Notes under the pieces: generated by a model | Seen by the model: the letters and a program-made list of their open reading frames with translations, nothing else | Databases searched by the model: none | What the model was told of the DNA's origin: nothing | Position numbers and translations under genes: made by a program | DNA from: Desulfofarcimen acetoxidans DSM 771 | Lineage (GTDB): Bacteria; Bacillota; Desulfotomaculia; Desulfotomaculales; Desulfofarciminaceae | DNA length: 64,000 nt | Assembly (NCBI RefSeq): GCF_000024205.1 | Contig: NC_013216.1 | Location: forward strand, 1,736,001 to 1,800,000 | Direction: 5' to 3' | In this document: one piece after another, positions 1 to 64,000 of the stretch | Numbering within the stretch: position 1 is the stretch's first letter | How the letters are laid out: the number at the start of each line of letters is the position of its first letter

Positions 1-1
1 T

Positions 2-1867
2 AACCCTAACACCGGTAAGTCGACTATTTTTAACGCGCTTACCGGAGCCAGGCAGCATATAGGCAACTGGCCGGGGGTTACTGTTGATAAAAAAATGGGG
101 CAATTAACCAGGGGCAAGAAAAAAATAAATATTATTGATTTGCCTGGTACATATAGTCTCAGTGCTTATTCGCTGGAGGAAAAAATTGTTAAAGAATATC
201 TTTTAGGTGAAAAGCCTGATCTTGTTGTTAATGTGGTGGATGCTTCCAATATAGAGCGTAATCTATACCTGACGGTTCAACTGTTGGAAATGGGTATACC
301 TACAATTGTGAATTTAAATATGATGGATGAAGCAAAAAGCAAAGGCTATGAAATCAATTTGGATGTTTTAGGCAAATATTTGGGGGCTAAGGTTATTTCT
401 TCAGTAGCCACCAGTAAAAATGGATTGCAGCAATTGATCAATTCGTTAGATTCTCCTAATATGGCGATGCCTGAGGTGGCCGGAAGTTCACTGCTGGATG
501 AGTACCTGAAACAAATAGCAAATATCAGAAAATCAGAAAAAGATAGCGAGTTGATGGAAGAAGAAATCATTTCAGCACGTTATGACTTTATTAACAGGGT
601 TTTGGAAAAGTCCTTGATTATTAATGAAGCTGTAGTATCATGGCACGATAGACTGGATAATATTTTTACAAATCGTATATTAGGTATTCCTATTTTTATA
701 GCTATTATGTATATGATGTTTGAGTTGACTTTTACCTGGGTTGGCCAACCGATATCTGATTTATTGGATGGATTTATCAGCGGAACATTAACAGATTGGG
801 TTAACGGAACTATGGCGGCATTAGGAACTGCCGGGTGGTTGCAGTCCCTGGTGACAGACGGTATTATTGGTGGTGTCGGAAGTGTCGTAGTATTTGTGCC
901 ATTGATTTTTACCTTATTTTTCTTTATTAGTTTCCTTGATGGAACAGGTTATATGGCCAGAGTGGCATTTATAATGGATCGTGCTATGCGTAAGATCGGT
1001 TTGTCCGGTAAATCTATTCTACCCATGCTGATTGGTTTTGGTTGCACTGTACCGGCTATCATGGGAGCCAGGGCACTTGATACTGAAAGAGATCGCAAGA
1101 TTGCTGTTTTAATATCACCCTTTATGTCTTGCGGTGCCAGGCTTCCTGTGTACGCTCTATTTGCTGCATTGTTTTTCCCTGGAAAGGAAAGCATCATTGT
1201 TCTTTCTCTTTACCTGCTCGGGATATTAGTAGCCATTGTAATGGGATTAATCTTTAAGTCCACCTATTTCAAAGGGGATGCGGAACCCTTTTTGATGGAA
1301 CTGCCGCCTTTCCGTGTTCCTACCATTAAGACTGTTCTCCTGCAAACCTGGGAGAAGGGAAAAGGTTTTCTGGTTAAAGCAGGAACTATTATATTCAGTA
1401 TGTCTGTGGCGATTTGGTTCCTTAGCAGCTATAATTTTTCCGGTCCCTCGGATATTAAAGACAGTTTATTGGCAGCTATAGGAGGACTGATTGCTCCGAT
1501 TTTTGCTTTGCATGGTTTTGGTTCATGGCAAACAGGAGTTGCTGTACTGACCGGCATATTGGCCAAAGAAGCAGTGGTTTCAACTTTAGGTGTAATTTAT
1601 GGTATAAGTGAGCTGGCTGATGACACAGCGAAGATAGTTACACAGCTTCAAGGTACACTGGGTGCAACATTTAACAGTCTTTCCGCCTACGCATTTATGG
1701 TATTTACTCTGCTATATACACCATGCATGGCTGCTCTGGGCACAATTAAAAAGGAAATGGGCTCATGGAAATGGGCGTTGTTTGCTGCCGGGTACACCTT
1801 TGTATTGGCCTGGGTTGCTTCTCTTCTGATTTACCGGATTGGTTTGTTGTTGGGCTTGGGAGGTTAG
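2..1867 (+). CDS. feoB: Ferrous iron transporter FeoB (5' truncated by window)
   Basis: Fe2+ uptake permease with an N-terminal GTPase, in the cytoplasmic membrane. The open frame runs from base 2, so only about ten N-terminal residues are missing. The G1 motif NPNTGKST lies in the first eight codons, G3 DLPGTYSL follows near codon 46, and G4 is NMMD. The C-terminal half has many membrane segments with the two Gate cysteine motifs GFGCTVPAIMG and FMSCGARLPVYA. The ATG at 95 is internal because it lies after G1. The next gene, a Cys-rich FeoB partner, starts 30 bases downstream, so the two are likely one feo operon; feoA would be expected upstream of the window. Confidence 0.97.
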   Translation, partial: NPNTGKSTIFNALTGARQHIGNWPGVTVDKKMGQLTRGKKKINIIDLPGTYSLSAYSLEEKIVKEYLLGEKPDLVVNVVDASNIERNLYLTVQLLEMGIPTIVNLNMMDEAKSKGYEINLDVLGKYLGAKVISSVATSKNGLQQLINSLDSPNMAMPEVAGSSLLDEYLKQIANIRKSEKDSELMEEEIISARYDFINRVLEKSLIINEAVVSWHDRLDNIFTNRILGIPIFIAIMYMMFELTFTWVGQPISDLLDGFISGTLTDWVNGTMAALGTAGWLQSLVTDGIIGGVGSVVVFVPLIFTLFFFISFLDGTGYMARVAFIMDRAMRKIGLSGKSILPMLIGFGCTVPAIMGARALDTERDRKIAVLISPFMSCGARLPVYALFAALFFPGKESIIVLSLYLLGILVAIVMGLIFKSTYFKGDAEPFLMELPPFRVPTIKTVLLQTWEKGKGFLVKAGTIIFSMSVAIWFLSSYNFSGPSDIKDSLLAAIGGLIAPIFALHGFGSWQTGVAVLTGILAKEAVVSTLGVIYGISELADDTAKIVTQLQGTLGATFNSLSAYAFMVFTLLYTPCMAALGTIKKEMGSWKWALFAAGYTFVLAWVASLLIYRIGLLLGLGG

Positions 1868-1897
1868 TTCTATACATCAGGCAGGAGGGCTGCTATT

Positions 1898-2137
1898 ATG
1901 ACCGAAAGCTTTACGGGACTGCTTTCTACTTTAACTCTGGCGGCAGGCATCGGATTTTTGACTGTCAAAGGATTTTACCGGGAAGCAGTTAATCTGAAAA
2001 AAGGTAATTGTTGTGGACCGGGAAATTTATCTTGCGGTGGGAAATGTGGCAACTGTGTTGGTAATTGCAGTGGTGAATGTTATCATGAGGGGGGCGTGGG
2101 GCAGGACACTGAAGTTGCGGAAAAATGTTTAAATTAA
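1898..2137 (+). CDS. FeoB-associated Cys-rich membrane protein
   Basis: Small protein of 79 residues with one N-terminal membrane helix (about residues 8-26), then a Cys/Gly-rich tail with pairs such as NCCGPG, SCGGKCGNC and NCSGEC. This layout matches the FeoB-associated Cys-rich membrane protein family, found directly after feoB in many Firmicutes; a role in ferrous iron uptake or binding is inferred from that linkage. It starts with ATG after GGAGG (about 1883-1888). No other family fits as well. Confidence 0.85.
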   Translation: MTESFTGLLSTLTLAAGIGFLTVKGFYREAVNLKKGNCCGPGNLSCGGKCGNCVGNCSGECYHEGGVGQDTEVAEKCLN

Positions 2138-2204
2138 CTCTGTAGTTTAGCTGATATTTATCTTAACATTAATTGCATTAATGTGTAAAAGAGGTGCAGT
2201 GGCA

Positions 2205-3428
2205 ATGTCTGCGCTTGAAAATATATTTTCTGCTAATAAAACTAAAACCGGTTCAAGTTTATCCAAAAGTCAATTAGAAAAAAAATTAAAAGAAGCTAAC
2301 TTATTTAACGAAGTTTTGCTTACTCTAATAAAAACCACGGACATGGACAGCACCTTGTCAGCAATTTTGGATCTTGCTATCAAGATTACCCACAGTGAAG
2401 TGGGCGGGGTTCTGCTGACTGACCGTTTTACCAGCGATAATCAAATTATGCTGCTGCGTGGAGAGCTCACGGAAGGGCAGTTTCAAAGAATACTGGATAA
2501 AGCTAATTTTATTCGCAAGCCGGCAGCCTCCAGGCAAATAGTATATATTACAAGCAATTCTGAGGGTTTTAATGAAATGGTTAAGGCAGATCCTGCTTTA
2601 CTTTCTGTGATTTCCGTTCCCATGATCGTGGAGAGAAAAACTGTGGGTATACTGGTGTTAATGCACCGTTATACAGAAAAGGAAGATCATTTAGGAGATT
2701 ATTCAGCGCAGGATATCAGAACTGTTTCTGTATTTGCAGACCAAGCGGCGTTAGTGCTTCATAATACGCTATTAAAAATAGAAAACGGTAAAAAAGAGGT
2801 ATACTTGGAAACTATTGCCGCATTGGTATCGGCTATAGATGCAAAAGATCACTATACAAGGAATCATTCTAAGAATGTTGCCAGTGTGGCAGTAATACTA
2901 TCAGAGTTGTTAAAACTCAGTTGCCAGGAAATTCAAACCATTGAATACGGCGCTTTATTGCATGATATAGGAAAAATAGGTATCAATGAGGCAATATTAA
3001 ATAAAAAAGGCAGATTAATATATGAGGAATTTGAGATAATTAAAAATCATCCGGTTATAGGTGTAAATATATTGCAGCCGGTGGATTTTTTACAAAGCAT
3101 ACATGCTATTGTACAGAGCCACCATGAAAGAATCGACGGCAAGGGTTACCCTAATGGATTAAAGGGTGAAGATATTCCCTTTGAAGCCCGTATTGTTTCT
3201 ATTGCCGATGCCTGGGACGCTATGACTTCCGATCGTTCTTACCGAAAAGGAATGCCTATGGAAAAGGCCATTTATGAACTGCAGGAGTATGCCGGGGATC
3301 AATTTGACGCCTATATGGTAAGGGTTCTTGCAAAAATGTTTAAACAGAATCCATCTCTGTTTGTCTCGTTGCATCATTATGAGATTAATCCCAAGCCGGA
3401 GTTTATTATGGGCGGATGGCTATGTTAG
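2205..3428 (+). CDS. GAF domain / HD-GYP phosphodiesterase
   Basis: Predicted cytoplasmic c-di-GMP phosphodiesterase of 407 residues. A short N-terminal coiled segment is followed by a GAF sensor domain (about 40-195) and an HD-GYP domain (about 200-365). The HD-GYP signature is complete: HDIGKIGI, then HHERIDGKGYP and RIVSIADAWDAMTSDR. The ATG at 2205 is preferred over that at 2181 because GAGGTG (2191-2196) lies eight bases upstream of it. The signal sensed by the GAF domain is unknown. It lies between the feo genes and a Fur-box chemoreceptor, so a link to iron is possible but not shown. Confidence 0.92.
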   Translation: MSALENIFSANKTKTGSSLSKSQLEKKLKEANLFNEVLLTLIKTTDMDSTLSAILDLAIKITHSEVGGVLLTDRFTSDNQIMLLRGELTEGQFQRILDKANFIRKPAASRQIVYITSNSEGFNEMVKADPALLSVISVPMIVERKTVGILVLMHRYTEKEDHLGDYSAQDIRTVSVFADQAALVLHNTLLKIENGKKEVYLETIAALVSAIDAKDHYTRNHSKNVASVAVILSELLKLSCQEIQTIEYGALLHDIGKIGINEAILNKKGRLIYEEFEIIKNHPVIGVNILQPVDFLQSIHAIVQSHHERIDGKGYPNGLKGEDIPFEARIVSIADAWDAMTSDRSYRKGMPMEKAIYELQEYAGDQFDAYMVRVLAKMFKQNPSLFVSLHHYEINPKPEFIMGGWLC

Positions 3429-3475
3429 GGTAGTAACAACGCTGGTTAAATAAATATTTTTTTTGCTCAACTGAT

Positions 3476-3494
3476 GATAATGATAATCATTAAC
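3476..3494. promoter_or_regulatory. Fur box (18 of 19 matches)
   Basis: The 19 bases match the classical Fur consensus GATAATGATAATCATTATC at 18 positions, the only difference being A for T at the second-last base. It lies 30 bases upstream of the chemoreceptor start, where repressor binding would block transcription. The ferrous iron genes just upstream make iron control plausible. Regulation itself is inferred. Confidence 0.8.
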
Positions 3495-3524
3495 AATTTG
3501 TTGTTAATTGAAAGGATGTAGTAT

Positions 3525-4481
3525 GTGTCTCTATTCTCGAAATTATTGAACAGTACGGATAAAAATAGGAGACTGAGAACCAATGAAACGAAGTTCGGAA
3601 CAACATTTTTTAAGGATATTAATGAATTTGATGCTGTTGTTCAAAATGTAGCTGATATTAATAACAGTTTACTGAACTCCAGGGAAGAGATAAAAAGCAT
3701 GATTTCTGAAGTGTCAGAAACTGCAATGTGCACACAGGGTATGGTGAACGAATTAGATAAGCATGTAACTGAAGTCATACAGCAAATGGCGGAAACAAAT
3801 TTATCCTTAAAAAAAACCAAGGAGTTTGGTGAAGAAGGGGCTATCAGTCTTGAGAAAGCCAATACAGAAATGGAAGTTATTCAAAAACAAGTGTTGGATT
3901 CAATTAAAATATATTCCAGGCTGCAGGATGATGTCAAAACGTTTGGTGAAATGTTGGAAGCCATCAAATCCTTTGCTGATCAAACAAAATTGTTAGCGCT
4001 TAATGCATCTATTGAAGCGGCACGGGCTGGAGAAGCCGGATCAGGATTTGCTGTGGTAGCTCAGGAAATCAGCAAATTGGCTGTTAAAAGTAAAAAGATG
4101 GCTGACGGTGTTTCGATTACCCTTACACAGATAGAAGACAGTGCCGCTATGGTAATGCAGAGCATGAATAAAGGGGCGGCAGGAATTCAGACCGGTATGA
4201 ATTTAATAAACCAGGTTAACGATATTTGCCGAATAATTGTTGAGGATATGGCTAACAGTGTACTGGCAGTGGAAAAGGCTAACAGAGGGGCAGAGGCTCT
4301 GGATTTGGGAATGGATGGTGTGCAAGCTGTTGCCCAAGAAATAAACGATGTGGTAAGTAAATTTGAAAATATCTCTGAACATACCAGCAATGAATTGATA
4401 ACACAATCTGGTAGTGTACAGCAATTGGTAAGCTATTTGCAGAAAATACGGAAGTATGATGCCGCCAATATGGTTTCCTAA
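3525..4481 (+). CDS. Soluble methyl-accepting chemotaxis-type protein
   Basis: Cytoplasmic chemoreceptor-like protein of 318 residues without any membrane segment. The C-terminal half is the MCP signalling coiled coil; the hairpin tip, with [20 protein letters not shown] followed by [10 protein letters not shown], sits near residues 153-185. The N-terminal 120 residues are helical and match no sensor family that I recognise. It uses GTG at 3525, eight bases after AAGGA (3512-3516). The Fur box just upstream suggests iron control, which is unusual for a chemoreceptor. The receptor tip is well conserved, so interaction with CheA/CheW is expected. Confidence 0.9.
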
Positions 4482-4645
4482 AAATAATATTTTGATTTTG
4501 TATTTCAAATATACCATTGCATGTTTTACGCAGGTTGGCTAATAAGGGGCAAATCTTTTAATGCATGATTGATTTATTGCTATAAATCAAAAGAAGTTTT
4601 AATGGCCTAGCCTCAGGCTTATATCAGTCACAGGAGAGGATACTA

Positions 4646-5044
4646 ATGGCGCAAAAGGGTTGGACAAATATTAATTTTGGTTCAGTCGATTTTAAAAATG
4701 AAAAGCCCGCAAATTGCTGCAAGAATAGCTGTAATTGCAAACATTGTGCAAAAACAATACTAATTATTGGCGGAATGACTAAGTTTAAGCAGCTTTATAA
4801 GAACCTAATCGAGAGTTGTGGCCATGAATGTGAGTATTTAGATGGTTATATGAAGGGTGGAGAGAAGATTCTGGAAAGAAAGATAATGAAGTGTGATATG
4901 GTTTTTTGTCCCGTAGATTGCAACAGTCACAATGCTTGTGCCAGTGCCAAAAAATTTTGCAGAAAGCATTGTAAACCTATTACAATATTAACTTCTTCGG
5001 GCATTACTAATATGGCCCAAGCTGTAAAAAATATAAATATTTAG
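4646..5044 (+). CDS. DUF2325 family Cys-rich protein
   Basis: Protein of 132 residues. A Cys-rich head (NCCKNSCNCKHC, about residues 23-34) precedes a Rossmann-like DUF2325 domain with ILIIGG, a DGY segment and DCNSHNACASAK followed by KPITIL. The family is widespread in Firmicutes and has no firmly assigned role. Start ATG at 4646 follows AGGAGAGGA. It is about 165 bases from the chemoreceptor gene and could share its iron-regulated transcript. The Cys head might bind a metal or act in redox sensing; this is inference. Confidence 0.75.
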   Translation: MAQKGWTNINFGSVDFKNEKPANCCKNSCNCKHCAKTILIIGGMTKFKQLYKNLIESCGHECEYLDGYMKGGEKILERKIMKCDMVFCPVDCNSHNACASAKKFCRKHCKPITILTSSGITNMAQAVKNINI

Positions 5045-5065
5045 AGATACAGGATTGTATCTCTA
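5042..5065. other. Hairpin overlapping the stop codon
   Basis: A perfect 9-bp stem, TAGAGATAC with GTATCTCTA around a six-base loop, contains the stop codon of the DUF2325 gene. There is no T-run, so it is more likely an RNA-stability or processing element than a terminator. Confidence 0.45.
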
Positions 5066-5097
5066 AGTTGTACGAGGTTTATAAACGGAGATATAAG

Positions 5098-5283
5098 ATG
5101 GGAGATGAACTTTCTATGTCTCAATATAATCTTAGTTTGCAGGAAAATACACAAAAAAGCATAATGGCTATAAAAAAACTAAATGAAGCACTGACCGCAT
5201 TTGATCGTAGTTTATGTGGTATCAACACTTCTATAAAAAATTTTCAACACTTAGCTAAAGATTTACAAAAGTATAAGCTATAA
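5098..5283 (+). CDS. Small helical protein, unknown
   Basis: Predicted 61-residue protein, mostly charged and helical, rich in Gln, Asn, Lys and Leu, with no membrane segment or known motif. ATG at 5098 is chosen because CGGAG (5086-5090) lies seven bases upstream; ATG at 5116 behind GGGAG is an alternative. It follows the DUF2325 gene and ends just before a strong terminator, which supports it as the last gene of that transcript. I do not recognise the family. It could be a small partner protein of the neighbouring chemoreceptor, but nothing in the sequence shows this. Confidence 0.55.
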   Translation: MGDELSMSQYNLSLQENTQKSIMAIKKLNEALTAFDRSLCGINTSIKNFQHLAKDLQKYKL

Positions 5284-5292
5284 GAACATAGT

Positions 5293-5319
5293 TACCCCGG
5301 CAAATGTCCGGGGTATTTT
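5293..5319 (+). terminator. Rho-independent terminator
   Basis: An 8-bp stem TACCCCGG / CCGGGGTA with a seven-base loop is followed by TTTT. It sits ten bases after the small helical gene and closes the chemoreceptor transcript. Confidence 0.85.
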
Positions 5320-5482
5320 GTATATTCCCGATGATTATATTTTGTGTAAATTTATGCAGCGTAATCTTTGAACCGGGCTGAAAGCCCCTCAATTTGCATG
5401 TGGATTTAAATATTTTATAAAAAGTATTTAAAGCATTCGTACATCTACATCCGAAATGTTATACTGAAGCAGGGGGGATATT

Positions 5483-7285
5483 ATGGTTGATGATAATACA
5501 ATGTTGGAGAAAATTAAAAGCTTAAGTTTGGAAATAGAAGAATTAAAAAACAGGGTAGCTGTTTTGGAGGATGTATTCTGTAAAGAAGAAGTTCCAGTAA
5601 ACAACCATGCAACAGATATACCGGTAGTGACGGCAGCTTCAATTAATGTTCAGAAAAATCCGGTCAAGACTGAGATTCCAAACCAGGTCAGGCCGTCCGG
5701 CTCACCCAACTTGATTAAAGAGAATTTAGCGAACAAATTCAATGAAACAGGGTTGGAAAATATCATAGGCGGTACTTGGCTAAACCGTATAGGTATTATA
5801 GTCATATTTTTTGGGGCAGCTTACTTTCTTAAATACTCTTTTGACAACAAGTGGATTGGTGAATTGGCTAGAATTATTATTGGCTATATTTCTGGAATTG
5901 CGTTGATTGCTTGCAGCGAACTGGTGCTGCGGCGCAAGTACTCTTATTTTGCGCAGGGTTTTACCGGTGGAGGTATCGGCATCATCTATTTGACTACATT
6001 TGCCGCGGTTAACTTTTATCATTTGATGTATCCTTCCGTAGCCTTTGCCGTTATGGTCTTTACTGCTTTCAGCGGAGGTATTCTGGCTGTACATAACGAT
6101 GGCTACAGTATAGCAGTACTCTCTGCTCTGGGCGGGTTTCTCACTCCTTTTTTAATCGGCAGCACGGAAGCCAGGCCTCTGCTCCTATTGAGTTATATAG
6201 CTGCGCTCAATTTGGCCGTTCTTTACCTGGCCTATAATAAAAACTGGCGAAGTCTTAATTTGCTGGCATTTTTTTCTACTGCTTTGGTTTATACCGTCTA
6301 CCACTTTAATGCTTACTCTGTGGCCGACAAAAATTTATGGTTAAATCAGGTCTTTCTTACCATATATTTTATAATTTTCGGCACACTGTCCTTCTTTTAT
6401 AATATCAGGCACAATGAGAAAACCTCTGCGAGAGATATTGCGCTGCTTCTTCTAAATGCAGCTTTTTTCTATATTTCCGCCAGCAATAATTTAGATAATG
6501 TTAATGAAGACTGGTTGGATTTACTGGCAGTCACACTGGCTTTGGTTTACATGGCTCTGGCTGTTTTTCTGCATAAAAGAAAATTAGGAGACCGGTTACT
6601 TTTTCTTACTATACTGGGAACCGGCATTGCTTTTGCAACTATTGCAGTACCGCTCTTGTTTGACCAGAATTGGACTTATCCGGCATGGGCAACGGAAGCA
6701 CTGGTCCTGGTATATGCAGGCATTAAAGGAGGGAATATTTGGGTTAGGAGAGCAGGTCTAATCCTTTTATCCTTAGTGGGTCTGGAGGTTTTTACACGAT
6801 ATCCTTATTTCTTAAAATCTCCTTTTCCTGTTTTAAATCATTATTCCATAACTGCTTGTTTAGCCACTATAGGGTTTTATTTTGTAGCCCACATGTACTT
6901 TCATCGGCCCGAGATGACAGAAAAAGAACGTTTCAAGGTTTGGCCTGCAGCTATAATAGCTACCGTTTTGGCAATCAAAGAAATAAGCTGGGAAGTAACC
7001 AATTTCCTTGATTATTTTAATATCAACTTTTCTTATAATTTTTCAGTGTCTATGGCTTGGGTATTATTTGCTGTTTTTTTGCTGCTTCTAGGTATGAAAA
7101 AAGATATTAAAGGTTTTCGCTATATTTCACTGTCCCTGTTCGGCTTAACTACGGTGAAAGTCATGCTGTTTGATTTAAGCGGTTTGGCCATGATTTACAG
7201 GGTTTTAATCCTGTTTATTGTGGGAATCGTTTTAGTAGGTGTCTCATTTGTTTACCAGAAACGAGACAGAACTGGAGGGGACTGA
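5483..7285 (+). CDS. DUF2339 multi-pass membrane protein
   Basis: Integral membrane protein of 600 residues. An N-terminal coiled coil (about 3-32) and a polar linker lead into a long run of hydrophobic helices from about residue 95 to the end. The family-typical opening GGTWLNRIGIIVIFFGAAYF and the GGFLTPFLIG segment place it in DUF2339, a widespread family without a proven function. Start ATG follows GGGGGGATATT, an excellent ribosome site. The stop codon is close to the next gene, so the two are probably co-transcribed. No regulatory site is evident upstream. Confidence 0.85.
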   Translation: MVDDNTMLEKIKSLSLEIEELKNRVAVLEDVFCKEEVPVNNHATDIPVVTAASINVQKNPVKTEIPNQVRPSGSPNLIKENLANKFNETGLENIIGGTWLNRIGIIVIFFGAAYFLKYSFDNKWIGELARIIIGYISGIALIACSELVLRRKYSYFAQGFTGGGIGIIYLTTFAAVNFYHLMYPSVAFAVMVFTAFSGGILAVHNDGYSIAVLSALGGFLTPFLIGSTEARPLLLLSYIAALNLAVLYLAYNKNWRSLNLLAFFSTALVYTVYHFNAYSVADKNLWLNQVFLTIYFIIFGTLSFFYNIRHNEKTSARDIALLLLNAAFFYISASNNLDNVNEDWLDLLAVTLALVYMALAVFLHKRKLGDRLLFLTILGTGIAFATIAVPLLFDQNWTYPAWATEALVLVYAGIKGGNIWVRRAGLILLSLVGLEVFTRYPYFLKSPFPVLNHYSITACLATIGFYFVAHMYFHRPEMTEKERFKVWPAAIIATVLAIKEISWEVTNFLDYFNINFSYNFSVSMAWVLFAVFLLLLGMKKDIKGFRYISLSLFGLTTVKVMLFDLSGLAMIYRVLILFIVGIVLVGVSFVYQKRDRTGGD

Positions 7286-7320
7286 TTATAGAAGATAAAA
7301 TTTTAAAGTCTAAAGAAGCT

Positions 7321-8130
7321 ATGCGGGTACACCTCCCGTTAAACGGCCCCTTTGATATTATAGGCGATCTGCATGGATGCCTTGATGAACTAAAAATACT
7401 CTTAGCCAGGTTGGGGTATATGCAAGATGGGGCTTATTATCATCCCAACGGCCGGACTGTGGTTTTTTTAGGAGATTTAGCTGATCGTGGTCCTCACTGC
7501 CTGGCATCTGTGAGAACAGTTAAATCTATGGTAGATGCTGGTTCCGCTTTATATGTGCCGGGCAATCACTGCAACAAATTGGCTCGTTACCTGATCGGCA
7601 GAAAGGTGCAGGTTGCACATGGCATGGAAAAAACAGTAGAGGAGTATAAAGCCCTCACAGCAAGGGAAAGAGATAATTTTGCCGCGCTTTTTTTAGATTT
7701 ATATAACTCTGCTCCTCCATACATGATTCTGGATAAGGGTAATTTGGTGGTTGTGCACGGGGGAATAAGAGAAGAAATGATAGGTAAGGTTAACCACAGG
7801 ATAATTGATTTCTGTTACTACGGTGATGCCACGGGAATGACGGCGGCGGACGGTTTGCCCCTCCGCAGGGACTGGGCCCTCAATTATCATGGCTATCCCT
7901 TAATTGTTTATGGACATACACCTGTTCCTAAGCCTAAATTTATCAACAACACTATAGATATCGATCAGGGCTGCTGTATGGGAGGACATCTGACCTCTTT
8001 ACGCTACCCGGAACTAAATCTGGTGCAAGTCAAAGCTTTGGATGTATATTACGAAAGCCCAAGGTTTAAGCCTGAGTTACCTGCCAGACTGCAAAATAAA
8101 CCTGATTGGCAGCAAGGCTGCACAAGCTAA
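7321..8130 (+). CDS. PrpE-like metallophosphoesterase (PPP family)
   Basis: Predicted cytosolic metal-dependent phosphatase of the PPP fold, closest in layout to PrpE/ApaH-type bis(5'-nucleosyl)-tetraphosphatases; substrate uncertain. The metal motifs are in order: GDLHG (about 15-19), GDLADRG (about 49-55), GNH, VVVHGG and GHTPVP. The 269-residue length is near that of the family. The strongest ribosome site, GGAGGGG (7274-7280), lies far upstream of the first ATG, and the frame is open back to ATT at 7285 and ATA at 7288. A longer product with a rare start codon is therefore possible. It probably forms an operon with the DUF2339 gene. Confidence 0.85.
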   Translation: MRVHLPLNGPFDIIGDLHGCLDELKILLARLGYMQDGAYYHPNGRTVVFLGDLADRGPHCLASVRTVKSMVDAGSALYVPGNHCNKLARYLIGRKVQVAHGMEKTVEEYKALTARERDNFAALFLDLYNSAPPYMILDKGNLVVVHGGIREEMIGKVNHRIIDFCYYGDATGMTAADGLPLRRDWALNYHGYPLIVYGHTPVPKPKFINNTIDIDQGCCMGGHLTSLRYPELNLVQVKALDVYYESPRFKPELPARLQNKPDWQQGCTS

Positions 8131-8191
8131 AACATTAATACAAGATGATTGGTAATGGTTTTACGCTTCTAAACTGTTATGGCAGGATGGT

Positions 8192-8230
8192 TTTGGTTAT
8201 CCCGGTTGAACCGTGAAGGGGATAACCAAA
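8192..8230. other. 12-bp inverted repeat between convergent genes
   Basis: TTTGGTTATCCC and its exact complement GGGATAACCAAA are separated by 15 bases. The site lies between the phosphatase gene and a convergent small gene. No T-run follows on either strand, so termination is possible but not typical. Confidence 0.5.
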
Positions 8231-8248
8231 GCCAGCGTCCTAATCACA

Positions 8249-8488
8249 TTATTTTAATTTGTTATGCTCTTGCCATTTTTTGGAACGGTATTTCATGTTA
8301 AAATCTTCCTCACTCATAGAAGAAAAAATCTGTGTGGCAAATTCTTCGGCTTCCTTTTCTTCAACATCACATTCTACACAGAAATCCAGCCATAGATCGC
8401 TGTTTTCATCAAATACATTATAATCAAACTCAATATATTCCTTGTCCTTCAGGCACCTGGCGCAACGAAAATCATCTACACATCTCAT
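8249..8488 (-). CDS. Small putative zinc-ribbon protein
   Basis: Acidic 79-residue protein. Two CxxC pairs, CARC at about residues 9-12 and CVEC at about 37-40, are spaced as in a small zinc ribbon. The C-terminal half is charged and helical. Start ATG follows GAGGG with nine bases between. I do not recognise a family, and a role cannot be assigned. It is transcribed against the phosphatase gene and away from the small TGA-split frame. Coding is supported by the ribosome site and by the regular Cys spacing. Confidence 0.65.
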   Translation of the reverse strand: MRCVDDFRCARCLKDKEYIEFDYNVFDENSDLWLDFCVECDVEEKEAEEFATQIFSSMSEEDFNMKYRSKKWQEHNKLK

Positions 8489-8648
8489 CTAGTTTATCCC
8501 TCTTTCCGCATATAATAATCTCTTTTATCTTTTTAAATAAAATAAAGCTTCAACAAAGATGCTGATTTTCCTGCCGGGCAATTTTAATATACATGGCATT
8601 CTATACTTATCTAATATATAATAAAGGAAAAAGCAAGGAGGAAAAAAT

Positions 8649-8861
8649 ATGGCAGGAGTTTTGTATAACCCGCAAAACGGCAAGGTTTATGCTATGGACT
8701 ACTTGAACTTGCCTTTGATTATAAACAAAAACTCATGAGCCTGCAGGGCCAAATTAGCCCAGGGTTGGGCTTTCTGCGAGGGTATTGCTCAGGAGGAGCT
8801 GATCAACAAAGACGGGGAATGGTATCTGCCTGAAGATAAAATGGAAAAGATACAACTATAA
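8649..8861 (+). pseudogene. Small gene split by in-frame TGA (codon 30)
   Basis: An excellent ribosome site AAGGAGG stands before ATG at 8649. The frame codes 29 residues beginning MAGVLYNPQNGKVYAMDYL, meets TGA at 8736-8738, then stays open for 40 more codons to TAA at 8859. The second part looks protein-like (LAQGWAFCEGIAQEEL, DGEWYLPEDKMEKIQL). The simplest reading is a nonsense mutation, for example CGA to TGA. A selenocysteine codon is possible because a hairpin AGCCC-AGGGTT-GGGCT lies 22 bases before its loop downstream of the TGA. I do not recognise the family. Confidence 0.6.
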
Positions 8862-8886
8862 GCCCAACAAAAAAACAATCCTGATA

Positions 8887-8923
8887 AGAACCCTTACCAC
8901 TAATAAAAAATGGTAAGGGTTCT
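8887..8923. terminator. Hairpin, possible bidirectional terminator
   Basis: A perfect 13-bp stem AGAACCCTTACCA / TGGTAAGGGTTCT encloses an A-rich 11-base loop. It lies between the TGA-split gene and the convergent YvlD-like gene. A T-run appears on the minus side only about ten bases beyond the stem, so its efficiency as a terminator is uncertain. Confidence 0.45.
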
Positions 8924-9009
8924 GTGTTAATTGTAATACTATTTATTCGTTCAAAAAGGCTTTGTTTTACTTTCTGATTAAACTTATATGGCATTCCTGT
9001 TTTTATTGC

Positions 9010-9360
9010 CTAATCGTCGTCACCTTTATTAAACAGACCGTTTAAAGCCCAGTTAAAGGCACTTGTGATCAGAGAACCAAAGAAAGCGCCACCAAAGGTA
9101 TATACATGAAAGCCGGGAACAAACCAAGAAGCCAGTTTAAAGGTTATCGCGTTGATCACCAGAATAAACAAGCCCAGCGTTACCAGGGTTACTGGAAAGG
9201 TTAGCACTACCAGTACAGGTTTAATGATAGTATTTACAATACCGAGAATAAATACGGCAAAAACCGCAGCAAATATCCCGCTTACATGAAAACCGTCTAC
9301 CAGATAATCAGCCAGCAGCAAGGCGATTCCGTTCAACAATAAGGAAATAAGCCAGTGCAT
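9010..9360 (-). CDS. YvlD-like / phage holin family 4 membrane protein
   Basis: Membrane protein of 116 residues with four hydrophobic helices (about 3-20, 28-48, 54-75, 88-108) and the family-typical NTIIKPVLVVLTFPVTLVTL segment. It belongs to the family annotated as phage holin 4 superfamily, which includes Bacillus YvlD. These are chromosomal proteins of uncertain envelope function, and nothing else here is phage-like. Start ATG follows AAGGGGGGA. It is monocistronic or weakly linked to the upstream YkgJ-like gene 60 bases away. Confidence 0.85.
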   Translation of the reverse strand: MHWLISLLLNGIALLLADYLVDGFHVSGIFAAVFAVFILGIVNTIIKPVLVVLTFPVTLVTLGLFILVINAITFKLASWFVPGFHVYTFGGAFFGSLITSAFNWALNGLFNKGDDD

Positions 9361-9420
9361 AAGAGTCCCCCCTTTATTAGAAGATAATACAACATATTAT
9401 TATTGTACTAAATTATTGTG

Positions 9421-9978
9421 CTAAAGGAACAATAATTCGGAAAGATATTTTGTATCACCAAAGTCTTTTAATAATTTAAATTCCTGTGCCTTATAGACAG
9501 TTTCAGTAATTACGATAAAATGCCTGCCGCCCAAGCTCTCAAAACTCTGAGGCGGGCTGCCTGTAATACGGGTACAGTGTTGGCGGATAAAAGTGCAGTT
9601 GGCCGCCGGGTACATAACCTCAATTTCTGTGGCAGCTTCATAATAGACAGCCATATATGGAGTAAACCGGCAGTAAAGTGGCCGTACGGTGTGTATCGCG
9701 CATTTAGTTGTTAAGCGAAAAGGGCATAAAATATTATCACTAAGATTTTTTTTAACCTGTTCAATATCCTCATGACATAGCTTGCTCAGATATTCAGCTA
9801 TTAATAGCCATTCCGCCTCATAAACGGGAATATCTACACCGACACAGCAGCAGCCCTTGTTCGTACAGGGAAAACACTTGTTCCAATAGTTATCCATCCG
9901 AACCAGCTGGTCTGCCAGTTGATCTATTAAAGCATAAAGCCTGTGAACCGCCACTATGATTTTTGACGGTACCTTCAT
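9421..9978 (-). CDS. YkgJ-type cysteine cluster protein
   Basis: Protein of 185 residues with the Cys pattern of the YkgJ (CxxCxxCC) family: CFPCTNKGCCCVGVDI at about residues 36-51, then CPFRLTTKCAIHTVRPLYCRF. The family is predicted to bind a metal or an iron-sulfur cluster; its biological role is not settled. ATG at 9978 is chosen because GAGGTG lies six bases upstream of it; a GTG three codons earlier would overlap that site. The gene is transcribed toward the YvlD-like gene and may share its message. Confidence 0.82.
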   Translation of the reverse strand: MKVPSKIIVAVHRLYALIDQLADQLVRMDNYWNKCFPCTNKGCCCVGVDIPVYEAEWLLIAEYLSKLCHEDIEQVKKNLSDNILCPFRLTTKCAIHTVRPLYCRFTPYMAVYYEAATEIEVMYPAANCTFIRQHCTRITGSPPQSFESLGGRHFIVITETVYKAQEFKLLKDFGDTKYLSELLFL

Positions 9979-10141
9979 ATTCCACACCTCAACTTTTCTC
10001 TGATTATATAAATCGTAAGCGCAATTTTCAAATTTAGTATAGGACTTTAAGGAGATCTGGATAAATAAATGAATTCTAGTATAAAGTTGGTAACTAATGA
10101 TAAGCTATTACTACAAAATATATCATAAAATATTATTTATT

Positions 10142-10179
10142 AAAACACCGTAAATATAGATAAGATTACGGTGTTTTTT
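10142..10179 (+). terminator. Strong terminator without an assigned gene
   Basis: A perfect 12-bp stem AAAACACCGTAA / TTACGGTGTTTT with a 12-base loop is followed by two more T residues. No plus-strand gene ends here. The minus-strand gene to the left starts upstream of it, so it may end a small untranslated RNA from about 9990-10140. Confidence 0.75.
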
Positions 10180-10559
10180 CAGTGGAATAATTCAACTAAA
10201 AAATTTATCAGCTAATTTTTCCACAGTACGTGTTGCTATACTAATGTCTGTCATTATGCGTTACTGAATAAATTAATGGTATTTGGTATAAACTTAGTAA
10301 CTTATGAAAAACTAAAACTATACTTGCATACGGAGCTGAGAAATTTTTAGGCAAAGCCATCTAAGTAATAATATTAATTTATGTGGGAAATGTCGGGAGA
10401 GCATTAAAGAGTTTATTTATTTCATATGATATATTTGATGGGGTATTACATCCAAACCCTACAGTTTCATTTGTAGAGGATGGAATAGCTTATATTGACA
10501 GTGTGCGGAAGGCTGGTTCATTTCAAATTATAACTGTAGTAATTATAGGAGGTCGAAGC
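10180..10559. other. Intergenic region before rubrerythrin
   Basis: About 380 AT-rich bases. A plus-strand frame is open into the rubrerythrin gene from 10383, but it lacks a ribosome site and family likeness and the real start lies at 10560. I see no clear promoter, PerR palindrome or known riboswitch. Confidence 0.5.
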
Positions 10560-11084
10560 ATGACAACAAAAACCGAAAATAACCTGAAAGCAGCTTATGC
10601 GGGAGAAAGCCAGGCCCGCAATTATTACACCTTCTGGGCCGGTGTGGCTCGTAAAGAAGGTTGGTTAAAGGTGGCGGAAATTTTTGAGGAAACCGCTAAC
10701 AATGAAAAAGAACACGCAGAAAAGATTTTAAAACTGCTCAACGGTATTAAAGACAGTAAAGAAAACTTAAAATCCGCCGTGGATAAAGAATCCTATGAAT
10801 ACCACGATATGTACCCTGAATTTGAGAGAATAGCCAGAGAAGAAGGTAATGTGGAAGCAGCTAATCTCTTTAGATTGCTGCAGCAAGTGGAAAAGCGCCA
10901 CGCCGAACGCTTTCAAAATCTTTTGGAGCAGTTGGAAAACGGTACTTTATTAAAGAAAGAGCAGACTGTTAAGTGGAAGTGCCGGGAGTGCGGCCATATT
11001 CATGAGGGTGCTGAACCACCAGGGAAATGCCCTCTTTGCGGGCATGACAAAATTTATTTTGAACTATATTCTGAAGTATTTTAA
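10560..11084 (+). CDS. Rubrerythrin
   Basis: Non-haem diiron peroxidase of 174 residues that protects anaerobes from hydrogen peroxide in the cytoplasm. The four-helix ferritin-like domain carries AGESQARNYY, an ETANNEKEHAEK segment, the REEGN helix and VEKRHAERF, supplying the Glu and His ligands. A C-terminal rubredoxin-like domain has CRECGHIHEG and CPLCGHDK for one iron. ATG at 10560 follows AGGAGGT with six bases between. It appears monocistronic. The presence of this gene supports an anaerobic lifestyle. Confidence 0.95.
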   Translation: MTTKTENNLKAAYAGESQARNYYTFWAGVARKEGWLKVAEIFEETANNEKEHAEKILKLLNGIKDSKENLKSAVDKESYEYHDMYPEFERIAREEGNVEAANLFRLLQQVEKRHAERFQNLLEQLENGTLLKKEQTVKWKCRECGHIHEGAEPPGKCPLCGHDKIYFELYSEVF

Positions 11085-11271
11085 AACGGTCATAATTTTA
11101 TTATTGCATTTATTCACCATATAAGATAAACTTTATTATTAGGACAAGAACGCTGAAATTATATTCTAATTAATATGTATATTCTGATTTTATTGAGGAC
11201 CATGTAGTCTGGTGCTGTCTTTAGCGGTACAAATTCGTGGTCTTTTAATTTTAAAAACAGAGGTGAATAAT

Positions 11272-11883
11272 ATGTGTATGGAAAAAACCGATTGGGAAAG
11301 AGCTGTTGATTTTCACGGGCATTCCTGTCCCGGCCTGGCAACAGGTTTCAGGGTAGCGCAAATTGCTCTCTCCAGATTGAATGAGGTTCGCTCACCGGAT
11401 GAAGAATTGGTTGCCATTGTAGAAAATGATGCCTGTGGTATAGATGCAATTATGCTTCTGACAGGTTGTACCCTGGGTAAAGGGAATCTTATTTACCGGG
11501 ATTTAGGCAAACAAGTCTACACCTTTGGCAGTCGAAGCAGCGGCTTGGCTTTGCGTGTAGCAGTAAACAGTGAGTTATTGCATAACGCAACTCCTGAAGT
11601 AACAGCGTTGAGGACAAAGGTTTTTGGAGACACTGCAACCGAAGCAGAGCAGGAAGCCTTTAGTCAAATACAGAGACAAAAAATTGAGCAGATACTGAAC
11701 ATGCCTGCGGAAGATTTTTGTAATGTTGAAAAAATAAAGTTTTCCTTACCTGGTAAAGCCAGAATCTTTAACTCAGTAAAATGCCAGTCCTGCGGCGAAT
11801 ATGTTATGGAACCGAGAGCCAGAGTCAGAAACGGCGAGATTGTATGCATGTCTTGTGCGGACGAGTATTCACGAGGGTGGTAG
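11272..11883 (+). CDS. FmdE family protein with C-terminal zinc ribbon
   Basis: Protein of 203 residues in the FmdE family (formylmethanofuran dehydrogenase subunit E-like). The N-terminal domain has FHGHSCPGLATGFR (about 13-26) and ENDACGIDAI, the Cys and His residues typical of the family. The C-terminal zinc ribbon is CQSCGEYV and CMSCADEY. In bacteria the family often occurs with molybdenum-enzyme genes, but none is next to it here, so its role is open. ATG at 11272 has GAGGTG six bases upstream; ATG at 11278 is an alternative. No methanofuran pathway gene is visible in the window. Confidence 0.88.
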   Translation: MCMEKTDWERAVDFHGHSCPGLATGFRVAQIALSRLNEVRSPDEELVAIVENDACGIDAIMLLTGCTLGKGNLIYRDLGKQVYTFGSRSSGLALRVAVNSELLHNATPEVTALRTKVFGDTATEAEQEAFSQIQRQKIEQILNMPAEDFCNVEKIKFSLPGKARIFNSVKCQSCGEYVMEPRARVRNGEIVCMSCADEYSRGW

Positions 11884-11908
11884 GATTGCAGTAAATTAGA
11901 GCTTGATA

Positions 11909-11937
11909 TTGACGAAAATTAATTATTAGCTTATTAT
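11909..11937 (+). promoter_or_regulatory. Sigma-A type promoter for thi salvage operon
   Basis: TTGACG and TATTAT are separated by 17 bases and lie about 20 bases upstream of the first TPP riboswitch, the right place for a vegetative promoter. Confidence 0.65.
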
Positions 11938-11956
11938 AGCTATAATTGAATAAACC

Positions 11957-12041
11957 TGCTGGGGGAGCTTTATGCTGAGAGGATTTGCTGTGTCCGACCC
12001 TTTGAACCTGTAGGGTTAATGCCTGCGTAGGGAAGCAACAG
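11957..12041 (+). promoter_or_regulatory. TPP riboswitch (thi box) 1
   Basis: The conserved TPP aptamer blocks are present in order: GGGGGAGC, GCTGAGAGG, GACCCTTTGAACCTG, GGGTTAATGCCTGCGTAGGGAAGC. A short closing stem CTG/CAG brackets it. It precedes thiD by about 200 bases and is followed by a terminator, so thiamine pyrophosphate should stop transcription of the thiD-thiM operon. Confidence 0.95.
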
Positions 12042-12064
12042 TCATACTTAAAAATTTGATGGCT

Positions 12065-12100
12065 AAAAAGTGCTTTCTATTAGTTGGGAAGCACTTTTTT
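12065..12100 (+). terminator. Riboswitch expression-platform terminator 1
   Basis: An 11-bp stem AAAAAGTGCTT / AAGCACTTTTT with a T-run lies 24 bases after the first TPP aptamer. It is the expected off-switch of that riboswitch. Confidence 0.85.
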
Positions 12101-12240
12101 TATTGCAGCAAATTATTTGAGAATTTTATCCTGCCGCTACTTTCTGAGGACTAAAAAATAAGTTGGTTAATCACGTAAGAAAATATTAAGCTATAGGAGT
12201 TAAAAGCAAAAGGTCTGTTCTAAAGGAGATGAGCTTATAA

Positions 12241-13023
12241 ATGAAAACCGCATTGACTATAGCAGGATCTGATTCCGGAGGCGGGGCCGGAATACAGGCT
12301 GATTTAAAAACCTTTGCTGCCTTTCAGGTGTTTGGCCTTAGCGCCATAACAGCTATAACGGCACAAAACACTATGGGAGTTTTTGCTGTACAGGAGGTTA
12401 AGCCGGAAATAATAGCCGCTCAAATAGACTGTCTGTTTGAAGACATGGATATTGATGCGGTTAAAATCGGTATGGTATCGGATACGGAAATAATTAAAAC
12501 AATTTCAGCAGCTTTAAAAAGAAATAATGCCGGCAACGTAGTCCTGGATCCGGTAATGATCTCGAAGAGCGGCTATAAACTGTTAAAGCCTGAGGCTATA
12601 GAAGAATTAATTAGAAGTCTTTTCCCGCTGGCCGGAGTGCTGACTCCTAATCTGGTGGAAGCAGAAGAAATTACCGGACAGAAGATAAAAAATCCTGACG
12701 ATATGCAAACCGCTGCCGAAAAGATACATGCGATGGGAGTAAAAGCTGTGGTAATTAAAGGCGGTCACCTGAAAAGCAGCCCGGTTGATGTTTTCTATGA
12801 TGGCAGCAGCTTTTTAAGTCTGCGGGGAGAGTTTATCAACAGCAAAAACACGCACGGTACAGGCTGTACCTTTTCTTCAGCCATAGCTGCCTGCCTGGCG
12901 CAAGGAAAATCGCTGCCGGAGGCTGTAACGGAAGCCAAGGAGTATATTACCGGAGCAATTCAAAACTCTTTGGACATAGGCAAAGGTGTGGGACCCACTC
13001 ATCATTTCTATAAATTTTATTAA
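12241..13023 (+). CDS. thiD: Hydroxymethylpyrimidine (phosphate) kinase ThiD
   Basis: Ribokinase-family enzyme of 260 residues that phosphorylates HMP and HMP-phosphate to HMP-pyrophosphate in thiamine synthesis and salvage. The start [20 protein letters not shown] is characteristic, as are the VLDPVM motif and the C-terminal anion-hole segment [11 protein letters not shown] with its catalytic Asp context. AAAGGAGATGAG precedes the ATG. It is the first gene after TPP riboswitch 1 and is followed 30 bases later by thiM, a common salvage pairing. Confidence 0.96.
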
Positions 13024-13053
13024 AGATATATTACTAAAAGAAGGTGCATAAGT

Positions 13054-13863
13054 TTGTTAAAGGAAGCTTGCAGGGTTATTCAGCAAGTTCGTGAGAAAAA
13101 ACCTCTGGTTCATGCTATCACTAATTATGTTACAGTGAATGATTGCGCCAATATTTTGCTCGGGTTTGGCGCCTCACCGGCTATGGTTGAAATAATTGAG
13201 GAAGTTGAGGGTTTTACTGCCATAGCCCAAAGTCTTTATATTAACATAGGTACCCTGGCCGGCGAGCAAAAAAGCTCCATACTTTTGGCTGCAGCCAGAG
13301 CCTCTGAGCTGCATATACCTGTAGTCATAGACCCGGTCGGGGTAGGGGCCATACCTTCACGGGCGGATTATGTATTGAACCTATTGAAAAACTATAATAT
13401 TTCCATAGTTAAAGGAAATCTGGGTGAAATAAAAGTTTTGGCCGGTCTAGATGCCAGCGTAAGGGGTGTTGATTCTATTGATGACGGGGCAGGGGCTGTA
13501 GATGCCTGCCGCACGCTGGCTGAAAAATATAATACAGTAGTAGTGGCTTCAGGTGTGCAGGATATTATTTCGGACGGTAAAAGGGTTGCCCTGGTGGATA
13601 ACGGTACCTCTTTATTATCCCTGATTACAGGTTCAGGCTGTATGCTGGGGGCACTGGCGGCAGCTGCCGCGGCTGTGGAAAAAGAAGACTTCTTGAAAGC
13701 AGCCGCGACAGCAGTTCTGGCTATGGGCTTATCCGGTGAAACAGCTGCCGGTTTACTGTCAGGTGAGGTGCTTCCCGGCACTTTCAGAATAAAACTGTTC
13801 GATCAGATTTACAGTTTATCAGAGCAGGTTATTCTGGAAAAGGGTAAGTTGTCATGGTTATAG
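13054..13863 (+). CDS. thiM: Hydroxyethylthiazole kinase ThiM
   Basis: Enzyme of 269 residues that phosphorylates the thiazole alcohol (THZ) for thiamine salvage. Family signs include PLVHAITNYVTVNDCANILL near the start, VVIDPVGVGA, KGNLGEI and the ATP-site segment TGSGCMLGALAAA. The start is TTG at 13054 behind AAGGTG. It works with ThiD and needs ThiE to join the two halves. Its last ten bases overlap the start of a truncated thiE frame, showing that a thiD-thiM-thiE order once existed here. Confidence 0.95.
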   Translation: MLKEACRVIQQVREKKPLVHAITNYVTVNDCANILLGFGASPAMVEIIEEVEGFTAIAQSLYINIGTLAGEQKSSILLAAARASELHIPVVIDPVGVGAIPSRADYVLNLLKNYNISIVKGNLGEIKVLAGLDASVRGVDSIDDGAGAVDACRTLAEKYNTVVVASGVQDIISDGKRVALVDNGTSLLSLITGSGCMLGALAAAAAAVEKEDFLKAAATAVLAMGLSGETAAGLLSGEVLPGTFRIKLFDQIYSLSEQVILEKGKLSWL

Positions 13864-13928
13864 ATAAAACAGATTACAGCCTTTACCCGGTGACTGAACG
13901 AGCCATTTTAAAGGACTGTGATTTATAG
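13854..13928 (+). pseudogene. thiE remnant (N-terminal 24 codons)
   Basis: An ATG overlapping the thiM end opens a 24-codon frame ending in TAG. It contains DYSLYPVTERAILKDCDL, which resembles the usual N-terminus of thiamine phosphate synthase (for example DYSLYLVTDR). The following family motif, with its VQLREK segment, is missing. The best reading is a thiE gene that lost its body by deletion, leaving a stub that now runs into the HAD gene. A complete thiE lies at 35142. The stub may still be translated and couple thiM to the next gene. Confidence 0.7.
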
Positions 13929-13943
13929 GTGGAGAGCTTAACA

Positions 13944-14576
13944 ATGTCTAGAAACTTTTTTATAGATTTTGACGGCACGATCACAGAGCAGGATGTAGTC
14001 TTTACCATGATTAAAACTTTCTGCCGCGAAGGCTGGCAGGAAATAAACGGCCGGTGGGAGCGAGGCGAGATCAGTACAGAACAATGTGCACAGAAGACGT
14101 TCAATCTGATGTCGGCCGGCCGGGAAGATATTTTAAACCTGGCCTCAGCTATAAAAATTGACCCGTATTTTCCGGAGTTTCTCAGGCTTTGCCGGCAAAA
14201 CAAAGAAAATGTGGTTATTCTCAGTGACGGCTATGATTTAATAATCGCGCATATATTGAAAAAGGCCGGAATTGAGCTGCCTTTCTATGCCAACAGGCTG
14301 CTTGTGGAGGGCAACCGTTTTTCCATTGCCTGTACTCATCATAACAAAGACTGCGGCAGGTGCGGCACCTGTAAAACAGGTCTTCTGCACAGGCTAAAGG
14401 AGAAAAACAGCCGCACCGTGTTTGTGGGAGACGGTTATTCTGACACCTGTGTAGCCAGAGAAGCAGATATTATCCTGGCTAAGGAGCCGCTATTGGGCTA
14501 CTGCCTGAATAACGATATTCCGGCTTTGCCTATAAATAATTTTTCGGATGTTATAAAGCTGTTGCCTGAATTGTAG
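13944..14576 (+). CDS. HAD-family phosphatase (MtnX/SerB-like) in thi operon
   Basis: Predicted cytosolic phosphatase of 210 residues in the HAD subfamily IB. The nucleophile motif is DFDGTI (about residues 8-13), motif II is LSDGYD, and motif III is FVGDGYSDTCVA. A small Cys group (CTHHNKDCGRCGTC) in the cap or insert might bind metal. ATG at 13944 is chosen because GGTGGAGAG lies seven bases upstream. It is the last gene of the riboswitch-controlled thi operon. MtnX-type methionine salvage is the nearest named relative, but the location suggests a thiamine-related phosphate, such as thiamine monophosphate, as substrate; that is inference. Confidence 0.8.
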   Translation: MSRNFFIDFDGTITEQDVVFTMIKTFCREGWQEINGRWERGEISTEQCAQKTFNLMSAGREDILNLASAIKIDPYFPEFLRLCRQNKENVVILSDGYDLIIAHILKKAGIELPFYANRLLVEGNRFSIACTHHNKDCGRCGTCKTGLLHRLKEKNSRTVFVGDGYSDTCVAREADIILAKEPLLGYCLNNDIPALPINNFSDVIKLLPEL

Positions 14577-14620
14577 GCAGCGTTTAATTTTCATTCATTT
14601 GTGGCTGTAGATCTTGTAAA

Positions 14621-15466
14621 TCAGTGAGAGTTCACTATATTAACAACTTCACCACTTAAAGCATCAATCGTAACCCATTTAGCAAGTTGAAGTTCGAAAG
14701 GTTGATTATCGCTAGTTATTATACTCTTAGTTGTTTGCAATTCTACAATCCATATCAATTGGTTTCCCCTACCATATTGCAATTTGGCATCACTCTTATT
14801 TGGGGCAAATTCAGCTTGGCCTTTAGCAATTTTGATTGCTTCATCTTTTGCAATAGAAGGTGTAGAGGTTGCAGTGAAATTTTCAAAAACTGCCGAGTGA
14901 TAACTGATAATTGCACCATTTTCAGGATCAACCTGAACAACTACCAAGTTTGGAGTATTAAGATTATTTATTTGTTCCCTCCACTCAAACCGATATTCTT
15001 TATAAGACATCCGGTCAATTAACTTATCTTCTTTAAGAACCATGTTTTTCCCTAATTTAAAAGCGGAGGAATAGTTTTTTGCAAACTTTTCTGCAATATT
15101 TTTTGCTTCCGCTAAATCCACCTTTTTATTTTGTGGTTTTATCCCTTTAGTAAATGTTGCCGAAAGTATTTCGCCATTTACTGCATCAACTCTAAACGTA
15201 TCTCCATTATTATTTTGAAGGAAATAACGTGGGTGATATTTTTTCTCTCCTTGAGGTATAAGTTCCACTTTTTCAAAATCTGCGGTTTGGTCCTCCAATA
15301 ATTGTTTAACCTTATACTTTGCAGTATTTTCATCAATTTTTGTTATATTATAAACTTTTTGATTGACAGTTATTCCTTCTTGCGCTGACACAAGTTTGGA
15401 GACAGCAACTCCACCGCTAAAAATTAGTGTTAGGGTTATCAACCAAATGCTTATTCTACGTAACAT
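14621..15466 (-). CDS. Secreted PepSY/YcdB-type protein
   Basis: Exported protein of 281 residues with a Sec signal peptide (about 1-28, ending near VSAQE). Repeated stretches such as FRVDAVNGEIL, VVQVDPENGAII and VTIDALSGEVV are the strand pattern of PepSY/YcdB-like domains. Such domains are often peptidase-inhibitory propeptide-like; here no protease domain is attached. Start ATG follows GGGAG. It is convergent with the thi salvage operon. A role outside the membrane is inferred from the signal peptide only. Confidence 0.75.
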   Translation of the reverse strand: MLRRISIWLITLTLIFSGGVAVSKLVSAQEGITVNQKVYNITKIDENTAKYKVKQLLEDQTADFEKVELIPQGEKKYHPRYFLQNNNGDTFRVDAVNGEILSATFTKGIKPQNKKVDLAEAKNIAEKFAKNYSSAFKLGKNMVLKEDKLIDRMSYKEYRFEWREQINNLNTPNLVVVQVDPENGAIISYHSAVFENFTATSTPSIAKDEAIKIAKGQAEFAPNKSDAKLQYGRGNQLIWIVELQTTKSIITSDNQPFELQLAKWVTIDALSGEVVNIVNSH

Positions 15467-15494
15467 ATTTTATCGCTCCCTTCATTTTAGCGAA

Positions 15495-15692
15495 TCAAGG
15501 AATAGTAGTGGAACCATATGCTGCTTGTGAAACCGTTTCCCCCAGTGTCATATAGTTCCAGAAATACGAACTCCAATTAACCTGACCAAGAATTACGGTA
15601 AAGCCCAGTGATGAATCTACACCATGATTGTTACTTGCATATGAAGGTTGCTGAAGAAGACTCCCAAAAGTGGTATTTAGTGATTGATGTTT
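15495..15692 (-). pseudogene. Orphan C-terminal gene fragment
   Basis: On the minus strand an open stretch of 65 codons without a start codon runs to TGA at 15495. It reads like the end of a secreted enzyme (VDSSLGFTVILGQVNWSSYF, then WNYMTLGETVSQAAYG). The pattern recalls the C-termini of caspase-fold secreted peptidases, but I am not sure. It begins inside the end of the neighbouring unknown gene, so its 5' part was lost. Confidence 0.5.
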
Positions 15693-16402
15693 TCAACTGT
15701 CATGCCAAAACTACTAAGCATATTTTTATATTTAGGAATAAACTCTTCAATTGTGTACATTCCTAGATTTTTAATTTTAAACAGTTCAGGCCTTGCAGTT
15801 ATCGGTATAATATACTCTTTGTTGTTTTGTCTTATATGGATTCCGTCAAAATAATATGCTGTTATACGAGAAATTTTATTAACTTTTTCAATATTATACT
15901 CCGATTTTAAATATTCTCGTACAGCATCATCATCGGAATAGAATTTTAACAGATCATTATTAAATCTTTTACCTGCAGATACAATACTCCAGTTATCTTT
16001 TTCTTTTCCTACGGTAATAGTATTTAAAATATTACCATCATTGTCTAATAGGGGGATCTCCCAAAAATAGCTTTTATCTATACAGCCGGAAATATTTTTG
16101 TTATTTTTGAATGATGAAAATATATCTCCTAACTGATAAACTTTATAAGGCTTACCATACTCCTTGGGAACCTCTTCTTTGGAGTTAAAACCAAAAGCGT
16201 CATAATTTTCAATTAGCATTCTTTGTGTATCAGCATAGTTATTCTTTAGAACCCCTTGGATAATTTCTTTGTCTTGACCGGAGTTATCAAAATTACTTTC
16301 CGAAAGACATTCAGAAACATATTTTTCTTTGTCCAGAGCAAATGATATAAAACCAGTAACAACAGAAATCATTACTAATACAATAATAATTAGTTTTTTC
16401 AT
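15677..16402 (-). CDS. Secreted protein of unknown function
   Basis: Predicted protein of 241 residues with an N-terminal signal peptide or anchor (about 3-23, KKLIIIVLVMISVVTGFISF). The rest is polar, rich in Lys, Asn and Ile, and AT-rich at the DNA level, without a motif that I recognise. Start ATG follows GGGCGGGAT with about nine bases between. It lies among gene fragments and an IS remnant, so it may belong to a small unstable accessory segment. Its last bases overlap the frame of the orphan fragment. Confidence 0.6.
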   Translation of the reverse strand: MKKLIIIVLVMISVVTGFISFALDKEKYVSECLSESNFDNSGQDKEIIQGVLKNNYADTQRMLIENYDAFGFNSKEEVPKEYGKPYKVYQLGDIFSSFKNNKNISGCIDKSYFWEIPLLDNDGNILNTITVGKEKDNWSIVSAGKRFNNDLLKFYSDDDAVREYLKSEYNIEKVNKISRITAYYFDGIHIRQNNKEYIIPITARPELFKIKNLGMYTIEEFIPKYKNMLSSFGMTVENINH

Positions 16403-16449
16403 AGTAATTTATCCCGCCCATTATTTTCAGTAGGCATATCCAGACACAT

Positions 16450-16795
16450 TCACCTCCTTATGGGAGATTTCCGAGCTTCAATATGTTTACTAATGGTCTC
16501 AGAGCTGACATTACCGGCAGTGCCGACATAGTAATCTCTGCTCCATAACCCGCTGACCCGGAAATATTTCTTTTTAACCCAAGGATAAGCGGCAAATATT
16601 CTGTCAGCGGTAATTCTCCTAAGCATTCTTACAATTTCAGTGGGAGCTACGGTAGATGGAGCAGAGATGAATATGTGCAAGTGGTCCGGTAATTGCTTTG
16701 CAACGGTACTTTTGGCAAAACATGATATGATAGTTGATATTATAAACCCAATGGTTTGTTTTTCTTTCAATGATTCAATTATACAGTAGGGGAAG
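16450..16795 (-). pseudogene. Decayed IS200/IS605 transposase TnpA
   Basis: The in-frame part contains LPDHLHIFISAPSTVAP, LWSRDYYVGTAGNVSSET and HIEARK, clear marks of the IS200/IS605 Y1 transposase. The N-terminus is found only in another frame (NHWVYNINYHIMFCQKYR, about 16700-16765). Some 30 codons between CQKYR and LPDHLH are absent. The catalytic Tyr usually found in YIE is His in this copy (HIEARK). The element is therefore broken in at least three ways: frameshift, internal deletion and loss of the nucleophile. No tnpB is present. Confidence 0.8.
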
Positions 16796-16815
16796 TATTT
16801 GTGTATATACTTGTC

Positions 16816-16877
16816 GCCCTACCGGGCGATCGCTCCTTTCATCCCACGGGACGAATGCGTGGGTTTTCAGGAGCGAT
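16816..16877. repeat. Hairpin cluster at IS200/IS605 end
   Basis: GCCC-TACC-GGGC is followed by a nested structure: outer 9-bp stem ATCGCTCCT (16829-16837) / AGGAGCGAT (16869-16877) around an inner stem CCCACG (16843-16848) / CGTGGG (16858-16863). Such subterminal hairpins are what TnpA recognises at element ends. Confidence 0.65.
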
Positions 16878-17004
16878 TTTCTATAAAGGTCTTTGATAAT
16901 CAGTATAGGGTTGCATCAGGACAATGGGTTGCTTTGTAAAACTGATTTCCTGTCAACACAGTGCTGTAGCTCATGAGAGGGTGTAAGACGATATATAAAT
17001 TTAG

Positions 17005-20000
17005 CTACATCGTTAATATAACATGGTGCTTCTTCCCGTCATCATGTAATTCAATATAAGGGCCTTTCTTGGTGTCCAGACTTTTCAAATCCATATCCTC
17101 TCCATTAATTTGTAACGTACTGACTTCACTGGATTTGCCGGACGGGTTTTTGACCGAAATAAGATAGTGTGTCTTGCCAAAACGGTAGTTGACGGAAAAC
17201 TCCGGCCACTCGGCGGGAATGCAGGGGCGAAGGTAGAGTTTTTTGCCTTGCCGGCGTAAACCCAGTATCCACTCTACTCCTGCCTGGTACATCCAACCGG
17301 CGGCACCGGTGTACCAGGTCCAGCCCGCTCGTCCTTTATGAGGGTCCGCAGTATAAACGTCTGCCGCCATGACGTAGGGCTCTCCGGTGTACTGGCGCAC
17401 TTCATTGGTTGTGCGCGTGTGAGTTAAAGGATTCAGCATTTGAAACAACTCCAGCGCCTTGTCTCCTCTGCCCAGCTTGCACCAGGCGATAATGCTCCAG
17501 ATAGCACCATGCGTGTACTGAGCCCCGTTTTCACGGATCCCTGGTGGGTAACCCTGAATATAACCGGGACTGGGATCTGTATGATCAAAAGGCGGTGTCA
17601 AAAGGCGCACCACGGAAATATCCCTGTCCACAAGTTCCCGGTCAAAGGATTGCATTGCCCTTAGCGCCTTTTCTTTGGGCGCGGCTCCGGAAATCACTGA
17701 CCAGGATTGGGCGATGGCATCAATACGGCATTCCTGGTTATGAACAGATCCCAACCATTGCCCGGCGTCAGTGAAAGCCCGCCTGTACCACTGACCGTCC
17801 CAGGCATGTTTATCCAGATTCAAGGACAACTGCTGCCGCGCATTCCGGTAGCGGTTGGCCCGTTTGCTGTCACCGCGCTGCCGGCAAAGCTCCCTGATTC
17901 TGTCCAAGACATCACTGAGAAACCAGCCCAGCCAGACACTTTCGCCACGACCTTCAGCACCCACGCGGCTCAGGCCGTCGTTCCAGTCACCAATTCCGAT
18001 CAGAGGCAGCCCGTGTTCACCGAAACGCTGCAAGGACCTGTCAATGGCCAGCAGGCAGTGCTCAAAGACGGTACTCTTTTTCTCAGAGCTTTGTGTCGTT
18101 TCGTAGCGTTCATATTCACCCGCACGCAAGGTCTCACTTTGCAGAAATTCTACCGGTTCATCAAGCACACTGTCGTCTCCCGTGTGCTCCACATAGCGGG
18201 CAACTGCATAGGGCAGCCAGAGCAAGTCGTCGGAAAAGTCAGTACGGATGCCTTGCTGAGTTTCTTCATGCCACCAGTGCTGTACATCGCCTTCTTCGAA
18301 CTGATGCGCGGCATGGAGCAATATTTGTGCTCTGGCCAGATCCGGTCGTGTGTGCAGAAGTGCCAGGCTGTCCTGTAATTGATCACGGAAACCATAGGCT
18401 CCTCCTGCCTGGTAAAAAGCGGATCGCGACCATAACCTGCAGGCGACGGCCTGGTATAACAGCCAGCCGTTGATTAGAACATTCAGTTCCGGGCAGGGTG
18501 TAGCGACTGAAATCTGATCCAGCGCCTCATCCCAGAATTTCTGCACCTTTTGCCAGGAATCCTCACAAACCCGGGCTTTACTGTACTTTTCAGCCAGTTC
18601 CAGGGCAGCCTCCCGTGAAGCTTCGCAGCCTACCAGGATATAAACCAGGCGTTGGGCTCCCGGTTCTAATGTTAGACCGGCCTGTATTGCGCCGCATGAT
18701 TCATATTGAGGACCTGTTTGGCCCGATAGGTGTTTCCGGCCGAGAGCGGCGGGGTTTTTCCAAGTCCCGTTGCGTCCTATGAATTCGCTGCGATTTGCTG
18801 TCCAGGACAATGCTTGCTCAAATGCGTTCTCTTTTGTCCTTGCTTCAGATTTTGCTGAAAGATGAGATTTGGCAAGCATTTCCTGAGGGTAGATGCCCAT
18901 AAAGCCGGTGGCATTGCGAAAGACCTCCTGGTAAGTATTGTGAGCCATCAAAAGACGGGCTTTGTTGTCCCACTCTGTAACGATAAATGGAGCGTTAGAG
19001 TGGCGCTGTACGCCCAGTACCCATTCTGCATAATAAGTGACAGAAAGTTGTCGTTGCAGAGCAGTTTTATTGTGCAGTTGTAATTTTATAACCTTGACAG
19101 GATCACCAGGAGACACGAAAACCGTCATTTCATGCCTTATGCCATACCCTTCGTGTTCAAAACGGGTAAAGCCCCGGCCGTGTGTTGCCACATAAGGCCT
19201 GTCTGCCTGTGCAGTCATGGGTGCGGCAGTCCACATCTCGCCGCTTTCTTCATCCCTCAGGTAGCAAACCTCACCGGGAGGGTCGAGCACAGGATCATTA
19301 GACCAGGGCGTGATTTTGCACTCGCGGCTGTTGCGCCACCAGGTGTAACCGGTACCCAGTTCAGTTGCAAGGCAGCCAAAATGAGGATTGGCAATGACAT
19401 TGCTCCAGGGCGCCGGCAGGTGATGATTATTTTTCAATACTATGCGGTACTCCCGGCCATCAGGAGTAAAACCTCCCCAGCCGTTAAAGAAAATCAGATC
19501 AGGCAGCTCACAGGGAGGCCTGGCTGTAAATCTGTTTAGCGGTGCTGTCGGAACCAGTTCAGCCGGCAAGCCTGTGTCCGGTTTCGGCAGTTTGGTTTGT
19601 GTCTTGAGACTGGGCCCGCCCGCCTGCAGGACAATGCGGGCCGTGGCTATTAACAGCAGCCGGTCCCTCTCGGGCAGTTGGTTGGCGCTAATAACTGTAA
19701 TACCCCCGTGACCGGCGCCAAAACGGTCAACGCCGTGTTCGACCGCCCGCCGGAGCGCTTCCTGCAAATCCTGCTGGTAGCCTCCTGTAGATTCGTTCAG
19801 AATAATCAGGTCGAAGAATAAACCCAGGCGGCGCAGGTATTCATGACCCACCAGCAGTTTTACCACAAACTGCAGTGCAGCCCGGTTCTCAATGCGCACA
19901 AGCACTATTGGCCGGTCTCCGGAAACTCCGTAAGCCCAGAGACCGGACTGACCCTTGACATTTCCGGCAATGCTTTTTAGCCGCTCCTGCTTTAGCGGTG

Positions 20001-23000
20001 GGGTGTACAAAACCTGGCCTGCAAAGGCCTGCCAGACCATGGCCTGGGAAGCGGTCAGGTGTAAATGGCGCAGCTCGATTTGACTGCGATTCCAGGCCAG
20101 TTGAAAGGTCCGTTCCACCACTTGCTCTGCTGTGAATCGCCCAACAATATTTAGTGCTTCTTCCCTGGTGTCGGCAACAGCAGTAATGGCAAACAGCTGA
20201 ATTTGGTCACCCGGTTCAAGGCTTAACTGGCGTCGCATGATAAAAGCAGGATCCGCTGCCGAGCCCACCGTTCCACGCAAGCGGGAGCCTATTCCCTGCG
20301 GCTGGGACAGGCTATGCCCCCTGCCGATAAAGCCGGCCCGGTCTGTTTCGAATTCTACAGGCCCCAGTGTGGCATCGGTTCCCAGAAGAGAATGTGCCGC
20401 CCATAAGGATTTTTCACTTGACTGGCGAGGTCTCCTCCGGGCCAGCAGGCACTCAGCCTCTTTGGCATACTCAGTTTCAATAAACAGTTTATTGAAGGCA
20501 GGGTGCGCCTCGTCAGCCATGGGAGGCGCCAGAACCAGTTCCAAAAACGTAGTTATTTCCATAATCCGCGCCGTGTTTCCCGTGTTAGTGAGCAGCAGCC
20601 TTCGGACTTCTGCGTTCCATTCCGGTGACACGCAAATTTCCAGGCTCGTTTGAATATCTCCGTCTACCCGCAAAAATTGCGCTCGATCCAGCGAGAATTG
20701 CACCCGTTGTTTGGAAGAGGGCACACGACAGGGTTGAAAAGCCGGCGACCATAAAGCATTGTTAGTCAAGTCACGAATATAAATATAACTGCCCCAATTG
20801 TCCAGCACCGGATCCTCCCTCCAGCGAGAGACGGATATGTTCTCGGAGCGGCAAAAGCCGCTGCCGCTGTTAGTCAACATAGTCGTAAAGGTGCCGTTAG
20901 AAAGAATGCAAACCTCCGGTGTGCGAGTGTCCGGAGAAAGAAATTCACGCACGGCACCTGTTTGTTCCGGCCTGCTATAGGGCAGGTGCACTCGTTTGAT
21001 GGCCGGGTGTTTTATAATCTTAGGCCTGGCAGGAATACGTTCCTGCAGCAGCAGTTCCGTCGCTTGTACACGTTTATCCCGGTGAAATCGCTCGTACATT
21101 TTTTGGGGTGACAGCAAGTTGGCCAGAGTAAGCAGGCTCATACCCTGGTGATGGGCCATAAAACTCTGAATTACCTGGTAAGTCTTATTCTCAGGCAGCC
21201 GCTCAAGCGTATAATCAATGGCCTCGTAGAAGCCGTATTTACCCCGCCCGCCAAGCTTATCTATTTTTCGCAGGTTAGCCAGTCCAAGACTTCCCGTATA
21301 AGGCAAAGCCAGAATTGTTGCATAAGGGGCTACCACCAGGTCCTGCTCCAAACCACGTTTAAAACCCAGACCGGGAACACCGAAGGCCCGATACTGGTAG
21401 TTCATCCGGTGATCAAAGGCATAATAGCCGGACTCCGAGATGCCAAAAGGGACGCCCCGCTGCCTGGCGTAATCGATTTGGCGCTTCACCACAGCACGAT
21501 AGGTGCTGTCCCAGATAGTATTGCGATAGGTGCGCATAACCAGCGAAGGCATCAAATACTCAAACATGGTTCCGGACCAGGAAAGCAGTGTGGTCCGTTT
21601 TCCTACCTTGGTCATTGTCCGGCCCAGCGCGTGCCAGTGTGCTACAGAGACCTGCCCCAGAGCAATAGCAATGAAGCTGGCCTGTCTGGCTTCTGAAGCC
21701 ATCAGGTCATACAGGATATCGTCACGCTTATGCAGCCCGGCGTGATAACCAAGGCTAAACAATTTAGCCTTATGATCGTAAAGAGGCCGAAAATTTGTGG
21801 TCTGAACCAGAGCTTCCAGCCTGGTAATCAGTTTTTGCCCGCGCCTGGCTGAATCTATATCTTTAAAGCCAATTACCGGTGTAAGTTCTTCAGCAAAGGC
21901 AGCATTATGTGCCGCCTTTCCATAAGTGCGGCCTGAGCCGGGCTGTTTGTCTTTTTCCGCATCCGGCCTGAGCCATTCCACCAGTCCCTCCTTTAAAAGC
22001 ATCAAATAGCCGACCAGGTTGCCTGAGTCGACAGTTGACACGTATTGGGGCGGCAATGGTTCAAGTGTCAGGGTATCGTACCAGTTGTAGAGATGGCCCT
22101 GCCATTTTTCCAGACTTTCGACTGTACTGATGGTACGCTCCAAACGTTCGAGCATGCCCTGTGTATCAATGAATCCCAAATCACGCGCCGCCAGCACACA
22201 AGCAAGGTAGAGCCCGATGTTGGAGGGCGACGTGCGGTGTGCTACTCCACGGGGCGGATTAAACTGGACATTGTCAGGGGGCAGCCAGTGTTCTTCGGCT
22301 GTTACATAGTCCTCAAAAAATGCCCAAATCTGCTGCGCAAGCACTCGCAGTTCTTCCTTCTCGCTTTCCTTAAACTGTCCTTCAGTCCACTTTATAGGCT
22401 GATCCAGCCAGCGCACTGCCAGCGGAGCCAGAGCCCAGAGTGCGCTGAGCAGCAAGCCTGTCCCCTGCAGCAGCGGGCTCGTACTTGTCGCGGCTGCCGC
22501 CGCAAAAATAAAAACCAGGAAATAACCCCCGTGCATGTACAGCACGCCAGGCTGCCGGCCGCCCCGGCAGTGTTTTTCAACCTCCGCTGAACAAACCCAT
22601 TCAAGTAAATTGCGTTTTGATACGAATAAACGGTACAAAGTTCTTGTGACTGCGTCCAGCAGCAGCATGCTTTGATAAGGCAGAGTTATAAGAGTCAGCA
22701 GTGCCTGGCCCACTGAAGCCAGCAAGTTCTGGGGACGCCAGATTGTCCGCCGGATGGCTGCCAACTGGCGGATTACCGGCAAAAAGAGAGTTGCCAGGAC
22801 CAGAGCAAACCAAGCCCAGGGGGTGCCGGGCAAGACGGTCAGACCCAGCAGCAAAAGCGCGAACAGACCCGGCGTGAGTAAGCTGCGCCTCATGTTATCA
22901 ATAATTTGCCAGCGATTAAGTGCGGATAAGTTAACCGGCACAAGCCTTCCCGAGCGGTCGGAAACACGGGAAAACAGCCAGAGCAAGAGCTGCCAATCAC

Positions 23001-25365
23001 CACGCACCCAGCGGTGCAGTCTTTTCTGGTGGGCGCTGTATGTAGCCGGGTGGTCATCGATTAATTCAATATCAGAGAGCAGACCGGTCCGTAAAAAAGC
23101 ACCTTCCAAAAGGTCATGGCTGAGTACTCTGTTCTCCGGAATACGTTTGCAGAGTACCGTATCAAAGACATCAACATCAAATATACCTTTTCCTGTGAAT
23201 ATGCTTTGCCCCAGTCCGTCTTGGTAGGGATCAGACATAGCAAAGGCGTAAGGGTCGATTCCCGGGTCTGCCGACCATAAATAGGCAAAACGGGAACGCA
23301 TGGCTGCTTCGTGGCTGATGCCGATACGCGGCTGCAGCACGCCGTAGCCCTCGACAACACGTGTCCGCGCGGCATTTAATCGTGGCCGGTTATAGGGCAG
23401 GTGCAGGGTGCCAATCATCCGGTGGGCGCTTCCCATGGTCAGCTGCGTGTCGGCGTCAAGCGTAATGATGTAACGAATACGCGCAAAAACAGCGCTGTCT
23501 CCGTGGACAAAATCATAAGTCGTAGTTTTCTGTCCCTTGATCAGTTCGATAAATTCCACCAGTTTGCCGCGCTTACGTTCCCAGCCCATCCATTTACCCT
23601 CGGAAGGGTTCCATAGCCTGCGGCGTTGGAAAAGGTAAAAAGTAGTATTGCCCGGAGTACTGTAGCTACGGTTTAATTCGTCAATGCCGGCGCGAGCGGC
23701 TGCCAGAATAGCTGTATCTTCCGGAAGGCTTTCCGTATCTGCATCGGCAAAATCGCCCAGCAGGGCGAAATAGATATTCGGATCACGGTTGGCCAGGTAA
23801 TGCAGTTCAAGTCTGTCTGCCAGTTCCTGTACGTCCGAAGCTTTTGACCAAATCACCGGAATTACTACCATTGTGGCCGCTTCCGGCGGGATGCCGCGGG
23901 AAAAATCGTAGCGCAACAGGTGACGTGTCTTGCTGGCGCACTCTATAAACCAGTGAGCGGCATTTACAGCCCACTCGCTGGCAGGCAGCAGCAGAGCAAG
24001 CAGAATTATAATCCCGCGGGCCGGTGTAAAGTTCGTTCCCTCTCCGATGTAAACGGCGAAACCGAGCAGGGCGACTGCTAAAAAGCCGGTCAGCAGGCTG
24101 AAATATGTGCTGGTTGTCAGCCGCAACAGTCCATTTTCTACAAAACGGCGAGGGGACAGGCAAACTTTTAAAGCCTGCTGCAGCTTTCTGACCCCGGCCG
24201 GGTCAAGCAGATAGAAAGCAACATAGCTCTGGCGCGGCGGTTGATATACATTATTTGAATTATGATCTGACTTATCTTTTTTGCGGTTATTTACTTTATT
24301 ATTTTCCACTCCGTAATTTGCCGTGTCTGAGCAAGCTTGTTCATTTTCCTCGCAGTATTGTTTATAAGACCTGTCTGCAAGCTCCACAGCCTGCTTGGCC
24401 ACCAGGTTTTCCGGCACGCAAAAGCGATGGGCCAATTGCTCAACTCGCTTTCTCAGCGTGTCGCGGCTGGAAAAGTCAAGCTTGGAATAATCGCCGGCCA
24501 TTTCCTGCCGCAAAGTATGTTCGACAATACAAAGCTGCTCGAAGGGATCGCGCCAGTCCCAGCGAGAAATGTTGCGCAAGCTTCTGATGAGATTACCAGT
24601 TGTAACCTGATAGCCGGCCTGAAGCTGAAACTCGTAGGAGATGATGCGATCCAGACTGGCCGGGCCGTTTTCTAATTTGCACATCAACCACTCGCGCACG
24701 GTTGATGAATCATCCGCCCATTCGCGTAAATGGCTGATCAGATGGACAATCATCGGGCCGGAGAGCGGCATGTCCTGATTTGCTTTTTCCAGAGCCTCCC
24801 GGAGCACTTCCGGGTTTAGCTTTGACGGTTCTACGCGTTCCAGCAACCGTTCAACCAGCTCGCAGATTTCTCTCCGTTCACGCAGCAGCTGCATGACTTC
24901 GGCCAGGTGCCGGATAAGAGCTATGCGCAGCGCCAGCGGGACTGCCCAGGCCTCGGCAATGGTAATAACAGATACATCCTGATAAAAATTTATGTATGAA
25001 ACGAGCGAGTTCTCATCCATGTTTCCATCCACATGTTTGAGATAGTCGGCAGTTATTGACAATATACGTGGCTCACCGGTTTTGTACAGGCGCGGCAACC
25101 CCTTCAAAAAGGCTTTGGAGATCTGGTTCTTCACGACCAGTACCTGTTCTTCAATAAACTCGGCATTGTCGAGCAACCATTCTTCCGACGGCTGTGAGCA
25201 ATTTCCCCGGTCATTCTGCAGGCAATTTACGAACGCGCGCAGATTTTCCACATCAGCATAAAATTGACGCCCGAAACGTTTTAAGGTTATGCGTCCCATG
25301 TCCGGAGCGTGTGTCAGCGCGAGTTCGTGAGCTTTTTGTCGGAGCTGTTCAGTATTTAGATTCAT
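17005..25365 (-). CDS. ndvB: Cyclic beta-1,2-glucan synthase (NdvB-like)
   Basis: Membrane enzyme of 2786 residues that builds and cyclises beta-1,2-linked glucose chains. Order of parts: helical N-terminal region; membrane helices around 415-490; a GT84 glycosyltransferase with the LDADTQL metal motif (about 635) and HRWVRGDWQL (about 785); more membrane helices (about 820-970); a glycoamylase-like middle domain; a C-terminal GH94-type phosphorylase domain with GIGDWNDGLSRVG (about 2460). Length matches the family's usual 2800. ATG at 25365 follows GGAGG; the open frame further upstream lacks a ribosome site. The gene is clearly GC-richer than its neighbours, suggesting lateral transfer. Confidence 0.95.
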   Translation of the reverse strand: MNLNTEQLRQKAHELALTHAPDMGRITLKRFGRQFYADVENLRAFVNCLQNDRGNCSQPSEEWLLDNAEFIEEQVLVVKNQISKAFLKGLPRLYKTGEPRILSITADYLKHVDGNMDENSLVSYINFYQDVSVITIAEAWAVPLALRIALIRHLAEVMQLLRERREICELVERLLERVEPSKLNPEVLREALEKANQDMPLSGPMIVHLISHLREWADDSSTVREWLMCKLENGPASLDRIISYEFQLQAGYQVTTGNLIRSLRNISRWDWRDPFEQLCIVEHTLRQEMAGDYSKLDFSSRDTLRKRVEQLAHRFCVPENLVAKQAVELADRSYKQYCEENEQACSDTANYGVENNKVNNRKKDKSDHNSNNVYQPPRQSYVAFYLLDPAGVRKLQQALKVCLSPRRFVENGLLRLTTSTYFSLLTGFLAVALLGFAVYIGEGTNFTPARGIIILLALLLPASEWAVNAAHWFIECASKTRHLLRYDFSRGIPPEAATMVVIPVIWSKASDVQELADRLELHYLANRDPNIYFALLGDFADADTESLPEDTAILAAARAGIDELNRSYSTPGNTTFYLFQRRRLWNPSEGKWMGWERKRGKLVEFIELIKGQKTTTYDFVHGDSAVFARIRYIITLDADTQLTMGSAHRMIGTLHLPYNRPRLNAARTRVVEGYGVLQPRIGISHEAAMRSRFAYLWSADPGIDPYAFAMSDPYQDGLGQSIFTGKGIFDVDVFDTVLCKRIPENRVLSHDLLEGAFLRTGLLSDIELIDDHPATYSAHQKRLHRWVRGDWQLLLWLFSRVSDRSGRLVPVNLSALNRWQIIDNMRRSLLTPGLFALLLLGLTVLPGTPWAWFALVLATLFLPVIRQLAAIRRTIWRPQNLLASVGQALLTLITLPYQSMLLLDAVTRTLYRLFVSKRNLLEWVCSAEVEKHCRGGRQPGVLYMHGGYFLVFIFAAAAATSTSPLLQGTGLLLSALWALAPLAVRWLDQPIKWTEGQFKESEKEELRVLAQQIWAFFEDYVTAEEHWLPPDNVQFNPPRGVAHRTSPSNIGLYLACVLAARDLGFIDTQGMLERLERTISTVESLEKWQGHLYNWYDTLTLEPLPPQYVSTVDSGNLVGYLMLLKEGLVEWLRPDAEKDKQPGSGRTYGKAAHNAAFAEELTPVIGFKDIDSARRGQKLITRLEALVQTTNFRPLYDHKAKLFSLGYHAGLHKRDDILYDLMASEARQASFIAIALGQVSVAHWHALGRTMTKVGKRTTLLSWSGTMFEYLMPSLVMRTYRNTIWDSTYRAVVKRQIDYARQRGVPFGISESGYYAFDHRMNYQYRAFGVPGLGFKRGLEQDLVVAPYATILALPYTGSLGLANLRKIDKLGGRGKYGFYEAIDYTLERLPENKTYQVIQSFMAHHQGMSLLTLANLLSPQKMYERFHRDKRVQATELLLQERIPARPKIIKHPAIKRVHLPYSRPEQTGAVREFLSPDTRTPEVCILSNGTFTTMLTNSGSGFCRSENISVSRWREDPVLDNWGSYIYIRDLTNNALWSPAFQPCRVPSSKQRVQFSLDRAQFLRVDGDIQTSLEICVSPEWNAEVRRLLLTNTGNTARIMEITTFLELVLAPPMADEAHPAFNKLFIETEYAKEAECLLARRRPRQSSEKSLWAAHSLLGTDATLGPVEFETDRAGFIGRGHSLSQPQGIGSRLRGTVGSAADPAFIMRRQLSLEPGDQIQLFAITAVADTREEALNIVGRFTAEQVVERTFQLAWNRSQIELRHLHLTASQAMVWQAFAGQVLYTPPLKQERLKSIAGNVKGQSGLWAYGVSGDRPIVLVRIENRAALQFVVKLLVGHEYLRRLGLFFDLIILNESTGGYQQDLQEALRRAVEHGVDRFGAGHGGITVISANQLPERDRLLLIATARIVLQAGGPSLKTQTKLPKPDTGLPAELVPTAPLNRFTARPPCELPDLIFFNGWGGFTPDGREYRIVLKNNHHLPAPWSNVIANPHFGCLATELGTGYTWWRNSRECKITPWSNDPVLDPPGEVCYLRDEESGEMWTAAPMTAQADRPYVATHGRGFTRFEHEGYGIRHEMTVFVSPGDPVKVIKLQLHNKTALQRQLSVTYYAEWVLGVQRHSNAPFIVTEWDNKARLLMAHNTYQEVFRNATGFMGIYPQEMLAKSHLSAKSEARTKENAFEQALSWTANRSEFIGRNGTWKNPAALGRKHLSGQTGPQYESCGAIQAGLTLEPGAQRLVYILVGCEASREAALELAEKYSKARVCEDSWQKVQKFWDEALDQISVATPCPELNVLINGWLLYQAVACRLWSRSAFYQAGGAYGFRDQLQDSLALLHTRPDLARAQILLHAAHQFEEGDVQHWWHEETQQGIRTDFSDDLLWLPYAVARYVEHTGDDSVLDEPVEFLQSETLRAGEYERYETTQSSEKKSTVFEHCLLAIDRSLQRFGEHGLPLIGIGDWNDGLSRVGAEGRGESVWLGWFLSDVLDRIRELCRQRGDSKRANRYRNARQQLSLNLDKHAWDGQWYRRAFTDAGQWLGSVHNQECRIDAIAQSWSVISGAAPKEKALRAMQSFDRELVDRDISVVRLLTPPFDHTDPSPGYIQGYPPGIRENGAQYTHGAIWSIIAWCKLGRGDKALELFQMLNPLTHTRTTNEVRQYTGEPYVMAADVYTADPHKGRAGWTWYTGAAGWMYQAGVEWILGLRRQGKKLYLRPCIPAEWPEFSVNYRFGKTHYLISVKNPSGKSSEVSTLQINGEDMDLKSLDTKKGPYIELHDDGKKHHVILTM

Positions 25366-25678
25366 AGATCCTCCCAAAAAAGTTGCAATATCCAAAAACA
25401 CACCAATAAGAATATTCCCATTTTTGCTGTGGTTTATTAGTTGCGGGTGTGGGGAGGATGGTTTAGCACTCTTTCTAATATGAAGAATTAATTGGATATG
25501 GAAAGAATGCAGAGAATAGCAGGTTAAATAAAGTTTGTGAAACCGAAAACTACCCACTCATATAATGGGTAGCTAGTTATAGGATTATATTTAAGGGAGT
25601 AAAGAAATGAAACAAGTTTCATTGTAATATTTTAAAAGATTAAAATATTGGAAGGTGAGCTAAGATTTAAAATATAGA
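25366..25678. other. Intergenic region upstream of ndvB
   Basis: About 310 AT-rich bases. The minus frame is open here in phase with ndvB but lacks family likeness. Apart from the small hairpin at 25550-25572 I see no regulatory motif. Confidence 0.5.
25550..25572 (-). terminator. Probable terminator of the GGDEF-EAL gene
   Basis: A 7-bp stem CTACCCA / TGGGTAG with a nine-base loop is followed on the minus strand by TTTTC. It lies about 105 bases beyond the GGDEF-EAL gene and before ndvB, so it would separate the two transcripts. Confidence 0.5.
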
Positions 25679-28600
25679 TCAATACCGAGAGCTATTTTGG
25701 AACTCTGGAGCAGGTTTACCAAGAAAATACCCCTGACCGTAATCAATATTTAACTTATGAAGAGATTGTAAAATTTCCTTGTTTTCCACGTACTCGGCAA
25801 TAGTCTTTTTACCGAGAGTACGTGCTATATTGATTATAGCCTGGAGTATGGCATGTTGAGTCGGATTATCGTTAATATCGCGAATAAAAGAACCATCAAT
25901 TTTTATTATGTCCACCGGTAATACACGGAGATAAGAAAAAGAGGAAAATCCCATACCAAAATCATCTAAGGCAAACTGGCAACCTAATTTCTTTAACCTG
26001 CGAATCCATCTTTCTGCACGTGGCAGATCTTTAATGGCGGTTGTTTCTGTAATCTCAAAGCCCAGTCGTAAAGGGTCAATTTTACTATCCCGAATTTGCT
26101 TTTCTATAGATTCAAGCAAAGTATCCTGGCCCAGACTCATACCCGAAATATTGATAAAAATTTTGATTTCAGGATTTTGCACAAGGGCAGCCAATGAATT
26201 TCGGACAACCCATTGATCAATCTGGGGCATTAATCCATATCGCTCAGCAACGGGAATAAATATGCCGGGAAGAATTATTTCCCTATTTTTACCGATAAGA
26301 CGGGTAAGAGCCTCATAGTGCGCTATAGTACCGTTATCTATTTTTACAACCGGTTGATAGTATGATATAAACTTGTCCTCTCTTAATGCCTGCTTGATGA
26401 GACCAATTATTTCGTTTGTTTCCGCATAAACGTATTTGGAAAACTCATCTGCTTCCAAGTATTTAATGCTGTTTCTCCCGCTTTCTTTTGCCACATAAAG
26501 AGCTGCATCTACAATAGAAAGTAATTTTTGAGCATCCTGATTGCCGTCAATTAGAACCGCTCCAATGCTGATAGTTAAGTTAAAACAAGTTTTGAAGGTA
26601 CAGAGGCAAAAAGCATTATTATCAACCGCATTGCGCAGTTTTTCAGCAATGAGCATAGCTTCCGCTACTGTCGTATTATCTAATAAGACTACAAATTCAT
26701 CTCCGCCAAACCGGGCAATAAAATCTTCTTCTCTCAGATTGAGTCTTAAAGTATTAACCAGTGCTATCAGCACCTCGTCGCCTGCAGCATGACCATAAGT
26801 ATCGTTGACCATTTTAAAGTTATCCAGATCAATTAGCAGGAGAACACCTGTCCTGCCTAGTTTGGCTTTGGCTACAAATCTGGTCAGATATTCCTCCAGG
26901 GAATACCTATTGGAAATGTTCGTTAATGGATCATGGCTAGCTAAATATTGCAATTTTTGTTCAAATCTTTTACGGTTTGTTATATCACGCCCAACACTCA
27001 AAAAAACGCGCTCATTGCCAATAAAAGTACCTCTCAAGTTTACTTCTATTGGGAAAGTACTGCCATCTTTTCTTTTTGCCACTGTTTCAAACAAAATTCC
27101 ATTTTGGTAAGCCTGTTCCATTTGGTTTTTGTTTAATTTCAAAGCTTCCAGTGCAAGCAAGTCGTTTATATTTAAAGTTAGCAAATCATCACGGCTGTAA
27201 CCTAGTGCTTCCACTGCTGCCTGATTAGCCTCTATAATTTTTTTGTTACCGTTGATAAAAAGAAAAAAATCATGCGCGCAATCAGAAAGTATTTTATATT
27301 TTTTAAAAAATTCTTCAGCCTGTTTGCGATCCGTTATATCTATACATAAACTTAAAACCAGGGAAGACCCATCCACATCTGTATAGGGATAATTATAAAA
27401 ATGATATTTGCGTCCATTTTTATCTTTAAACTCATGCTGTGTAAGCGTATTGTTTTCAAATACTTTAAAGGGGATGCAGTTCTTGCAAGGTTTGCTTAAT
27501 CCGAAAGTATGCTCGTAGCATCGTTTGGTACCGGGATTCCCAAATTGTTTCAGAGATAAACGGTTAGAATAGCGAATGGTATAATCTTTAGCCAGCAAAA
27601 AAATAGCAGCCGGTAATTCGTCCAATAAGGAAAAAAGCCTCTTGCGTTCAGTTATAAGAGCTTTTTCCACTTGTTTATGTTTGGTGATGTCCTCCGCCAT
27701 ACCAATTACCAGCTTTGGTTCACCGGGAGCCGTTTGCACCTGAGAAGCTGTGAGTCGAACCCATATTAGCTGGCCGTCTTTTCGAATATATCTTTTCTCA
27801 GTTTGATAATTCATGCGTCTCCCTGAAAAAAGTTCTTGATACAGAAAGTTCATTATTGAGATGTCATTTGGGTGAGTTATATCGCTGATAAGCTTATCGC
27901 GGAGTTCATTTTCATTGTAGGCCAGCATCTTTTGAAACTGTGCATTGCATTGCAAGAAGCGACCCTGCTCGTTTACAATTGCAATGCCAATAGCTGCATC
28001 TTCATAAATGGAGCGAAAACGCTCTGCTGTCTGCTTAAGTTTTCTTTCAAACTGCTTGAGTTCGGTAATATCAGTAATAATTCCTATTAAACCCGCTACT
28101 TTATTTTCATTATCAAAGTAGACAGCCTTGTTAATAATAACTTCATGCAGGCTGTCGTCAGCATATAAAATGCTTGATTCAAATACCTCTGCACCTTTAT
28201 TTTTAAATAACTCTTTGTCTTTTGCTAAATATTTGTCAGCTAAATTTTTAGGTGATATGTAATATGCTGATTTACCCAGCAATTCCTCTCTGGAATGGCC
28301 TATGTAGTTTTCAAAAGCTTTATTGCATCCCTGATATAATCCATTTATGTCCTTGAAAAAGACGGGACTGGGTATTATATCTATTAATTGTTGCAGGAAA
28401 TTCAACTGGTCTTCCTGATGTTGCTGGTTACTGTTTTTAATTTCCAACAAATAGTATTCTTTATTATTATTTTCCATGAAAGTTGCGGAAAGTTGTGCTT
28501 CCACAAATGTACCGTCTTTTTTAATAAGTCTTGACACAAGGGTTTCATTCTGTTCAAATACTTCTATGAAATCTTCAATACTGCAATTTAATAATTCCTT

Positions 28601-28744
28601 CTTTTCATATCCCAGCCACTCAATTAAGACGTTGTTTAATGCAATTATTTTGTTAGTTGTCTTATCTATAATAATTTGCCCTGTTTTTTTAGTATTTATA
28701 TTTAAATTAAGGTATTGACTTAAGTTAATTGATTCCATAGTCAA
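25679..28744 (-). CDS. Multi-PAS GGDEF-EAL protein
   Basis: Cytoplasmic c-di-GMP signalling protein of 1021 residues. Five PAS-like domains (about 10-110, 120-230, 238-360, 365-475, 480-600) precede GGDEF (about 610-770) and EAL (about 780-1015). The cyclase site RFGGDEF and its inhibitory site REED, five residues upstream, are intact. The EAL side is also intact: YEALTRL, DDFGMGFSS, KIDGSF and GYFLGKP. PAS4 carries CYEHTF and PCKNC, a Cys trio often seen in redox- or metal-type PAS domains. No membrane segment is seen. TTG at 28744 behind AAAGGG is preferred; ATG at 28738 is possible. Confidence 0.92.
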   Translation of the reverse strand: MTMESINLSQYLNLNINTKKTGQIIIDKTTNKIIALNNVLIEWLGYEKKELLNCSIEDFIEVFEQNETLVSRLIKKDGTFVEAQLSATFMENNNKEYYLLEIKNSNQQHQEDQLNFLQQLIDIIPSPVFFKDINGLYQGCNKAFENYIGHSREELLGKSAYYISPKNLADKYLAKDKELFKNKGAEVFESSILYADDSLHEVIINKAVYFDNENKVAGLIGIITDITELKQFERKLKQTAERFRSIYEDAAIGIAIVNEQGRFLQCNAQFQKMLAYNENELRDKLISDITHPNDISIMNFLYQELFSGRRMNYQTEKRYIRKDGQLIWVRLTASQVQTAPGEPKLVIGMAEDITKHKQVEKALITERKRLFSLLDELPAAIFLLAKDYTIRYSNRLSLKQFGNPGTKRCYEHTFGLSKPCKNCIPFKVFENNTLTQHEFKDKNGRKYHFYNYPYTDVDGSSLVLSLCIDITDRKQAEEFFKKYKILSDCAHDFFLFINGNKKIIEANQAAVEALGYSRDDLLTLNINDLLALEALKLNKNQMEQAYQNGILFETVAKRKDGSTFPIEVNLRGTFIGNERVFLSVGRDITNRKRFEQKLQYLASHDPLTNISNRYSLEEYLTRFVAKAKLGRTGVLLLIDLDNFKMVNDTYGHAAGDEVLIALVNTLRLNLREEDFIARFGGDEFVVLLDNTTVAEAMLIAEKLRNAVDNNAFCLCTFKTCFNLTISIGAVLIDGNQDAQKLLSIVDAALYVAKESGRNSIKYLEADEFSKYVYAETNEIIGLIKQALREDKFISYYQPVVKIDNGTIAHYEALTRLIGKNREIILPGIFIPVAERYGLMPQIDQWVVRNSLAALVQNPEIKIFINISGMSLGQDTLLESIEKQIRDSKIDPLRLGFEITETTAIKDLPRAERWIRRLKKLGCQFALDDFGMGFSSFSYLRVLPVDIIKIDGSFIRDINDNPTQHAILQAIINIARTLGKKTIAEYVENKEILQSLHKLNIDYGQGYFLGKPAPEFQNSSRY

Positions 28745-29191
28745 ATCACATGCCCTTTAATGATTTTATTTTGACCGTGAATAGATATTTGTTTTTATGA
28801 CGAAAAGTTTATATTTAAAAGTCTTATTAAGAACGGCTTCCAGCTAAGTGCTTAACTTTATAACATATTCGACATACTTATAATTCTACCTCCATTTAAC
28901 AGCATTAACAACAACAATTTGTTTAGGAGTATAAATTAAGGTATAAGCTCTGGTGAGCATAGAAATCGATTATAAAGGAATATTTATGGAAAATGCACTG
29001 TCAATTATTAATTAAATTAATTATTATCTTTAAAGTTAGAATATACTATTCTATTGAAATTCCGTCGGGGTGACATTCTTTGATATTTTGGATAGCGTTT
29101 TAGAAGGAAATTTAGGACAAACGGGGAATCTTGAGTTAAGAAGTGGATTTACCCAAAATATTAAACTAATTAATCCCGGGGAAAATGAACT
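28745..29191. other. Divergent intergenic region
   Basis: About 447 AT-rich bases between two divergent diguanylate cyclase-type genes. A 48-codon frame begins with GTG at 29070 and ends at 29216, inside the next gene. It reads like protein (FFDILDSVLEGNLGQTGNLE) but has no good ribosome site, so I do not call it. No riboswitch is recognised. Confidence 0.45.
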
Positions 29192-30730
29192 ATGGAACAT
29201 ATTCAAACTATATTAAGCGGTTTTTTAATGGCATCTGCTATGTTCACTTTTTTTGTTTTTATCTATATGTTTAAGCAGAATAATTATATTACAAAATATT
29301 TCGCATTTTTTTGTCTAAGCATAACAATATATTCCTTTGGATACTCTATGGAGCTTTATGGTAACAGATTTGATAAAATGCTTTTTTGGAATTATATTCA
29401 ATATTTGGGTTTGCCATTCTTACCTGCGTTGTGGTTAATATTTAGTTTGGAATATAATAATAAGCGTACCAAAACTGCAATAAAGGCGGGTATATTTTTA
29501 ATACCGATTTTAACTCTCTTTTTTCGGTATACAAGCAATTTAAATCATCTTTTTTATGTAAGTGTGCAAAAAACCACTAATCTTTTTTTTCCTGTACTAT
29601 ATATTGTGAAGGGTCCCTGGTATTGGGTTCATGCAATATATACAACATCGTGTTTTATTGTTGTGAATTATGTGTATTTTTTTACGTATAGGAAATCAAC
29701 CGGATCCATTCGCCGTCAATGTTTACTTTTGCTGATTGCTTCACTTTTTCCCTGGATTTCTTACTTGCTGGATTTATTGAATATATCGCCTTTGAATATT
29801 GATTGGGGTGCCTTTGCAGTCACTTCTTCAGTCGCTATATTTTTAGTGGCTTATTTAAGATACCAGTTTCTCAATATAAAACCTTTAGCCAGAGATAAAG
29901 TTTTTGAATCCACAAATGATGGTATTATTGTATTAGACGCTAATAATAATGTTATCGACTTTAATCCCTCGGCGGAGGTTATTTTTCCCGGTCTTGATGA
30001 GAATTGTATAGGTAAAAATATACGAATGGTATTTGAAACGAATGAAAGATTGGTTGATTCGATTCTTAATTGTGTGGAATTTCAATATGAAAGTCTAAGC
30101 GATTATAAGAAAAATTATTATAGGGTTCAAACGGTAAAGATATTAGAATCAAGAGACAGGGGGGTCGGTTTTCTTATAACCTTTAATGATATTACAAAGT
30201 ATATGAATATGATGGAAGAACTAAATCACCTTGCTTCGAGAGATGCCCTGACCGGTGTTTATAACAGAAGATATTTTGCCGAACTTAGTTCTTTGGAATT
30301 ATCGAAATCAAGGCGCTATAATATGCCTGCTTCATTAATTATCCTCGATCTTGATTTTTTTAAGCAGATTAATGATAATTATGGTCATCAAGCCGGTGAC
30401 ACAGTACTCAAGGAGATTGCAGATATCTGCCGCAAGTCTATTCGTTCCATTGATATTTTAGGCCGGTACGGTGGTGAAGAATTTGTTATCTTTTTACCGA
30501 ATACAAAATTGGAAGACTGCCGGATGGTTTCCAATCGAATTTTAAACAATATTGCATCGGCAGTAATATGTTATGAAGGGAAAAGTATAAAAGTTACAGC
30601 AAGTATAGGGACTTCCGGTGTGGAGTTTGTTTCTGATGAAAATTTAGACCATTTTCTGAAAACTGCTGACCAGGCGTTATATCAGGCGAAGTTAGATGGA
30701 CGTAATTGCTTGCGTTCGAGTGGAGGTTAG
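29192..30730 (+). CDS. 7TM-sensor PAS-GGDEF diguanylate cyclase
   Basis: Membrane-bound diguanylate cyclase of 512 residues. Seven hydrophobic helices (about 5-215) match the 7TM sensor module often found on histidine kinases. A PAS-like domain (about 222-338, FESTNDGIIVLDANNNVIDF) links to the GGDEF domain (about 345-508). The active site is GRYGGEEF, and the inhibitory RxxD site (RSID) lies exactly five residues upstream, so product inhibition is expected. The start ATG has GGGGAAAA upstream. It diverges from the GGDEF-EAL gene; the two could oppose each other. Confidence 0.92.
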   Translation: MEHIQTILSGFLMASAMFTFFVFIYMFKQNNYITKYFAFFCLSITIYSFGYSMELYGNRFDKMLFWNYIQYLGLPFLPALWLIFSLEYNNKRTKTAIKAGIFLIPILTLFFRYTSNLNHLFYVSVQKTTNLFFPVLYIVKGPWYWVHAIYTTSCFIVVNYVYFFTYRKSTGSIRRQCLLLLIASLFPWISYLLDLLNISPLNIDWGAFAVTSSVAIFLVAYLRYQFLNIKPLARDKVFESTNDGIIVLDANNNVIDFNPSAEVIFPGLDENCIGKNIRMVFETNERLVDSILNCVEFQYESLSDYKKNYYRVQTVKILESRDRGVGFLITFNDITKYMNMMEELNHLASRDALTGVYNRRYFAELSSLELSKSRRYNMPASLIILDLDFFKQINDNYGHQAGDTVLKEIADICRKSIRSIDILGRYGGEEFVIFLPNTKLEDCRMVSNRILNNIASAVICYEGKSIKVTASIGTSGVEFVSDENLDHFLKTADQALYQAKLDGRNCLRSSGG

Positions 30731-30958
30731 CCACATTGCTATAATTTAATAACTATTATATTCAATCGTGTTTATGTGTAGTATTATTACATTTAGATAA
30801 TTGCTGTAATTATATCAATAGCGTATTTTAGTATTTCCTTTCTTATTAAGGTTTTATGCTTAATACATCATTTAGTCTACGATTTTTTTGTGAAATCCAA
30901 GCAATTGTTGGCAGTCGTTATAAGTTTCTCTAAAAAATGAGAGGAAAGGTGTAAATAA

Positions 30959-31861
30959 TTGTCCGGACGGATAGCTGTTGTAATTAATCAAATAATAATA
31001 TTTGCTATTCTTATGTTTGTCGGGTATGCCGGTGCGAAAACAGATGTTATTACCAAGGACGGGCTGAATGCTCTTTCCAAGATGATAGTTAAAATTATTT
31101 TACCCGCTTTAATATTCAGCATTGTTGCAGATAGCGGGTTAACAGCCAAAGAATTTCTGATTAGCGGAAAGTTTAGTATCGGAGTAATATGTTCTTACGC
31201 AGCTTTAATCCTATCCGGAATGGTGTTAATTAAACTGTGCAAGCTGGAAGGCAAATCTGCAAACGTATTTTTGGCTCTTATGATTTTTGGCAATATGGGC
31301 TTTATGGGGATACCATTAATACAGTCTATATTTAAGGAGCCGGTGGCTCAGGTTTGCATATCCGTTTATACCATTATAGATATGGCTCTTTTGTGGACAC
31401 TGGGAGTTTATTTATGCAGCAGGCATTATGATAATTTAAATTCATTGAGTGCTGTTAAAAATATGGTGAATCCTACCACAGTTGCTTTGCTCATTGCCTT
31501 TACTATAATGTTTTTTAAGATACCGATACCGGATTTGCTTATGAGGACAATATCAGGTATGGGAGGAACGAGCAAGTACTTGACACTGATATATTTAGGC
31601 GGTACTTTGGCTTTTATTGCAGTGGACAAAATAATCAAGAAGCCAAGTATATTTGTTTTGGCCTTAGTTAAAATGTTGTTTATACCGGTGAGCATGTATT
31701 TTCTTTTAGGTTTCTTTTTGCCACAGACTCCACGCATGATTTTAACATTAATTGTTGGGCTTCCGTCAATGACTACAGTTGCTATGGTAGCGACAGCTTA
31801 CCAGTCTGACGATGAATATGCGACAGAAATCATTTTTAAAGACAGACTCATACTGTTTTAA
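30959..31861 (+). CDS. AEC family transporter
   Basis: Integral membrane protein of 300 residues in the auxin efflux carrier family, whose bacterial members often export or import organic acids. It has about ten hydrophobic segments in two halves. Typical features are the opening IFAILMFVGYAGAKTDVITK, the KIILPALIFS segment, and GNMGFMGIPLIQSIF in the middle. TTG at 30959 follows AGGAAAGGTG. The substrate cannot be read from sequence. It is followed by the second thi promoter, so it forms its own unit. Confidence 0.88.
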   Translation: MSGRIAVVINQIIIFAILMFVGYAGAKTDVITKDGLNALSKMIVKIILPALIFSIVADSGLTAKEFLISGKFSIGVICSYAALILSGMVLIKLCKLEGKSANVFLALMIFGNMGFMGIPLIQSIFKEPVAQVCISVYTIIDMALLWTLGVYLCSRHYDNLNSLSAVKNMVNPTTVALLIAFTIMFFKIPIPDLLMRTISGMGGTSKYLTLIYLGGTLAFIAVDKIIKKPSIFVLALVKMLFIPVSMYFLLGFFLPQTPRMILTLIVGLPSMTTVAMVATAYQSDDEYATEIIFKDRLILF

Positions 31862-31868
31862 CCATATC

Positions 31869-31897
31869 TTGACAAGAGCGATAACTTCAACTATAAT
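31869..31897 (+). promoter_or_regulatory. Consensus sigma-A promoter of thi operon 2
   Basis: Perfect TTGACA and TATAAT hexamers are separated by exactly 17 bases, about 20 bases upstream of TPP riboswitch 2. Such a perfect vegetative promoter suggests control falls mainly on the riboswitch. Confidence 0.88.
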
Positions 31898-31919
31898 TTA
31901 TCTTAATCATAAACTAAAT

Positions 31920-32009
31920 AGTTGGCTAGGGGTGCCGCGTGGCTGAGAGAGAGTGATCTCAACCCTCTGAACCTGATTTGGGTAATTCCATCGTAGGGAA
32001 GCTGGAACT
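31920..32009 (+). promoter_or_regulatory. TPP riboswitch (thi box) 2
   Basis: Conserved TPP aptamer blocks in order: GGGGTGCC, GGCTGAGAG, ACCCTCTGAACCTGAT, GGGTAATTCCATCGTAGGGA followed by AGC. It precedes thiS by about 220 bases and is followed by a terminator. Confidence 0.96.
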
Positions 32010-32044
32010 GTGTTGTAAGGTTGAACACGTTCTCATTAGTAACT

Positions 32045-32074
32045 AAAGCTTACCTCTTCAGGCAGGCTTTTTTT
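32045..32074 (+). terminator. Riboswitch expression-platform terminator 2
   Basis: AAAGC pairs with GCTTT, enclosing an inner CCT/AGG stem, and a T-run follows. It lies 36 bases after the second TPP aptamer and is its likely off-switch. Confidence 0.65.
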
Positions 32075-32187
32075 ATTCTCTAAGAAACTTTCATGAGTAT
32101 TAACTCACAGAATAGCATGAAAATGAAAACACTTTTGCAAGGTTAGTTATTGCATTTTTCTAGACTGCAAAGTGTCTATGGAAGCAT

Positions 32188-32214
32188 CGAAAGTTGCTTG
32201 AGGCGAATTTCCTG
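32188..32214. repeat. Dispersed hairpin repeat, copy A (short)
   Basis: The core CGAAAGTTGCTTGAGGCGAA followed by TTTCCTG is an imperfect hairpin, closely related to the perfect hairpin of copy B at 35090-35112 and to copy C at 51771-51793. It lies just upstream of thiS. Confidence 0.5.
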
Positions 32215-32230
32215 TTGGGGGTGGTGTTGT

Positions 32231-32431
32231 TTGAAATTCAACTTAAACGGAAAAGAAGAGTTTTTTAAGGAAAGCCTGACGGTGGCAGAGCTTATCAATT
32301 TAAAAGGACTTAACCCTGATACTGTGGTTGTAGAATATAACCGGGAGTTGGTTAAGAAAGAACAGTTGGCCGGTATTGTTCTTAAAGAAAATGACCGGCT
32401 GGAGATCTTAAGATTTGTTGGAGGAGGTTAA
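32231..32431 (+). CDS. thiS: Sulfur carrier protein ThiS
   Basis: Ubiquitin-like sulfur carrier of 66 residues for thiazole synthesis. It ends in the required Gly-Gly (FVGGG), which is adenylated by ThiF and then thiocarboxylated. [18 protein letters not shown] and [12 protein letters not shown] are typical. TTG at 32231 is chosen because GGGGGTGG lies about seven bases upstream and the product then has the normal family length. It is the first gene after riboswitch 2; thiG starts only four bases after its stop. Confidence 0.93.
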
Positions 32432-32435
32432 GCAG

Positions 32436-33206
32436 GTGAGAGATATTTTAAAAATTGGCGGACAGGAAATAAGCAGTCGGCTGTTTCTGGGTACAGGTAA
32501 GTTTTCATCTAACAGGCTGATTCCTCAAGTTGTTGAGGCTTCGGGTGCCCAGGTGGTAACTGTAGCTTTAAGGCGGGTTGACCTTGATTACGAAGAAGAG
32601 AATATTGCTGCTTACGTGCCCAAAGATTGTATCTTAATGCCCAATACTTCGGGGGCCAGAAACGCCGGGGAAGCGGTTCGGATTGCCAGGTTGGCCAGGG
32701 CGGCAGGCTGCGGCAACTGGATTAAGATTGAAGTAATCTCGGACAACAGGTATCTGCTGCCGGATAATTATGAGACGATTAAGGCCACTGAAATCCTGGC
32801 CGCTGAAGGATTTGTCGTTCTTCCCTATATGAGCCCGGATTTGATGGTGGCCAAAAAACTGGCGGAGGTGGGCGCGGCGGCGGTAATGCCGCTGGGTGCT
32901 CCTATCGGCAGTAATCGGGGCTTGAAAACAAAGGAACTGATAAAGATTTTAATCGAAGAGATAGCTTTACCCATTATTGTAGACGCAGGAATCGGAAGGC
33001 CTTCTGAAGCCGCGGAAGCTATGGAAATGGGTGCCGCTGCAGTGCTTGTAAATACGGCGGTTGCCACGGCGGGTGACCCGGTGGTGATGGCCAGTGCCTT
33101 TGGCCTGGCTGTTCGGGCCGGCCGTATCGCCTGCCTGGCGGGACCGGGTGAAACTTTAGATTATGCCCGATCTTCTTCACCACTGACAGGCTTTTTAAGG
33201 GATTAA
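32436..33206 (+). CDS. thiG: Thiazole synthase ThiG
   Basis: TIM-barrel enzyme of 256 residues that makes thiazole phosphate from DXP, dehydroglycine and ThiS thiocarboxylate. Family signs are [22 protein letters not shown], the Schiff-base Lys region NWIKIEV, and [21 protein letters not shown] at 32436 is preferred because GGAGGAGG lies eight bases upstream and overlaps the thiS end. It is tightly packed between thiS and thiH. Confidence 0.95.
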
Positions 33207-33227
33207 TAAATAAAAAGGATGAGTGCT

Positions 33228-34328
33228 GTGAGTTTTTACGGAGAACTCCAAAGGTATGAGAACTTTGATTTTGAACTCTTTTTTAAACAAGTTACTGACG
33301 CCGGGATTAAAAGAATTATAGCCCAGCACCGCCTTAATGAAAGAGATTACCTGGCGCTGCTGTCTCCCCGGGCGGAAAATTTTCTGGAGGAAATGGCTCA
33401 AAAAGCTCACCGCCTTACTGTTCAGCACTTTGGCAGGGTAATTTTCCTTTTTACTCCCATGTACCTGGCCAACTATTGTGTCAATCAGTGTGTGTACTGC
33501 GGGTTTCAGGTTCATAATAGGCTGGAAAGAAAGAAACTTTCTCCCGCCGAAGTGGAAAAGGAAGCTAAAATTATTGCAGCTACCGGTCTAAAGCATATAC
33601 TCATTCTTACCGGAGAGTCCAGGCAGGAATCCCCGGTTTCCTATATCAGAGATTGTGTCGAGGTGCTGAAAAAATATTTTACTTCTGTCAGCATAGAAAT
33701 TTATCCACTGGAAGAAGACGAGTATGCCGAGCTTATTGCTGCCGGGGTGGACGGTTTGACTATGTACCAGGAGGTATATAACGAGGAGGTTTATGCCGAA
33801 CTGCATCCGGGTGGGCCGAAACGAAATTACCGCTTCCGGTTGGATGCTCCGGAGCGGGCCTGCCGGGCAGGAGTGAGGACAGTTAATGTGGGCGCCTTAC
33901 TGGGACTGCATGACTGGCGAAGCGAGGCTTTTTTCACAGGTCTGCATGCTGATTATCTCCAGAAAAATTTTACGGATGTTGAGGTCAGCATATCGCCGCC
34001 GCGGATGCGCCCTCACCTGGGGGGCTTTCAACCCAGAGTTGAAGTGAGCGATCAAAACCTGGTGCAGTACCTACTGGCCTTCCGGCTCTTTATGCCGCGC
34101 GGCGGTATTACTGTTTCCACCAGAGAGAGGGCAGAATTGCGGGATCATCTTGTGCGGCTGGGCGCGACCAAAATGTCGGCCGGTTCTTGTACTGCTGTGG
34201 GTGGGCGGTCTGATCAGGAATCCACCGGCCAGTTTGAGATATCTGATGAGCGCAATGTGGTGGAGATGGCGGACATGCTTTACTCTGTTGGTTACCAGCC
34301 GGTCTATAAAGATTGGCAGTCGTTTTGA
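33228..34328 (+). CDS. thiH: 2-iminoacetate synthase ThiH
   Basis: Radical SAM enzyme of 366 residues that cleaves tyrosine to give dehydroglycine for ThiG. The cluster motif CVNQCVYC (CxxxCxxC) is at about residues 83-90, and [11 protein letters not shown] and [15 protein letters not shown] follow. GTG at 33228 has AAGGA eight bases upstream; ATG at 33219 would overlap that site. The oxygen-sensitive ThiH route, rather than glycine oxidase ThiO, agrees with an anaerobe. Confidence 0.94.
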
Positions 34329-34340
34329 CGGTGAATAATA

Positions 34341-34964
34341 ATGAATGCTTTTGAAAGATCACTGGCTAAAAGCTTGGGCCGGGATAACCTGGCCAGAATT
34401 CAAAGAGTCAAGGTCGGCATAGCCGGGGCCGGCGGGCTTGGTTCCAACTGTGCCCTGTTTCTGGTCCGGAGTGGGTTTAAAAGGCTCAGGCTGGTAGATT
34501 TTGACCTGGTGGAATACAGCAATTTAAACCGCCAATTTTTCTTTGCTGCCCAGGTTGGCCGTCAAAAGGTGGATGCCCTGAAGGAAAACCTGCTATTAAT
34601 TAATCCTAAACTGGAAATAGAGATTATGCCGGAAAGGATTGAGCAGGAGAATGCCGGTGAAATTTTTGCTGACTGCGATGCAGTGGTAGAAGCTTTGGAT
34701 CTGGCTGGGTCTAAAAAAATGCTTGTGGAGGCCATTCTGAACACGGGTAAGCTCCTGGTGGCGGCATCAGGCGTGGCAGGATGGGGTAGAATTGACGATA
34801 TCAAAATTTGCCGGGTGAAAAATAATTTCTACCTGGTAGGAGATCTGGTTTCGGAGGCTGCTCCCGGCTGTCCTGTACTGGCCCCGGGTGTTAACGTGGC
34901 AGCGGCCAAACAGGCTGATATAGTTTTAAGTTATTTTTTGCGCTCCGACAAATTATGTTTATGA
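34341..34964 (+). CDS. thiF: ThiS adenylyltransferase ThiF
   Basis: E1-like enzyme of 207 residues that adenylates the ThiS C-terminus. The nucleotide loop GIAGAGGLGSNCA (about 27-39), LVDFDLVEYSNLNRQ and a Cys-containing APGCPVLAPGV segment are present. The short length and absence of the two CxxC zinc pairs match the clostridial ThiF type that sits next to ThiS-ThiG-ThiH. It starts 12 bases after thiH. A dispersed repeat copy follows before thiE. Confidence 0.92.
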   Translation: MNAFERSLAKSLGRDNLARIQRVKVGIAGAGGLGSNCALFLVRSGFKRLRLVDFDLVEYSNLNRQFFFAAQVGRQKVDALKENLLLINPKLEIEIMPERIEQENAGEIFADCDAVVEALDLAGSKKMLVEAILNTGKLLVAASGVAGWGRIDDIKICRVKNNFYLVGDLVSEAAPGCPVLAPGVNVAAAKQADIVLSYFLRSDKLCL

Positions 34965-34969
34965 TTGAT

Positions 34970-35112
34970 CTGTGGATAATTTAAGGTTAGTACAGCATAA
35001 TTTTCAACGAGATTTCTGCAGCATCATGTAGAATGAAAATGGTATTTCTGAGTCTGTTTTTGGTGCAGCACGAGTGATTGCGGCTGCTCGAAAGTCGCTT
35101 CAGGCGACTTTC
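34970..35112. repeat. Dispersed hairpin repeat, copy B
   Basis: Two blocks are shared with copy C: CTGTGGATAA...AAGGTTA...GCATAATTTTCA.CGAG (34970-35011) and GCACGAGTG...GGCTGCTCGAAAG (35068 on). The second ends in a perfect 9-bp hairpin GAAAGTCGC / GCGACTTTC (35090-35112). About 56 bases between the blocks are absent from copy C. It lies between thiF and thiE. Confidence 0.65.
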
Positions 35113-35141
35113 TTGGAGAGATTGTTGCGGGGGTGATTTTA

Positions 35142-35798
35142 ATGGTGTCTAGGCGCGGTTTGGCCGAACTTTTGCAAACGGATATTTACGGCATCACAGC
35201 TGAAGAGTATTCTCTGGGCAGGAGCAACCTTGAGGTGGTGTCCATGATGATTGATTCCGGGATTAAGCTTATACAGTACCGTGAGAAAGAAAAGAAAACC
35301 CGTGAAAAATATGAAGAGTGCCTGAAAATCAGGGAGATGACCAGGCAGGTGGGGGTTGCCTTTATCGTTAACGATCATGTTGACCTGGCCCTTCTGGTGG
35401 ATGCTGACGGGGTGCATCTGGGACAGGATGATTTGCCCCCGGAACAAGTCAGACAACTGGTGGGTGAGCAGATGCTTATAGGTCTTTCCACTCATTGTCC
35501 CGAGCAGGCAGATGCCGCGGTGAAAGCCGGGGTAGATTATATCGGTGTGGGACCTATTTTTGCCACCAGAACTAAAAAAGATGTTTGTGATCCGGTAGGA
35601 CTGGAATACCTGGAATATGTGGCAGACAATATCAGGCTGCCCTTTGTGGCCATCGGCGGGATTAAGGAACATAATTTGGCCGAGGTAAGCAGCAGGGGCG
35701 CCAGGTGCGTTGCATTGGTAACAGAAATTGTAGGAGCTGGGGATATACGCGGTAAGGTGAGCGCTCTTAAAGCAATTCTCAGCCGGAAGGAGGTTTAG
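35142..35798 (+). CDS. thiE: Thiamine phosphate synthase ThiE
   Basis: TIM-barrel enzyme of 218 residues joining HMP-pyrophosphate and thiazole phosphate. It has IKLIQYREKEKKTRE, VNDHVDLALLVDADGVHLGQ, YIGVGPIFATRTKKD and PFVAIGGIKEHNL. ATG at 35142 is chosen because GGGGGTG lies six bases upstream. The N-terminal strand (DIYGITAEEYSLG) differs from the usual SLYLVTD. It is the only intact ThiE here, so it must serve both thiamine operons unless another copy lies elsewhere. Confidence 0.94.
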   Translation: MVSRRGLAELLQTDIYGITAEEYSLGRSNLEVVSMMIDSGIKLIQYREKEKKTREKYEECLKIREMTRQVGVAFIVNDHVDLALLVDADGVHLGQDDLPPEQVRQLVGEQMLIGLSTHCPEQADAAVKAGVDYIGVGPIFATRTKKDVCDPVGLEYLEYVADNIRLPFVAIGGIKEHNLAEVSSRGARCVALVTEIVGAGDIRGKVSALKAILSRKEV

Positions 35799-35801
35799 CC
35801 C

Positions 35802-37097
35802 TTGAATTATACTACTCAAATGGACGCTGCCCGTCAAGGAATTGTCACCGGGGAAATGGAAGAGGTGGCTCGCAAGGAGTTAATGGATGTATCAGTTTTG
35901 CGGGAACTGATCGCGGAGGGTAAGGTGGTTATACCCGCCAATAAAAATCATACTTCCCTAAAAGCTTGCGGGATTGGGCAGGGCTTAAAAACAAAAATTA
36001 ACGTTAATCTAGGTGTCTCCAAAGACTGCTGCAGTATTGAGTCTGAGATGGAAAAGGTTCGGCGTGCCATTGAACTGCAGGCGGATGCCATTATGGATCT
36101 TAGCTGTTACGGAAAAACCGAAGAATTTAGGCGCAGACTGGTGGAAATATCACCGGCGGCTGTTGGCACCGTGCCTGTCTATGATGCTGTCGGTTTTTAC
36201 GATAAGGAATTGAAAGAAATAACAGCCGGGGAGTTTCTGGGAGTGGCTGAGAAACATGCCCAGGACGGGGTTGACTTTATGACCGTACACGCAGGGATTA
36301 ATCGGGAGACTGCCGGCCGGTTCAAGAAAAACCCGCGTTTGACCAATATTGTTTCCAGAGGTGGGGCATTGCTTTATGCCTGGATGGAACTTAATGATCG
36401 AGAAAACCCTTTCTTTGAGTATTATGACGAACTTCTGGATATTTTCAGAAAGTATGATGTCACTATCAGCCTGGGTGATGCCTGCCGGCCGGGCAGTATT
36501 AAAGATGCTACTGATGCCAGCCAGATTCAGGAATTGATTATTCTTGGTGAATTGACTAAGCGGGCCTGGGAGAAAGATGTTCAGGTGATGATAGAAGGAC
36601 CCGGTCATATGGCTTTAAACGAAATTGTCCCGAACATGCTTTTGGAGAAGAAGTTATGCCACGGTGCTCCTTTTTACGTCCTGGGACCGCTGGTTACCGA
36701 TGTAGCTCCCGGTTACGACCATATCACCAGTGCCATCGGCGGGGCCATCGCTGCTGCCAATGGGGCGGATTTCCTCTGTTATGTAACTCCGGCGGAGCAC
36801 CTGCGGCTGCCCACCCTGGAAGATATGAAAGAGGGTATCATCGCCTCCCGTATTGCTGCCCACGCGGCCGACATAGCCAAGGGAGTTCCCTGTGCCAGGC
36901 AGTGGGATGATAATATGAGCGAAGCCAGGCGCAATTTGGACTGGCAGAGAATGTTTGAGTTGGCCCTGGATCCGGAGAAGGCCAGGAACTACAGGTCACA
37001 ATCCCAGCCTGAGAACGAGGACACCTGCACCATGTGCGGCAAAATGTGTGCTGTACGTAATATGAATAAGGTGTTGGACGGGTCGGAGCCTATTTAG
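35802..37097 (+). CDS. thiC: HMP-phosphate synthase ThiC
   Basis: Radical SAM-type enzyme of 431 residues that rearranges aminoimidazole ribotide to HMP-phosphate. The C-terminal cluster motif CTMCGKMC is present. The body holds [42 protein letters not shown] and [12 protein letters not shown] at 35802 follows GGAGGT. It starts four bases after thiE and is followed by a strong terminator, making it the last gene of operon 2. The short form without the long N-terminal domain is usual for clostridia. Confidence 0.96.
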
Positions 37098-37132
37098 TGT
37101 AAGAGTAATGTGCTGTATATGATATTTAAAGT

Positions 37133-37170
37133 AAAGGGTGGTACCGGTGTTGCCGGTACCACCCTTTTTT
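37133..37170 (+). terminator. Strong terminator after thiC
   Basis: A perfect 15-bp stem AAAGGGTGGTACCGG / CCGGTACCACCCTTT with a five-base loop and T-run closes the second thiamine operon. Confidence 0.95.
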
Positions 37171-37305
37171 GTAAACATTAAATTTGACAATTGCAGGCAG
37201 GAAATAACTCATCTTTCGACCCCAGCAAAATATGCTTCTTAATATGCATTAGAAATATTTATCATTAAAATAATAAAAAATAATTGAATAATTAGAAAAT
37301 CTATG

Positions 37306-37354
37306 TTAACATAGATTTAATATTTTTTAACATTAGGTTAATATAAAATTAACA
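37306..37354 (+). promoter_or_regulatory. Pho-box-like array of five TTAAYA repeats
   Basis: TTAACA, TTAATA, TTAACA, TTAATA and TTAACA start at 37306, 37317, 37327, 37338 and 37349, that is every 10-11 bases. This is the spacing and sequence of PhoP sites in Bacillus-type phosphate regulation. A TATAAA at 37342-37347 could be the -10 element. The gene that follows is a Na/Pi cotransporter. Confidence 0.75.
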
Positions 37355-37369
37355 TAAGGGGGAGGTTGT

Positions 37370-39061
37370 GTGTGGAATCAGTTTATGTTAGGCATATTGG
37401 GTGGAATGGGACTTATACTATTTGGTATGCAAATTTTAAGCGAAAGTTTGCAAACAATAGCCGGATTGAAATTAAAAATAATACTGAGCAATCTAACAAG
37501 AAATAGATTTGTAGGTATGTTTTTAGGGATTATTATTACAATATTATTTCAAAGCAGTACGGCAACTTCAGTTATTTTAGTGGGATTAACCAGCGCTTCA
37601 ATTATTACTTTGGGACAGACATTAAGTGTACTTCTGGGAGCTGGTATTGGAACAACCGTCACTGCCCAATTAATTGCTTTTAAGCTGACTGAAGTTGCTC
37701 TTCCGTTGGTTGGTGTTGGTGCGATGATTATTTTCTTTACGAAAAGATTAAAGTATCGACAGTACGGTTTGGCTATTTTGGGTTTTGGGCTGCTGTTTCT
37801 TGGATTAAAAATAATGTCTGATTGTATGTATCCTTTACGAAGTGATCCCTACCTTAAAAATATACTTGTGTTTTTAGCCAGTAAACCATTATTATCAATG
37901 ATCATAGCGGCAGTATTTGCTTTCCTTGTACATAGCAGTGCAGCAATTATTGGAATTATTATGTTATTGGCAGTGCAAGGTCTTGTTTCTATTGAACATG
38001 CAATTTATTTTTTATTTGGTGCCAATGTTGGTACCTGTTTCACGGCGATATTGCATAGTATCGGATCTTCTCGGGAATCACAACGAGTAGCTATTGCTCA
38101 AATTATGTTTAAATTAATTGGTGTATTTGTACTTCTTCCATTTGTCCATCCTTTTGCTGTCTTTATAGCTAAAACAACTGTAAACTCTGGGCATCAAGTT
38201 GCTAATGCACATACAATTTATAATATTTTTGATGTTATAATCTGCCTTCCGTTTTTGAAACAGTTTCAAATTTTTTTAAACAAAATTATCCCTGAAGTGA
38301 AAGAAATAAAAAATGCGTTTCGTCCCCAATACATTAAAGAGGAATTAATAAAATCACCTGTTATTGGTATTGGCTTGGCCACCAGAGAGATAATTCACAT
38401 ATCTGATCAGGTGTTTGATATGATCATTGATATTTTAAAGGTTTTTAAAAAGAATGAACCCGATCTTTTAGAAGAAATGCTTAAAAAGGAAAAATATGTA
38501 GATATATTGGCAAAGGAAACGAGCCAATACTTAGCAAAAATATTACGCCAACCACTTACTAAAAATGATTTTAATCGCTCTATGAGTTTAATGAATATTG
38601 TAAATGACTTCGAACATATCGGTGATATTATTGAGAAGTATATTACTGATCTTTGCAAAAACAAATTTCAAACAAATTTTGATTTTTCCGAAAAAGGTTG
38701 GCAGGAGTTAATAGAAATGCATGAAAGAATTTGTGAGCTTACACGCCTTGCTTGTATTGCACTTGCTACAAATAATTTAACCCTAGCCCGTGATGTGGTT
38801 GACATCCAACCTGAATTAATTAAGTTGGAAAAACATTTTCGTCAATGTCATATTGAACGTTTGCGTGAGGGGTTTCAGTGTTCTATAGAAACAAGTTCGA
38901 TTCATTTAGATTTAATTAACGCTCTTTTAAGAATTAGTGAGCATATTAAGAATATTGCCAATGTTATGATAACAGATTCTTTCGAGGTAGATGTTGATTT
39001 TGCTAAAATCAACAGTAGTTTAAAACAAGATTATGAGCAGATTGGCACCAGTTTAAGTTGA
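37370..39061 (+). CDS. Na/Pi cotransporter with PhoU-like domain
   Basis: Membrane protein of 563 residues. The N-terminal 310 residues contain the paired Na/Pi-cotransporter repeats with QSSTATSVILVGL (about 61-73) and FLVHSSAAIIGII (about 183-195). The C-terminal 210 residues are helical and PhoU-like (MNIVNDFEHIGDIIEKY). It probably moves phosphate with sodium, or exports it, in the cytoplasmic membrane. GTG at 37370 lies just after GGGGGAGG. The Pho-type repeat array directly upstream supports control by phosphate. Confidence 0.92.
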   Translation: MWNQFMLGILGGMGLILFGMQILSESLQTIAGLKLKIILSNLTRNRFVGMFLGIIITILFQSSTATSVILVGLTSASIITLGQTLSVLLGAGIGTTVTAQLIAFKLTEVALPLVGVGAMIIFFTKRLKYRQYGLAILGFGLLFLGLKIMSDCMYPLRSDPYLKNILVFLASKPLLSMIIAAVFAFLVHSSAAIIGIIMLLAVQGLVSIEHAIYFLFGANVGTCFTAILHSIGSSRESQRVAIAQIMFKLIGVFVLLPFVHPFAVFIAKTTVNSGHQVANAHTIYNIFDVIICLPFLKQFQIFLNKIIPEVKEIKNAFRPQYIKEELIKSPVIGIGLATREIIHISDQVFDMIIDILKVFKKNEPDLLEEMLKKEKYVDILAKETSQYLAKILRQPLTKNDFNRSMSLMNIVNDFEHIGDIIEKYITDLCKNKFQTNFDFSEKGWQELIEMHERICELTRLACIALATNNLTLARDVVDIQPELIKLEKHFRQCHIERLREGFQCSIETSSIHLDLINALLRISEHIKNIANVMITDSFEVDVDFAKINSSLKQDYEQIGTSLS

Positions 39062-39077
39062 TTTTGCTAATGATAAT

Positions 39078-39116
39078 TGCTATTTATGAGATTATTCGTA
39101 AATAGCATTATTTTTT
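39078..39116 (+). terminator. Terminator after the Na/Pi gene
   Basis: A 9-bp stem TGCTATTTA / TAAATAGCA with a 12-base loop is followed by TTATTTTTT. It ends the Na/Pi transporter message and lies next to the convergent AbrB-type gene. Confidence 0.75.
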
Positions 39117-39133
39117 AACCATTTCCAGATCAT

Positions 39134-39346
39134 TTATTCTATATCTATTAATATACCTTCATGCATAATAATATCAAGCAATTCCTCATCTATTCCAGGT
39201 TTACTGGGAACCAACAGTATATGATCTGATTTAATATTCACTTTGATCCATTCGTTGTTTTTTAAATTAAGTTGTTGATTAACTTCCAACGGTAACATAA
39301 TTTGACCATATTCATCAATTGTAATATTATCTATTATGGTAGACAT
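39134..39346 (-). CDS. AbrB/SpoVT-type DNA-binding protein
   Basis: Protein of 70 residues with an N-terminal swapped-hairpin AbrB-like domain (about 5-50): ITIDEYGQIMLPLEV, then LNLKNNEWIKV. Such proteins act as transition-state regulators or as antitoxins. No toxin gene is adjacent, so a chromosomal regulator is more likely. Start ATG follows AAAGGAG. Its targets are unknown. It is convergent with the Na/Pi gene. Confidence 0.75.
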   Translation of the reverse strand: MSTIIDNITIDEYGQIMLPLEVNQQLNLKNNEWIKVNIKSDHILLVPSKPGIDEELLDIIMHEGILIDIE

Positions 39347-39764
39347 ATTTGCTAACTCCTTTCTATAAATAAAAAATTTATTAAGAAGGTGTGAGCACTT
39401 CTTAAATATTAAAAGCTTTTATACCGCCTTTATTATAACATACTCTATCAGTTATATAATATGGTTTTTCAAAGCTTTTATGCGTTGGTTGAGAAGATAG
39501 AAATTCTCTTGCCAGCGTCTTTTGTTCTAAAATATAGCTATTCGAATTATCATGCAGAAAATAATGGAATTTCTTAATTTTAGTTTGGCACTTTAATTAG
39601 GACAGTAAGTAACTGCTTCAGCAAAAAGGCAATGAAAGAACCAATTGCTTCTGACTGGATGGATGATGTCATTAGATTGCTTATTAGAGGGCTGGAAAAC
39701 ACATAGAGGATATTAATATGATTACGTTAAAAAGTGAAATTTCCCTTCAAAGGAGGAGAAACTG
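39347..39764. other. Intergenic region before nfo
   Basis: About 418 AT-rich bases. A short in-frame stretch without a start (ending near 39705) reads KKAMKEPIASDWMDDVIRLL and might be a gene remnant. No IS end, riboswitch or terminator is clear. The left side should hold the abrB-like gene's promoter. Confidence 0.4.
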
Positions 39765-40598
39765 ATGTTGAATATAGGTTGTCATTTATCTGTGTCAAAA
39801 GGCTATAAGCATTTGGGATTGCAAGCCTTAAGCATAGGGGCAAATACCTTTCAATTTTTTACTCGTAACCCAAGGGGAAGCAAAGCTAAACAAATCGATG
39901 TAAATGATGTGGCTGCACTGCTTGATTTAATGCAGGAGCATCAATTTGCCGCACTTTTGGGCCATGCGCCTTACACAATGAACCCTTGTTCGAATGATCC
40001 GTACCTGAGGGAATTTGCCAGAGCAGTAATGGTGGAGGATCTGGCTAAAATGGAATACTTACCGAACAATCTATATAACTTTCATCCCGGCAGCCATGTG
40101 GGGCAAGGAGTAGAAGCAGGAATAGGTTTTATTGCAGAGCTATTAAATCAGGTAATGTGGTCAGAGCAGACCACAACGGTATTATTAGAGACAATGTCAG
40201 GAAAAGGCAGCGAAGTAGGAAGCAGCTTTGATGAACTCAGTCAGATATTGAAAAAGGTGAATTTGGTTGAAAAGATGGGAGTATGCTTGGATACCTGTCA
40301 TGTTTATTCTGCAGGCTATGACATTGTAAACAATTTGGATGGGGTATTGGAGCAATTTGATAAGTCTATTGGGATAAAAAACCTGAAAGCCATTCATTTG
40401 AATGATAGTATGACCTCTTTCAACAGTAAAAAGGATCGACATGCTCTCATCGGGGCGGGAACAATTGGAGCAGAGGCTATTGCCGATATCATCAACCACC
40501 CCCAGTTGCGAAATCTACCCTTTTATTTGGAAACTCCCAATGATGTACCTGGCTATGCTCAAGAGATTAAACTGTTAAGAGAAGTTTATGGCAAATGA
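39765..40598 (+). CDS. nfo: Endonuclease IV
   Basis: Zinc-dependent apurinic/apyrimidinic endonuclease of 277 residues acting in base excision repair. Metal-ligand segments are all present in order: [72 protein letters not shown] and YLETPND. ATG at 39765 follows AAGGAGGAG. It appears monocistronic. The sequence is full length, so activity is expected. Confidence 0.96.
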
Positions 40599-40790
40599 GT
40601 ACATCTGCTCCGTGGGCAATGTTCTCCTGCTTTTCCGCCGCATCAGCTAAAACTCTTACGGCAGCCAGCCCGGCAGATTCTATTGTTCTGCCGGCTATAC
40701 CCACAGAGAGGCATCATAAACTATATCCCCGTCTCGGTCCATTCCGGTTCCAAGCGGTAATAATATTTTGCTTAAACAACATCCGAATAT
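40570..40790 (-). pseudogene. Decayed minus-strand gene fragment
   Basis: Two minus-strand frames join across a one-base shift near 40695. The first reads SKILLPLGTGMDRDGDIVYD and the second VGIAGRTIESAGLAAVRVLA, then [18 protein letters not shown]. Together they look like one short, Ala-rich protein broken by a frameshift. I do not recognise the family. The 3' end runs into the nfo end, so the borders are approximate. Confidence 0.4.
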
Positions 40791-40883
40791 TATATAATAC
40801 AAAAATTTTAAAATTCAAATAGGTATTTGCTGATATAGGTAGAATAACTAATTATTTAGTATAATCGTGATGGAGGCTTATCT

Positions 40884-41969
40884 GTGCTGGCAAAACTCAG
40901 GCAAATAATTATAACCCATAAAACAAAAAGAATTGAAACTTCTTACATGGAAGATATGGTGAGAAAAAAGAGTGTCTTTATCGAAAATGGGGGATATGAG
41001 GCGCTGGCGGATTGTATTGAAGATCTTTGCGCCGAGGGACTGCTCACGCCGGTAAAAGCGTCCGGCACTAACGGGCGTAGACCGCTGTTGTACAACCGCT
41101 ATCATATCCGTGAGGAGAAAAAGGAGACTGACAGACACCGATTGATTGCTTACCATCCCAGGATATGCACGGATTATTACAGCAATCACCCGCTTGGCCA
41201 TGACGAAGATATAGAATACTTGGATATGCTGGATGCTTTTTTGAAAGATGCAGGTATGTACGATACCTTAAATCTTCCTTTTTCCGTCAACGAAAGATCC
41301 TATCAGATTTTCCGGGATGAAAAATTTCTAACGAGTGCGAGGGGGCAGGAGTTTTGCCGTAGGATCGGACTACAGTGGGGTGATCTGGGCTGTTATCCCA
41401 CCTTTGAACCTTTTTTCTATGTTATTTATGAAACCGTATCCCCATTAAACTGCCTGGTAGTAGAGAACAAAGACAGCTTTTTTACACTGAAAAAAATATT
41501 TAACCGGGGAGGAAACTGGCAGAAAAGTGCACTTGACCTGTCTGACAGGCAAGCCAGAGTCATTGATGGTGTAAAATTAGATATGCTTATTTACGGCGAA
41601 GGCAAAAAGATATTGCACAGCCTTAAGTTTATGGAGGAGATTCCTGATTGCAGGGATACGGGTATTACACTTTATTATTTCGGTGACCTTGATTATGAGG
41701 GCATTTCAATTTATAGCGGCTTGGCGGAAGCTTATCCTGAATATAAGATAATTCCTTTTGTGTTTCTTTACCGCGGTTTATTGAAGATATCTCCCCGGCC
41801 CATGGTTAAAAAACAGCGGCTCAATGACCTGCATTTAGAAAACTTTTTAAAGTATTTTTCTGCTGAGGAAACAGAAGTTATATTGTCTGTTTTAAGCCAA
41901 TCTATGTATATACCGCAGGAAGCTTTAGCCTATCCTTTTTATCTGGAGGAGTGTGACAGGGGTGCATGA
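40884..41969 (+). CDS. jetD: Wadjet protein JetD (Toprim nuclease)
   Basis: Nuclease subunit of the Wadjet plasmid-restriction system, 361 residues. The C-terminal half is the topoisomerase VI-A-like Toprim domain: a VVENKDSF strand with the catalytic Glu (about 191) and YYFGDLDYEG with the DxD pair (about 266). The N-terminal half has winged-helix character. GTG at 40884 follows GGAGG with seven bases between. Its end overlaps jetA, so translation is coupled. In studied systems JetD cleaves circular DNA that the SMC part has extruded; the same job is inferred here. Confidence 0.88.
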   Translation: MLAKLRQIIITHKTKRIETSYMEDMVRKKSVFIENGGYEALADCIEDLCAEGLLTPVKASGTNGRRPLLYNRYHIREEKKETDRHRLIAYHPRICTDYYSNHPLGHDEDIEYLDMLDAFLKDAGMYDTLNLPFSVNERSYQIFRDEKFLTSARGQEFCRRIGLQWGDLGCYPTFEPFFYVIYETVSPLNCLVVENKDSFFTLKKIFNRGGNWQKSALDLSDRQARVIDGVKLDMLIYGEGKKILHSLKFMEEIPDCRDTGITLYYFGDLDYEGISIYSGLAEAYPEYKIIPFVFLYRGLLKISPRPMVKKQRLNDLHLENFLKYFSAEETEVILSVLSQSMYIPQEALAYPFYLEECDRGA

Positions 41970-43500
41970 ATGCCTGCGTGATTTTTCAGCAAGAGTAAAG
42001 TCATTGTCAGTATTTGAGCCAATCTGGCAATTAAAAGGCTTGCGCAAATACCAGGAATATGATCTTGTTTCACTTGGTTTGGCGGTACTTTTGTATATTC
42101 TCGACAGTATGCTGATGGGACGCAGTGAGTGTGACCATGAAGGGATAAGCAAATTTCTGTTGGAAGTGATGCGCTGTCATTACAATAAAGAATTGAGCAG
42201 TGAAGAAGCGGAGCAACTTACCTATACTGTTTTGGATCAACTGCGCAATAACGGCAAACCGTTTGAACATCCCTTTAAAGATTTGGAAACGGGCGGCTCT
42301 GAAAAACTGCGCTTTCATCTGATAGAGATAGCCGGCTACCAAATAGGAGGAAAGATTAAATTTAAGCTTTCCCAGGAGGGTCTGGATTTATTGTTTAAGA
42401 CAAGGGAGATTTACCAGGAACTGCGCGTAACGATTGCACAGATTTACCTGCGCCAGCAGATTGAAAGGCGGGTTTTTGACGGAGCTTTACAAGCTGTAGA
42501 TGACCTGTATTTGCAGGTGAAAAAGGTATACAGTTCCTTGCAGGATATGCGGCGGGCAATATTGAGGGATGTCCACGCCGTTTCCATAGATCGGTATAAA
42601 CAACTGGTCGGTCGGGTACAGCGGCAGTTTCAGGATGAAAAAAAGGTTTTTTCTGAATTAAAAGAACTGGTACGCTCTACTGAGCAGGACATTCGCTCGC
42701 GCTACCTGCGGGAAAAAGATAGGTTGGCTTTAACCCAATTACTGGAAGTGGCTCGGCGGCTGGATATTGTTGTAAACGAGCATACCAGGCTGTTCAGTGA
42801 AAAGCTTGACTTAAGCATGGTGCTGGAAGAGACTATGGAGTCGCATATTGCCCATGCCTTTCGTACCAAGATCAGTTTTGACAGGGAACTGGTGGATGGG
42901 GTGATCAGTAATAATGCTTCTCTGGAAACCATGCGCCACTTAATTCACCCTCTTTTAAAGCCAAAACCCCCTAAGTATTTCGACATGCAAAAGGTTTTTG
43001 AGCCCAATTTGATTACCAGAACGGTTGAGGAGCAGGAAGAAGAAGTTGTCTCCGACTATGATCCGGAGGAGGTCATGGAACAACTTAAGCGGGAAAAAGC
43101 ATTAAAAGAATTGCGGGATAAGAGAACTCGATATTATATAGAAATTTGTCTGTCACCTCTGGAAAAAAGCACCTCTTACACCTTGCTGGATGTGCTGCAA
43201 TCTATGGAACCTGCTGCTTGTGATGACCTGATCAATCGGGTTGACTTTTATCCTTTTCTGGTACAATTGCACCAGACGGGCACTTTGCCTATGGAAGTAA
43301 CCGAAGAGATGGAATCAAAAACCTTTGATTCAACTGAAGGTACCAACCTGCTTTTTTTGCTGCTGCAATATTTAAAAGAGAACGAGTACCTGGCAGATAA
43401 GGGTGTTTTGGAGGTATGCGGTTCTGAGGATGTTTTGACTTTGGCTAACGGCTGCCAGGTGACGAATTTTGTTTTTCGGGCGTTAAGCGATGTTTTGTAA
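41962..43500 (+). CDS. jetA: Wadjet protein JetA (kleisin-like)
   Basis: Protein of 512 residues, mostly helical with long coiled segments at about 150-280 and a charged stretch near 365-395. By order and length it is the JetA, or kleisin-like, component, probably the DUF5716 family. In Wadjet it bridges the SMC heads. GTG at 41962 is preferred because GGAGGAG (41945-41951) is ten bases upstream; GTG at 41953 is too close to that site. It overlaps jetD by eight bases. Its N-terminus has wHTH character. Confidence 0.8.
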   Translation: MHECLRDFSARVKSLSVFEPIWQLKGLRKYQEYDLVSLGLAVLLYILDSMLMGRSECDHEGISKFLLEVMRCHYNKELSSEEAEQLTYTVLDQLRNNGKPFEHPFKDLETGGSEKLRFHLIEIAGYQIGGKIKFKLSQEGLDLLFKTREIYQELRVTIAQIYLRQQIERRVFDGALQAVDDLYLQVKKVYSSLQDMRRAILRDVHAVSIDRYKQLVGRVQRQFQDEKKVFSELKELVRSTEQDIRSRYLREKDRLALTQLLEVARRLDIVVNEHTRLFSEKLDLSMVLEETMESHIAHAFRTKISFDRELVDGVISNNASLETMRHLIHPLLKPKPPKYFDMQKVFEPNLITRTVEEQEEEVVSDYDPEEVMEQLKREKALKELRDKRTRYYIEICLSPLEKSTSYTLLDVLQSMEPAACDDLINRVDFYPFLVQLHQTGTLPMEVTEEMESKTFDSTEGTNLLFLLLQYLKENEYLADKGVLEVCGSEDVLTLANGCQVTNFVFRALSDVL

Positions 43501-43543
43501 TTTGCCGAGAGATTAAGGTGATTGTCCTATTGAGGTGGTGCAA

Positions 43544-44290
43544 ATGTATAAAGCTGAGAATGTAAAGGATGCCTGCGCTATTTTTATGACACTTGTCAGC
43601 CGGGGAGTAGTTGACGAAAAGTCCTCCCGGTTATTGCAGGCATATAAAAATGTTCCCGAGGTAAGGGAGATTATATCCGGAGTTTTTGAACCTGCAGCAG
43701 AAGTCAAGGTATTGAATGCGGTGGACAAGCTGTATATCTCACCGGGCATTGATAACCGTGTGTTTGGCTACACCAATACAGAGTTGAGGGATTTGCTGGG
43801 CTTAAAGACAAATGCCGAGCTTTATACCGCATATTTTATAATACTCTGTCTGATGGCTATGTTTTACGACAGCGAGGATTTGAACGTGGTTACCCGCCAG
43901 TTCGTGCCGGTAATAGAATTGGAATCATTTGTTACTGACAAAACAGAAAAGATCGGGCAGTTGGAGGAAATAGCTGTTATAGAGGAAGAATTGGAGTTCG
44001 GTTTTTCACATGCTGTTTATCTGTGGCGTGATTTGCCTGATTATGATGATAAATTAAAGAGCCTGGCAAGAAGTAAGAACAATAAGGTGAGCTTTATTCT
44101 GAAAGTCTGCAATTTTTTGCAGGCGCAGGATTTGGTTATCGTACATCAGGACAGGGAGATTTACCTGCGTGACAGACTGGATTGCATGGTGCGCCGCTAC
44201 TACTCGGATACCTCGAGAAAAGAGCAATTGTTACAGTTTCTGCTGTCCGGCGGGCAGGCGGCAAGGAGGGATCAGGTTGCCGCAAATTGA
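43544..44290 (+). CDS. jetB: Wadjet protein JetB (KITE-like)
   Basis: Protein of 248 residues, probably of DUF6063. Helical N-terminal half, then a region with wHTH character (FILKVCNFLQAQDLVIVHQD). By position it is the JetB or KITE-like subunit that binds the kleisin. ATG at 43544 follows GAGGTG with six bases between. Its last 14 bases overlap jetC, so both are translated together. No enzyme motif is present, as expected for a structural subunit. Confidence 0.78.
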   Translation: MYKAENVKDACAIFMTLVSRGVVDEKSSRLLQAYKNVPEVREIISGVFEPAAEVKVLNAVDKLYISPGIDNRVFGYTNTELRDLLGLKTNAELYTAYFIILCLMAMFYDSEDLNVVTRQFVPVIELESFVTDKTEKIGQLEEIAVIEEELEFGFSHAVYLWRDLPDYDDKLKSLARSKNNKVSFILKVCNFLQAQDLVIVHQDREIYLRDRLDCMVRRYYSDTSRKEQLLQFLLSGGQAARRDQVAAN

Positions 44291-47200
44291 GCGGATTAGA
44301 CTAACTAATGTCAAGTATGATAACGGTAAAAAAGAATTTGTCAATGATATGTTTTTGCCTGCAGGCAGTAACTGTGCTTTTATTTTGGAAAATGGGGGCG
44401 GCAAGTCTCTTATGGTGCAACTGCTTCTACAAGTAGTGCTGCCTAATGAAAGTATCGGTGTGAGGCCGGCTTCCGATCTGGTCAGCGGCAGCGATCGCTT
44501 TACCGGACATATCCTGGTGGAATGGCGCCTGGATGACCCGGAATCACGCTACCTTTTGACCGGTTTTTGTTTTACCAGGGGCTACGAGGATGAAAGGCTT
44601 TTTAAATATTTTATGTATACGATTCAGTATGATCAGATTCCTAATGAGCTTGATATAGAGAACCTGCCGCTGCTGGAAAATCGCAAGGTCCGTTCCTACC
44701 AGGAATTGTTGGTTATGTTGCGCCGCCTGTCCGGTGAGGGAGGCCGCCGCCTGGATGTTTTTCAACAGGATAAGGGGGAAAAGCACAAGTATGTCAAGCA
44801 TCTGGAAACATTTAATATTTACGAGCGGGAATGGCGGGGCATCAAGACCACTAACGGTGATGAAGGCGGTATGGAAGGTTTTTTTGAAAAGAGCAAAAAA
44901 ACCGAACAGCTTATGGAAAGATTGATTATACCGGGTGTGGATCAGGTGATTTTTAACCGGGCCGGGGAAGAAAAAGAGTTAGCCCGTGCTTTTACCAGAC
45001 ATAAGGACAATCTTTTGAGCATCCCTAAGCTGGAAAAAAACATCAAAGATTTTTCTACTATCCGGGGTGAGGGAGAAAAGGTGTTGGCCGCCATCAAGGC
45101 TTACAGTGACTGCATATTGGAGCGCAGTGGGCAAAAAGAAAAAGTAGCGCGATTGTACTGCAGTGTGAACAATAGGAAAGAGGAAATCAATGCCTTAAAC
45201 GCAGGACTGTCAGCGGATCTGGAAAAGCAAGGTAAATGGCTCCATGAATTGGAATATAAGCTGGACAGCCTGCCATATATCAGAGTGAAACTGGAACTAC
45301 AGGATTTGGAAAAGAAATTTATTGCTCTGACCGAAAGTATTACACTGGTTGAAAAAGAGGCAAGGCAGTCTGCCTATGAGGTAAACCTGGCTAAGGGTAA
45401 AAACCTCTGGCTTAAAATTGCTGCGGAGCAGGCAAAGATAAAAGCGGCTCAGGTTGAGGCGGAAAATCTGACGCGCAGCAACCGGGAACTCATGGAGCAG
45501 TTATTAACCTGCCGCTATACCTGGAAAACCAGGCTTAAAGAAAGGATTAACCGGCAGATGCCGGGTGTAAAAGCTCTGAGGGAGGAATTGTTAGCCCTGA
45601 AGTCGGAAACGAAAGAGAAGGAGGTAAAACAGAAACGGCTGGAAGAAAGTATCGAAAAGAGCGGAAAACAATCAGGCATGGTGGAAGGCTGGCTGAAATT
45701 TTATTCAGAAAAAGAAAAGACGCTTTTGGCCGGGGGATATGAGGAAGCCTGGGTAAAAGATCCTGCTTACGGAAAAAAGGCAGTGTCGGAAATTATACAG
45801 GAAATCGAGCGGGCAAAGGATGAAATTGAAGACAGTATAAAAAAGATTGTTGAAGAATTGCCGCCGGTTGAGAAAGAAATTGAAGAACTGAAATTCCGGC
45901 AGGCGTCTGCTGCCAATCGCATGGAACGCATTAACGAAAATCGAGCTGTTTTTAATTCGCAATATGAACATATCCAGGACAGTTTGACGCGGTTTTCGCT
46001 GGATGTGGGGGATATATTTGCTAACCGTGCTGACATTGAGACCAGGTTGGCTCAAAAAGTAATTGAGGGGCAGCAAGCTATGCTGCGGGTCGGGGCAAAA
46101 AAGAGCAATATTCAGGAGAAGGCCGAACTGAGCGGCTTGGAATATTATGTGCCCAATCGGGAATTGCTGCTGGTGCAGGAGAAGTTGGAAGAATGGGGTG
46201 TTTTCTCCGAGACAGGCAGCAAGTGGCTTGATCTGGCCGGAATAAGCGGCCGACAGCGGGAGAATTATCTGAAAAACAACCCTTTGCTGCCATATTCTTT
46301 GATCGTTGCCCGCAAGGATCTGGCTAATTTGAGCAAATTGGCGGAAAAGTGGCAGAAGCTGGCTTTAAATAACCCTGTGCCGCTGGTGGTGAAGAGTGAG
46401 GCAGCGTTGTCCGGCGGTGAGGTGAAAGACAGTGCTCTGCTGCCACTGATGGATAACTATGTTTACCTGCCCTGGCATGGCGGTTACCGTTATGCTCTTT
46501 CCCGCCAGGCATTGGAAGAATTGAGGCTCTCCCTTGGCGAGCAGATGGAGGACGCGGAACAGGAAATAAGCAGGCTGCGTCAAAATAGTGACTTATTGGC
46601 GGAATTAGAGTTTAAAGTACGGGAATTTTATCTGAGCTATCCGCAAGACCCAACCCCGGTTTTCGAAAGTGAGAGCAATGCTGTTGTTGCTGAGATGCAA
46701 AAAACAGCTTCACGCCTGGTGTATCAGGAAAAGCGGCGTATTCAGAAGCTTGAAGTCAAAACAGTGCTGGAGGAAGATAGGGAAAAGAAGGGAGAACTCT
46801 TGACTCAAGCGAAAAATCACTATAAAGAACTGGAAAACCTCTATTGCCAGCACGAAGAGAAAGTGAGTTATTTAAGGCAAATGGAGGAACTGGCCGGACA
46901 AATTCAGTCCTTGCACACAGAATTGGCGGATTGCCGGAATAGGCTGAACGGTCTGCAAACTAGAATAACCGAGTTGACATTGCGGTTGGATAACGAGAGC
47001 AGAATACTGGATGAAATGGAGCGGGAGTGTGAAGGCCTGGAAGTTTTGGAACATGACGGGTGGCGGCAGTCTCATATGATAACTGATAAACTTCTTAATA
47101 TGGACGGTGACAACAGGCGGGACAGTGCGCTGCCTCAGGTCGTGGCTGCCGTTCTGCCGGAATTGAGACAGGCTTTGCCTTTGAGCTATGAAGAAGCTAA

Positions 47201-48758
47201 AGCACAGGCGACCGGTTTGGAAAAAACTTTGGCTGGAGAAGTAAAAGGGCTCAAGTCGCTGGAAGATGATATTAAGAGCTGTCAGGAGCATATTAGAGAA
47301 TACGAAAAAATAATTCAAAATACTTACGGACTGCTTTTGCAAGAGGTCAGCCATGCCGATAGCTATATTTCAAATGAAGTGATCGGATTATTGGAAAACA
47401 GGCGGGAGTCATGTAAGGATATGCATCGTAGGATGCAAAAAGAGCAGGCAGGCATGAATGAGCAGCGGGCCGGAGCTGTTTCAAAAATGGAAATATATTG
47501 TGAGGAAGTGGCGGAAAAGTACGGACAGGAGCCATATACTCTGTTTTCTCATCCCGACAATGAGGAAGCGGTTTTGCGGCGGGATAAATTGCAGGTGCGG
47601 AATGAATTGCAGCTCCTGGGGGATTTGCTTGAAAAAAATAATAATGAGTTATCCTTGTTGAAAGACGCGAGAATCAGGTTGGATGAAAACATGAAGAGCA
47701 ACAGCATAATGCCGATTGATGATGGGCTGCCCCCGGAGGTTTGGCAGCAGGCCATGCAAAATGTCACGGATTTTGTTTCCCGGCAAACCCGCTTGTTAAA
47801 TAAGCTCAAAGATGAAGAGCAGAGCAAGAGCCGGGTGGTAGAGAAACAGTTCGAGATTTTTAAAAAGGTTTTGGAGGCCCGACACAACGGCATCGTGAAC
47901 AGTTTTGTTAAATCTTTGTTAGAGCAGGACAGGCATAAATATGATTTTGCGCTGGTAGAACCTGTTTTCAGTAAGTGTTTTGCCACTATCCTTAAGTATG
48001 AGGAGAGTTATAAACACAAGCTGAAGGAAATTGAGGAGGATAAAAAGGAACTGATCAGTCGCTGCATACAGCAGGCTTCCAGGGTGGCCGATGAAATAAA
48101 TTCTATCAAGAAGTTTTCCAAGTTTACTTTAAACGATCGGAATTTGCAGGCTATTGACATTAAGCTGAGATCTTGGGAGCAACAGGCTGCGCCGGTGGTG
48201 ACGGACAATTATATTAATCAGTGTATCATGATACTAAACGATATGAAAGATGAAGGTGCGGAGGAGCAAAAACTACAGGAATTTATTGAGCACAAAATGT
48301 CCTCCAAGGAATTGCTGAATGTTCTATCACCTCTTTCCGAGGCTATAGTCAGAGTTTTAAAACCGGAAAAGGATCATGCCTCCTCTCGCTATGATCGTTG
48401 GGAAGGTGTTTTTAAATGGTCGGGTGGTGAGCGTTACGCAGGCTTTTGTGCTATGTATATTGCTCTGATCTCTTACCTGCGCAGCAAGGCCAGTGCTATG
48501 TACAACCCGGCCAAAGTTTTGGTGGCGGATAATCCTTTCGGTGCCGCCTCTTCTCCCCATATCCTGGATATGGTTTTCCAATTGGCTGCGGCCAACCGGG
48601 TGCAGATGATTTGTCTTACCGCTCTGACTGATCAGAATATTTTTAAGTATTTTGATGTAGTCTACAGTTTGAAGCTGCGCAGTCTTGGGGGCAAAGAGTT
48701 TATTTCTGTCAACCGGATGGATACGGGGTACTATCGCAGTGGAGTGAATGAAGACTAA
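44277..48758 (+). CDS. jetC: Wadjet protein JetC (SMC-like ATPase)
   Basis: SMC-family ATPase of 1493 residues, the DNA-loop-extruding motor of Wadjet. The N-terminal head has Walker A LENGGGKSLM (about 36-45). Long coiled coils (about 270-560 and 790-1300) surround a hinge-like middle. The C-terminal head has the signature KWSGGERYAGF (about 1380) and Walker B-like KVLVADNPFGAAS (about 1415). In the last, Asn stands where most SMC proteins have the catalytic Glu. TTG at 44277 is chosen because AAGGAGGG lies six bases upstream and the fold begins there. A terminator overlaps the stop codon. Confidence 0.9.
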   Translation: MPQIERIRLTNVKYDNGKKEFVNDMFLPAGSNCAFILENGGGKSLMVQLLLQVVLPNESIGVRPASDLVSGSDRFTGHILVEWRLDDPESRYLLTGFCFTRGYEDERLFKYFMYTIQYDQIPNELDIENLPLLENRKVRSYQELLVMLRRLSGEGGRRLDVFQQDKGEKHKYVKHLETFNIYEREWRGIKTTNGDEGGMEGFFEKSKKTEQLMERLIIPGVDQVIFNRAGEEKELARAFTRHKDNLLSIPKLEKNIKDFSTIRGEGEKVLAAIKAYSDCILERSGQKEKVARLYCSVNNRKEEINALNAGLSADLEKQGKWLHELEYKLDSLPYIRVKLELQDLEKKFIALTESITLVEKEARQSAYEVNLAKGKNLWLKIAAEQAKIKAAQVEAENLTRSNRELMEQLLTCRYTWKTRLKERINRQMPGVKALREELLALKSETKEKEVKQKRLEESIEKSGKQSGMVEGWLKFYSEKEKTLLAGGYEEAWVKDPAYGKKAVSEIIQEIERAKDEIEDSIKKIVEELPPVEKEIEELKFRQASAANRMERINENRAVFNSQYEHIQDSLTRFSLDVGDIFANRADIETRLAQKVIEGQQAMLRVGAKKSNIQEKAELSGLEYYVPNRELLLVQEKLEEWGVFSETGSKWLDLAGISGRQRENYLKNNPLLPYSLIVARKDLANLSKLAEKWQKLALNNPVPLVVKSEAALSGGEVKDSALLPLMDNYVYLPWHGGYRYALSRQALEELRLSLGEQMEDAEQEISRLRQNSDLLAELEFKVREFYLSYPQDPTPVFESESNAVVAEMQKTASRLVYQEKRRIQKLEVKTVLEEDREKKGELLTQAKNHYKELENLYCQHEEKVSYLRQMEELAGQIQSLHTELADCRNRLNGLQTRITELTLRLDNESRILDEMERECEGLEVLEHDGWRQSHMITDKLLNMDGDNRRDSALPQVVAAVLPELRQALPLSYEEAKAQATGLEKTLAGEVKGLKSLEDDIKSCQEHIREYEKIIQNTYGLLLQEVSHADSYISNEVIGLLENRRESCKDMHRRMQKEQAGMNEQRAGAVSKMEIYCEEVAEKYGQEPYTLFSHPDNEEAVLRRDKLQVRNELQLLGDLLEKNNNELSLLKDARIRLDENMKSNSIMPIDDGLPPEVWQQAMQNVTDFVSRQTRLLNKLKDEEQSKSRVVEKQFEIFKKVLEARHNGIVNSFVKSLLEQDRHKYDFALVEPVFSKCFATILKYEESYKHKLKEIEEDKKELISRCIQQASRVADEINSIKKFSKFTLNDRNLQAIDIKLRSWEQQAAPVVTDNYINQCIMILNDMKDEGAEEQKLQEFIEHKMSSKELLNVLSPLSEAIVRVLKPEKDHASSRYDRWEGVFKWSGGERYAGFCAMYIALISYLRSKASAMYNPAKVLVADNPFGAASSPHILDMVFQLAAANRVQMICLTALTDQNIFKYFDVVYSLKLRSLGGKEFISVNRMDTGYYRSGVNED

Positions 48759-48778
48759 CCTGGTTAGTCTTCATTTTT
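48748..48778 (+). terminator. Terminator overlapping the jetC stop
   Basis: A perfect 12-bp stem ATGAAGACTAAC / GTTAGTCTTCAT with a three-base loop contains the jetC stop codon and is followed by TTTTT. It closes the Wadjet operon. Confidence 0.9.
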
Positions 48779-49140
48779 CTTCTGCGTGAATTAAACCGTT
48801 CAGTATACAAAAAGCATTAAATGAATTGTAAACTGTATTTAATACCGGTTTTGAACCTAAATAGCCGCGCCTCTCAATGAAACATTGTTACTTTTCCAAA
48901 TGATATGGCACAACAGTTGTGACGGGCCGCAAGGATATTGCGGAAGATATTTCTCAGTAGGCATTTAAAGGGATCGCGCAAAGTAGTTGAACGAGCCATA
49001 AGTTGGGAAGAAAGCGGAATGACCTGCTTGCTGAACGACTGCAGCGGACTTTCCAAAGAAGAGCTGGTAAAAATCCCTCAATCAATGGGGTAAGGTTATC
49101 TTGACCTGTATAATCCGACCTCCCAGGATAAATATTAAGC
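48779..49140. other. Intergenic region with a likely gene remnant
   Basis: About 360 bases after the Wadjet operon. A plus-strand stretch without a start, about 48935-49092, reads SRKVVERAISWEESGMTCLL, then NDCSGLSKEELVKIP. Upstream parts (TVVTGRKDIAEDIS) are in another frame. This may be a decayed gene, but I cannot name it. No IS end is visible. Confidence 0.35.
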
Positions 49141-49154
49141 GGGGAGGTGTTACT

Positions 49155-50312
49155 TTGATTTATTTTGACAGCGCGGCGACATCCTGGCCAAAACCGGATG
49201 CGGTATGGCAGGCAATGGAGTATTGCCTGAAGCAGGTGGGGGCTAATCCCGGCAGATCGGGCTACCGGATGGCCTTAGAGGCCAACAGCATAGTAAATGA
49301 GACAAGACAGCTTTTGGCCGGTTTATTTAACATAGATAAATGGGAACAAGTGACATTTGGTCTAAATGCGACAGAGGCATTAAACCTGGCCATAAAAGGC
49401 TTGCTGCGCCCCGGTGAGCACGTAATAACAAGCTCTATGGAGCACAACTCGGTGAGCAGGCCTCTTTATTACTTAGCCGGACAGGGTGTGGAAGTAAGCA
49501 AAGTGCCGTGTGACAGTGAGACCGGGATTATCTCTGTTGAGGCTATCAGCTCTGCCGTCAAGTCAAATACCAGGGCAATTGTACTGACTCATGCCTCTAA
49601 TGTAACCGGCACCCTGATGCCGGTAAAAGAGGTAGGGGAGTTAGCACGCGATAAAGGCTTAATTTTTATTGTAGATGCTGCGCAAACCGCCGGTGTATTT
49701 GATATTGACGTGCAGGAAATGGGTATAGATTTGCTGGCTTTTCCGGGACACAAAAGCCTGCTGGGACCTACCGGTACGGGAGGCTTATATGTTAAAGAAG
49801 GCATAAAGCTAACGCCGCTCAAACACGGTGGTACCGGCAAGCTCTCAGAAGTTCCGGAACAGCCCGAGGTTATGCCGGACAGGTATGAAAGCGGTACTGT
49901 CAACAGCTTTGGCATTGCCGGGCTGGGAGCGGCGCTTAAATATATTCAGCGGGAAGGCATGCAAAAGATTCGCGAGCATGAATTAAATCTAACCGGGCAG
50001 TTTCTGCAGGGAGCCTGTAATCTGAAGAGCCTCAGAATTTACGGTTTAAAAGATACAGCAGGCAGAGCCCCGGTAGTTTCATTTAATTTTGAGGGGTACG
50101 ACACTCAGGAGGCGGCAGACATATTGCATAAAACCTTTAATATTGCCTGCCGGGTAGGTGCTCACTGTGCGCCGGATGCTCATAAAACACTGGGTACGCT
50201 GGAAAAGAAATTAATTCGCTTCAGCTTTTCTCACTTTAACACAGCTGCTGAGGTTTCTTATGCTTTAAATTGCCTGGAGGATATTATTGCCGGAAAAGCA
50301 AAAAAAACCTGA
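49155..50312 (+). CDS. Cysteine desulfurase family aminotransferase
   Basis: PLP enzyme of 385 residues, class V aminotransferase fold, in the cysteine desulfurase-like group. IYFDSAATSWPKP opens the protein; the PLP Lys lies in FPGHKSLLGPTGTGG (about 205); the likely sulfur-accepting Cys is in RVGAHCAPDAHKTLGT (about 337). TTG at 49155 follows GGGGAGGTG. It is not next to iscU/sufU or tRNA-thiolation genes, so the sulfur acceptor is unknown. It could supply sulfur to the thiamine route, but this is inference. Confidence 0.9.
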   Translation: MIYFDSAATSWPKPDAVWQAMEYCLKQVGANPGRSGYRMALEANSIVNETRQLLAGLFNIDKWEQVTFGLNATEALNLAIKGLLRPGEHVITSSMEHNSVSRPLYYLAGQGVEVSKVPCDSETGIISVEAISSAVKSNTRAIVLTHASNVTGTLMPVKEVGELARDKGLIFIVDAAQTAGVFDIDVQEMGIDLLAFPGHKSLLGPTGTGGLYVKEGIKLTPLKHGGTGKLSEVPEQPEVMPDRYESGTVNSFGIAGLGAALKYIQREGMQKIREHELNLTGQFLQGACNLKSLRIYGLKDTAGRAPVVSFNFEGYDTQEAADILHKTFNIACRVGAHCAPDAHKTLGTLEKKLIRFSFSHFNTAAEVSYALNCLEDIIAGKAKKT

Positions 50313-50473
50313 ACCGGATAACTCATGATCTTTTTACGATAAAATATTCATAATCAGCGATGATATTCATTTTGATTAAGAAAAATATATGTCGATAATA
50401 ATACATATCTTTTGCAGGAAACAATTCTGTCGAAGTAGAAAGAATAAGAAAGAAATTTTTGAGGGGGTACGTT

Positions 50474-51088
50474 ATGGCACTGATAAATCTGGTTCCGGCG
50501 CTGGAAAAAGCAAAAACTATTTTCAGCCAAAAAGATGCTGAGGCTATGGCACTTAAGGCCGGAGTAACTTATAATACTGAAAAAAAGGAATTTGCGGTTC
50601 CTTTTTTGGGACAAGACTACAGGGTGGTTTATCCGGATGGTGAAGTATATTACAGCGATTCAAATAGCGAGGTTATAATAGAGGTAAAAATTTTAATACT
50701 TCATTATCTTTATGGGGCAAGCGGGGTAGATCTGCAAAACAAGTTGATTTCTTTTAAAGAACTGCCGGACGGTTTTATTTATATTGAACCTTTTACTAAT
50801 AGAGCTATCCGTCCTCTGGTCGGCATTTTTGGCAATATTCCGGATAAAATGCTGTCTGCGGGGGAGAAATTAGGTGGAGAAAGGCTGACTATGGGAGATG
50901 CCAGTATAACTATACCGGTATTTCCCCGCGTACCGGTAACCTTTATTCTTTGGCTGGCTGATGAGGAGTTTCCTGCTAACGGTAATGTTTTATTTGATGC
51001 TTCGGCACCCCGTTATCTGGATACTGAAGATTATGCCTTACTGCCTTCACTGGTAATAGGAGCTATGAAGAAACTCGCCTTTAATTAA
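50474..51088 (+). CDS. DUF3786 family protein
   Basis: Soluble protein of 204 residues fitting DUF3786, a family of anaerobes with no assigned function. Signs are VPFLGQDYRVVYPDGEVYY, LILHYLYGASGV, the FGNIPDKMLSAGEKLGGERL segment and FILWLADEEFPANGNVLFD. ATG at 50474 follows GAGGGGG. It is followed 29 bases later by a Nudix gene and may be co-transcribed. Family members often occur near corrinoid or methyl-transfer genes, but none is nearby here. Confidence 0.75.
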   Translation: MALINLVPALEKAKTIFSQKDAEAMALKAGVTYNTEKKEFAVPFLGQDYRVVYPDGEVYYSDSNSEVIIEVKILILHYLYGASGVDLQNKLISFKELPDGFIYIEPFTNRAIRPLVGIFGNIPDKMLSAGEKLGGERLTMGDASITIPVFPRVPVTFILWLADEEFPANGNVLFDASAPRYLDTEDYALLPSLVIGAMKKLAFN

Positions 51089-51116
51089 CGAGAAAACTGA
51101 AGGGATTGGTAATAAT

Positions 51117-51650
51117 TTGTCGGATTTGGCCGAAAAAACATTAGAATCAAAAGTTGTATACCAGGGCAAGGTATTAAGCTTGCGCTTAGACGAGGTAGCT
51201 TTGCCTAACGGCAGCACTTCAAAAAGAGAAGTGGTTGAACATGCGGGTGCCGTTACTGTTATTGCCATTACCAATGATCAAAAAGTGCTGCTGGTAAGAC
51301 AATTTCGTTATTCAGTGGGAGAAGTTATGTTGGAACTGCCGGCCGGCGGTTTAAAACGGGGGGAAGAACCTTTAATCTGTGCTAAGAGAGAATTAAAAGA
51401 GGAGACAGGTTGGGAAGCGGAGGAATGGCGGGAATTGCCTTCTTTCTTTACGACACCTGGTTTCACTAATGAAAAGATGTATTTGTTCCTGGCTCGCAAC
51501 TTGACTTATACTGGCCAGGATTTAGATGAAGATGAGTTTATTCAGGTAATTTCGGTTCCCTTGCAGAATACGCTTGATATGGTCCGGCGGGGAGAGATAC
51601 GAGATGCTAAGTCGATTGTAGGGATTCTTTTAGCTGAATCATACAAGTAG
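51117..51650 (+). CDS. Nudix hydrolase (ADP-ribose pyrophosphatase type)
   Basis: Enzyme of 177 residues that probably hydrolyses ADP-ribose or a related nucleotide sugar. The Nudix box is complete: G-LKRGE-E at the start, then KRELKEETGWE. The preceding DQKVLLVRQFRYSVGEVMLELPAG motif, split here as QFRYSVGEVMLELPAG, is typical of ADP-ribose pyrophosphatases. TTG at 51117 follows AAGGGA. The stop codon lies within a 19-bp inverted repeat. Confidence 0.9.
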   Translation: MSDLAEKTLESKVVYQGKVLSLRLDEVALPNGSTSKREVVEHAGAVTVIAITNDQKVLLVRQFRYSVGEVMLELPAGGLKRGEEPLICAKRELKEETGWEAEEWRELPSFFTTPGFTNEKMYLFLARNLTYTGQDLDEDEFIQVISVPLQNTLDMVRRGEIRDAKSIVGILLAESYK

Positions 51651-51681
51651 AAGCCAGGCCAAGCCTGGCTTCTACTTGTAT
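51641..51681. other. 19-bp perfect inverted repeat at Nudix stop
   Basis: ATACAAGTAGAAGCCAGGC and its exact complement are separated by only CAA. The stop codon of the Nudix gene lies within the left arm. There is no T-run on either side, so it is not a standard terminator; an RNA 3' end stabiliser is possible. Confidence 0.7.
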
Positions 51682-51707
51682 TCCGGGAAATTATGCTTAT
51701 GGTGGAA

Positions 51708-51793
51708 CTGTGGATAAGACAAGGTTAACAATGCATAATTTTCACCGAGCACGAATGCCTGTGGCTGCTTGAAAGTCGTTTAAGGCTGCTTTC
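51708..51793. repeat. Dispersed hairpin repeat, copy C
   Basis: CTGTGGATAA, AAGGTTA, GCATAATTTTCACCGAG, GCACGAATG and GGCTGCTTGAAAGTCG occur in the same order as in copy B (34970-35112). The final hairpin is degraded (GAAAG / CTTTC pair only). It lies between the Nudix and minC genes. Confidence 0.65.
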
Positions 51794-51815
51794 CCCTATA
51801 GGGCAGCTTAACTGA

Positions 51816-52493
51816 TTACTGTGCCTGCATATGACTGCTGAGAAAATTTAAAATAATGATTTCACCGTTTTTAATAAAGGCAATTTCCGGGTTGGCCGGG
51901 ATCCGGTCAGAAAGAATCTTAAAGGAATGTTCAGCTATGCTCAAATGACTGGGAGATAAAAATGTAGCTATCACCTTGACGTTTCGATTTCTCGGGTATC
52001 CGGCATGTATGTTTCCCAGACAGCTGCCTAAAATAACAATGTTTCCTTCCGCGATAACTTCTGCGCCTCGATTGACATTGCCAAGGATAACCACATGGCC
52101 AGGGTAGCTTATTTTTTGCCCGGATCTCAAATTTTTTTGCACAAAAAGCGTTGGTTCTCCCGGGGGGTTTACCGGTTCTGCTTTACTGTGTTTGGCTAAT
52201 TTAGCTGAACTTATGATTTTTTCCACCGGCAAATCATAGATATTCTCTAAATTTAAACTGGGGATAAGTCCAAAATTTTGGCATATATCTTCTAATTCGG
52301 ATCTTTGCTGCTCAGTTATCGTGAGAGATTTCTTGGACTGGTCCAGGATAAATTTTGCTCCTTTAAAAAAACCTTTGGCAGAGTCCAATTTCTCTGTAAG
52401 TTTTAGCTTTATATTATCATATTCACAAAACGGATCTATTATTATTAATAAACCGTTTTTGGTGCCTTTAATAGTGATCGGGTCTTTGGTCAT
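51816..52493 (-). CDS. minC: Septum site-determining protein MinC
   Basis: Cell-division inhibitor of 225 residues that blocks FtsZ ring formation away from midcell. The C-terminal beta-helix domain has the family repeats: GHVVILGNVNRGAEVIAEG, NIVILGSCLGNIHAG, then IAFIKNGEIIIL. The N-terminal domain (about 1-105) begins ITIKGTKNGLLIIID. minD and minE are not adjacent. It diverges from glgA, with about 180 bases between. Confidence 0.9.
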   Translation of the reverse strand: MTKDPITIKGTKNGLLIIIDPFCEYDNIKLKLTEKLDSAKGFFKGAKFILDQSKKSLTITEQQRSELEDICQNFGLIPSLNLENIYDLPVEKIISSAKLAKHSKAEPVNPPGEPTLFVQKNLRSGQKISYPGHVVILGNVNRGAEVIAEGNIVILGSCLGNIHAGYPRNRNVKVIATFLSPSHLSIAEHSFKILSDRIPANPEIAFIKNGEIIILNFLSSHMQAQ

Positions 52494-52675
52494 TTGAAAA
52501 AAGGCCCCCTTCCCACAATTTTCATATATTTATATTTATTTTCGATTTTAACTGACTTAATTCCTGCCTGATTGTAAAAAAAACTTTAGTATTGGCATAT
52601 AATAAATTCATAAACTGGGTAAGATAACTTGAAATAATTAAAATTGGAATATTAGCGGCAGGAAGGTGTTGTAAT

Positions 52676-54169
52676 ATGTTTGATCGACCTTTAAAAATAC
52701 TGCTTGTATCCTCAGAAGTGGCACCTTTTGCCAAGACTGGGGGACTGGCCGATGTGGCAGGTTCACTGCCCAAAGCCTTATCACTGGTCGGAACTGATCA
52801 CAATATTAATGATGTAAGATTGGTTATGCCGCATTATAAGCAAATTGAAGGTTCTGATTATCTTATGGATTTTCCGGTTAAATTCGGTGATCGTGTAGAA
52901 ACCGCGATCATTAGGACTTCCTCTATAGAGGCTCACTATAAAAGACAGGATAAGGCTATTCCCGTATATATGATCGATAATCACCACTACTTTTACCGTG
53001 ACGGTATGTATATGTTTGATGATGATCCCATTCGTTTTACATTTTTCTGCAGGTCACTGCTGGAGATGCTGCCCAAGCTTAATTGGCAGCCTGATATAAT
53101 TCATTGCAATGACTGGCAGTCCGGACCGATACCGTTTTTCCTGAAAACAAAATACCGGCATGATCCTTTTTATAATAAAACGGCTACGGTTTTTACTATT
53201 CATAATCTAAGATATCAGGGGAATTATTCGAAAGAACTTTTAAGATACTTTGGAGTCGGGGACGAGTATTTCACACCTGATTTGCTGGAGTTTTACGGTA
53301 ACCTCAGTTTTTTAAAAACCGGTGTTTTATATGCTGACCTGGTCAGTACGGTAAGTAAAACCTATGCCAGAGAAATCCAACGCCCGGAGCTGGGTGAGCA
53401 TATGGATGGACTTCTGCGCAAGCGCAGCAATGACTTGTACGGGATTTTAAATGGTATAAACATTCATGAATTTGATCCTAAAACTGATCCCCGGATATAC
53501 AGGAATTATGATGCGGAAAGCTTGGATAAAAAACGAGAAAACAAGTTTTTATTACAGAAAGAAATGGGACTGCCTGTAAAGGACTTGCCGGTGTTAGGCC
53601 TAATTTCCAGGTTGGTTGATCAGAAGGGCCTGGATTTGTTTATACCGGTTATTGACGATTTGATGAAAGAGGATGTTCAGCTTATAATGTTGGGACTGGG
53701 TGATCCTTACTATCATGACCTTTTTGAAAGAATTCAAGAAAAGTATCCTCAAAAAGTTGCTGTCCATATTGCCTTTAATCCTGTTTTGGCCCAGCGCATA
53801 TATGCCGGTTCGGATATGTTTTTAATGCCTTCACATTATGAACCGTGCGGGCTGGGACAGTTGATAAGTTTTCGCTATGGTACAATTCCGATTGTACGTG
53901 CTACGGGAGGTTTGGCCGATACTGTAAAAGACTATCATGCTTCGCCTGGAACAGGAAATGGTTTTGTTTTTCTGGAATATGAGGGCAATGCTTTTCGGCA
54001 GGCCGTCAGAAGGGCCTTAAAGGTCTATCGTGAAGAACCGCATAACTGGCGCAAGCTGGTCAAGAACTCTATGGAACTTGATTTTTCTTGGGCCCGCTCG
54101 GCAGTCGAGTATATTCAGCTGTACCAGACCGCCCTTGCAAAACGTAATATAGCAGTAAAAACGGCATAA
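52676..54169 (+). CDS. glgA: Glycogen synthase GlgA
   Basis: GT5 enzyme of 497 residues that uses ADP-glucose to extend alpha-1,4-glucan. The N-terminal ADP-glucose loop is FAKTGGLADVAGSLPKAL (about 19-36), and the C-terminal motif is PSHYEPCGLGQLISFRYGTIP, split here as PSHYEPCGLGQ and FRYGTIP. ATG at 52676 follows GGAAGGTG. No glgC or glgB is adjacent, so it is isolated here. A terminator follows directly. Confidence 0.96.
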   Translation: MFDRPLKILLVSSEVAPFAKTGGLADVAGSLPKALSLVGTDHNINDVRLVMPHYKQIEGSDYLMDFPVKFGDRVETAIIRTSSIEAHYKRQDKAIPVYMIDNHHYFYRDGMYMFDDDPIRFTFFCRSLLEMLPKLNWQPDIIHCNDWQSGPIPFFLKTKYRHDPFYNKTATVFTIHNLRYQGNYSKELLRYFGVGDEYFTPDLLEFYGNLSFLKTGVLYADLVSTVSKTYAREIQRPELGEHMDGLLRKRSNDLYGILNGINIHEFDPKTDPRIYRNYDAESLDKKRENKFLLQKEMGLPVKDLPVLGLISRLVDQKGLDLFIPVIDDLMKEDVQLIMLGLGDPYYHDLFERIQEKYPQKVAVHIAFNPVLAQRIYAGSDMFLMPSHYEPCGLGQLISFRYGTIPIVRATGGLADTVKDYHASPGTGNGFVFLEYEGNAFRQAVRRALKVYREEPHNWRKLVKNSMELDFSWARSAVEYIQLYQTALAKRNIAVKTA

Positions 54170-54175
54170 AATCAT

Positions 54176-54206
54176 AAGCCTGTGCTCAAAAGAGCGCAGG
54201 CTTTTA
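54176..54206 (+). terminator. Terminator after glgA
   Basis: A 12-bp stem AAGCCTGTGCTC / GAGCGCAGGCTT with one T-G pair and an AAAA loop is followed by TT. It is seven bases after the glgA stop codon. Confidence 0.8.
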
Positions 54207-54576
54207 AATTTAAGCTAAAAAACTTTATTTTCAGTAAGATAGAAAAAGCTCACAGCTTGAATCATAACAGTAGATTTGTGTATACAATTGTGTTTTGTGT
54301 ATACCATGAATACATTGCCTTTTCAGCGTGTAAAGCAAATGTTGGTAGGCCCGATGCAAGTTTCTTCTGTAAATTAAAAAAACACTGTTCTTTAGATCAT
54401 CCTCCTCTACAATAGCTCCAGCCTTGTAAATTCGTTGTTTTACAGTATTTCAGAGTTTTCGAAAAATTGGTATGGTCTTTGCTAGGTATAGTTGTGAAGA
54501 CAGGTCCGTTTGCAACCTGATTTGGATCAGGGTTATGGTAAGGGGCTAAAATACATCTTTGAGGAGGAGTATCTAA
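54207..54576. other. Upstream region of the beta-oxidation operon
   Basis: About 370 bases. A palindrome ACCTGAT-TTGG-ATCAGGGT lies at 54515-54533 and shares its ACCTG with a CAGGT at 54501, so a repressor site is possible. A lone TTGTGAA at 54492 resembles half of a Rex site but has no partner. No gene is seen here. Confidence 0.45.
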
Positions 54577-55737
54577 GTGATTTTTAAATTAACTGAAGAC
54601 CAAGAAATGATGCAAAAAACCGTAAAAGATTTTTCTGATGAAGTTATTGCTCCTGGTGCGGCTGCACGGGATCATCATGAAACATTTGAAAAAGAAATAA
54701 TGTGGGACAAGATGGCTGAAATCGGTCTGCCCGGTATTCCGTTCCCCGAAGAGTATGGCGGGACTGGCATGGACAATGTTAGCTACGCTTTAGCCGTTGA
54801 AGAATTAAGCCGTACATGTGCTTCCACCGGTGTTACGCTTTCTGCTCACGTTTCCCTGTGTGCCTGGCCGATTTATGGTTTCGGCACCGAAGAACAAAAA
54901 CAAAAATTCTTAACCCCGCTGGCCAACGGCGAGAAAATCGGTGCTTTCGGTTTAACTGAGCCTGCCGCCGGTTCTGACGCAGGCGCTACCAAAACCACTG
55001 CCGTTTTGGAAGGCGACAACTATGTACTTAACGGTACTAAAATCTTTATTACCAACGGTTACTATGCCGACATCTATGTAATAACCGCTATGACCGACAA
55101 GTCCAAGGGACTTAAGGGCATCACTGCTTTCATCGTAGAAAAAGGCACCCCCGGTTTCACCTTTGGTAAGAAAGAAGAAAAAATGGGTATTCGTGCTTCC
55201 GCTACTTATGAATTAGTATTTGATAACTGCAAAATCCCCAAAGAAAACATGCTGGGCAAAGAAGGCGAAGGCTTTAAAGTAGCTATGGCTACCTTAGACG
55301 GCGGACGTATCGGTATTGCTTCTCAGGCTGTAGGTATTGCCCAAGGCGCTTATGACTATGCTTTAAATTATGCTAATACTCGCGAACAGTTTGGCAAGCC
55401 GATTTCCGCACAGCAAGCTATTGCTTTCAAACTTGCTGACATGGCTATGAAAATTGAAGCTTCCCGCCTGTTAACCTTAAAGGCTGCTTATATGAAGGAT
55501 GCCGGAGACAAGAGATACGGTTTATATTCAGCTATGGCCAAGTGCTTTGCCGGTGACACAGCTATGGAAGTAACCACTGAGGCTGTTCAAATCTGCGGTG
55601 GCAACGGTTACACCAGAGAGTATCCTGTTGAGCGTATGATGCGTGATGCTAAAATTACCCAAATCTACGAAGGCACCAACGAGATTCAGCGCGTTGTTAT
55701 TGCTGCCCACCTGGGTGTTGGCGGGAGAAAGAGATAA
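54577..55737 (+). CDS. bcd: Short-chain acyl-CoA (butyryl-CoA) dehydrogenase
   Basis: FAD enzyme of 386 residues interconverting butyryl-CoA and crotonyl-CoA. The catalytic Glu is in [10 protein letters not shown] (about 365). FAD and substrate segments include [32 protein letters not shown] and [22 protein letters not shown] at 54577 follows GAGGAGGAG. It leads the operon bcd-etfB-etfA-EMO-thl-hbd-crt, which fits a C4 substrate. Direction (butyrate oxidation or formation) cannot be told from this gene alone. Confidence 0.95.
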
Positions 55738-55743
55738 TAATAA

Positions 55744-55799
55744 GCTCATAACAGTTTGTTGATGTATTTTATGAGCGGCTTCCGCATGGGGTCGCTCAT
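55744..55799 (+). promoter_or_regulatory. Competing hairpins between bcd and etfB
   Basis: GCTCATAA (55744-55751) pairs with TTATGAGC (55769-55776). The overlapping ATGAGCG (55771-55777) can instead pair with CGCTCAT (55793-55799). The two folds exclude each other. No T-run follows either, so processing or translation control is more likely than termination. Confidence 0.5.
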
Positions 55800-55845
55800 T
55801 AGATGCCTATCATTATAAGTAAGGGAAAAGCAAAGGAGGTAGCGT

Positions 55846-56613
55846 ATGAAAATCTTAGTGCTTTTAAAACAAGTTTTCGATACTGAAGCCGCAATTAATA
55901 TTTCTGGTGGAAAAATCAGTGATGCCGGTGTTACCCAGATTATTAACCCGTACGATGAGTTTGCCGTTGAGGAAGCTTTGAAAATTGCTGAGGTTGCCAA
56001 AGGTGAAGTAACCATTGTTACCGTAGGTTCTAACGTAGATCAGACCGTACGCCAGGCGTTGGCTATGGGTGCTGACAAGGGTTATGTAATTGATGACGCG
56101 GCAATGGCAGATGCCGATGAATATGGCGTAGCAGTTGCTCTGGCTAAAGCAATCAGCGGTATGGAGTATGACCTGGTGCTGGCCGGCTGGAGAGCCATTG
56201 ATGACAGTTCCGCTCAGGTAGCCGCTCGTGTTGCTCAAGCCTTAAATATTCCGTTAGTTAATTTAGCAGTTAAATTGGAAGTAGCCGGCGGCACAGCCAC
56301 TGCTACCACTGAAATCGACGGCGGTTCCGCAGTTGTGGAAGTCGCGCTTCCGGCAGTGATTACCTGCCAAAAGGGTTTGAATGAGCCCCGTTACCCGTCC
56401 ATGAAAGGTATTATGAAAGCCAAGAAAAAGCCGATTGATAAGGTTGCTTTAGGTGCTTTAGGTTTAGACGCAGCGGCAGTTGCAGCCAAAGTTAAACCGT
56501 TGAACGTATATTTGCCGGCAGCCCGCGCAGCAGGAAAACTTATCAAGAGCGAAGCTGCTGATGCGGCTAAGGAAGTAGCCAAATTACTGCGCGAAGAAGC
56601 TAAAGTTATATAA
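55846..56613 (+). CDS. etfB: Electron transfer flavoprotein beta subunit
   Basis: EtfB of 255 residues carrying the nucleotide-binding fold that, with EtfA, accepts electrons from butyryl-CoA dehydrogenase. Family marks are MKILVLLKQVFDTEAAI, NPYDEFAVEEALKI, VLAGWRAIDDSSAQV and the recognition-loop region ITCQKGLNEPRYPSMKGIM. AAAGGAGGT precedes the ATG. etfA starts 16 bases downstream. Whether this pair is bifurcating cannot be decided by eye. Confidence 0.95.
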   Translation: MKILVLLKQVFDTEAAINISGGKISDAGVTQIINPYDEFAVEEALKIAEVAKGEVTIVTVGSNVDQTVRQALAMGADKGYVIDDAAMADADEYGVAVALAKAISGMEYDLVLAGWRAIDDSSAQVAARVAQALNIPLVNLAVKLEVAGGTATATTEIDGGSAVVEVALPAVITCQKGLNEPRYPSMKGIMKAKKKPIDKVALGALGLDAAAVAAKVKPLNVYLPAARAAGKLIKSEAADAAKEVAKLLREEAKVI

Positions 56614-56629
56614 GGGAGGGTAATCACAA

Positions 56630-57610
56630 ATGGCAAAAGGTATTTGGGTATTTGCTGAACAGCGTGACGCTAAAATAAAAAAAGTGACTTATGAATTGTT
56701 GAGTGCCGGTCGTGGTTTAGCCGACCAGCTTGGCGAAGAACTTTGTGCGGTATTGCTCGGTAAAGATGTTGCCGGCCTGGCGGCGGCTCTTGGTGAGTAT
56801 GGTGCCGATAAAGTTTATGTTGTAGACAATGAAAAATTAGCCGAATATACCTGTGATGCATATGTAAACGTAGTAGCAGATTTAGCTAAAGCTAATGAGC
56901 CCACCGCTGTTTTCTTCGGTTATACGGCAGTAGGCCGTGACCTGGGAGCCAGTCTGGCCCAGCGTTTGGCTACAGGTATGGTTTCTGATGCTGTCAGCGT
57001 TAAAGTAGATGGAGGCCAGCTGGTATTTGACCGCCCGCTTTATGCAGGCAAAGCCTTTGTAACCGCATCTTGCGCGGAAGCTCGCCCGGTTATTGCAGCT
57101 ATGCGTCCTAACGTGTTAGCTATTAATGAACCGGCAGCTGGCAAGCAGGCTGAAGTTGTTAATGCTGATGCTAATACAGGCGACATTCGCCAAAAGATTA
57201 AAGAAGTTGCTATGGCTATCTCTTCCCGCCCGGAACTCACAGAAGCCAACATTATTGTCTCCGGCGGCCGTGGTGTTAAAAATGCCGAAAGTATGAAGCT
57301 GATTGAAGAATTGGCGGATGCAATTGGCGCTGCCGTAGGTTGCTCACGTGCTGTAGTGGATGCAGGCTGGTATCCGCAGTCCCAACAGGTTGGACAAACA
57401 GGTAAAACCGTATCACCGAACCTTTACATTGCCTGTGGCATTTCAGGTGCTATTCAGCACCTGGCCGGTATGAGTTCCTCCAAGTGTATCGTAGCTATTA
57501 ATAAAGACGAAGACGCCAATATCTTTAAAGTAGCTGATTACGGTATCGTAGGTGACTTATTCCAGGTTGTTCCGATTCTCAAAGAAGAACTCAAGAAATT
57601 ACTGGCTTAA
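56630..57610 (+). CDS. etfA: Electron transfer flavoprotein alpha subunit
   Basis: EtfA of 326 residues holding the FAD. The C-terminal FAD domain has IIVSGGRGVKNAESMKLIEE, GCSRAVVDAGWYPQSQQVGQ, TGKTVSPNLYIACGISGA and INKDEDANIFKVADYGIVGD. The N-terminal domain opens GIWVFAEQRDAKI. GGGAGGG precedes the ATG. It forms a heterodimer with EtfB. A hairpin with a T-run follows before the FeS oxidoreductase gene. Confidence 0.96.
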   Translation: MAKGIWVFAEQRDAKIKKVTYELLSAGRGLADQLGEELCAVLLGKDVAGLAAALGEYGADKVYVVDNEKLAEYTCDAYVNVVADLAKANEPTAVFFGYTAVGRDLGASLAQRLATGMVSDAVSVKVDGGQLVFDRPLYAGKAFVTASCAEARPVIAAMRPNVLAINEPAAGKQAEVVNADANTGDIRQKIKEVAMAISSRPELTEANIIVSGGRGVKNAESMKLIEELADAIGAAVGCSRAVVDAGWYPQSQQVGQTGKTVSPNLYIACGISGAIQHLAGMSSSKCIVAINKDEDANIFKVADYGIVGDLFQVVPILKEELKKLLA

Positions 57611-57645
57611 TCTATAGATAGATATATTAACGTAAGCTGTGGCAT

Positions 57646-57707
57646 CTGCTGGAACTTTTGATGGTATACAGATAAATAACCACCGGTTCCAGCAGCTATA
57701 TATTTTT
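57646..57707 (+). terminator. Internal hairpin after etfA, possible partial terminator
   Basis: CTGCTGGAAC pairs with GTTCCAGCAG over a 30-base loop, and TATTTTTT follows. It lies between etfA and the membrane FeS oxidoreductase gene and could lower downstream expression. Confidence 0.55.
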
Positions 57708-57800
57708 TGAAATTAAATGGAGGGTAAGCCTGGATGTATGTTGACCAGGTATGCGGATACCTGTCCAAAATTGTAAACATGGTCGAAGGGAGAGGTCAAC

Positions 57801-59852
57801 ATGAGCCTCCTGAAAATTGTTATTTTTGCAGCATTGGTGGCCTTCGGTCTTTTTAATATGGTTCAGGGTATTAAAGAGCGAATGATGGCAACCTATCTGG
57901 GAAAAAAGGATAACAGGTCTGACAATGCGGGAGAGCGTGTTAGAGGCCTGTTGGTCTATGTGTTAGGACAAAAGAAGATTATTAGTGAGCCGGAAGGCGG
58001 GATTATGCACTTAATGATCTTTTTTGGAGCCAACCTGTTTGGTTTAGGCATATTGCAGTTCATTTTGGCAGGTTTGATACCCGGCTTCAATATTCCTTAT
58101 ATCACAGACAACCCCCTGTTTTATCTGTTTGTTGATGTAATTGGTTTGATAGCTATTATAGGTATTTGGTATTCCGGCTGGCGCCGCTGGGTGCAAAAGG
58201 TAGAAAGATTGGAAGCAGAGGCTTTTGGAACACCGGCTGAAAATCTAATCCTCGGCATGATTGCAGGCTTGTTCATAATGATGGGCTCTGTCCTGGCAGG
58301 CAACGGTTTTAAATATGCATTAACTCAGGATCCTATGTATTCACTGGCCCCTATTACCGGCTTTCTTGGCAATCTGTTCAGCGGAATGTCTGCACAAGCA
58401 CTGGCAGCCGGTGTGGAAGTATCTTTTTGGGTTCATGTGATTTTTTTATCCGGTTTTATGGTCTTCTTCCGTTATTCACCGCATGTTCACCCGGTGTTTG
58501 CACCACTGAATGTGTATTTCCGCACACTCAAGCCGCGTGGCGGCATGATTGAGCCGATTGATTTTGAAAATGAGGAAATTGAGCAGTATGGGGCGGCCAA
58601 GTTAGAGCATTTTACCTGGAAAGATATCATGGAAGGCTTTGCCTGCGCTGAATGCGGCCGCTGTCAGGCTAATTGTCCTGCCTATCTAAGCGGTAAGCAT
58701 CTGTCACCGAAGCATTTTATTCACAAGTTAAGAATGCATGTTGAGGAAAAAGTGCAGGTCCTCGGTCCTGCTTTAAAACAAGCCCAATTGTCCAATTCTC
58801 CTGTAGCAGAGATGGCTATCAGCAGTGAAAGCGCTGAAGCTGTTATGGAAAAGACCCTGGTGCCTGATGTGTTTAGTGAAGCAGAAATTTGGGATTGTAC
58901 TAACTGCGCCAGCTGTATGGAACAATGTCCGGTGATGAATGAACATGTGCCTAAAATTATTCAGATCAGGCAGAATCTTGTTATGATGGACAGTGAGTTT
59001 CCGGCTGAGGCTCAATTGGCTTTCACCAATATGGAGCGCAACTATAATCCCTGGGGTGTGGGTTGGAACAACAGAGGAGATTGGGCCAGTGAGCTGGATG
59101 TTAAAGTTCTGGCCGATGACAGTAATGTCGATATAGTTTATTTCGCCGGTTGCGCTGCAGCCTTTGATGATCGCAGTCAAAAAGTAGCTACATCTTTTGT
59201 CAAAATATTAAAGGCAGCCAATGTAAACTTTGCTATTTTGGCCTCAGAAGAAAGATGCTGTGGTGACTCGGCCAGAAGGCTGGGAAATGAGTACCTGGCT
59301 CAATCATTAATAAATGAGAATGTAGAGGCCTTAAACGGTTACGGAGTTAAGAAAATTGTGACTACCTGCCCGCACTGCCTGACTGTGCTTAAAGATGAAT
59401 ACCCGCAGTTCGGAGGTAATTATGAAGTTATTCACCATACACAATTAATTAACCAGTTGATTAAAGAAGGCAAGTTAAGATTTAAACCTGCCAGTGCGGG
59501 AATGAAAATTACTTATCACGACTCCTGCTTCTTAGGACGTTATCAAAACGAGTATGAGGCGCCCCGCCAGATTATCGATAAGTTGCCCGGAATTAACCTG
59601 ACTGAGATGGTTCGCAACAAGACCAAAGGCTTTTGTTGCGGTGCCGGCGGCGGAAGAATGTGGTTGGAGGAACACGGCACCAGGATTAATGTTATGCGTA
59701 CGGAGCAGGCTTTAGAAACCGGTTCTGAAGTTGTAGCAACCAACTGTCCGTTTTGTTTAACTATGATGGAAGACGGTATTAAGGATAAAGGTGCAGCAGA
59801 AGCAATTAAAGCCTTTGACCTGGCAGAATTAGTGGAAAGAAATTTACAGTAA
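57801..59852 (+). CDS. EtfAB:quinone oxidoreductase-like FeS membrane protein (EMO)
   Basis: Membrane protein of 683 residues. The N-terminal 235 residues have five to six hydrophobic helices with His residues that could hold haem b, as in NarI-like subunits. Two 4Fe-4S motifs follow: CAECGRCQANCP (about 281) and CTNCASCMEQCP (about 364). Two CCG domains contain CCGDSARRLG (about 486) and CCGAGGGRMW (about 612). This layout matches the DUF224-type oxidoreductase that links EtfAB to menaquinone in syntrophic butyrate oxidisers; that function is inferred from family and position. ATG follows GGGAGAGG. Confidence 0.88.
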   Translation: MSLLKIVIFAALVAFGLFNMVQGIKERMMATYLGKKDNRSDNAGERVRGLLVYVLGQKKIISEPEGGIMHLMIFFGANLFGLGILQFILAGLIPGFNIPYITDNPLFYLFVDVIGLIAIIGIWYSGWRRWVQKVERLEAEAFGTPAENLILGMIAGLFIMMGSVLAGNGFKYALTQDPMYSLAPITGFLGNLFSGMSAQALAAGVEVSFWVHVIFLSGFMVFFRYSPHVHPVFAPLNVYFRTLKPRGGMIEPIDFENEEIEQYGAAKLEHFTWKDIMEGFACAECGRCQANCPAYLSGKHLSPKHFIHKLRMHVEEKVQVLGPALKQAQLSNSPVAEMAISSESAEAVMEKTLVPDVFSEAEIWDCTNCASCMEQCPVMNEHVPKIIQIRQNLVMMDSEFPAEAQLAFTNMERNYNPWGVGWNNRGDWASELDVKVLADDSNVDIVYFAGCAAAFDDRSQKVATSFVKILKAANVNFAILASEERCCGDSARRLGNEYLAQSLINENVEALNGYGVKKIVTTCPHCLTVLKDEYPQFGGNYEVIHHTQLINQLIKEGKLRFKPASAGMKITYHDSCFLGRYQNEYEAPRQIIDKLPGINLTEMVRNKTKGFCCGAGGGRMWLEEHGTRINVMRTEQALETGSEVVATNCPFCLTMMEDGIKDKGAAEAIKAFDLAELVERNLQ

Positions 59853-59892
59853 AACAAAAATAAAAATACGCTTTACAGAGAGGAGATAAATT

Positions 59893-61074
59893 ATGCGTGA
59901 TGCAGTAATCGTCAGTGCGGTTCGTACTGCTGTAGGCAGCTTTGGCGGAGCTTTAAAGGACATTCCTGCCGCGGAGCTGGGTGCCATCGTTATTGCTGAG
60001 GCTTTAAAACGGGCCGGGATTAGCGGTGAGCAGGTTGATGAGGTTATTTTCGGAAACGTATTGGGAGCAGGTCTGGGACAGAATGTATCCCGCCAGTGTT
60101 CACTTAAAGCAGGTATTCCTATTGAGGTTCCCACATATTCAGTAAATAAAGTATGCGGTTCCGGTTTGAAAACAGTTGGCATGGCTATGCAGATGATACG
60201 CGCTGAAGAGGCTGATATTGTAGTGGCCGGCGGTACTGAAAGCATGAGTATGGCTCCGTATTTAATGGAAAAAGCACGCTGGGGCATGCGCATGGGTGAC
60301 GGTAAAGTTGTTGACGCTATGATCAAAGACGGTCTGTGGGATGCTTTTAATAATTATCATATGGGTATTACCGCTGAGAACATAGCGGAGAAATATGATG
60401 TTTCCCGCGAAGACATGGACAAGTTTGCCCTGTCCAGTCAGTTAAAGGCTGTTGCAGCTATTGATGCAGGTAAATTTAAAGATGAAATTGTGCCGGTTCC
60501 CATTCCTCAAAGAAAAGGTGATCCCGTACTTTTCGATACAGATGAATATCCCAAGCGTGGATCAACAATTGAAGCTTTAACCAAGCTGAAGCCTGCATTT
60601 AAGAAAGACGGACGTGTGACCGCCGGTAATGCCTCCGGCATTAATGATGGTGCAGCAGCCTTTGTTATAATGTCTGCGGATAAAGCCAAAGAACTTGGCA
60701 TTAAGCCTATGGCTGTGATCAGGAGCTTCGGTGCGGGTGGCGTAGATCCCTCTATTATGGGTATGGGTCCTGTTCCCGCTTCTAAAAAAGCTTTGGCTAA
60801 AGCCGGTATAACCGTAGCTGATCTCGATGTTATTGAAGCAAATGAGGCTTTCGCGGCACAGGCTCTGGCAGTGGGCAGAGAACTTGGTTTCCCGGAAGAA
60901 AAGCTTAATCCCAACGGTGGGGCTATTGCTATCGGTCACCCGATTGGTGCCAGCGGTGGCAGGATTTTAGTAACCCTGCTTTATGAATTAAAGCGTACCG
61001 GCGGCAAGCTTGGTTTGGCTACTTTATGTATCGGTGGCGGCCAGGGAGCGGCTCTGGTTGTTGAGATGGCCTAG
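59893..61074 (+). CDS. thlA: Acetyl-CoA acetyltransferase (thiolase)
   Basis: Thiolase of 393 residues, condensing two acetyl-CoA to acetoacetyl-CoA or the reverse. The catalytic Cys is C88 in [11 protein letters not shown], the His is H349 in [10 protein letters not shown], and the second Cys is C379 in [12 protein letters not shown] follows AGGAG. It sits between the EMO-like gene and hbd, completing the C4 cycle. The name phaA or atoB would be equally possible; the butyryl-CoA context favours thlA. Confidence 0.95.
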
Positions 61075-61162
61075 TTCTTAGTTTAGATTGATAGTGCCGG
61101 GTTTTGATTTATTTGCCCGGCATTTTTATAAAAATATGTTATTAACTTCAGGAGGGATTAGC

Positions 61163-62014
61163 ATGGTTCAAACAATTATGGTTATCGGTGCCGGTCAAAT
61201 GGGTGGAGGTATTGCTCAGGTTGCCGCTCAGGCCGGTTATAATGTAATTCTTAACGATATTAAAGACGAGTTTGTACAAAGAGGTTTGGGCATTATTGAT
61301 AAAAACCTTTCCCGCGCCGTATCCAAAGGTAAAATGGAAGCTGCCGCCAAGGATGCAGTTCTGGCCAAAATTAAAACATCTACCAGCCTTGACGATGCTA
61401 AGGATGCAGATCTGGTTGTTGAAGCCGCTATTGAAAATATGGAACTGAAAGCAAACATTTTCAAAACTCTTGATGTTGTTTGCAAGCCGGAAGCCATCCT
61501 GGCTACCAATACATCCTCACTGCCGATCACCCAAATTGCGGCCGTAACCAAGCGCCCGGACAAAGTTATTGGCATGCACTTCTTCAACCCTGTACCGGTT
61601 ATGAAATTATTGGAAATTATTCGCGGTTTTATGACCAGTGACGAAACTTATAATACAATTGCCGAGATCGGGTTAAAAATGGGCAAGGTTAACGTTGAAG
61701 TAAAAGACAGCCCCGGCTTTGGATCTAACAGAATCTTACTGCCGATGATTAACGAAGCTTTCTTTGTTCTGTCAGAAGGTCTTGGCACTGCTGAAGATAT
61801 TGACAATGTAATGAAATTTGGTATGGCTCATCCCATGGGGCCCCTGGCTTTAGCTGATTTAATCGGTTTGGATACCTGTTTAAACATTATGAATGTTCTG
61901 TACGAAGGATTCAAAGATTCCAAATACCGTCCTTGCCCGTTACTGGTCAAGTATGTACAGTCCGGTTTGTTGGGACAAAAGACAGGTAAAGGCGTATACG
62001 ATTACAGCAAATAG
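61163..62014 (+). CDS. hbd: 3-hydroxybutyryl-CoA dehydrogenase
   Basis: NAD(P)-dependent enzyme of 283 residues interconverting acetoacetyl-CoA and 3-hydroxybutyryl-CoA. The Rossmann motif VIGAGQMGGGIAQVAAQAGY opens the protein. The catalytic region is NTSSLPITQIA and GMHFFNPVPVMKLLEI, then SPGFGSNRILLPMINEAF. ATG at 61163 is chosen because AGGAGGG lies six bases upstream. crt follows 12 bases after its stop, showing one operon. Confidence 0.96.
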   Translation: MVQTIMVIGAGQMGGGIAQVAAQAGYNVILNDIKDEFVQRGLGIIDKNLSRAVSKGKMEAAAKDAVLAKIKTSTSLDDAKDADLVVEAAIENMELKANIFKTLDVVCKPEAILATNTSSLPITQIAAVTKRPDKVIGMHFFNPVPVMKLLEIIRGFMTSDETYNTIAEIGLKMGKVNVEVKDSPGFGSNRILLPMINEAFFVLSEGLGTAEDIDNVMKFGMAHPMGPLALADLIGLDTCLNIMNVLYEGFKDSKYRPCPLLVKYVQSGLLGQKTGKGVYDYSK

Positions 62015-62026
62015 GAGGTGTCTCAC

Positions 62027-62809
62027 ATGACCTGGAATAATCTATTACTGGAAAAGGAAGACGGTATTGCGGTTCTTTCTGTTAACCGTCCAAAGGTTTT
62101 AAATGCTCTTAATGAAGAAACTTTAAAAGAGCTTGGGGATGCTTTCTCTCACCTTGAAAATGACGCTGAAGTAAACGTAATTATTTTAACCGGTGCCGGA
62201 GATAAAGCTTTTGTAGCCGGTGCGGACATTGCTTTCATGCAAAAACTTACTCCCATTCAAGCTAAAGAATTTGCCCGCCTGGGACAAACTGTCTTCAGTA
62301 AAATTGAAAACCTGAAAAAGCCGGTTATAGCTGCCATTAACGGTTTTGCTTTGGGTGGCGGCAACGAGCTGTCTATGAGCTGTGATATTCGCATTGCTTC
62401 TGATAAAGCTAAATTTGGTCAACCGGAAGTTAACCTCGGCATTATGGCCGGTTTTGGCGGCACCCAGCGATTAACCCGCCTGGTTAACCCCGGCATTGCC
62501 AAAGAAATACTAATGACTGCCGATATGTATGATGCACAGGCAGCCCAGCGCATCGGTCTGGTAAATCATGTGGTAACACCTGAAGAATTAATGCCTTTTG
62601 CCAAGAGTATGGCCAAGCGCATTGCTGCACGCGGTCCGGTGGCCTGCCGCCTGACCAAGGAAGCTGTAAATGACGGATTGGAAATGGATTTAGAAAAAGC
62701 ATTTATTCTGGAAGCTGACCTGTTTGGTTTGGTGTTTGCTACCTCTGACAGAAACGAAGGTATTGATGCTTTCTTAAACAAGCGCAAACCTGAATTTAAA
62801 AACGAATAG
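62027..62809 (+). CDS. crt: 3-hydroxybutyryl-CoA dehydratase (crotonase)
   Basis: Enoyl-CoA hydratase of 260 residues converting 3-hydroxybutyryl-CoA to crotonyl-CoA or the reverse. The two catalytic Glu lie in GGGNELSMSCDIRIAS and GQPEVNLGIMAGFGG. The oxyanion segment GDKAFVAGADIAFM is present. ATG at 62027 follows AGGAGGTG with six bases between. It is the last gene before a terminator, so the operon ends here. Confidence 0.96.
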   Translation: MTWNNLLLEKEDGIAVLSVNRPKVLNALNEETLKELGDAFSHLENDAEVNVIILTGAGDKAFVAGADIAFMQKLTPIQAKEFARLGQTVFSKIENLKKPVIAAINGFALGGGNELSMSCDIRIASDKAKFGQPEVNLGIMAGFGGTQRLTRLVNPGIAKEILMTADMYDAQAAQRIGLVNHVVTPEELMPFAKSMAKRIAARGPVACRLTKEAVNDGLEMDLEKAFILEADLFGLVFATSDRNEGIDAFLNKRKPEFKNE

Positions 62810-62834
62810 CTTAGAAAGATTAATGTCTTGGAGG

Positions 62835-62859
62835 AACCGTCACAACTGTGGCGGTTTTT
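62835..62859 (+). terminator. Terminator after crt
   Basis: A 9-bp stem AACCGTCAC / GTGGCGGTT with one T-G pair and a four-base loop runs into TTTTT. It closes the beta-oxidation operon. Confidence 0.85.
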
Positions 62860-62939
62860 CTTATCCTAAAAGACTTTACGGGCTGGTAAAAATATTATGT
62901 TTAACAAAATATCTTTTTCTGGGAGGAGTTTAAGGCCAG

Positions 62940-63662
62940 ATGTCGAACAGATTAATTAAGCTGAAATATGTTTTTTGCAGCACTAGTCAATTAGGGGTGG
63001 TTCTCATCAATGAACGAATTCATAAAGAGAGCTTAGATGGTCTCCAGATAAACAATGAGGAAAGCAGTTTGCATGCTTTAATCAGGGAGTTGCCTCTTGC
63101 TTTTATGGGTGAAATACTTTTAAAGGGATCTCTTTGCATTAGTCAAAATCTGGCACAAAAACTTTTACTGGTCCTGGTAAAAGCGAAAGAAGAACTGCAC
63201 AAGATTGATGTGGATATTAAAAAGCATGCGCTTAGTTTTAAAATAGTGGTTAAGAAAAAGCGAAATATGTATGGCTGTCTATTGAAAATTAAGAAAATTG
63301 AAATTAATGCAAAAAGTAATTATTTAATTTTGCATCTGGCTGAACCTCCTCAAATCAGAACTAACAGTGTTTTGCAAAATATATTTGTCGGTATTGGTAC
63401 AAAAGTAACTCATATGAATTCGGGTGAAGAATTTATCATTAATTATTTATTTGGCAATAAAAGAGGAATAGACTATTCAGATAACAGGATTACCATGGAT
63501 CTCAGGAAGATGGCATACATAAATGAAATATATAGCAGAGAGATATTTGGCCTGAAGCTTATTGATGTGGTGGATATAAAAGAGGTAATTATTAATGAGG
63601 GTATGGTAGAGATTTTCTGGGATGTTGCTATGCCCTCGGTTGAAAGTTTTAATCTTGATTAA
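62940..63662 (+). CDS. Unknown protein, 240 residues
   Basis: Soluble Lys/Ile-rich protein of 240 residues without signal peptide, membrane helix or recognised motif. Strands such as IDVDIKKHALSFKIVVKKKR and YLILHLAEPPQI suggest a beta-rich fold. ATG at 62940 follows GGGAGGAG, although with a longer gap. It lies after the crt terminator and before another unknown gene, so both might form a new unit. I do not recognise the family, and the position next to the beta-oxidation operon is not evidence of a shared role. Confidence 0.7.
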   Translation: MSNRLIKLKYVFCSTSQLGVVLINERIHKESLDGLQINNEESSLHALIRELPLAFMGEILLKGSLCISQNLAQKLLLVLVKAKEELHKIDVDIKKHALSFKIVVKKKRNMYGCLLKIKKIEINAKSNYLILHLAEPPQIRTNSVLQNIFVGIGTKVTHMNSGEEFIINYLFGNKRGIDYSDNRITMDLRKMAYINEIYSREIFGLKLIDVVDIKEVIINEGMVEIFWDVAMPSVESFNLD

Positions 63663-63745
63663 GGGAGTGTGATGCGATGAACGTTTAGTTATCGCTATGT
63701 GTTGGACTGGCTTTTAATAATATTTTTATATAGAGGTGAAGGGTA

Positions 63746-64000
63746 TGACAAGTATGCTGGAAAACATTAATATAGCTGATATTATTGGTAAGGTTGGTAC
63801 TTTCGCCAAAGAGTATATAGAAACACAGGTAAAATATTTTTCGGATAAGGATAATATTTATGAGTGGAGAGATAAATCGCAGGTTCGCGTTATAGACGGG
63901 CTGTATTTTATTACTAAACTGGCGTTAGATGCCAAGGATACGATTGCTGATGAGAAAGTAAAGTTTTACCTCCAAAATCCCGAATATCTGATTGAAGCTG
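63746..64000 (+). CDS. Unknown protein (3' cut by window end)
   Basis: The frame begins with ATG at 63746 behind GAGGTGAAGGG and stays open to the window end (85 codons). The sequence begins MTSMLENINIADIIGKVGTF and continues as a charged, helical protein. No motif is recognised in the visible part. It follows the 240-residue unknown gene on the same strand, and the two may be linked. Confidence 0.65.

Follow-up and report, generated by a model that had tools for sequence, protein, structure and literature searches.

The closest described systems are the bacterial selenoproteins with an in-frame SECIS. For these, the parts of a recent compilation drawn on here give a hairpin model with a loop of 3–9 nt, a stem of 4–16 bp, a G in loop positions 1–2, a spacing of 16–37 nt, and an energy of at most −7.5 (PMC13188914). 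In the same portions of that source, the pairing of Cys and Sec homologs is one of the two main routes by which selenoproteins are found, and glycine reductase selenoprotein A (GrdA) is listed with a CxxU motif. GrdA was named as a family without known Cys homologs in a passage of PMC1794560, and Cys homologs of it were reported in 2025 (PMC12013277). According to the sections of the latter considered here, Cys homologs now seem to exist for all known selenoproteins, and the method used there may discard selenoproteins that lack them.

Here, we analyzed a 64-kb window, i.e., the whole stretch of DNA from base 1736001 to base 1800000 of the genome of Desulfotomaculum acetoxidans (newer name, Desulfofarcimen acetoxidans), which is assembled as one contig (4,545,624 bp). 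We consider positions 8649–8861 of this window to be a functional selenoprotein gene (probability of about 0.94), in which SelB, Sec-tRNA(UCA), and a hairpin would insert selenocysteine (Sec) at residue 30. For the group of related loci as a whole, the best reading is an undescribed small selenoprotein family with a predicted Sec position at the start of a helix and with no Cys homolog found among the genomes searched, which number at most 565 and belong to one phylum.

A small gene with a conserved in-frame TGA

The locus comprises the following features (window coordinates):

8635–8641, + strand: Shine-Dalgarno sequence AAGGAGG, from the sequence
8649–8861, + strand: highly probable gene for a small selenoprotein of 70 residues (U at 30), ending in TAA, from the sequence and homologs
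8736–8738, + strand: in-frame TGA, very probably read as Sec, from TGA in 16/16 homologous loci
8756–8771, + strand: bacterial SECIS-type hairpin AGCCC-AGGGTT-GGGCT, from the published model, folds, and covariation

The frame reported in the first-pass annotation, introduced by AAGGAGG and ATG, meeting TGA at codon 30, and running on to codon 70, is seen directly: the ATG lies at 8649, and the TGA is followed by 40 codons and a TAA at 8859–8861. Taken alone, the hairpin means little, since under a loose SECIS rule one follows 1170 of the 2112 TGAs on both strands of the 64-kb window. When an ATG frame of ≥20 codons was required upstream of the TGA and ≥30 open codons downstream of it, 41 TGAs were left, 14 of them with a hairpin and an energy ≤ −7.5, and 4 also with a Shine-Dalgarno tetramer. 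The other three survivors, at 33874 and 34045 (inside a 369-aa ORF) and at 48466 (inside a 1529-aa ORF), were rejected as lying in a different frame within longer ORFs. The observation at the small gene exceeds chance because all 16 homologous loci retain the TGA.

These loci come from 14 of the 113 genomes of the order of the window (in the collection searched, order and class are the same 113 genomes), with two loci each in the genome of the window (G000) and in G001. The second copy in the genome of the window, at C1:2258524, has diverged to 37% identity and carries one TGA, at the aligned codon. Across the 16 loci, no sense codon occurs at this position, and there are no internal stops other than the aligned TGA, the TAA or TAG seen in some rows being the terminal stop. 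Homologs with Cys, Arg, or Trp at codon 30, which the first-pass annotation had proposed to look for, were therefore not among them. The combination that it had named as speaking against Sec, i.e., homologs with Arg, Gln, or Trp and a genome without Sec genes, came out in reverse, with TGA at 16/16 loci and selA, selB, selC, and selD present.

Given the patchy presence of the gene (14/113 genomes), loss or transfer is likely. In a tree of the loci, the f16 loci and the f7 loci each formed a single group, as did either of the two f1 copies; the f5 loci did not form one group (2 changes), the two f1 copies did not group together, and the deep forks were not settled.

Distribution and searches for relatives

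So far, the family is known only from the order of the window. In an even sample of 398 genomes across the phylum, searched with at most 14 first-look candidates scored per genome and hence at a sensitivity below that of the order search, 12 genomes had a match: three clear ones, all from the same order, and nine weak ones from outside it (E 2.6e-4 to 0.05). We took the latter as chance; the eight that were inspected (all but L049) show no family pattern and are stop-ridden frames or lie inside other ORFs. G033 (E 0.011) and G024 (E 0.051), from a 40-genome search in which 10 genomes matched, were likewise taken as chance, and neither matches in the order search. The classes of G113 (17 genomes) and G115 (82 genomes) gave no match and are weak negatives, as sets without any known holder. 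Profile searches covered one phylum, and other phyla were reached solely via short exact peptide patterns: a contig scan of this kind found no relatives with the single window protein, and a second one with A3 matched three named genomes that belong to the holders of the family, Desulfoscipio geothermicus DSM 3669, Desulfotruncus alcoholivorax DSM 16058, and Desulfotruncus arcticus DSM 17038. There was no match in plasmid and phage records, and the best value in PHROGs was 0.054. Overall, no Cys homolog was found in the sets of 113, 398, 17, and 82 genomes, which overlap and hold at most 565 distinct genomes of one phylum.

The family was also compared with published ones. None of the 119 families and subfamilies in Table 1 of PMC13188914 (2026), as far as the portion of the source used here extends, fits by name, motif, or Pfam/NCBIfam match (15/16 members); rows citing only cd or PTHR models were set apart by name and motif, and the libraries may not hold the model of every row. 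The family was not recognized in literature on these genera or on new and Sec-only selenoprotein families, mostly represented by titles and the opening lines of abstracts. Within these partial sources we recognized no published description of it, and a groundwater survey cited in PMC13188914 (reference 66) could contain the family.

Among the alternatives, the one that best withstands these results, which we nonetheless regard as unlikely, is that the gene does encode a selenoprotein, but one with a distant link to a known family, or with Cys homologs, that the searches missed. Such relatives could have gone unseen in profile searches that covered one phylum, were partial outside the order, and scored at most 14 candidates per genome in the 398-genome search, and relationships are difficult to establish for proteins 70 residues long. 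Two weak similarities also point this way: a local match to ryanodine receptor 1 in the PDB (E 0.012, profile positions 35–51) and a weak match to a viral frame (L054) with a similar motif, which we take to be the motif of ryanodine-receptor repeats; both were kept as leads only. Against a missed family stand the Pfam and NCBIfam searches, with a best E of 0.086 for 15/16 members, the lack of a fold match, and the occurrence of a sense-codon version in 0 of the 113 genomes of the order. The stronger proposition, that the family exists in the Sec form alone, with no Cys version anywhere and a fold unmatched in the PDB, is tentative, and we would give it slightly less than even odds.

Selenocysteine machinery and the SECIS-type hairpin

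The genome of the window holds all of selA, selB, selC, and selD, the genes whose presence the first-pass annotation had suggested checking. Scores were 605.2 bits for selA and 381.6 bits for selB; the tRNA-SeC has the anticodon tca, and selD is present twice (L075 and L076, at G000:C1:3270741 and G000:C1:897677), with one in-frame TGA in each copy, the TGA having been located for one of the two loci, in the stretch SGUAAK. The selA and selB genes lie at C1:1725863–1729160, ~15 kb before the small gene. SelB scored over the cut-off in 14/14 holder genomes and in 109/113 genomes of the order, so its co-occurrence with the family is permissive and not discriminating. In G000, G001, G036, G050, G051, G055, and G057, the family gene and selB share one contig, 11–62 kb apart; in the remaining 7/14 holders, whose assemblies are in many contigs, selB is on a different contig.

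The window hairpin has the anatomy described in the first-pass annotation, i.e., a stem of AGCCC (8756–8760) and GGGCT (8767–8771) around the loop AGGGTT (8761–8766), the first loop base being the 23rd base past the TGA (22 bases intervene) and the second a G. The agreement with bacterial SECIS rules claimed there extends to every criterion of the model as given in the consulted parts of PMC13188914, and the 51 bases after the TGA fold at −18.2 kcal/mol. Folds of all 16 loci show a hairpin at the same spacing after the TGA, with a folded loop of 4 bases in 14 loci, 3 in G004, and 6 in G065. The stem is interrupted in G057, and for G001b the 51 bases fold at only −6.7 kcal/mol, which misses the model limit of −7.5.

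We evaluated the helix as an 8-pair stem across the 16 rows. Standard pairs occupied 83.6% of the cells (shuffled mean 73.3), the covariation score was 0.296 (shuffled mean 0.096), and 11 cells were changed on both sides (shuffled mean 3.8), with 0/500 shuffles as high for any of the three, a significance that the shuffles overstate since the 16 sequences are related. The both-side changes are all confined to pairs 21–36 and 22–35, and the outer two pairs are broken in 7 and 9 of the 16 sequences. There was no excess over shuffles in the count of pairs changed on both sides (427/500 as high) or in the count of pair types (68/500 as high). On four of five measures, the six slid versions of the stem scored lower, and three of them tied with it in the count of pairs changed on both sides; RNAalifold recovers the same helix. 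An Ala or Ser codon in the 5′ arm is GCC or TCC at 16/16 loci, codons that make up a share of 0.14–0.56 of their sets in neighboring ORFs. The Ala/Ser-Gln-Gly-Trp stretch is also a protein motif, and conservation of the hairpin is partly protein constraint. Rfam at gathering thresholds gave no match at the hairpin site. In selD L075, a control from the same genome, the hairpin after the TGA is unlike that of the small gene, and likeness to a known hairpin therefore cannot validate the one in the window.

In the mechanism that we propose, SelB with Sec-tRNA(UCA) would bind the hairpin, its loop beginning 22 nt past the UGA, and selenocysteine would go in at residue 30 of the 70-residue protein. 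Judging from the anatomy of the gene, it is highly likely that the UGA and hairpin recruit SelB and Sec-tRNA. We infer the actual insertion of Sec, and its chemistry, from the observed conservation of the TGA, the hairpin, the selection on codons, and the Sec genes.

Hairpins are able to stimulate readthrough, and the UGA might instead be read by a different route, with near-cognate insertion of Trp or Cys, or serve as a regulated stop that yields a 29-residue peptide, with a hairpin not linked to selenium. Sec genes occur in 109/113 genomes of the order and so are no proof for the small gene, and sequence alone cannot reveal the inserted residue. With a window hairpin that fits the SECIS model, complete Sec genes in the genome, and a codon that is never TGG, TGC, or TGT in the 16 loci, we consider such a route very improbable, and the insertion of selenocysteine remains our preferred reading.

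Selection on codons

Summed over seven pairs of related loci (G055 being used twice, and some synonymous distances being saturated), pN/pS was 0.20 upstream of the TGA and 0.34 downstream, or 0.33 downstream when the first 11 codons past the TGA were left out. With these ratios, the segment downstream of the TGA behaves as translated protein. A pseudogene, i.e., an ordinary small gene hit by a nonsense mutation, had been the preferred reading of the first-pass annotation, and a small frame lacking familiar redox motifs favors it a priori. It is extremely unlikely given a TGA at 16/16 loci, among them the paired copies of two genomes, purifying selection downstream of the TGA, and the absence of a sense-codon version from the genomes searched. 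The selenocysteine/SECIS reading of the same annotation is instead borne out by TGA conservation, hairpin covariation, selection after the TGA, and the full Sec gene set.

Gene neighborhood

No gene context was common to the holder loci across families. Heterodisulfide-reductase-like genes, identified by sequence reading, lie upstream in the six f16 loci and were set aside as shared synteny of close relatives. Of the 14 holders, G001, G005, and G030 alone encode a PF03692 (CxxCxxCC) protein within 3 kb of the family gene, a proximity that was noticed post hoc among genomes carrying 3–8 copies each and is weak as a signal. In the window, a 79-aa Cys-rich protein (8249–8488, − strand) is divergent from the selenoprotein gene, and a close homolog occupies the same place in G001. 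A downstream protein with CxxCxxxxCCC (9421–9987, − strand) resembles one near the G001 gene and is not among the PF03692 matches. The second copy of the small gene (L002 1187–1692; L020) sits after a 91-aa small protein and before a helicase-like gene, an order also seen in G001. Elsewhere, the window contains two TPP riboswitches (11951–12050 and 31918–32016, + strand).

Protein features and possible function

In alignment A2 (15/16 members), G3, V4, L5, P22, Sec, G39, W40, L51, and W58 are invariant. The Cys two residues after the Sec, to which the first-pass annotation had drawn attention, is present in the window protein; as an obligatory partner it does not hold up, the position being Cys in only 11/16 loci, His in 2, and Val, Ser, or Ala in one each. 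There is no conserved second Cys, and no CxxU or UxxC motif of the kind seen in thioredoxin-fold oxidoreductases is conserved.

With Cys substituted for Sec and an input of four sequences, AlphaFold2 gave a mean pLDDT of 86.9 for the window protein and 88.5 for L042. In both models, a short helix lies between beta strands and has the Sec position as its first residue; the fold as predicted is a small beta structure with this single helix. Foldseek against the PDB returned no match with E ≤ 0.001 for either model, and realignment of 141 chains to the first model (the window protein) gave none with Z ≥ 2; we do not claim a new fold, since a small fold can be missed.

The start of a helix stabilizes a selenolate, and that of the Sec would be stabilized in this predicted position. 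The Cys at Sec+2 is unconserved, no Cys variant was found, and the Sec is modeled at a helix start. On these grounds, Sec would most likely act as a nucleophile on its own, taking part in a redox reaction with one selenol or binding a metal or metalloid. Between these roles, a redox step completed by a partner protein is our first choice, at about even odds, and a role of the Sec as metal or metalloid ligand is possible but somewhat unlikely.

Comparison with known selenoproteins

A Sec-only family, if true, would contradict the statement on Cys homologs in the part of PMC12013277 cited above, and would suggest a hidden set of selenoproteins invisible to discovery through Cys/Sec pairs. It would also imply chemistry beyond sulfur, for which this small protein would be a tractable system in which to ask why sulfur cannot replace selenium. 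Among described families, GrdA has no Pfam/NCBIfam match in common with the new family. TsoX, a recently described selenoprotein with the unusual motif HSGNPxU (Table 1 of PMC13188914, in the portion considered), recalls the member in G005, which has HSGNP before its Sec. G005 and TsoX share no NCBIfam match in the release used, which may not contain a TsoX model, and the Sec of G005 lies 8 residues past the Pro, compared to 2 in TsoX. Overall, the new family differs from known in-frame-SECIS bacterial selenoproteins in having no Pfam/NCBIfam domain, no conserved UxxC or CxxU, and no Cys homolog, whereas it has in common with those described in the consulted parts of PMC13188914 the in-frame TGA, the hairpin spacing, and selA, selB, selC, and selD.

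Follow-up and report, generated by a model that had tools for sequence, protein, structure and literature searches.

A predicted Wadjet type III operon in Desulfofarcimen acetoxidans and the invariant Walker B asparagine of type III JetC proteins

The stretch of DNA analysed here, referred to as the window, comprises 64,000 nucleotides of the genome of Desulfofarcimen acetoxidans DSM 771, a sulfate reducer. Checking the sequence for open reading frames revealed four uninterrupted, tightly packed genes in the order jetD-jetA-jetB-jetC at window positions 40884-48758, all on the + strand. The first, jetD (40884-41969), starts with GTG and encodes a 361-aa protein of the type III Wadjet Toprim nuclease kind. 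It overlaps by 8 bp with jetA (41962-43500, GTG start), which encodes a MukF-like kleisin subunit of about 512 aa. These are followed by jetB (43544-44290, ATG start), encoding a MukE-like KITE subunit of about 248 aa with a DUF6063 domain, and, with an overlap of 14 bp, by jetC (44277-48758), whose TTG start lies behind an AAGGAGG sequence and whose product is an SMC-type ATPase of 1493 aa. These gene starts are the likely ones, refined by ribosome-binding sites in the sequence; the longest ORFs of jetA and jetB run from 41953 and 43535, and the starts at 41962 and 43544 were preferred, the PADLOC profile of JetA beginning at residue 4. An intrinsic terminator-like hairpin with a 14 bp stem and a T-rich tail (48746-48776, + strand; −20.4 kcal/mol) overlaps the jetC stop codon. 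The intact reading frames and the hairpin bear out the original prediction of a complete four-gene operon with a terminator at this place, and the refined TTG start gives JetC the 1493 residues that had been predicted. The host genome is a single contig of 4,545,624 bp, and the published genome of Desulfotomaculum acetoxidans 5575T is described as one replicon of 4,545,624 bp, with no mention of a plasmid (PMC3035247). Elsewhere in the window, an ORF of 2850 aa (17005-25557, − strand) looks like a cyclic beta-glucan synthase; its G+C content is 52%, compared with 43% for the window, and it was possibly acquired.

PADLOC profiles placed all four proteins in the type III families within this one operon, with E-values far beyond chance: JetD3 (E 1.4e-110), JetA3 (E 1.6e-233), JetB3 (E 4.5e-108) and JetC3 (E 1.2e-100). 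The type I profiles yielded weak JetD1 matches only, JetD3 being far stronger, and among the type II profiles a weak JetD2 match was the sole one for the four proteins; the JetC2 model PDLC00552 had no match in the host genome. The Lamassu LmuB profile was marginal on JetC (E 0.006, versus 1e-100 for JetC3). In Pfam, JetD matched JetD_C above the cut-off (E 1.9e-5) and JetB matched PF19539/DUF6063 (E 2.9e-60); JetA had no Pfam match, and NCBIfam gave no match for any of the four proteins. With the JetC protein as the query, the window jetC was the sole match in the host genome at E ≤ 0.001. We therefore assign the operon, by family profiles, to an already known kind, Wadjet type III, of which it is a further example. 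The type had been called with hesitation before, and correctly so; of the two domain families named along with it, DUF6063 was found in JetB, whereas DUF5716 went undetected in JetA. The operon shares with other type III systems its four proteins, their order and the family residues discussed below, and nothing notable sets it apart, its JetC being diverged.

JetD contains the acidic residues expected of a Toprim nuclease, as predicted originally. E194 (41463-41465, + strand) aligns with E236 of MksG, and in the D268-L-D270 motif (41685-41693, + strand) the two aspartates fall on MksG D279 and D281, in an alignment that is weak (E 0.98) and with MksG numbers derived via the constant offset of a fusion construct. 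E194, D268 and D270 are invariant in 18/18 JetD homologues. In MksG, the substitutions E236A and D279A drastically impaired nuclease activity (PMC10123090). The alignable Toprim domain and the MukF- and MukE-like folds of JetA and JetB link the operon to Wadjet type I/MksBEFG, although sequence similarity is very low and the JetD-MksG pair is the sole sequence match in the PDB.

Because profile searches of the PDB with JetA and JetB gave no credible relative by sequence, we turned to AlphaFold models of the single subunits. For JetA (pLDDT 86) the top PDB fold matches were the MukF structures 7nz2, 9gm7 and 3euh (E 8e-4), and for JetB (pLDDT 89) the top match was MukE, 3rpu_E (probability 0.98, E 0.025), in both cases with a low whole-chain TM-score. 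Given these modest E-values and scores, the models support a MukF/MukE-like plan without close likeness, in agreement with the kleisin-like and KITE-like subunits proposed earlier. The resemblance to the MukBEF condensin is thus one of fold, and MukBEF differs in having no nuclease subunit.

The D-A-B-C order, which had been noted before, is the usual one in type III: it was present in 56/80 loci found via the JetC N-terminal head and in 30/40 loci found via JetB. Three of these 40 JetB-found loci had jetD last (A-B-C-D), and divergent type III operons of this order were seen at L187, L188 and L192. JetB3 matched 47 of the 398 genomes sampled from the phylum, 26 of 150 relatives had JetC3, a genome of the same family (G001) had no JetC3 match, and the nearest relatives of the window JetC in the JetC tree belong to other families, the nearest being 51% identical over the head domains. 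Owing to these observations the distribution of type III can be called patchy, which fits gain and loss. A scan of genome contigs with JetB as a single protein yielded no match. The operon is flanked by short intergenic stretches of approximately 285 and 340 bp. Two possible remnants of peptides in them matched nothing in Pfam, and a second copy of the flanks was absent from the genome beyond one 53-bp partial match. When the corresponding sites of relatives were compared as empty sites, the cysteine desulfurase gene was common to them, and none of the other window neighbours was. The decay formerly described on both sides is therefore not supported; the patchy distribution agrees with the idea of an island that is gained and lost, but direct evidence of a mobile island was not found.

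The four genes very probably make up an intact Wadjet operon of type III (a JET nuclease), whose task would be the defence of the cell against small DNA circles, plasmids in particular. This role is proposed because of the type III assignment, the usual gene order, the JetD residues, the MukF- and MukE-like models, the rarity of the system on plasmids, a report that native jetABCD blocks plasmid transfer into Clostridium cellulovorans (PMC12287153) and the single-replicon genome published without a plasmid. In a tblastn search, a type III match occurred in one of 72,556 plasmid records, an 898-kb megaplasmid, a count influenced by how sensitive the search was and by the choice of plasmids sequenced so far. 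Such rarity would be expected of a system directed at small plasmids, and it lends indirect support to their restriction. Phage records and viral contigs, when scanned, contained no type III match. Type III has been little studied; according to a review, most work on Wadjet concerns type I (PMC10586767). The analysis itself shows which genes are present, their order and intactness, the families they belong to, the motifs of the Toprim and ATP sites and the MukF/MukE-like folds; the course of events is modelled on type I. JetA, JetB and JetC would form a MukBEF-like SMC motor complex, and, by analogy with type I, two such motors joined through JetA would load on circular DNA. They would extrude the circle using ATP, sense its size and stall once the whole of it had been extruded; a bent DNA segment would then be presented to the Toprim nuclease JetD and cut.

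The head motifs of JetC could be aligned with those of type II, which shares the plan of a four-subunit SMC complex with a Toprim nuclease. Walker A, L-E-N-G-G-G-K-S (44385-44408, + strand), corresponds to the GxNGSGKS form of type II; L-x-N-G-G-G-K was found in 92/92 aligned JetC3 proteins and is near-invariant in the jetB-anchored set described below. The ABC signature, W-S-G-G-E (48417-48431, + strand), corresponds to LSGGE. With both motifs in register, profile alignment placed Asn1419 (codon 48531-48533) of Walker B, K-V-L-V-A-D-N-P-F-G (48513-48542, + strand), opposite the catalytic glutamate of type II (VISLDEAFAG). SMC-type motors normally need the Walker B glutamate to burn ATP. The earlier description of an SMC ATPase with an intact Walker A holds as far as the lysine and the three motifs are concerned, but it overlooked that this glutamate is absent.

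The sequence D-N-P-F-G is invariant in all 92 type III JetC proteins, which represent 90 distinct head sequences. As these loci had been picked by Walker A or by overall JetC similarity, a second set was assembled via jetB only; D-N was again found in 39/39 type III JetC, with variation among its neighbours (P to L, F to Y, G to A). The type III operon on the megaplasmid also has D-N. In type II JetC, in contrast, D-E is kept in 12/12 (LDEAFAG); the comparison is between type III and type II, and type I lies outside it. Damage to the window copy is ruled out as the origin of the change by the D-N in both type III sets. The Walker B asparagine is thus common to every type III JetC in the comparison, a feature of the class rather than a lesion in one protein. 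The open papers searched do not mention this change; we regard the asparagine in place of glutamate in a type III motor as new at the family level, with priority not established.

The missing glutamate is hard to reconcile with fast, ATP-driven extrusion of the type I kind, and replacement of this residue is reported to slow diverse ABC ATPases drastically (PMC10586767). With asparagine at this position, the type III ATP cycle must be slower or must use another acid. A candidate for such an acid lies in an N-x-x-E motif (44853-44864, + strand; N193 and E196 counting the start Met), whose N and E are invariant in 92/92 and 39/39 type III JetC. Its context, I-N-x-x-E-G-G-x-E-x-F-F, resembles an SMC Q-loop by eye, and our guess is that it is one; profile alignment of JetC with housekeeping Smc was not strong enough to locate the motif, and a profile search of the PDB with JetC returned coiled-coil matches only. 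Our working hypothesis, and what we think is the case, is that the type III motor still hydrolyses ATP, possibly via E196. We tentatively suggest, as a possibility well short of an even chance, that the ATP site has been rebuilt: the Walker B glutamate would have become an invariant asparagine, and the invariant glutamate of N-x-x-E, at the place of the SMC Q-loop, would have taken over catalysis.

The same residues could mean that the type III motor lacks a productive ATP hydrolysis cycle. ATP binding alone would then bring the JetC heads together into a clamp or switch acting on DNA of a particular shape, and the clamp would free JetD from inhibition, more in the manner of Lamassu LmuB than of a loop extruder. 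We hold this to be rather doubtful as a whole, although the asparagine that replaces the catalytic glutamate throughout both type III sets speaks for it, and LmuB, an SMC-like ATPase, offers a precedent: it naturally has Gln instead of Glu at this Walker B position, and its ATPase activity is thought to be low or absent (PMC10586767). Lamassu differs from Wadjet in its other partners and its nuclease. In type III JetC, moreover, the Walker A lysine, the signature serine and the Walker B aspartate have stayed invariant, the invariant E196 could take over catalysis, and the MukF/MukE-like partners are those of loop-extruding motors, all of which argue against this reading.

Some type III relatives consist of A-B-C without a recognised adjacent jetD (21/80 JetC-found loci, several of which have too little upstream sequence to judge). 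In the JetC tree, 14 such loci with enough sequence, together with three unclear ones, form one clade, mostly of Lachnospiraceae and Clostridiaceae. A JetD3 match was absent from the whole genome in all 13 genomes checked that have no jetD beside jetC, 12 of them with A-B-C, and was present in 8/8 control genomes. The JetC of the jetD-less loci also has D-N-P-F-G in Walker B. In four of these loci recR lies directly upstream of jetA (L101, L115, L132 and L141), and jetD-less jetABC precede one of two recurring downstream genes; a common gene follows them at L106, L116, L120, L122, L133, L134, L138 and L140. These recurring gene neighbourhoods suggest a fixed chromosomal role, and the clade may represent an MksBEF-like condensin, either an offshoot or an ancestor of type III Wadjet. 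Divergent type III A-B-C genes without a recognised jetD were also seen in two genomes of one genus, at the L045:9602-11107 region (G134) and at L189 (G325); the former genome has a type II JetC elsewhere.

JetABC might mainly organise the chromosome in the host as well, in place of an absent Smc-ScpAB, JetD being of secondary importance. Neither ScpA nor Smc was found in the host genome, and the jetD-less systems of Lachnospiraceae, with recR and further conserved genes beside them, do resemble a fixed chromosomal system. We nevertheless think this improbable. Smc exceeded the family cut-off in only 7/40 relatives of the order and JetC3 was found in only 26/150, so that most relatives without Smc are also without JetC3. 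Furthermore, the operon encodes JetD, key residues included, the window JetC groups in the tree among operons with jetD, and an SMC-like protein of 1587 aa with a canonical Walker B is encoded elsewhere in the genome. An operon in decay and without activity, with the absent Walker B glutamate as a mark of lost function, is extremely improbable, given that every type III JetC examined has the same change, that the four frames are open and that the other key residues are intact.

The 1587-aa SMC-like protein is a lone one (L168:2696-7459, at about 136695-141458 of the host contig), with the motifs LSGGE and LLLDEWDANLD. It matches the PADLOC JetC3 model PDLC00580 as well as LmuB, and no jet genes adjoin it; the JetC3 label of PDLC00580 may be wrong and the model may describe another SMC family.

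The intact type III operon proposed here, together with its relatives, is of interest beyond plasmid defence. The jetD-less clade provides a natural comparison of nuclease-armed and unarmed versions of one motor. The question of the type III ATP site is testable by point mutants, and if the site has indeed been rebuilt, the type III SMC motors would form a class of their own by their ATP mechanism. Either fast ATP hydrolysis would not be needed by type III for the recognition of circles, or hydrolysis would proceed by another route, and either outcome would bear on the way in which SMC complexes convert ATP into movement of DNA.
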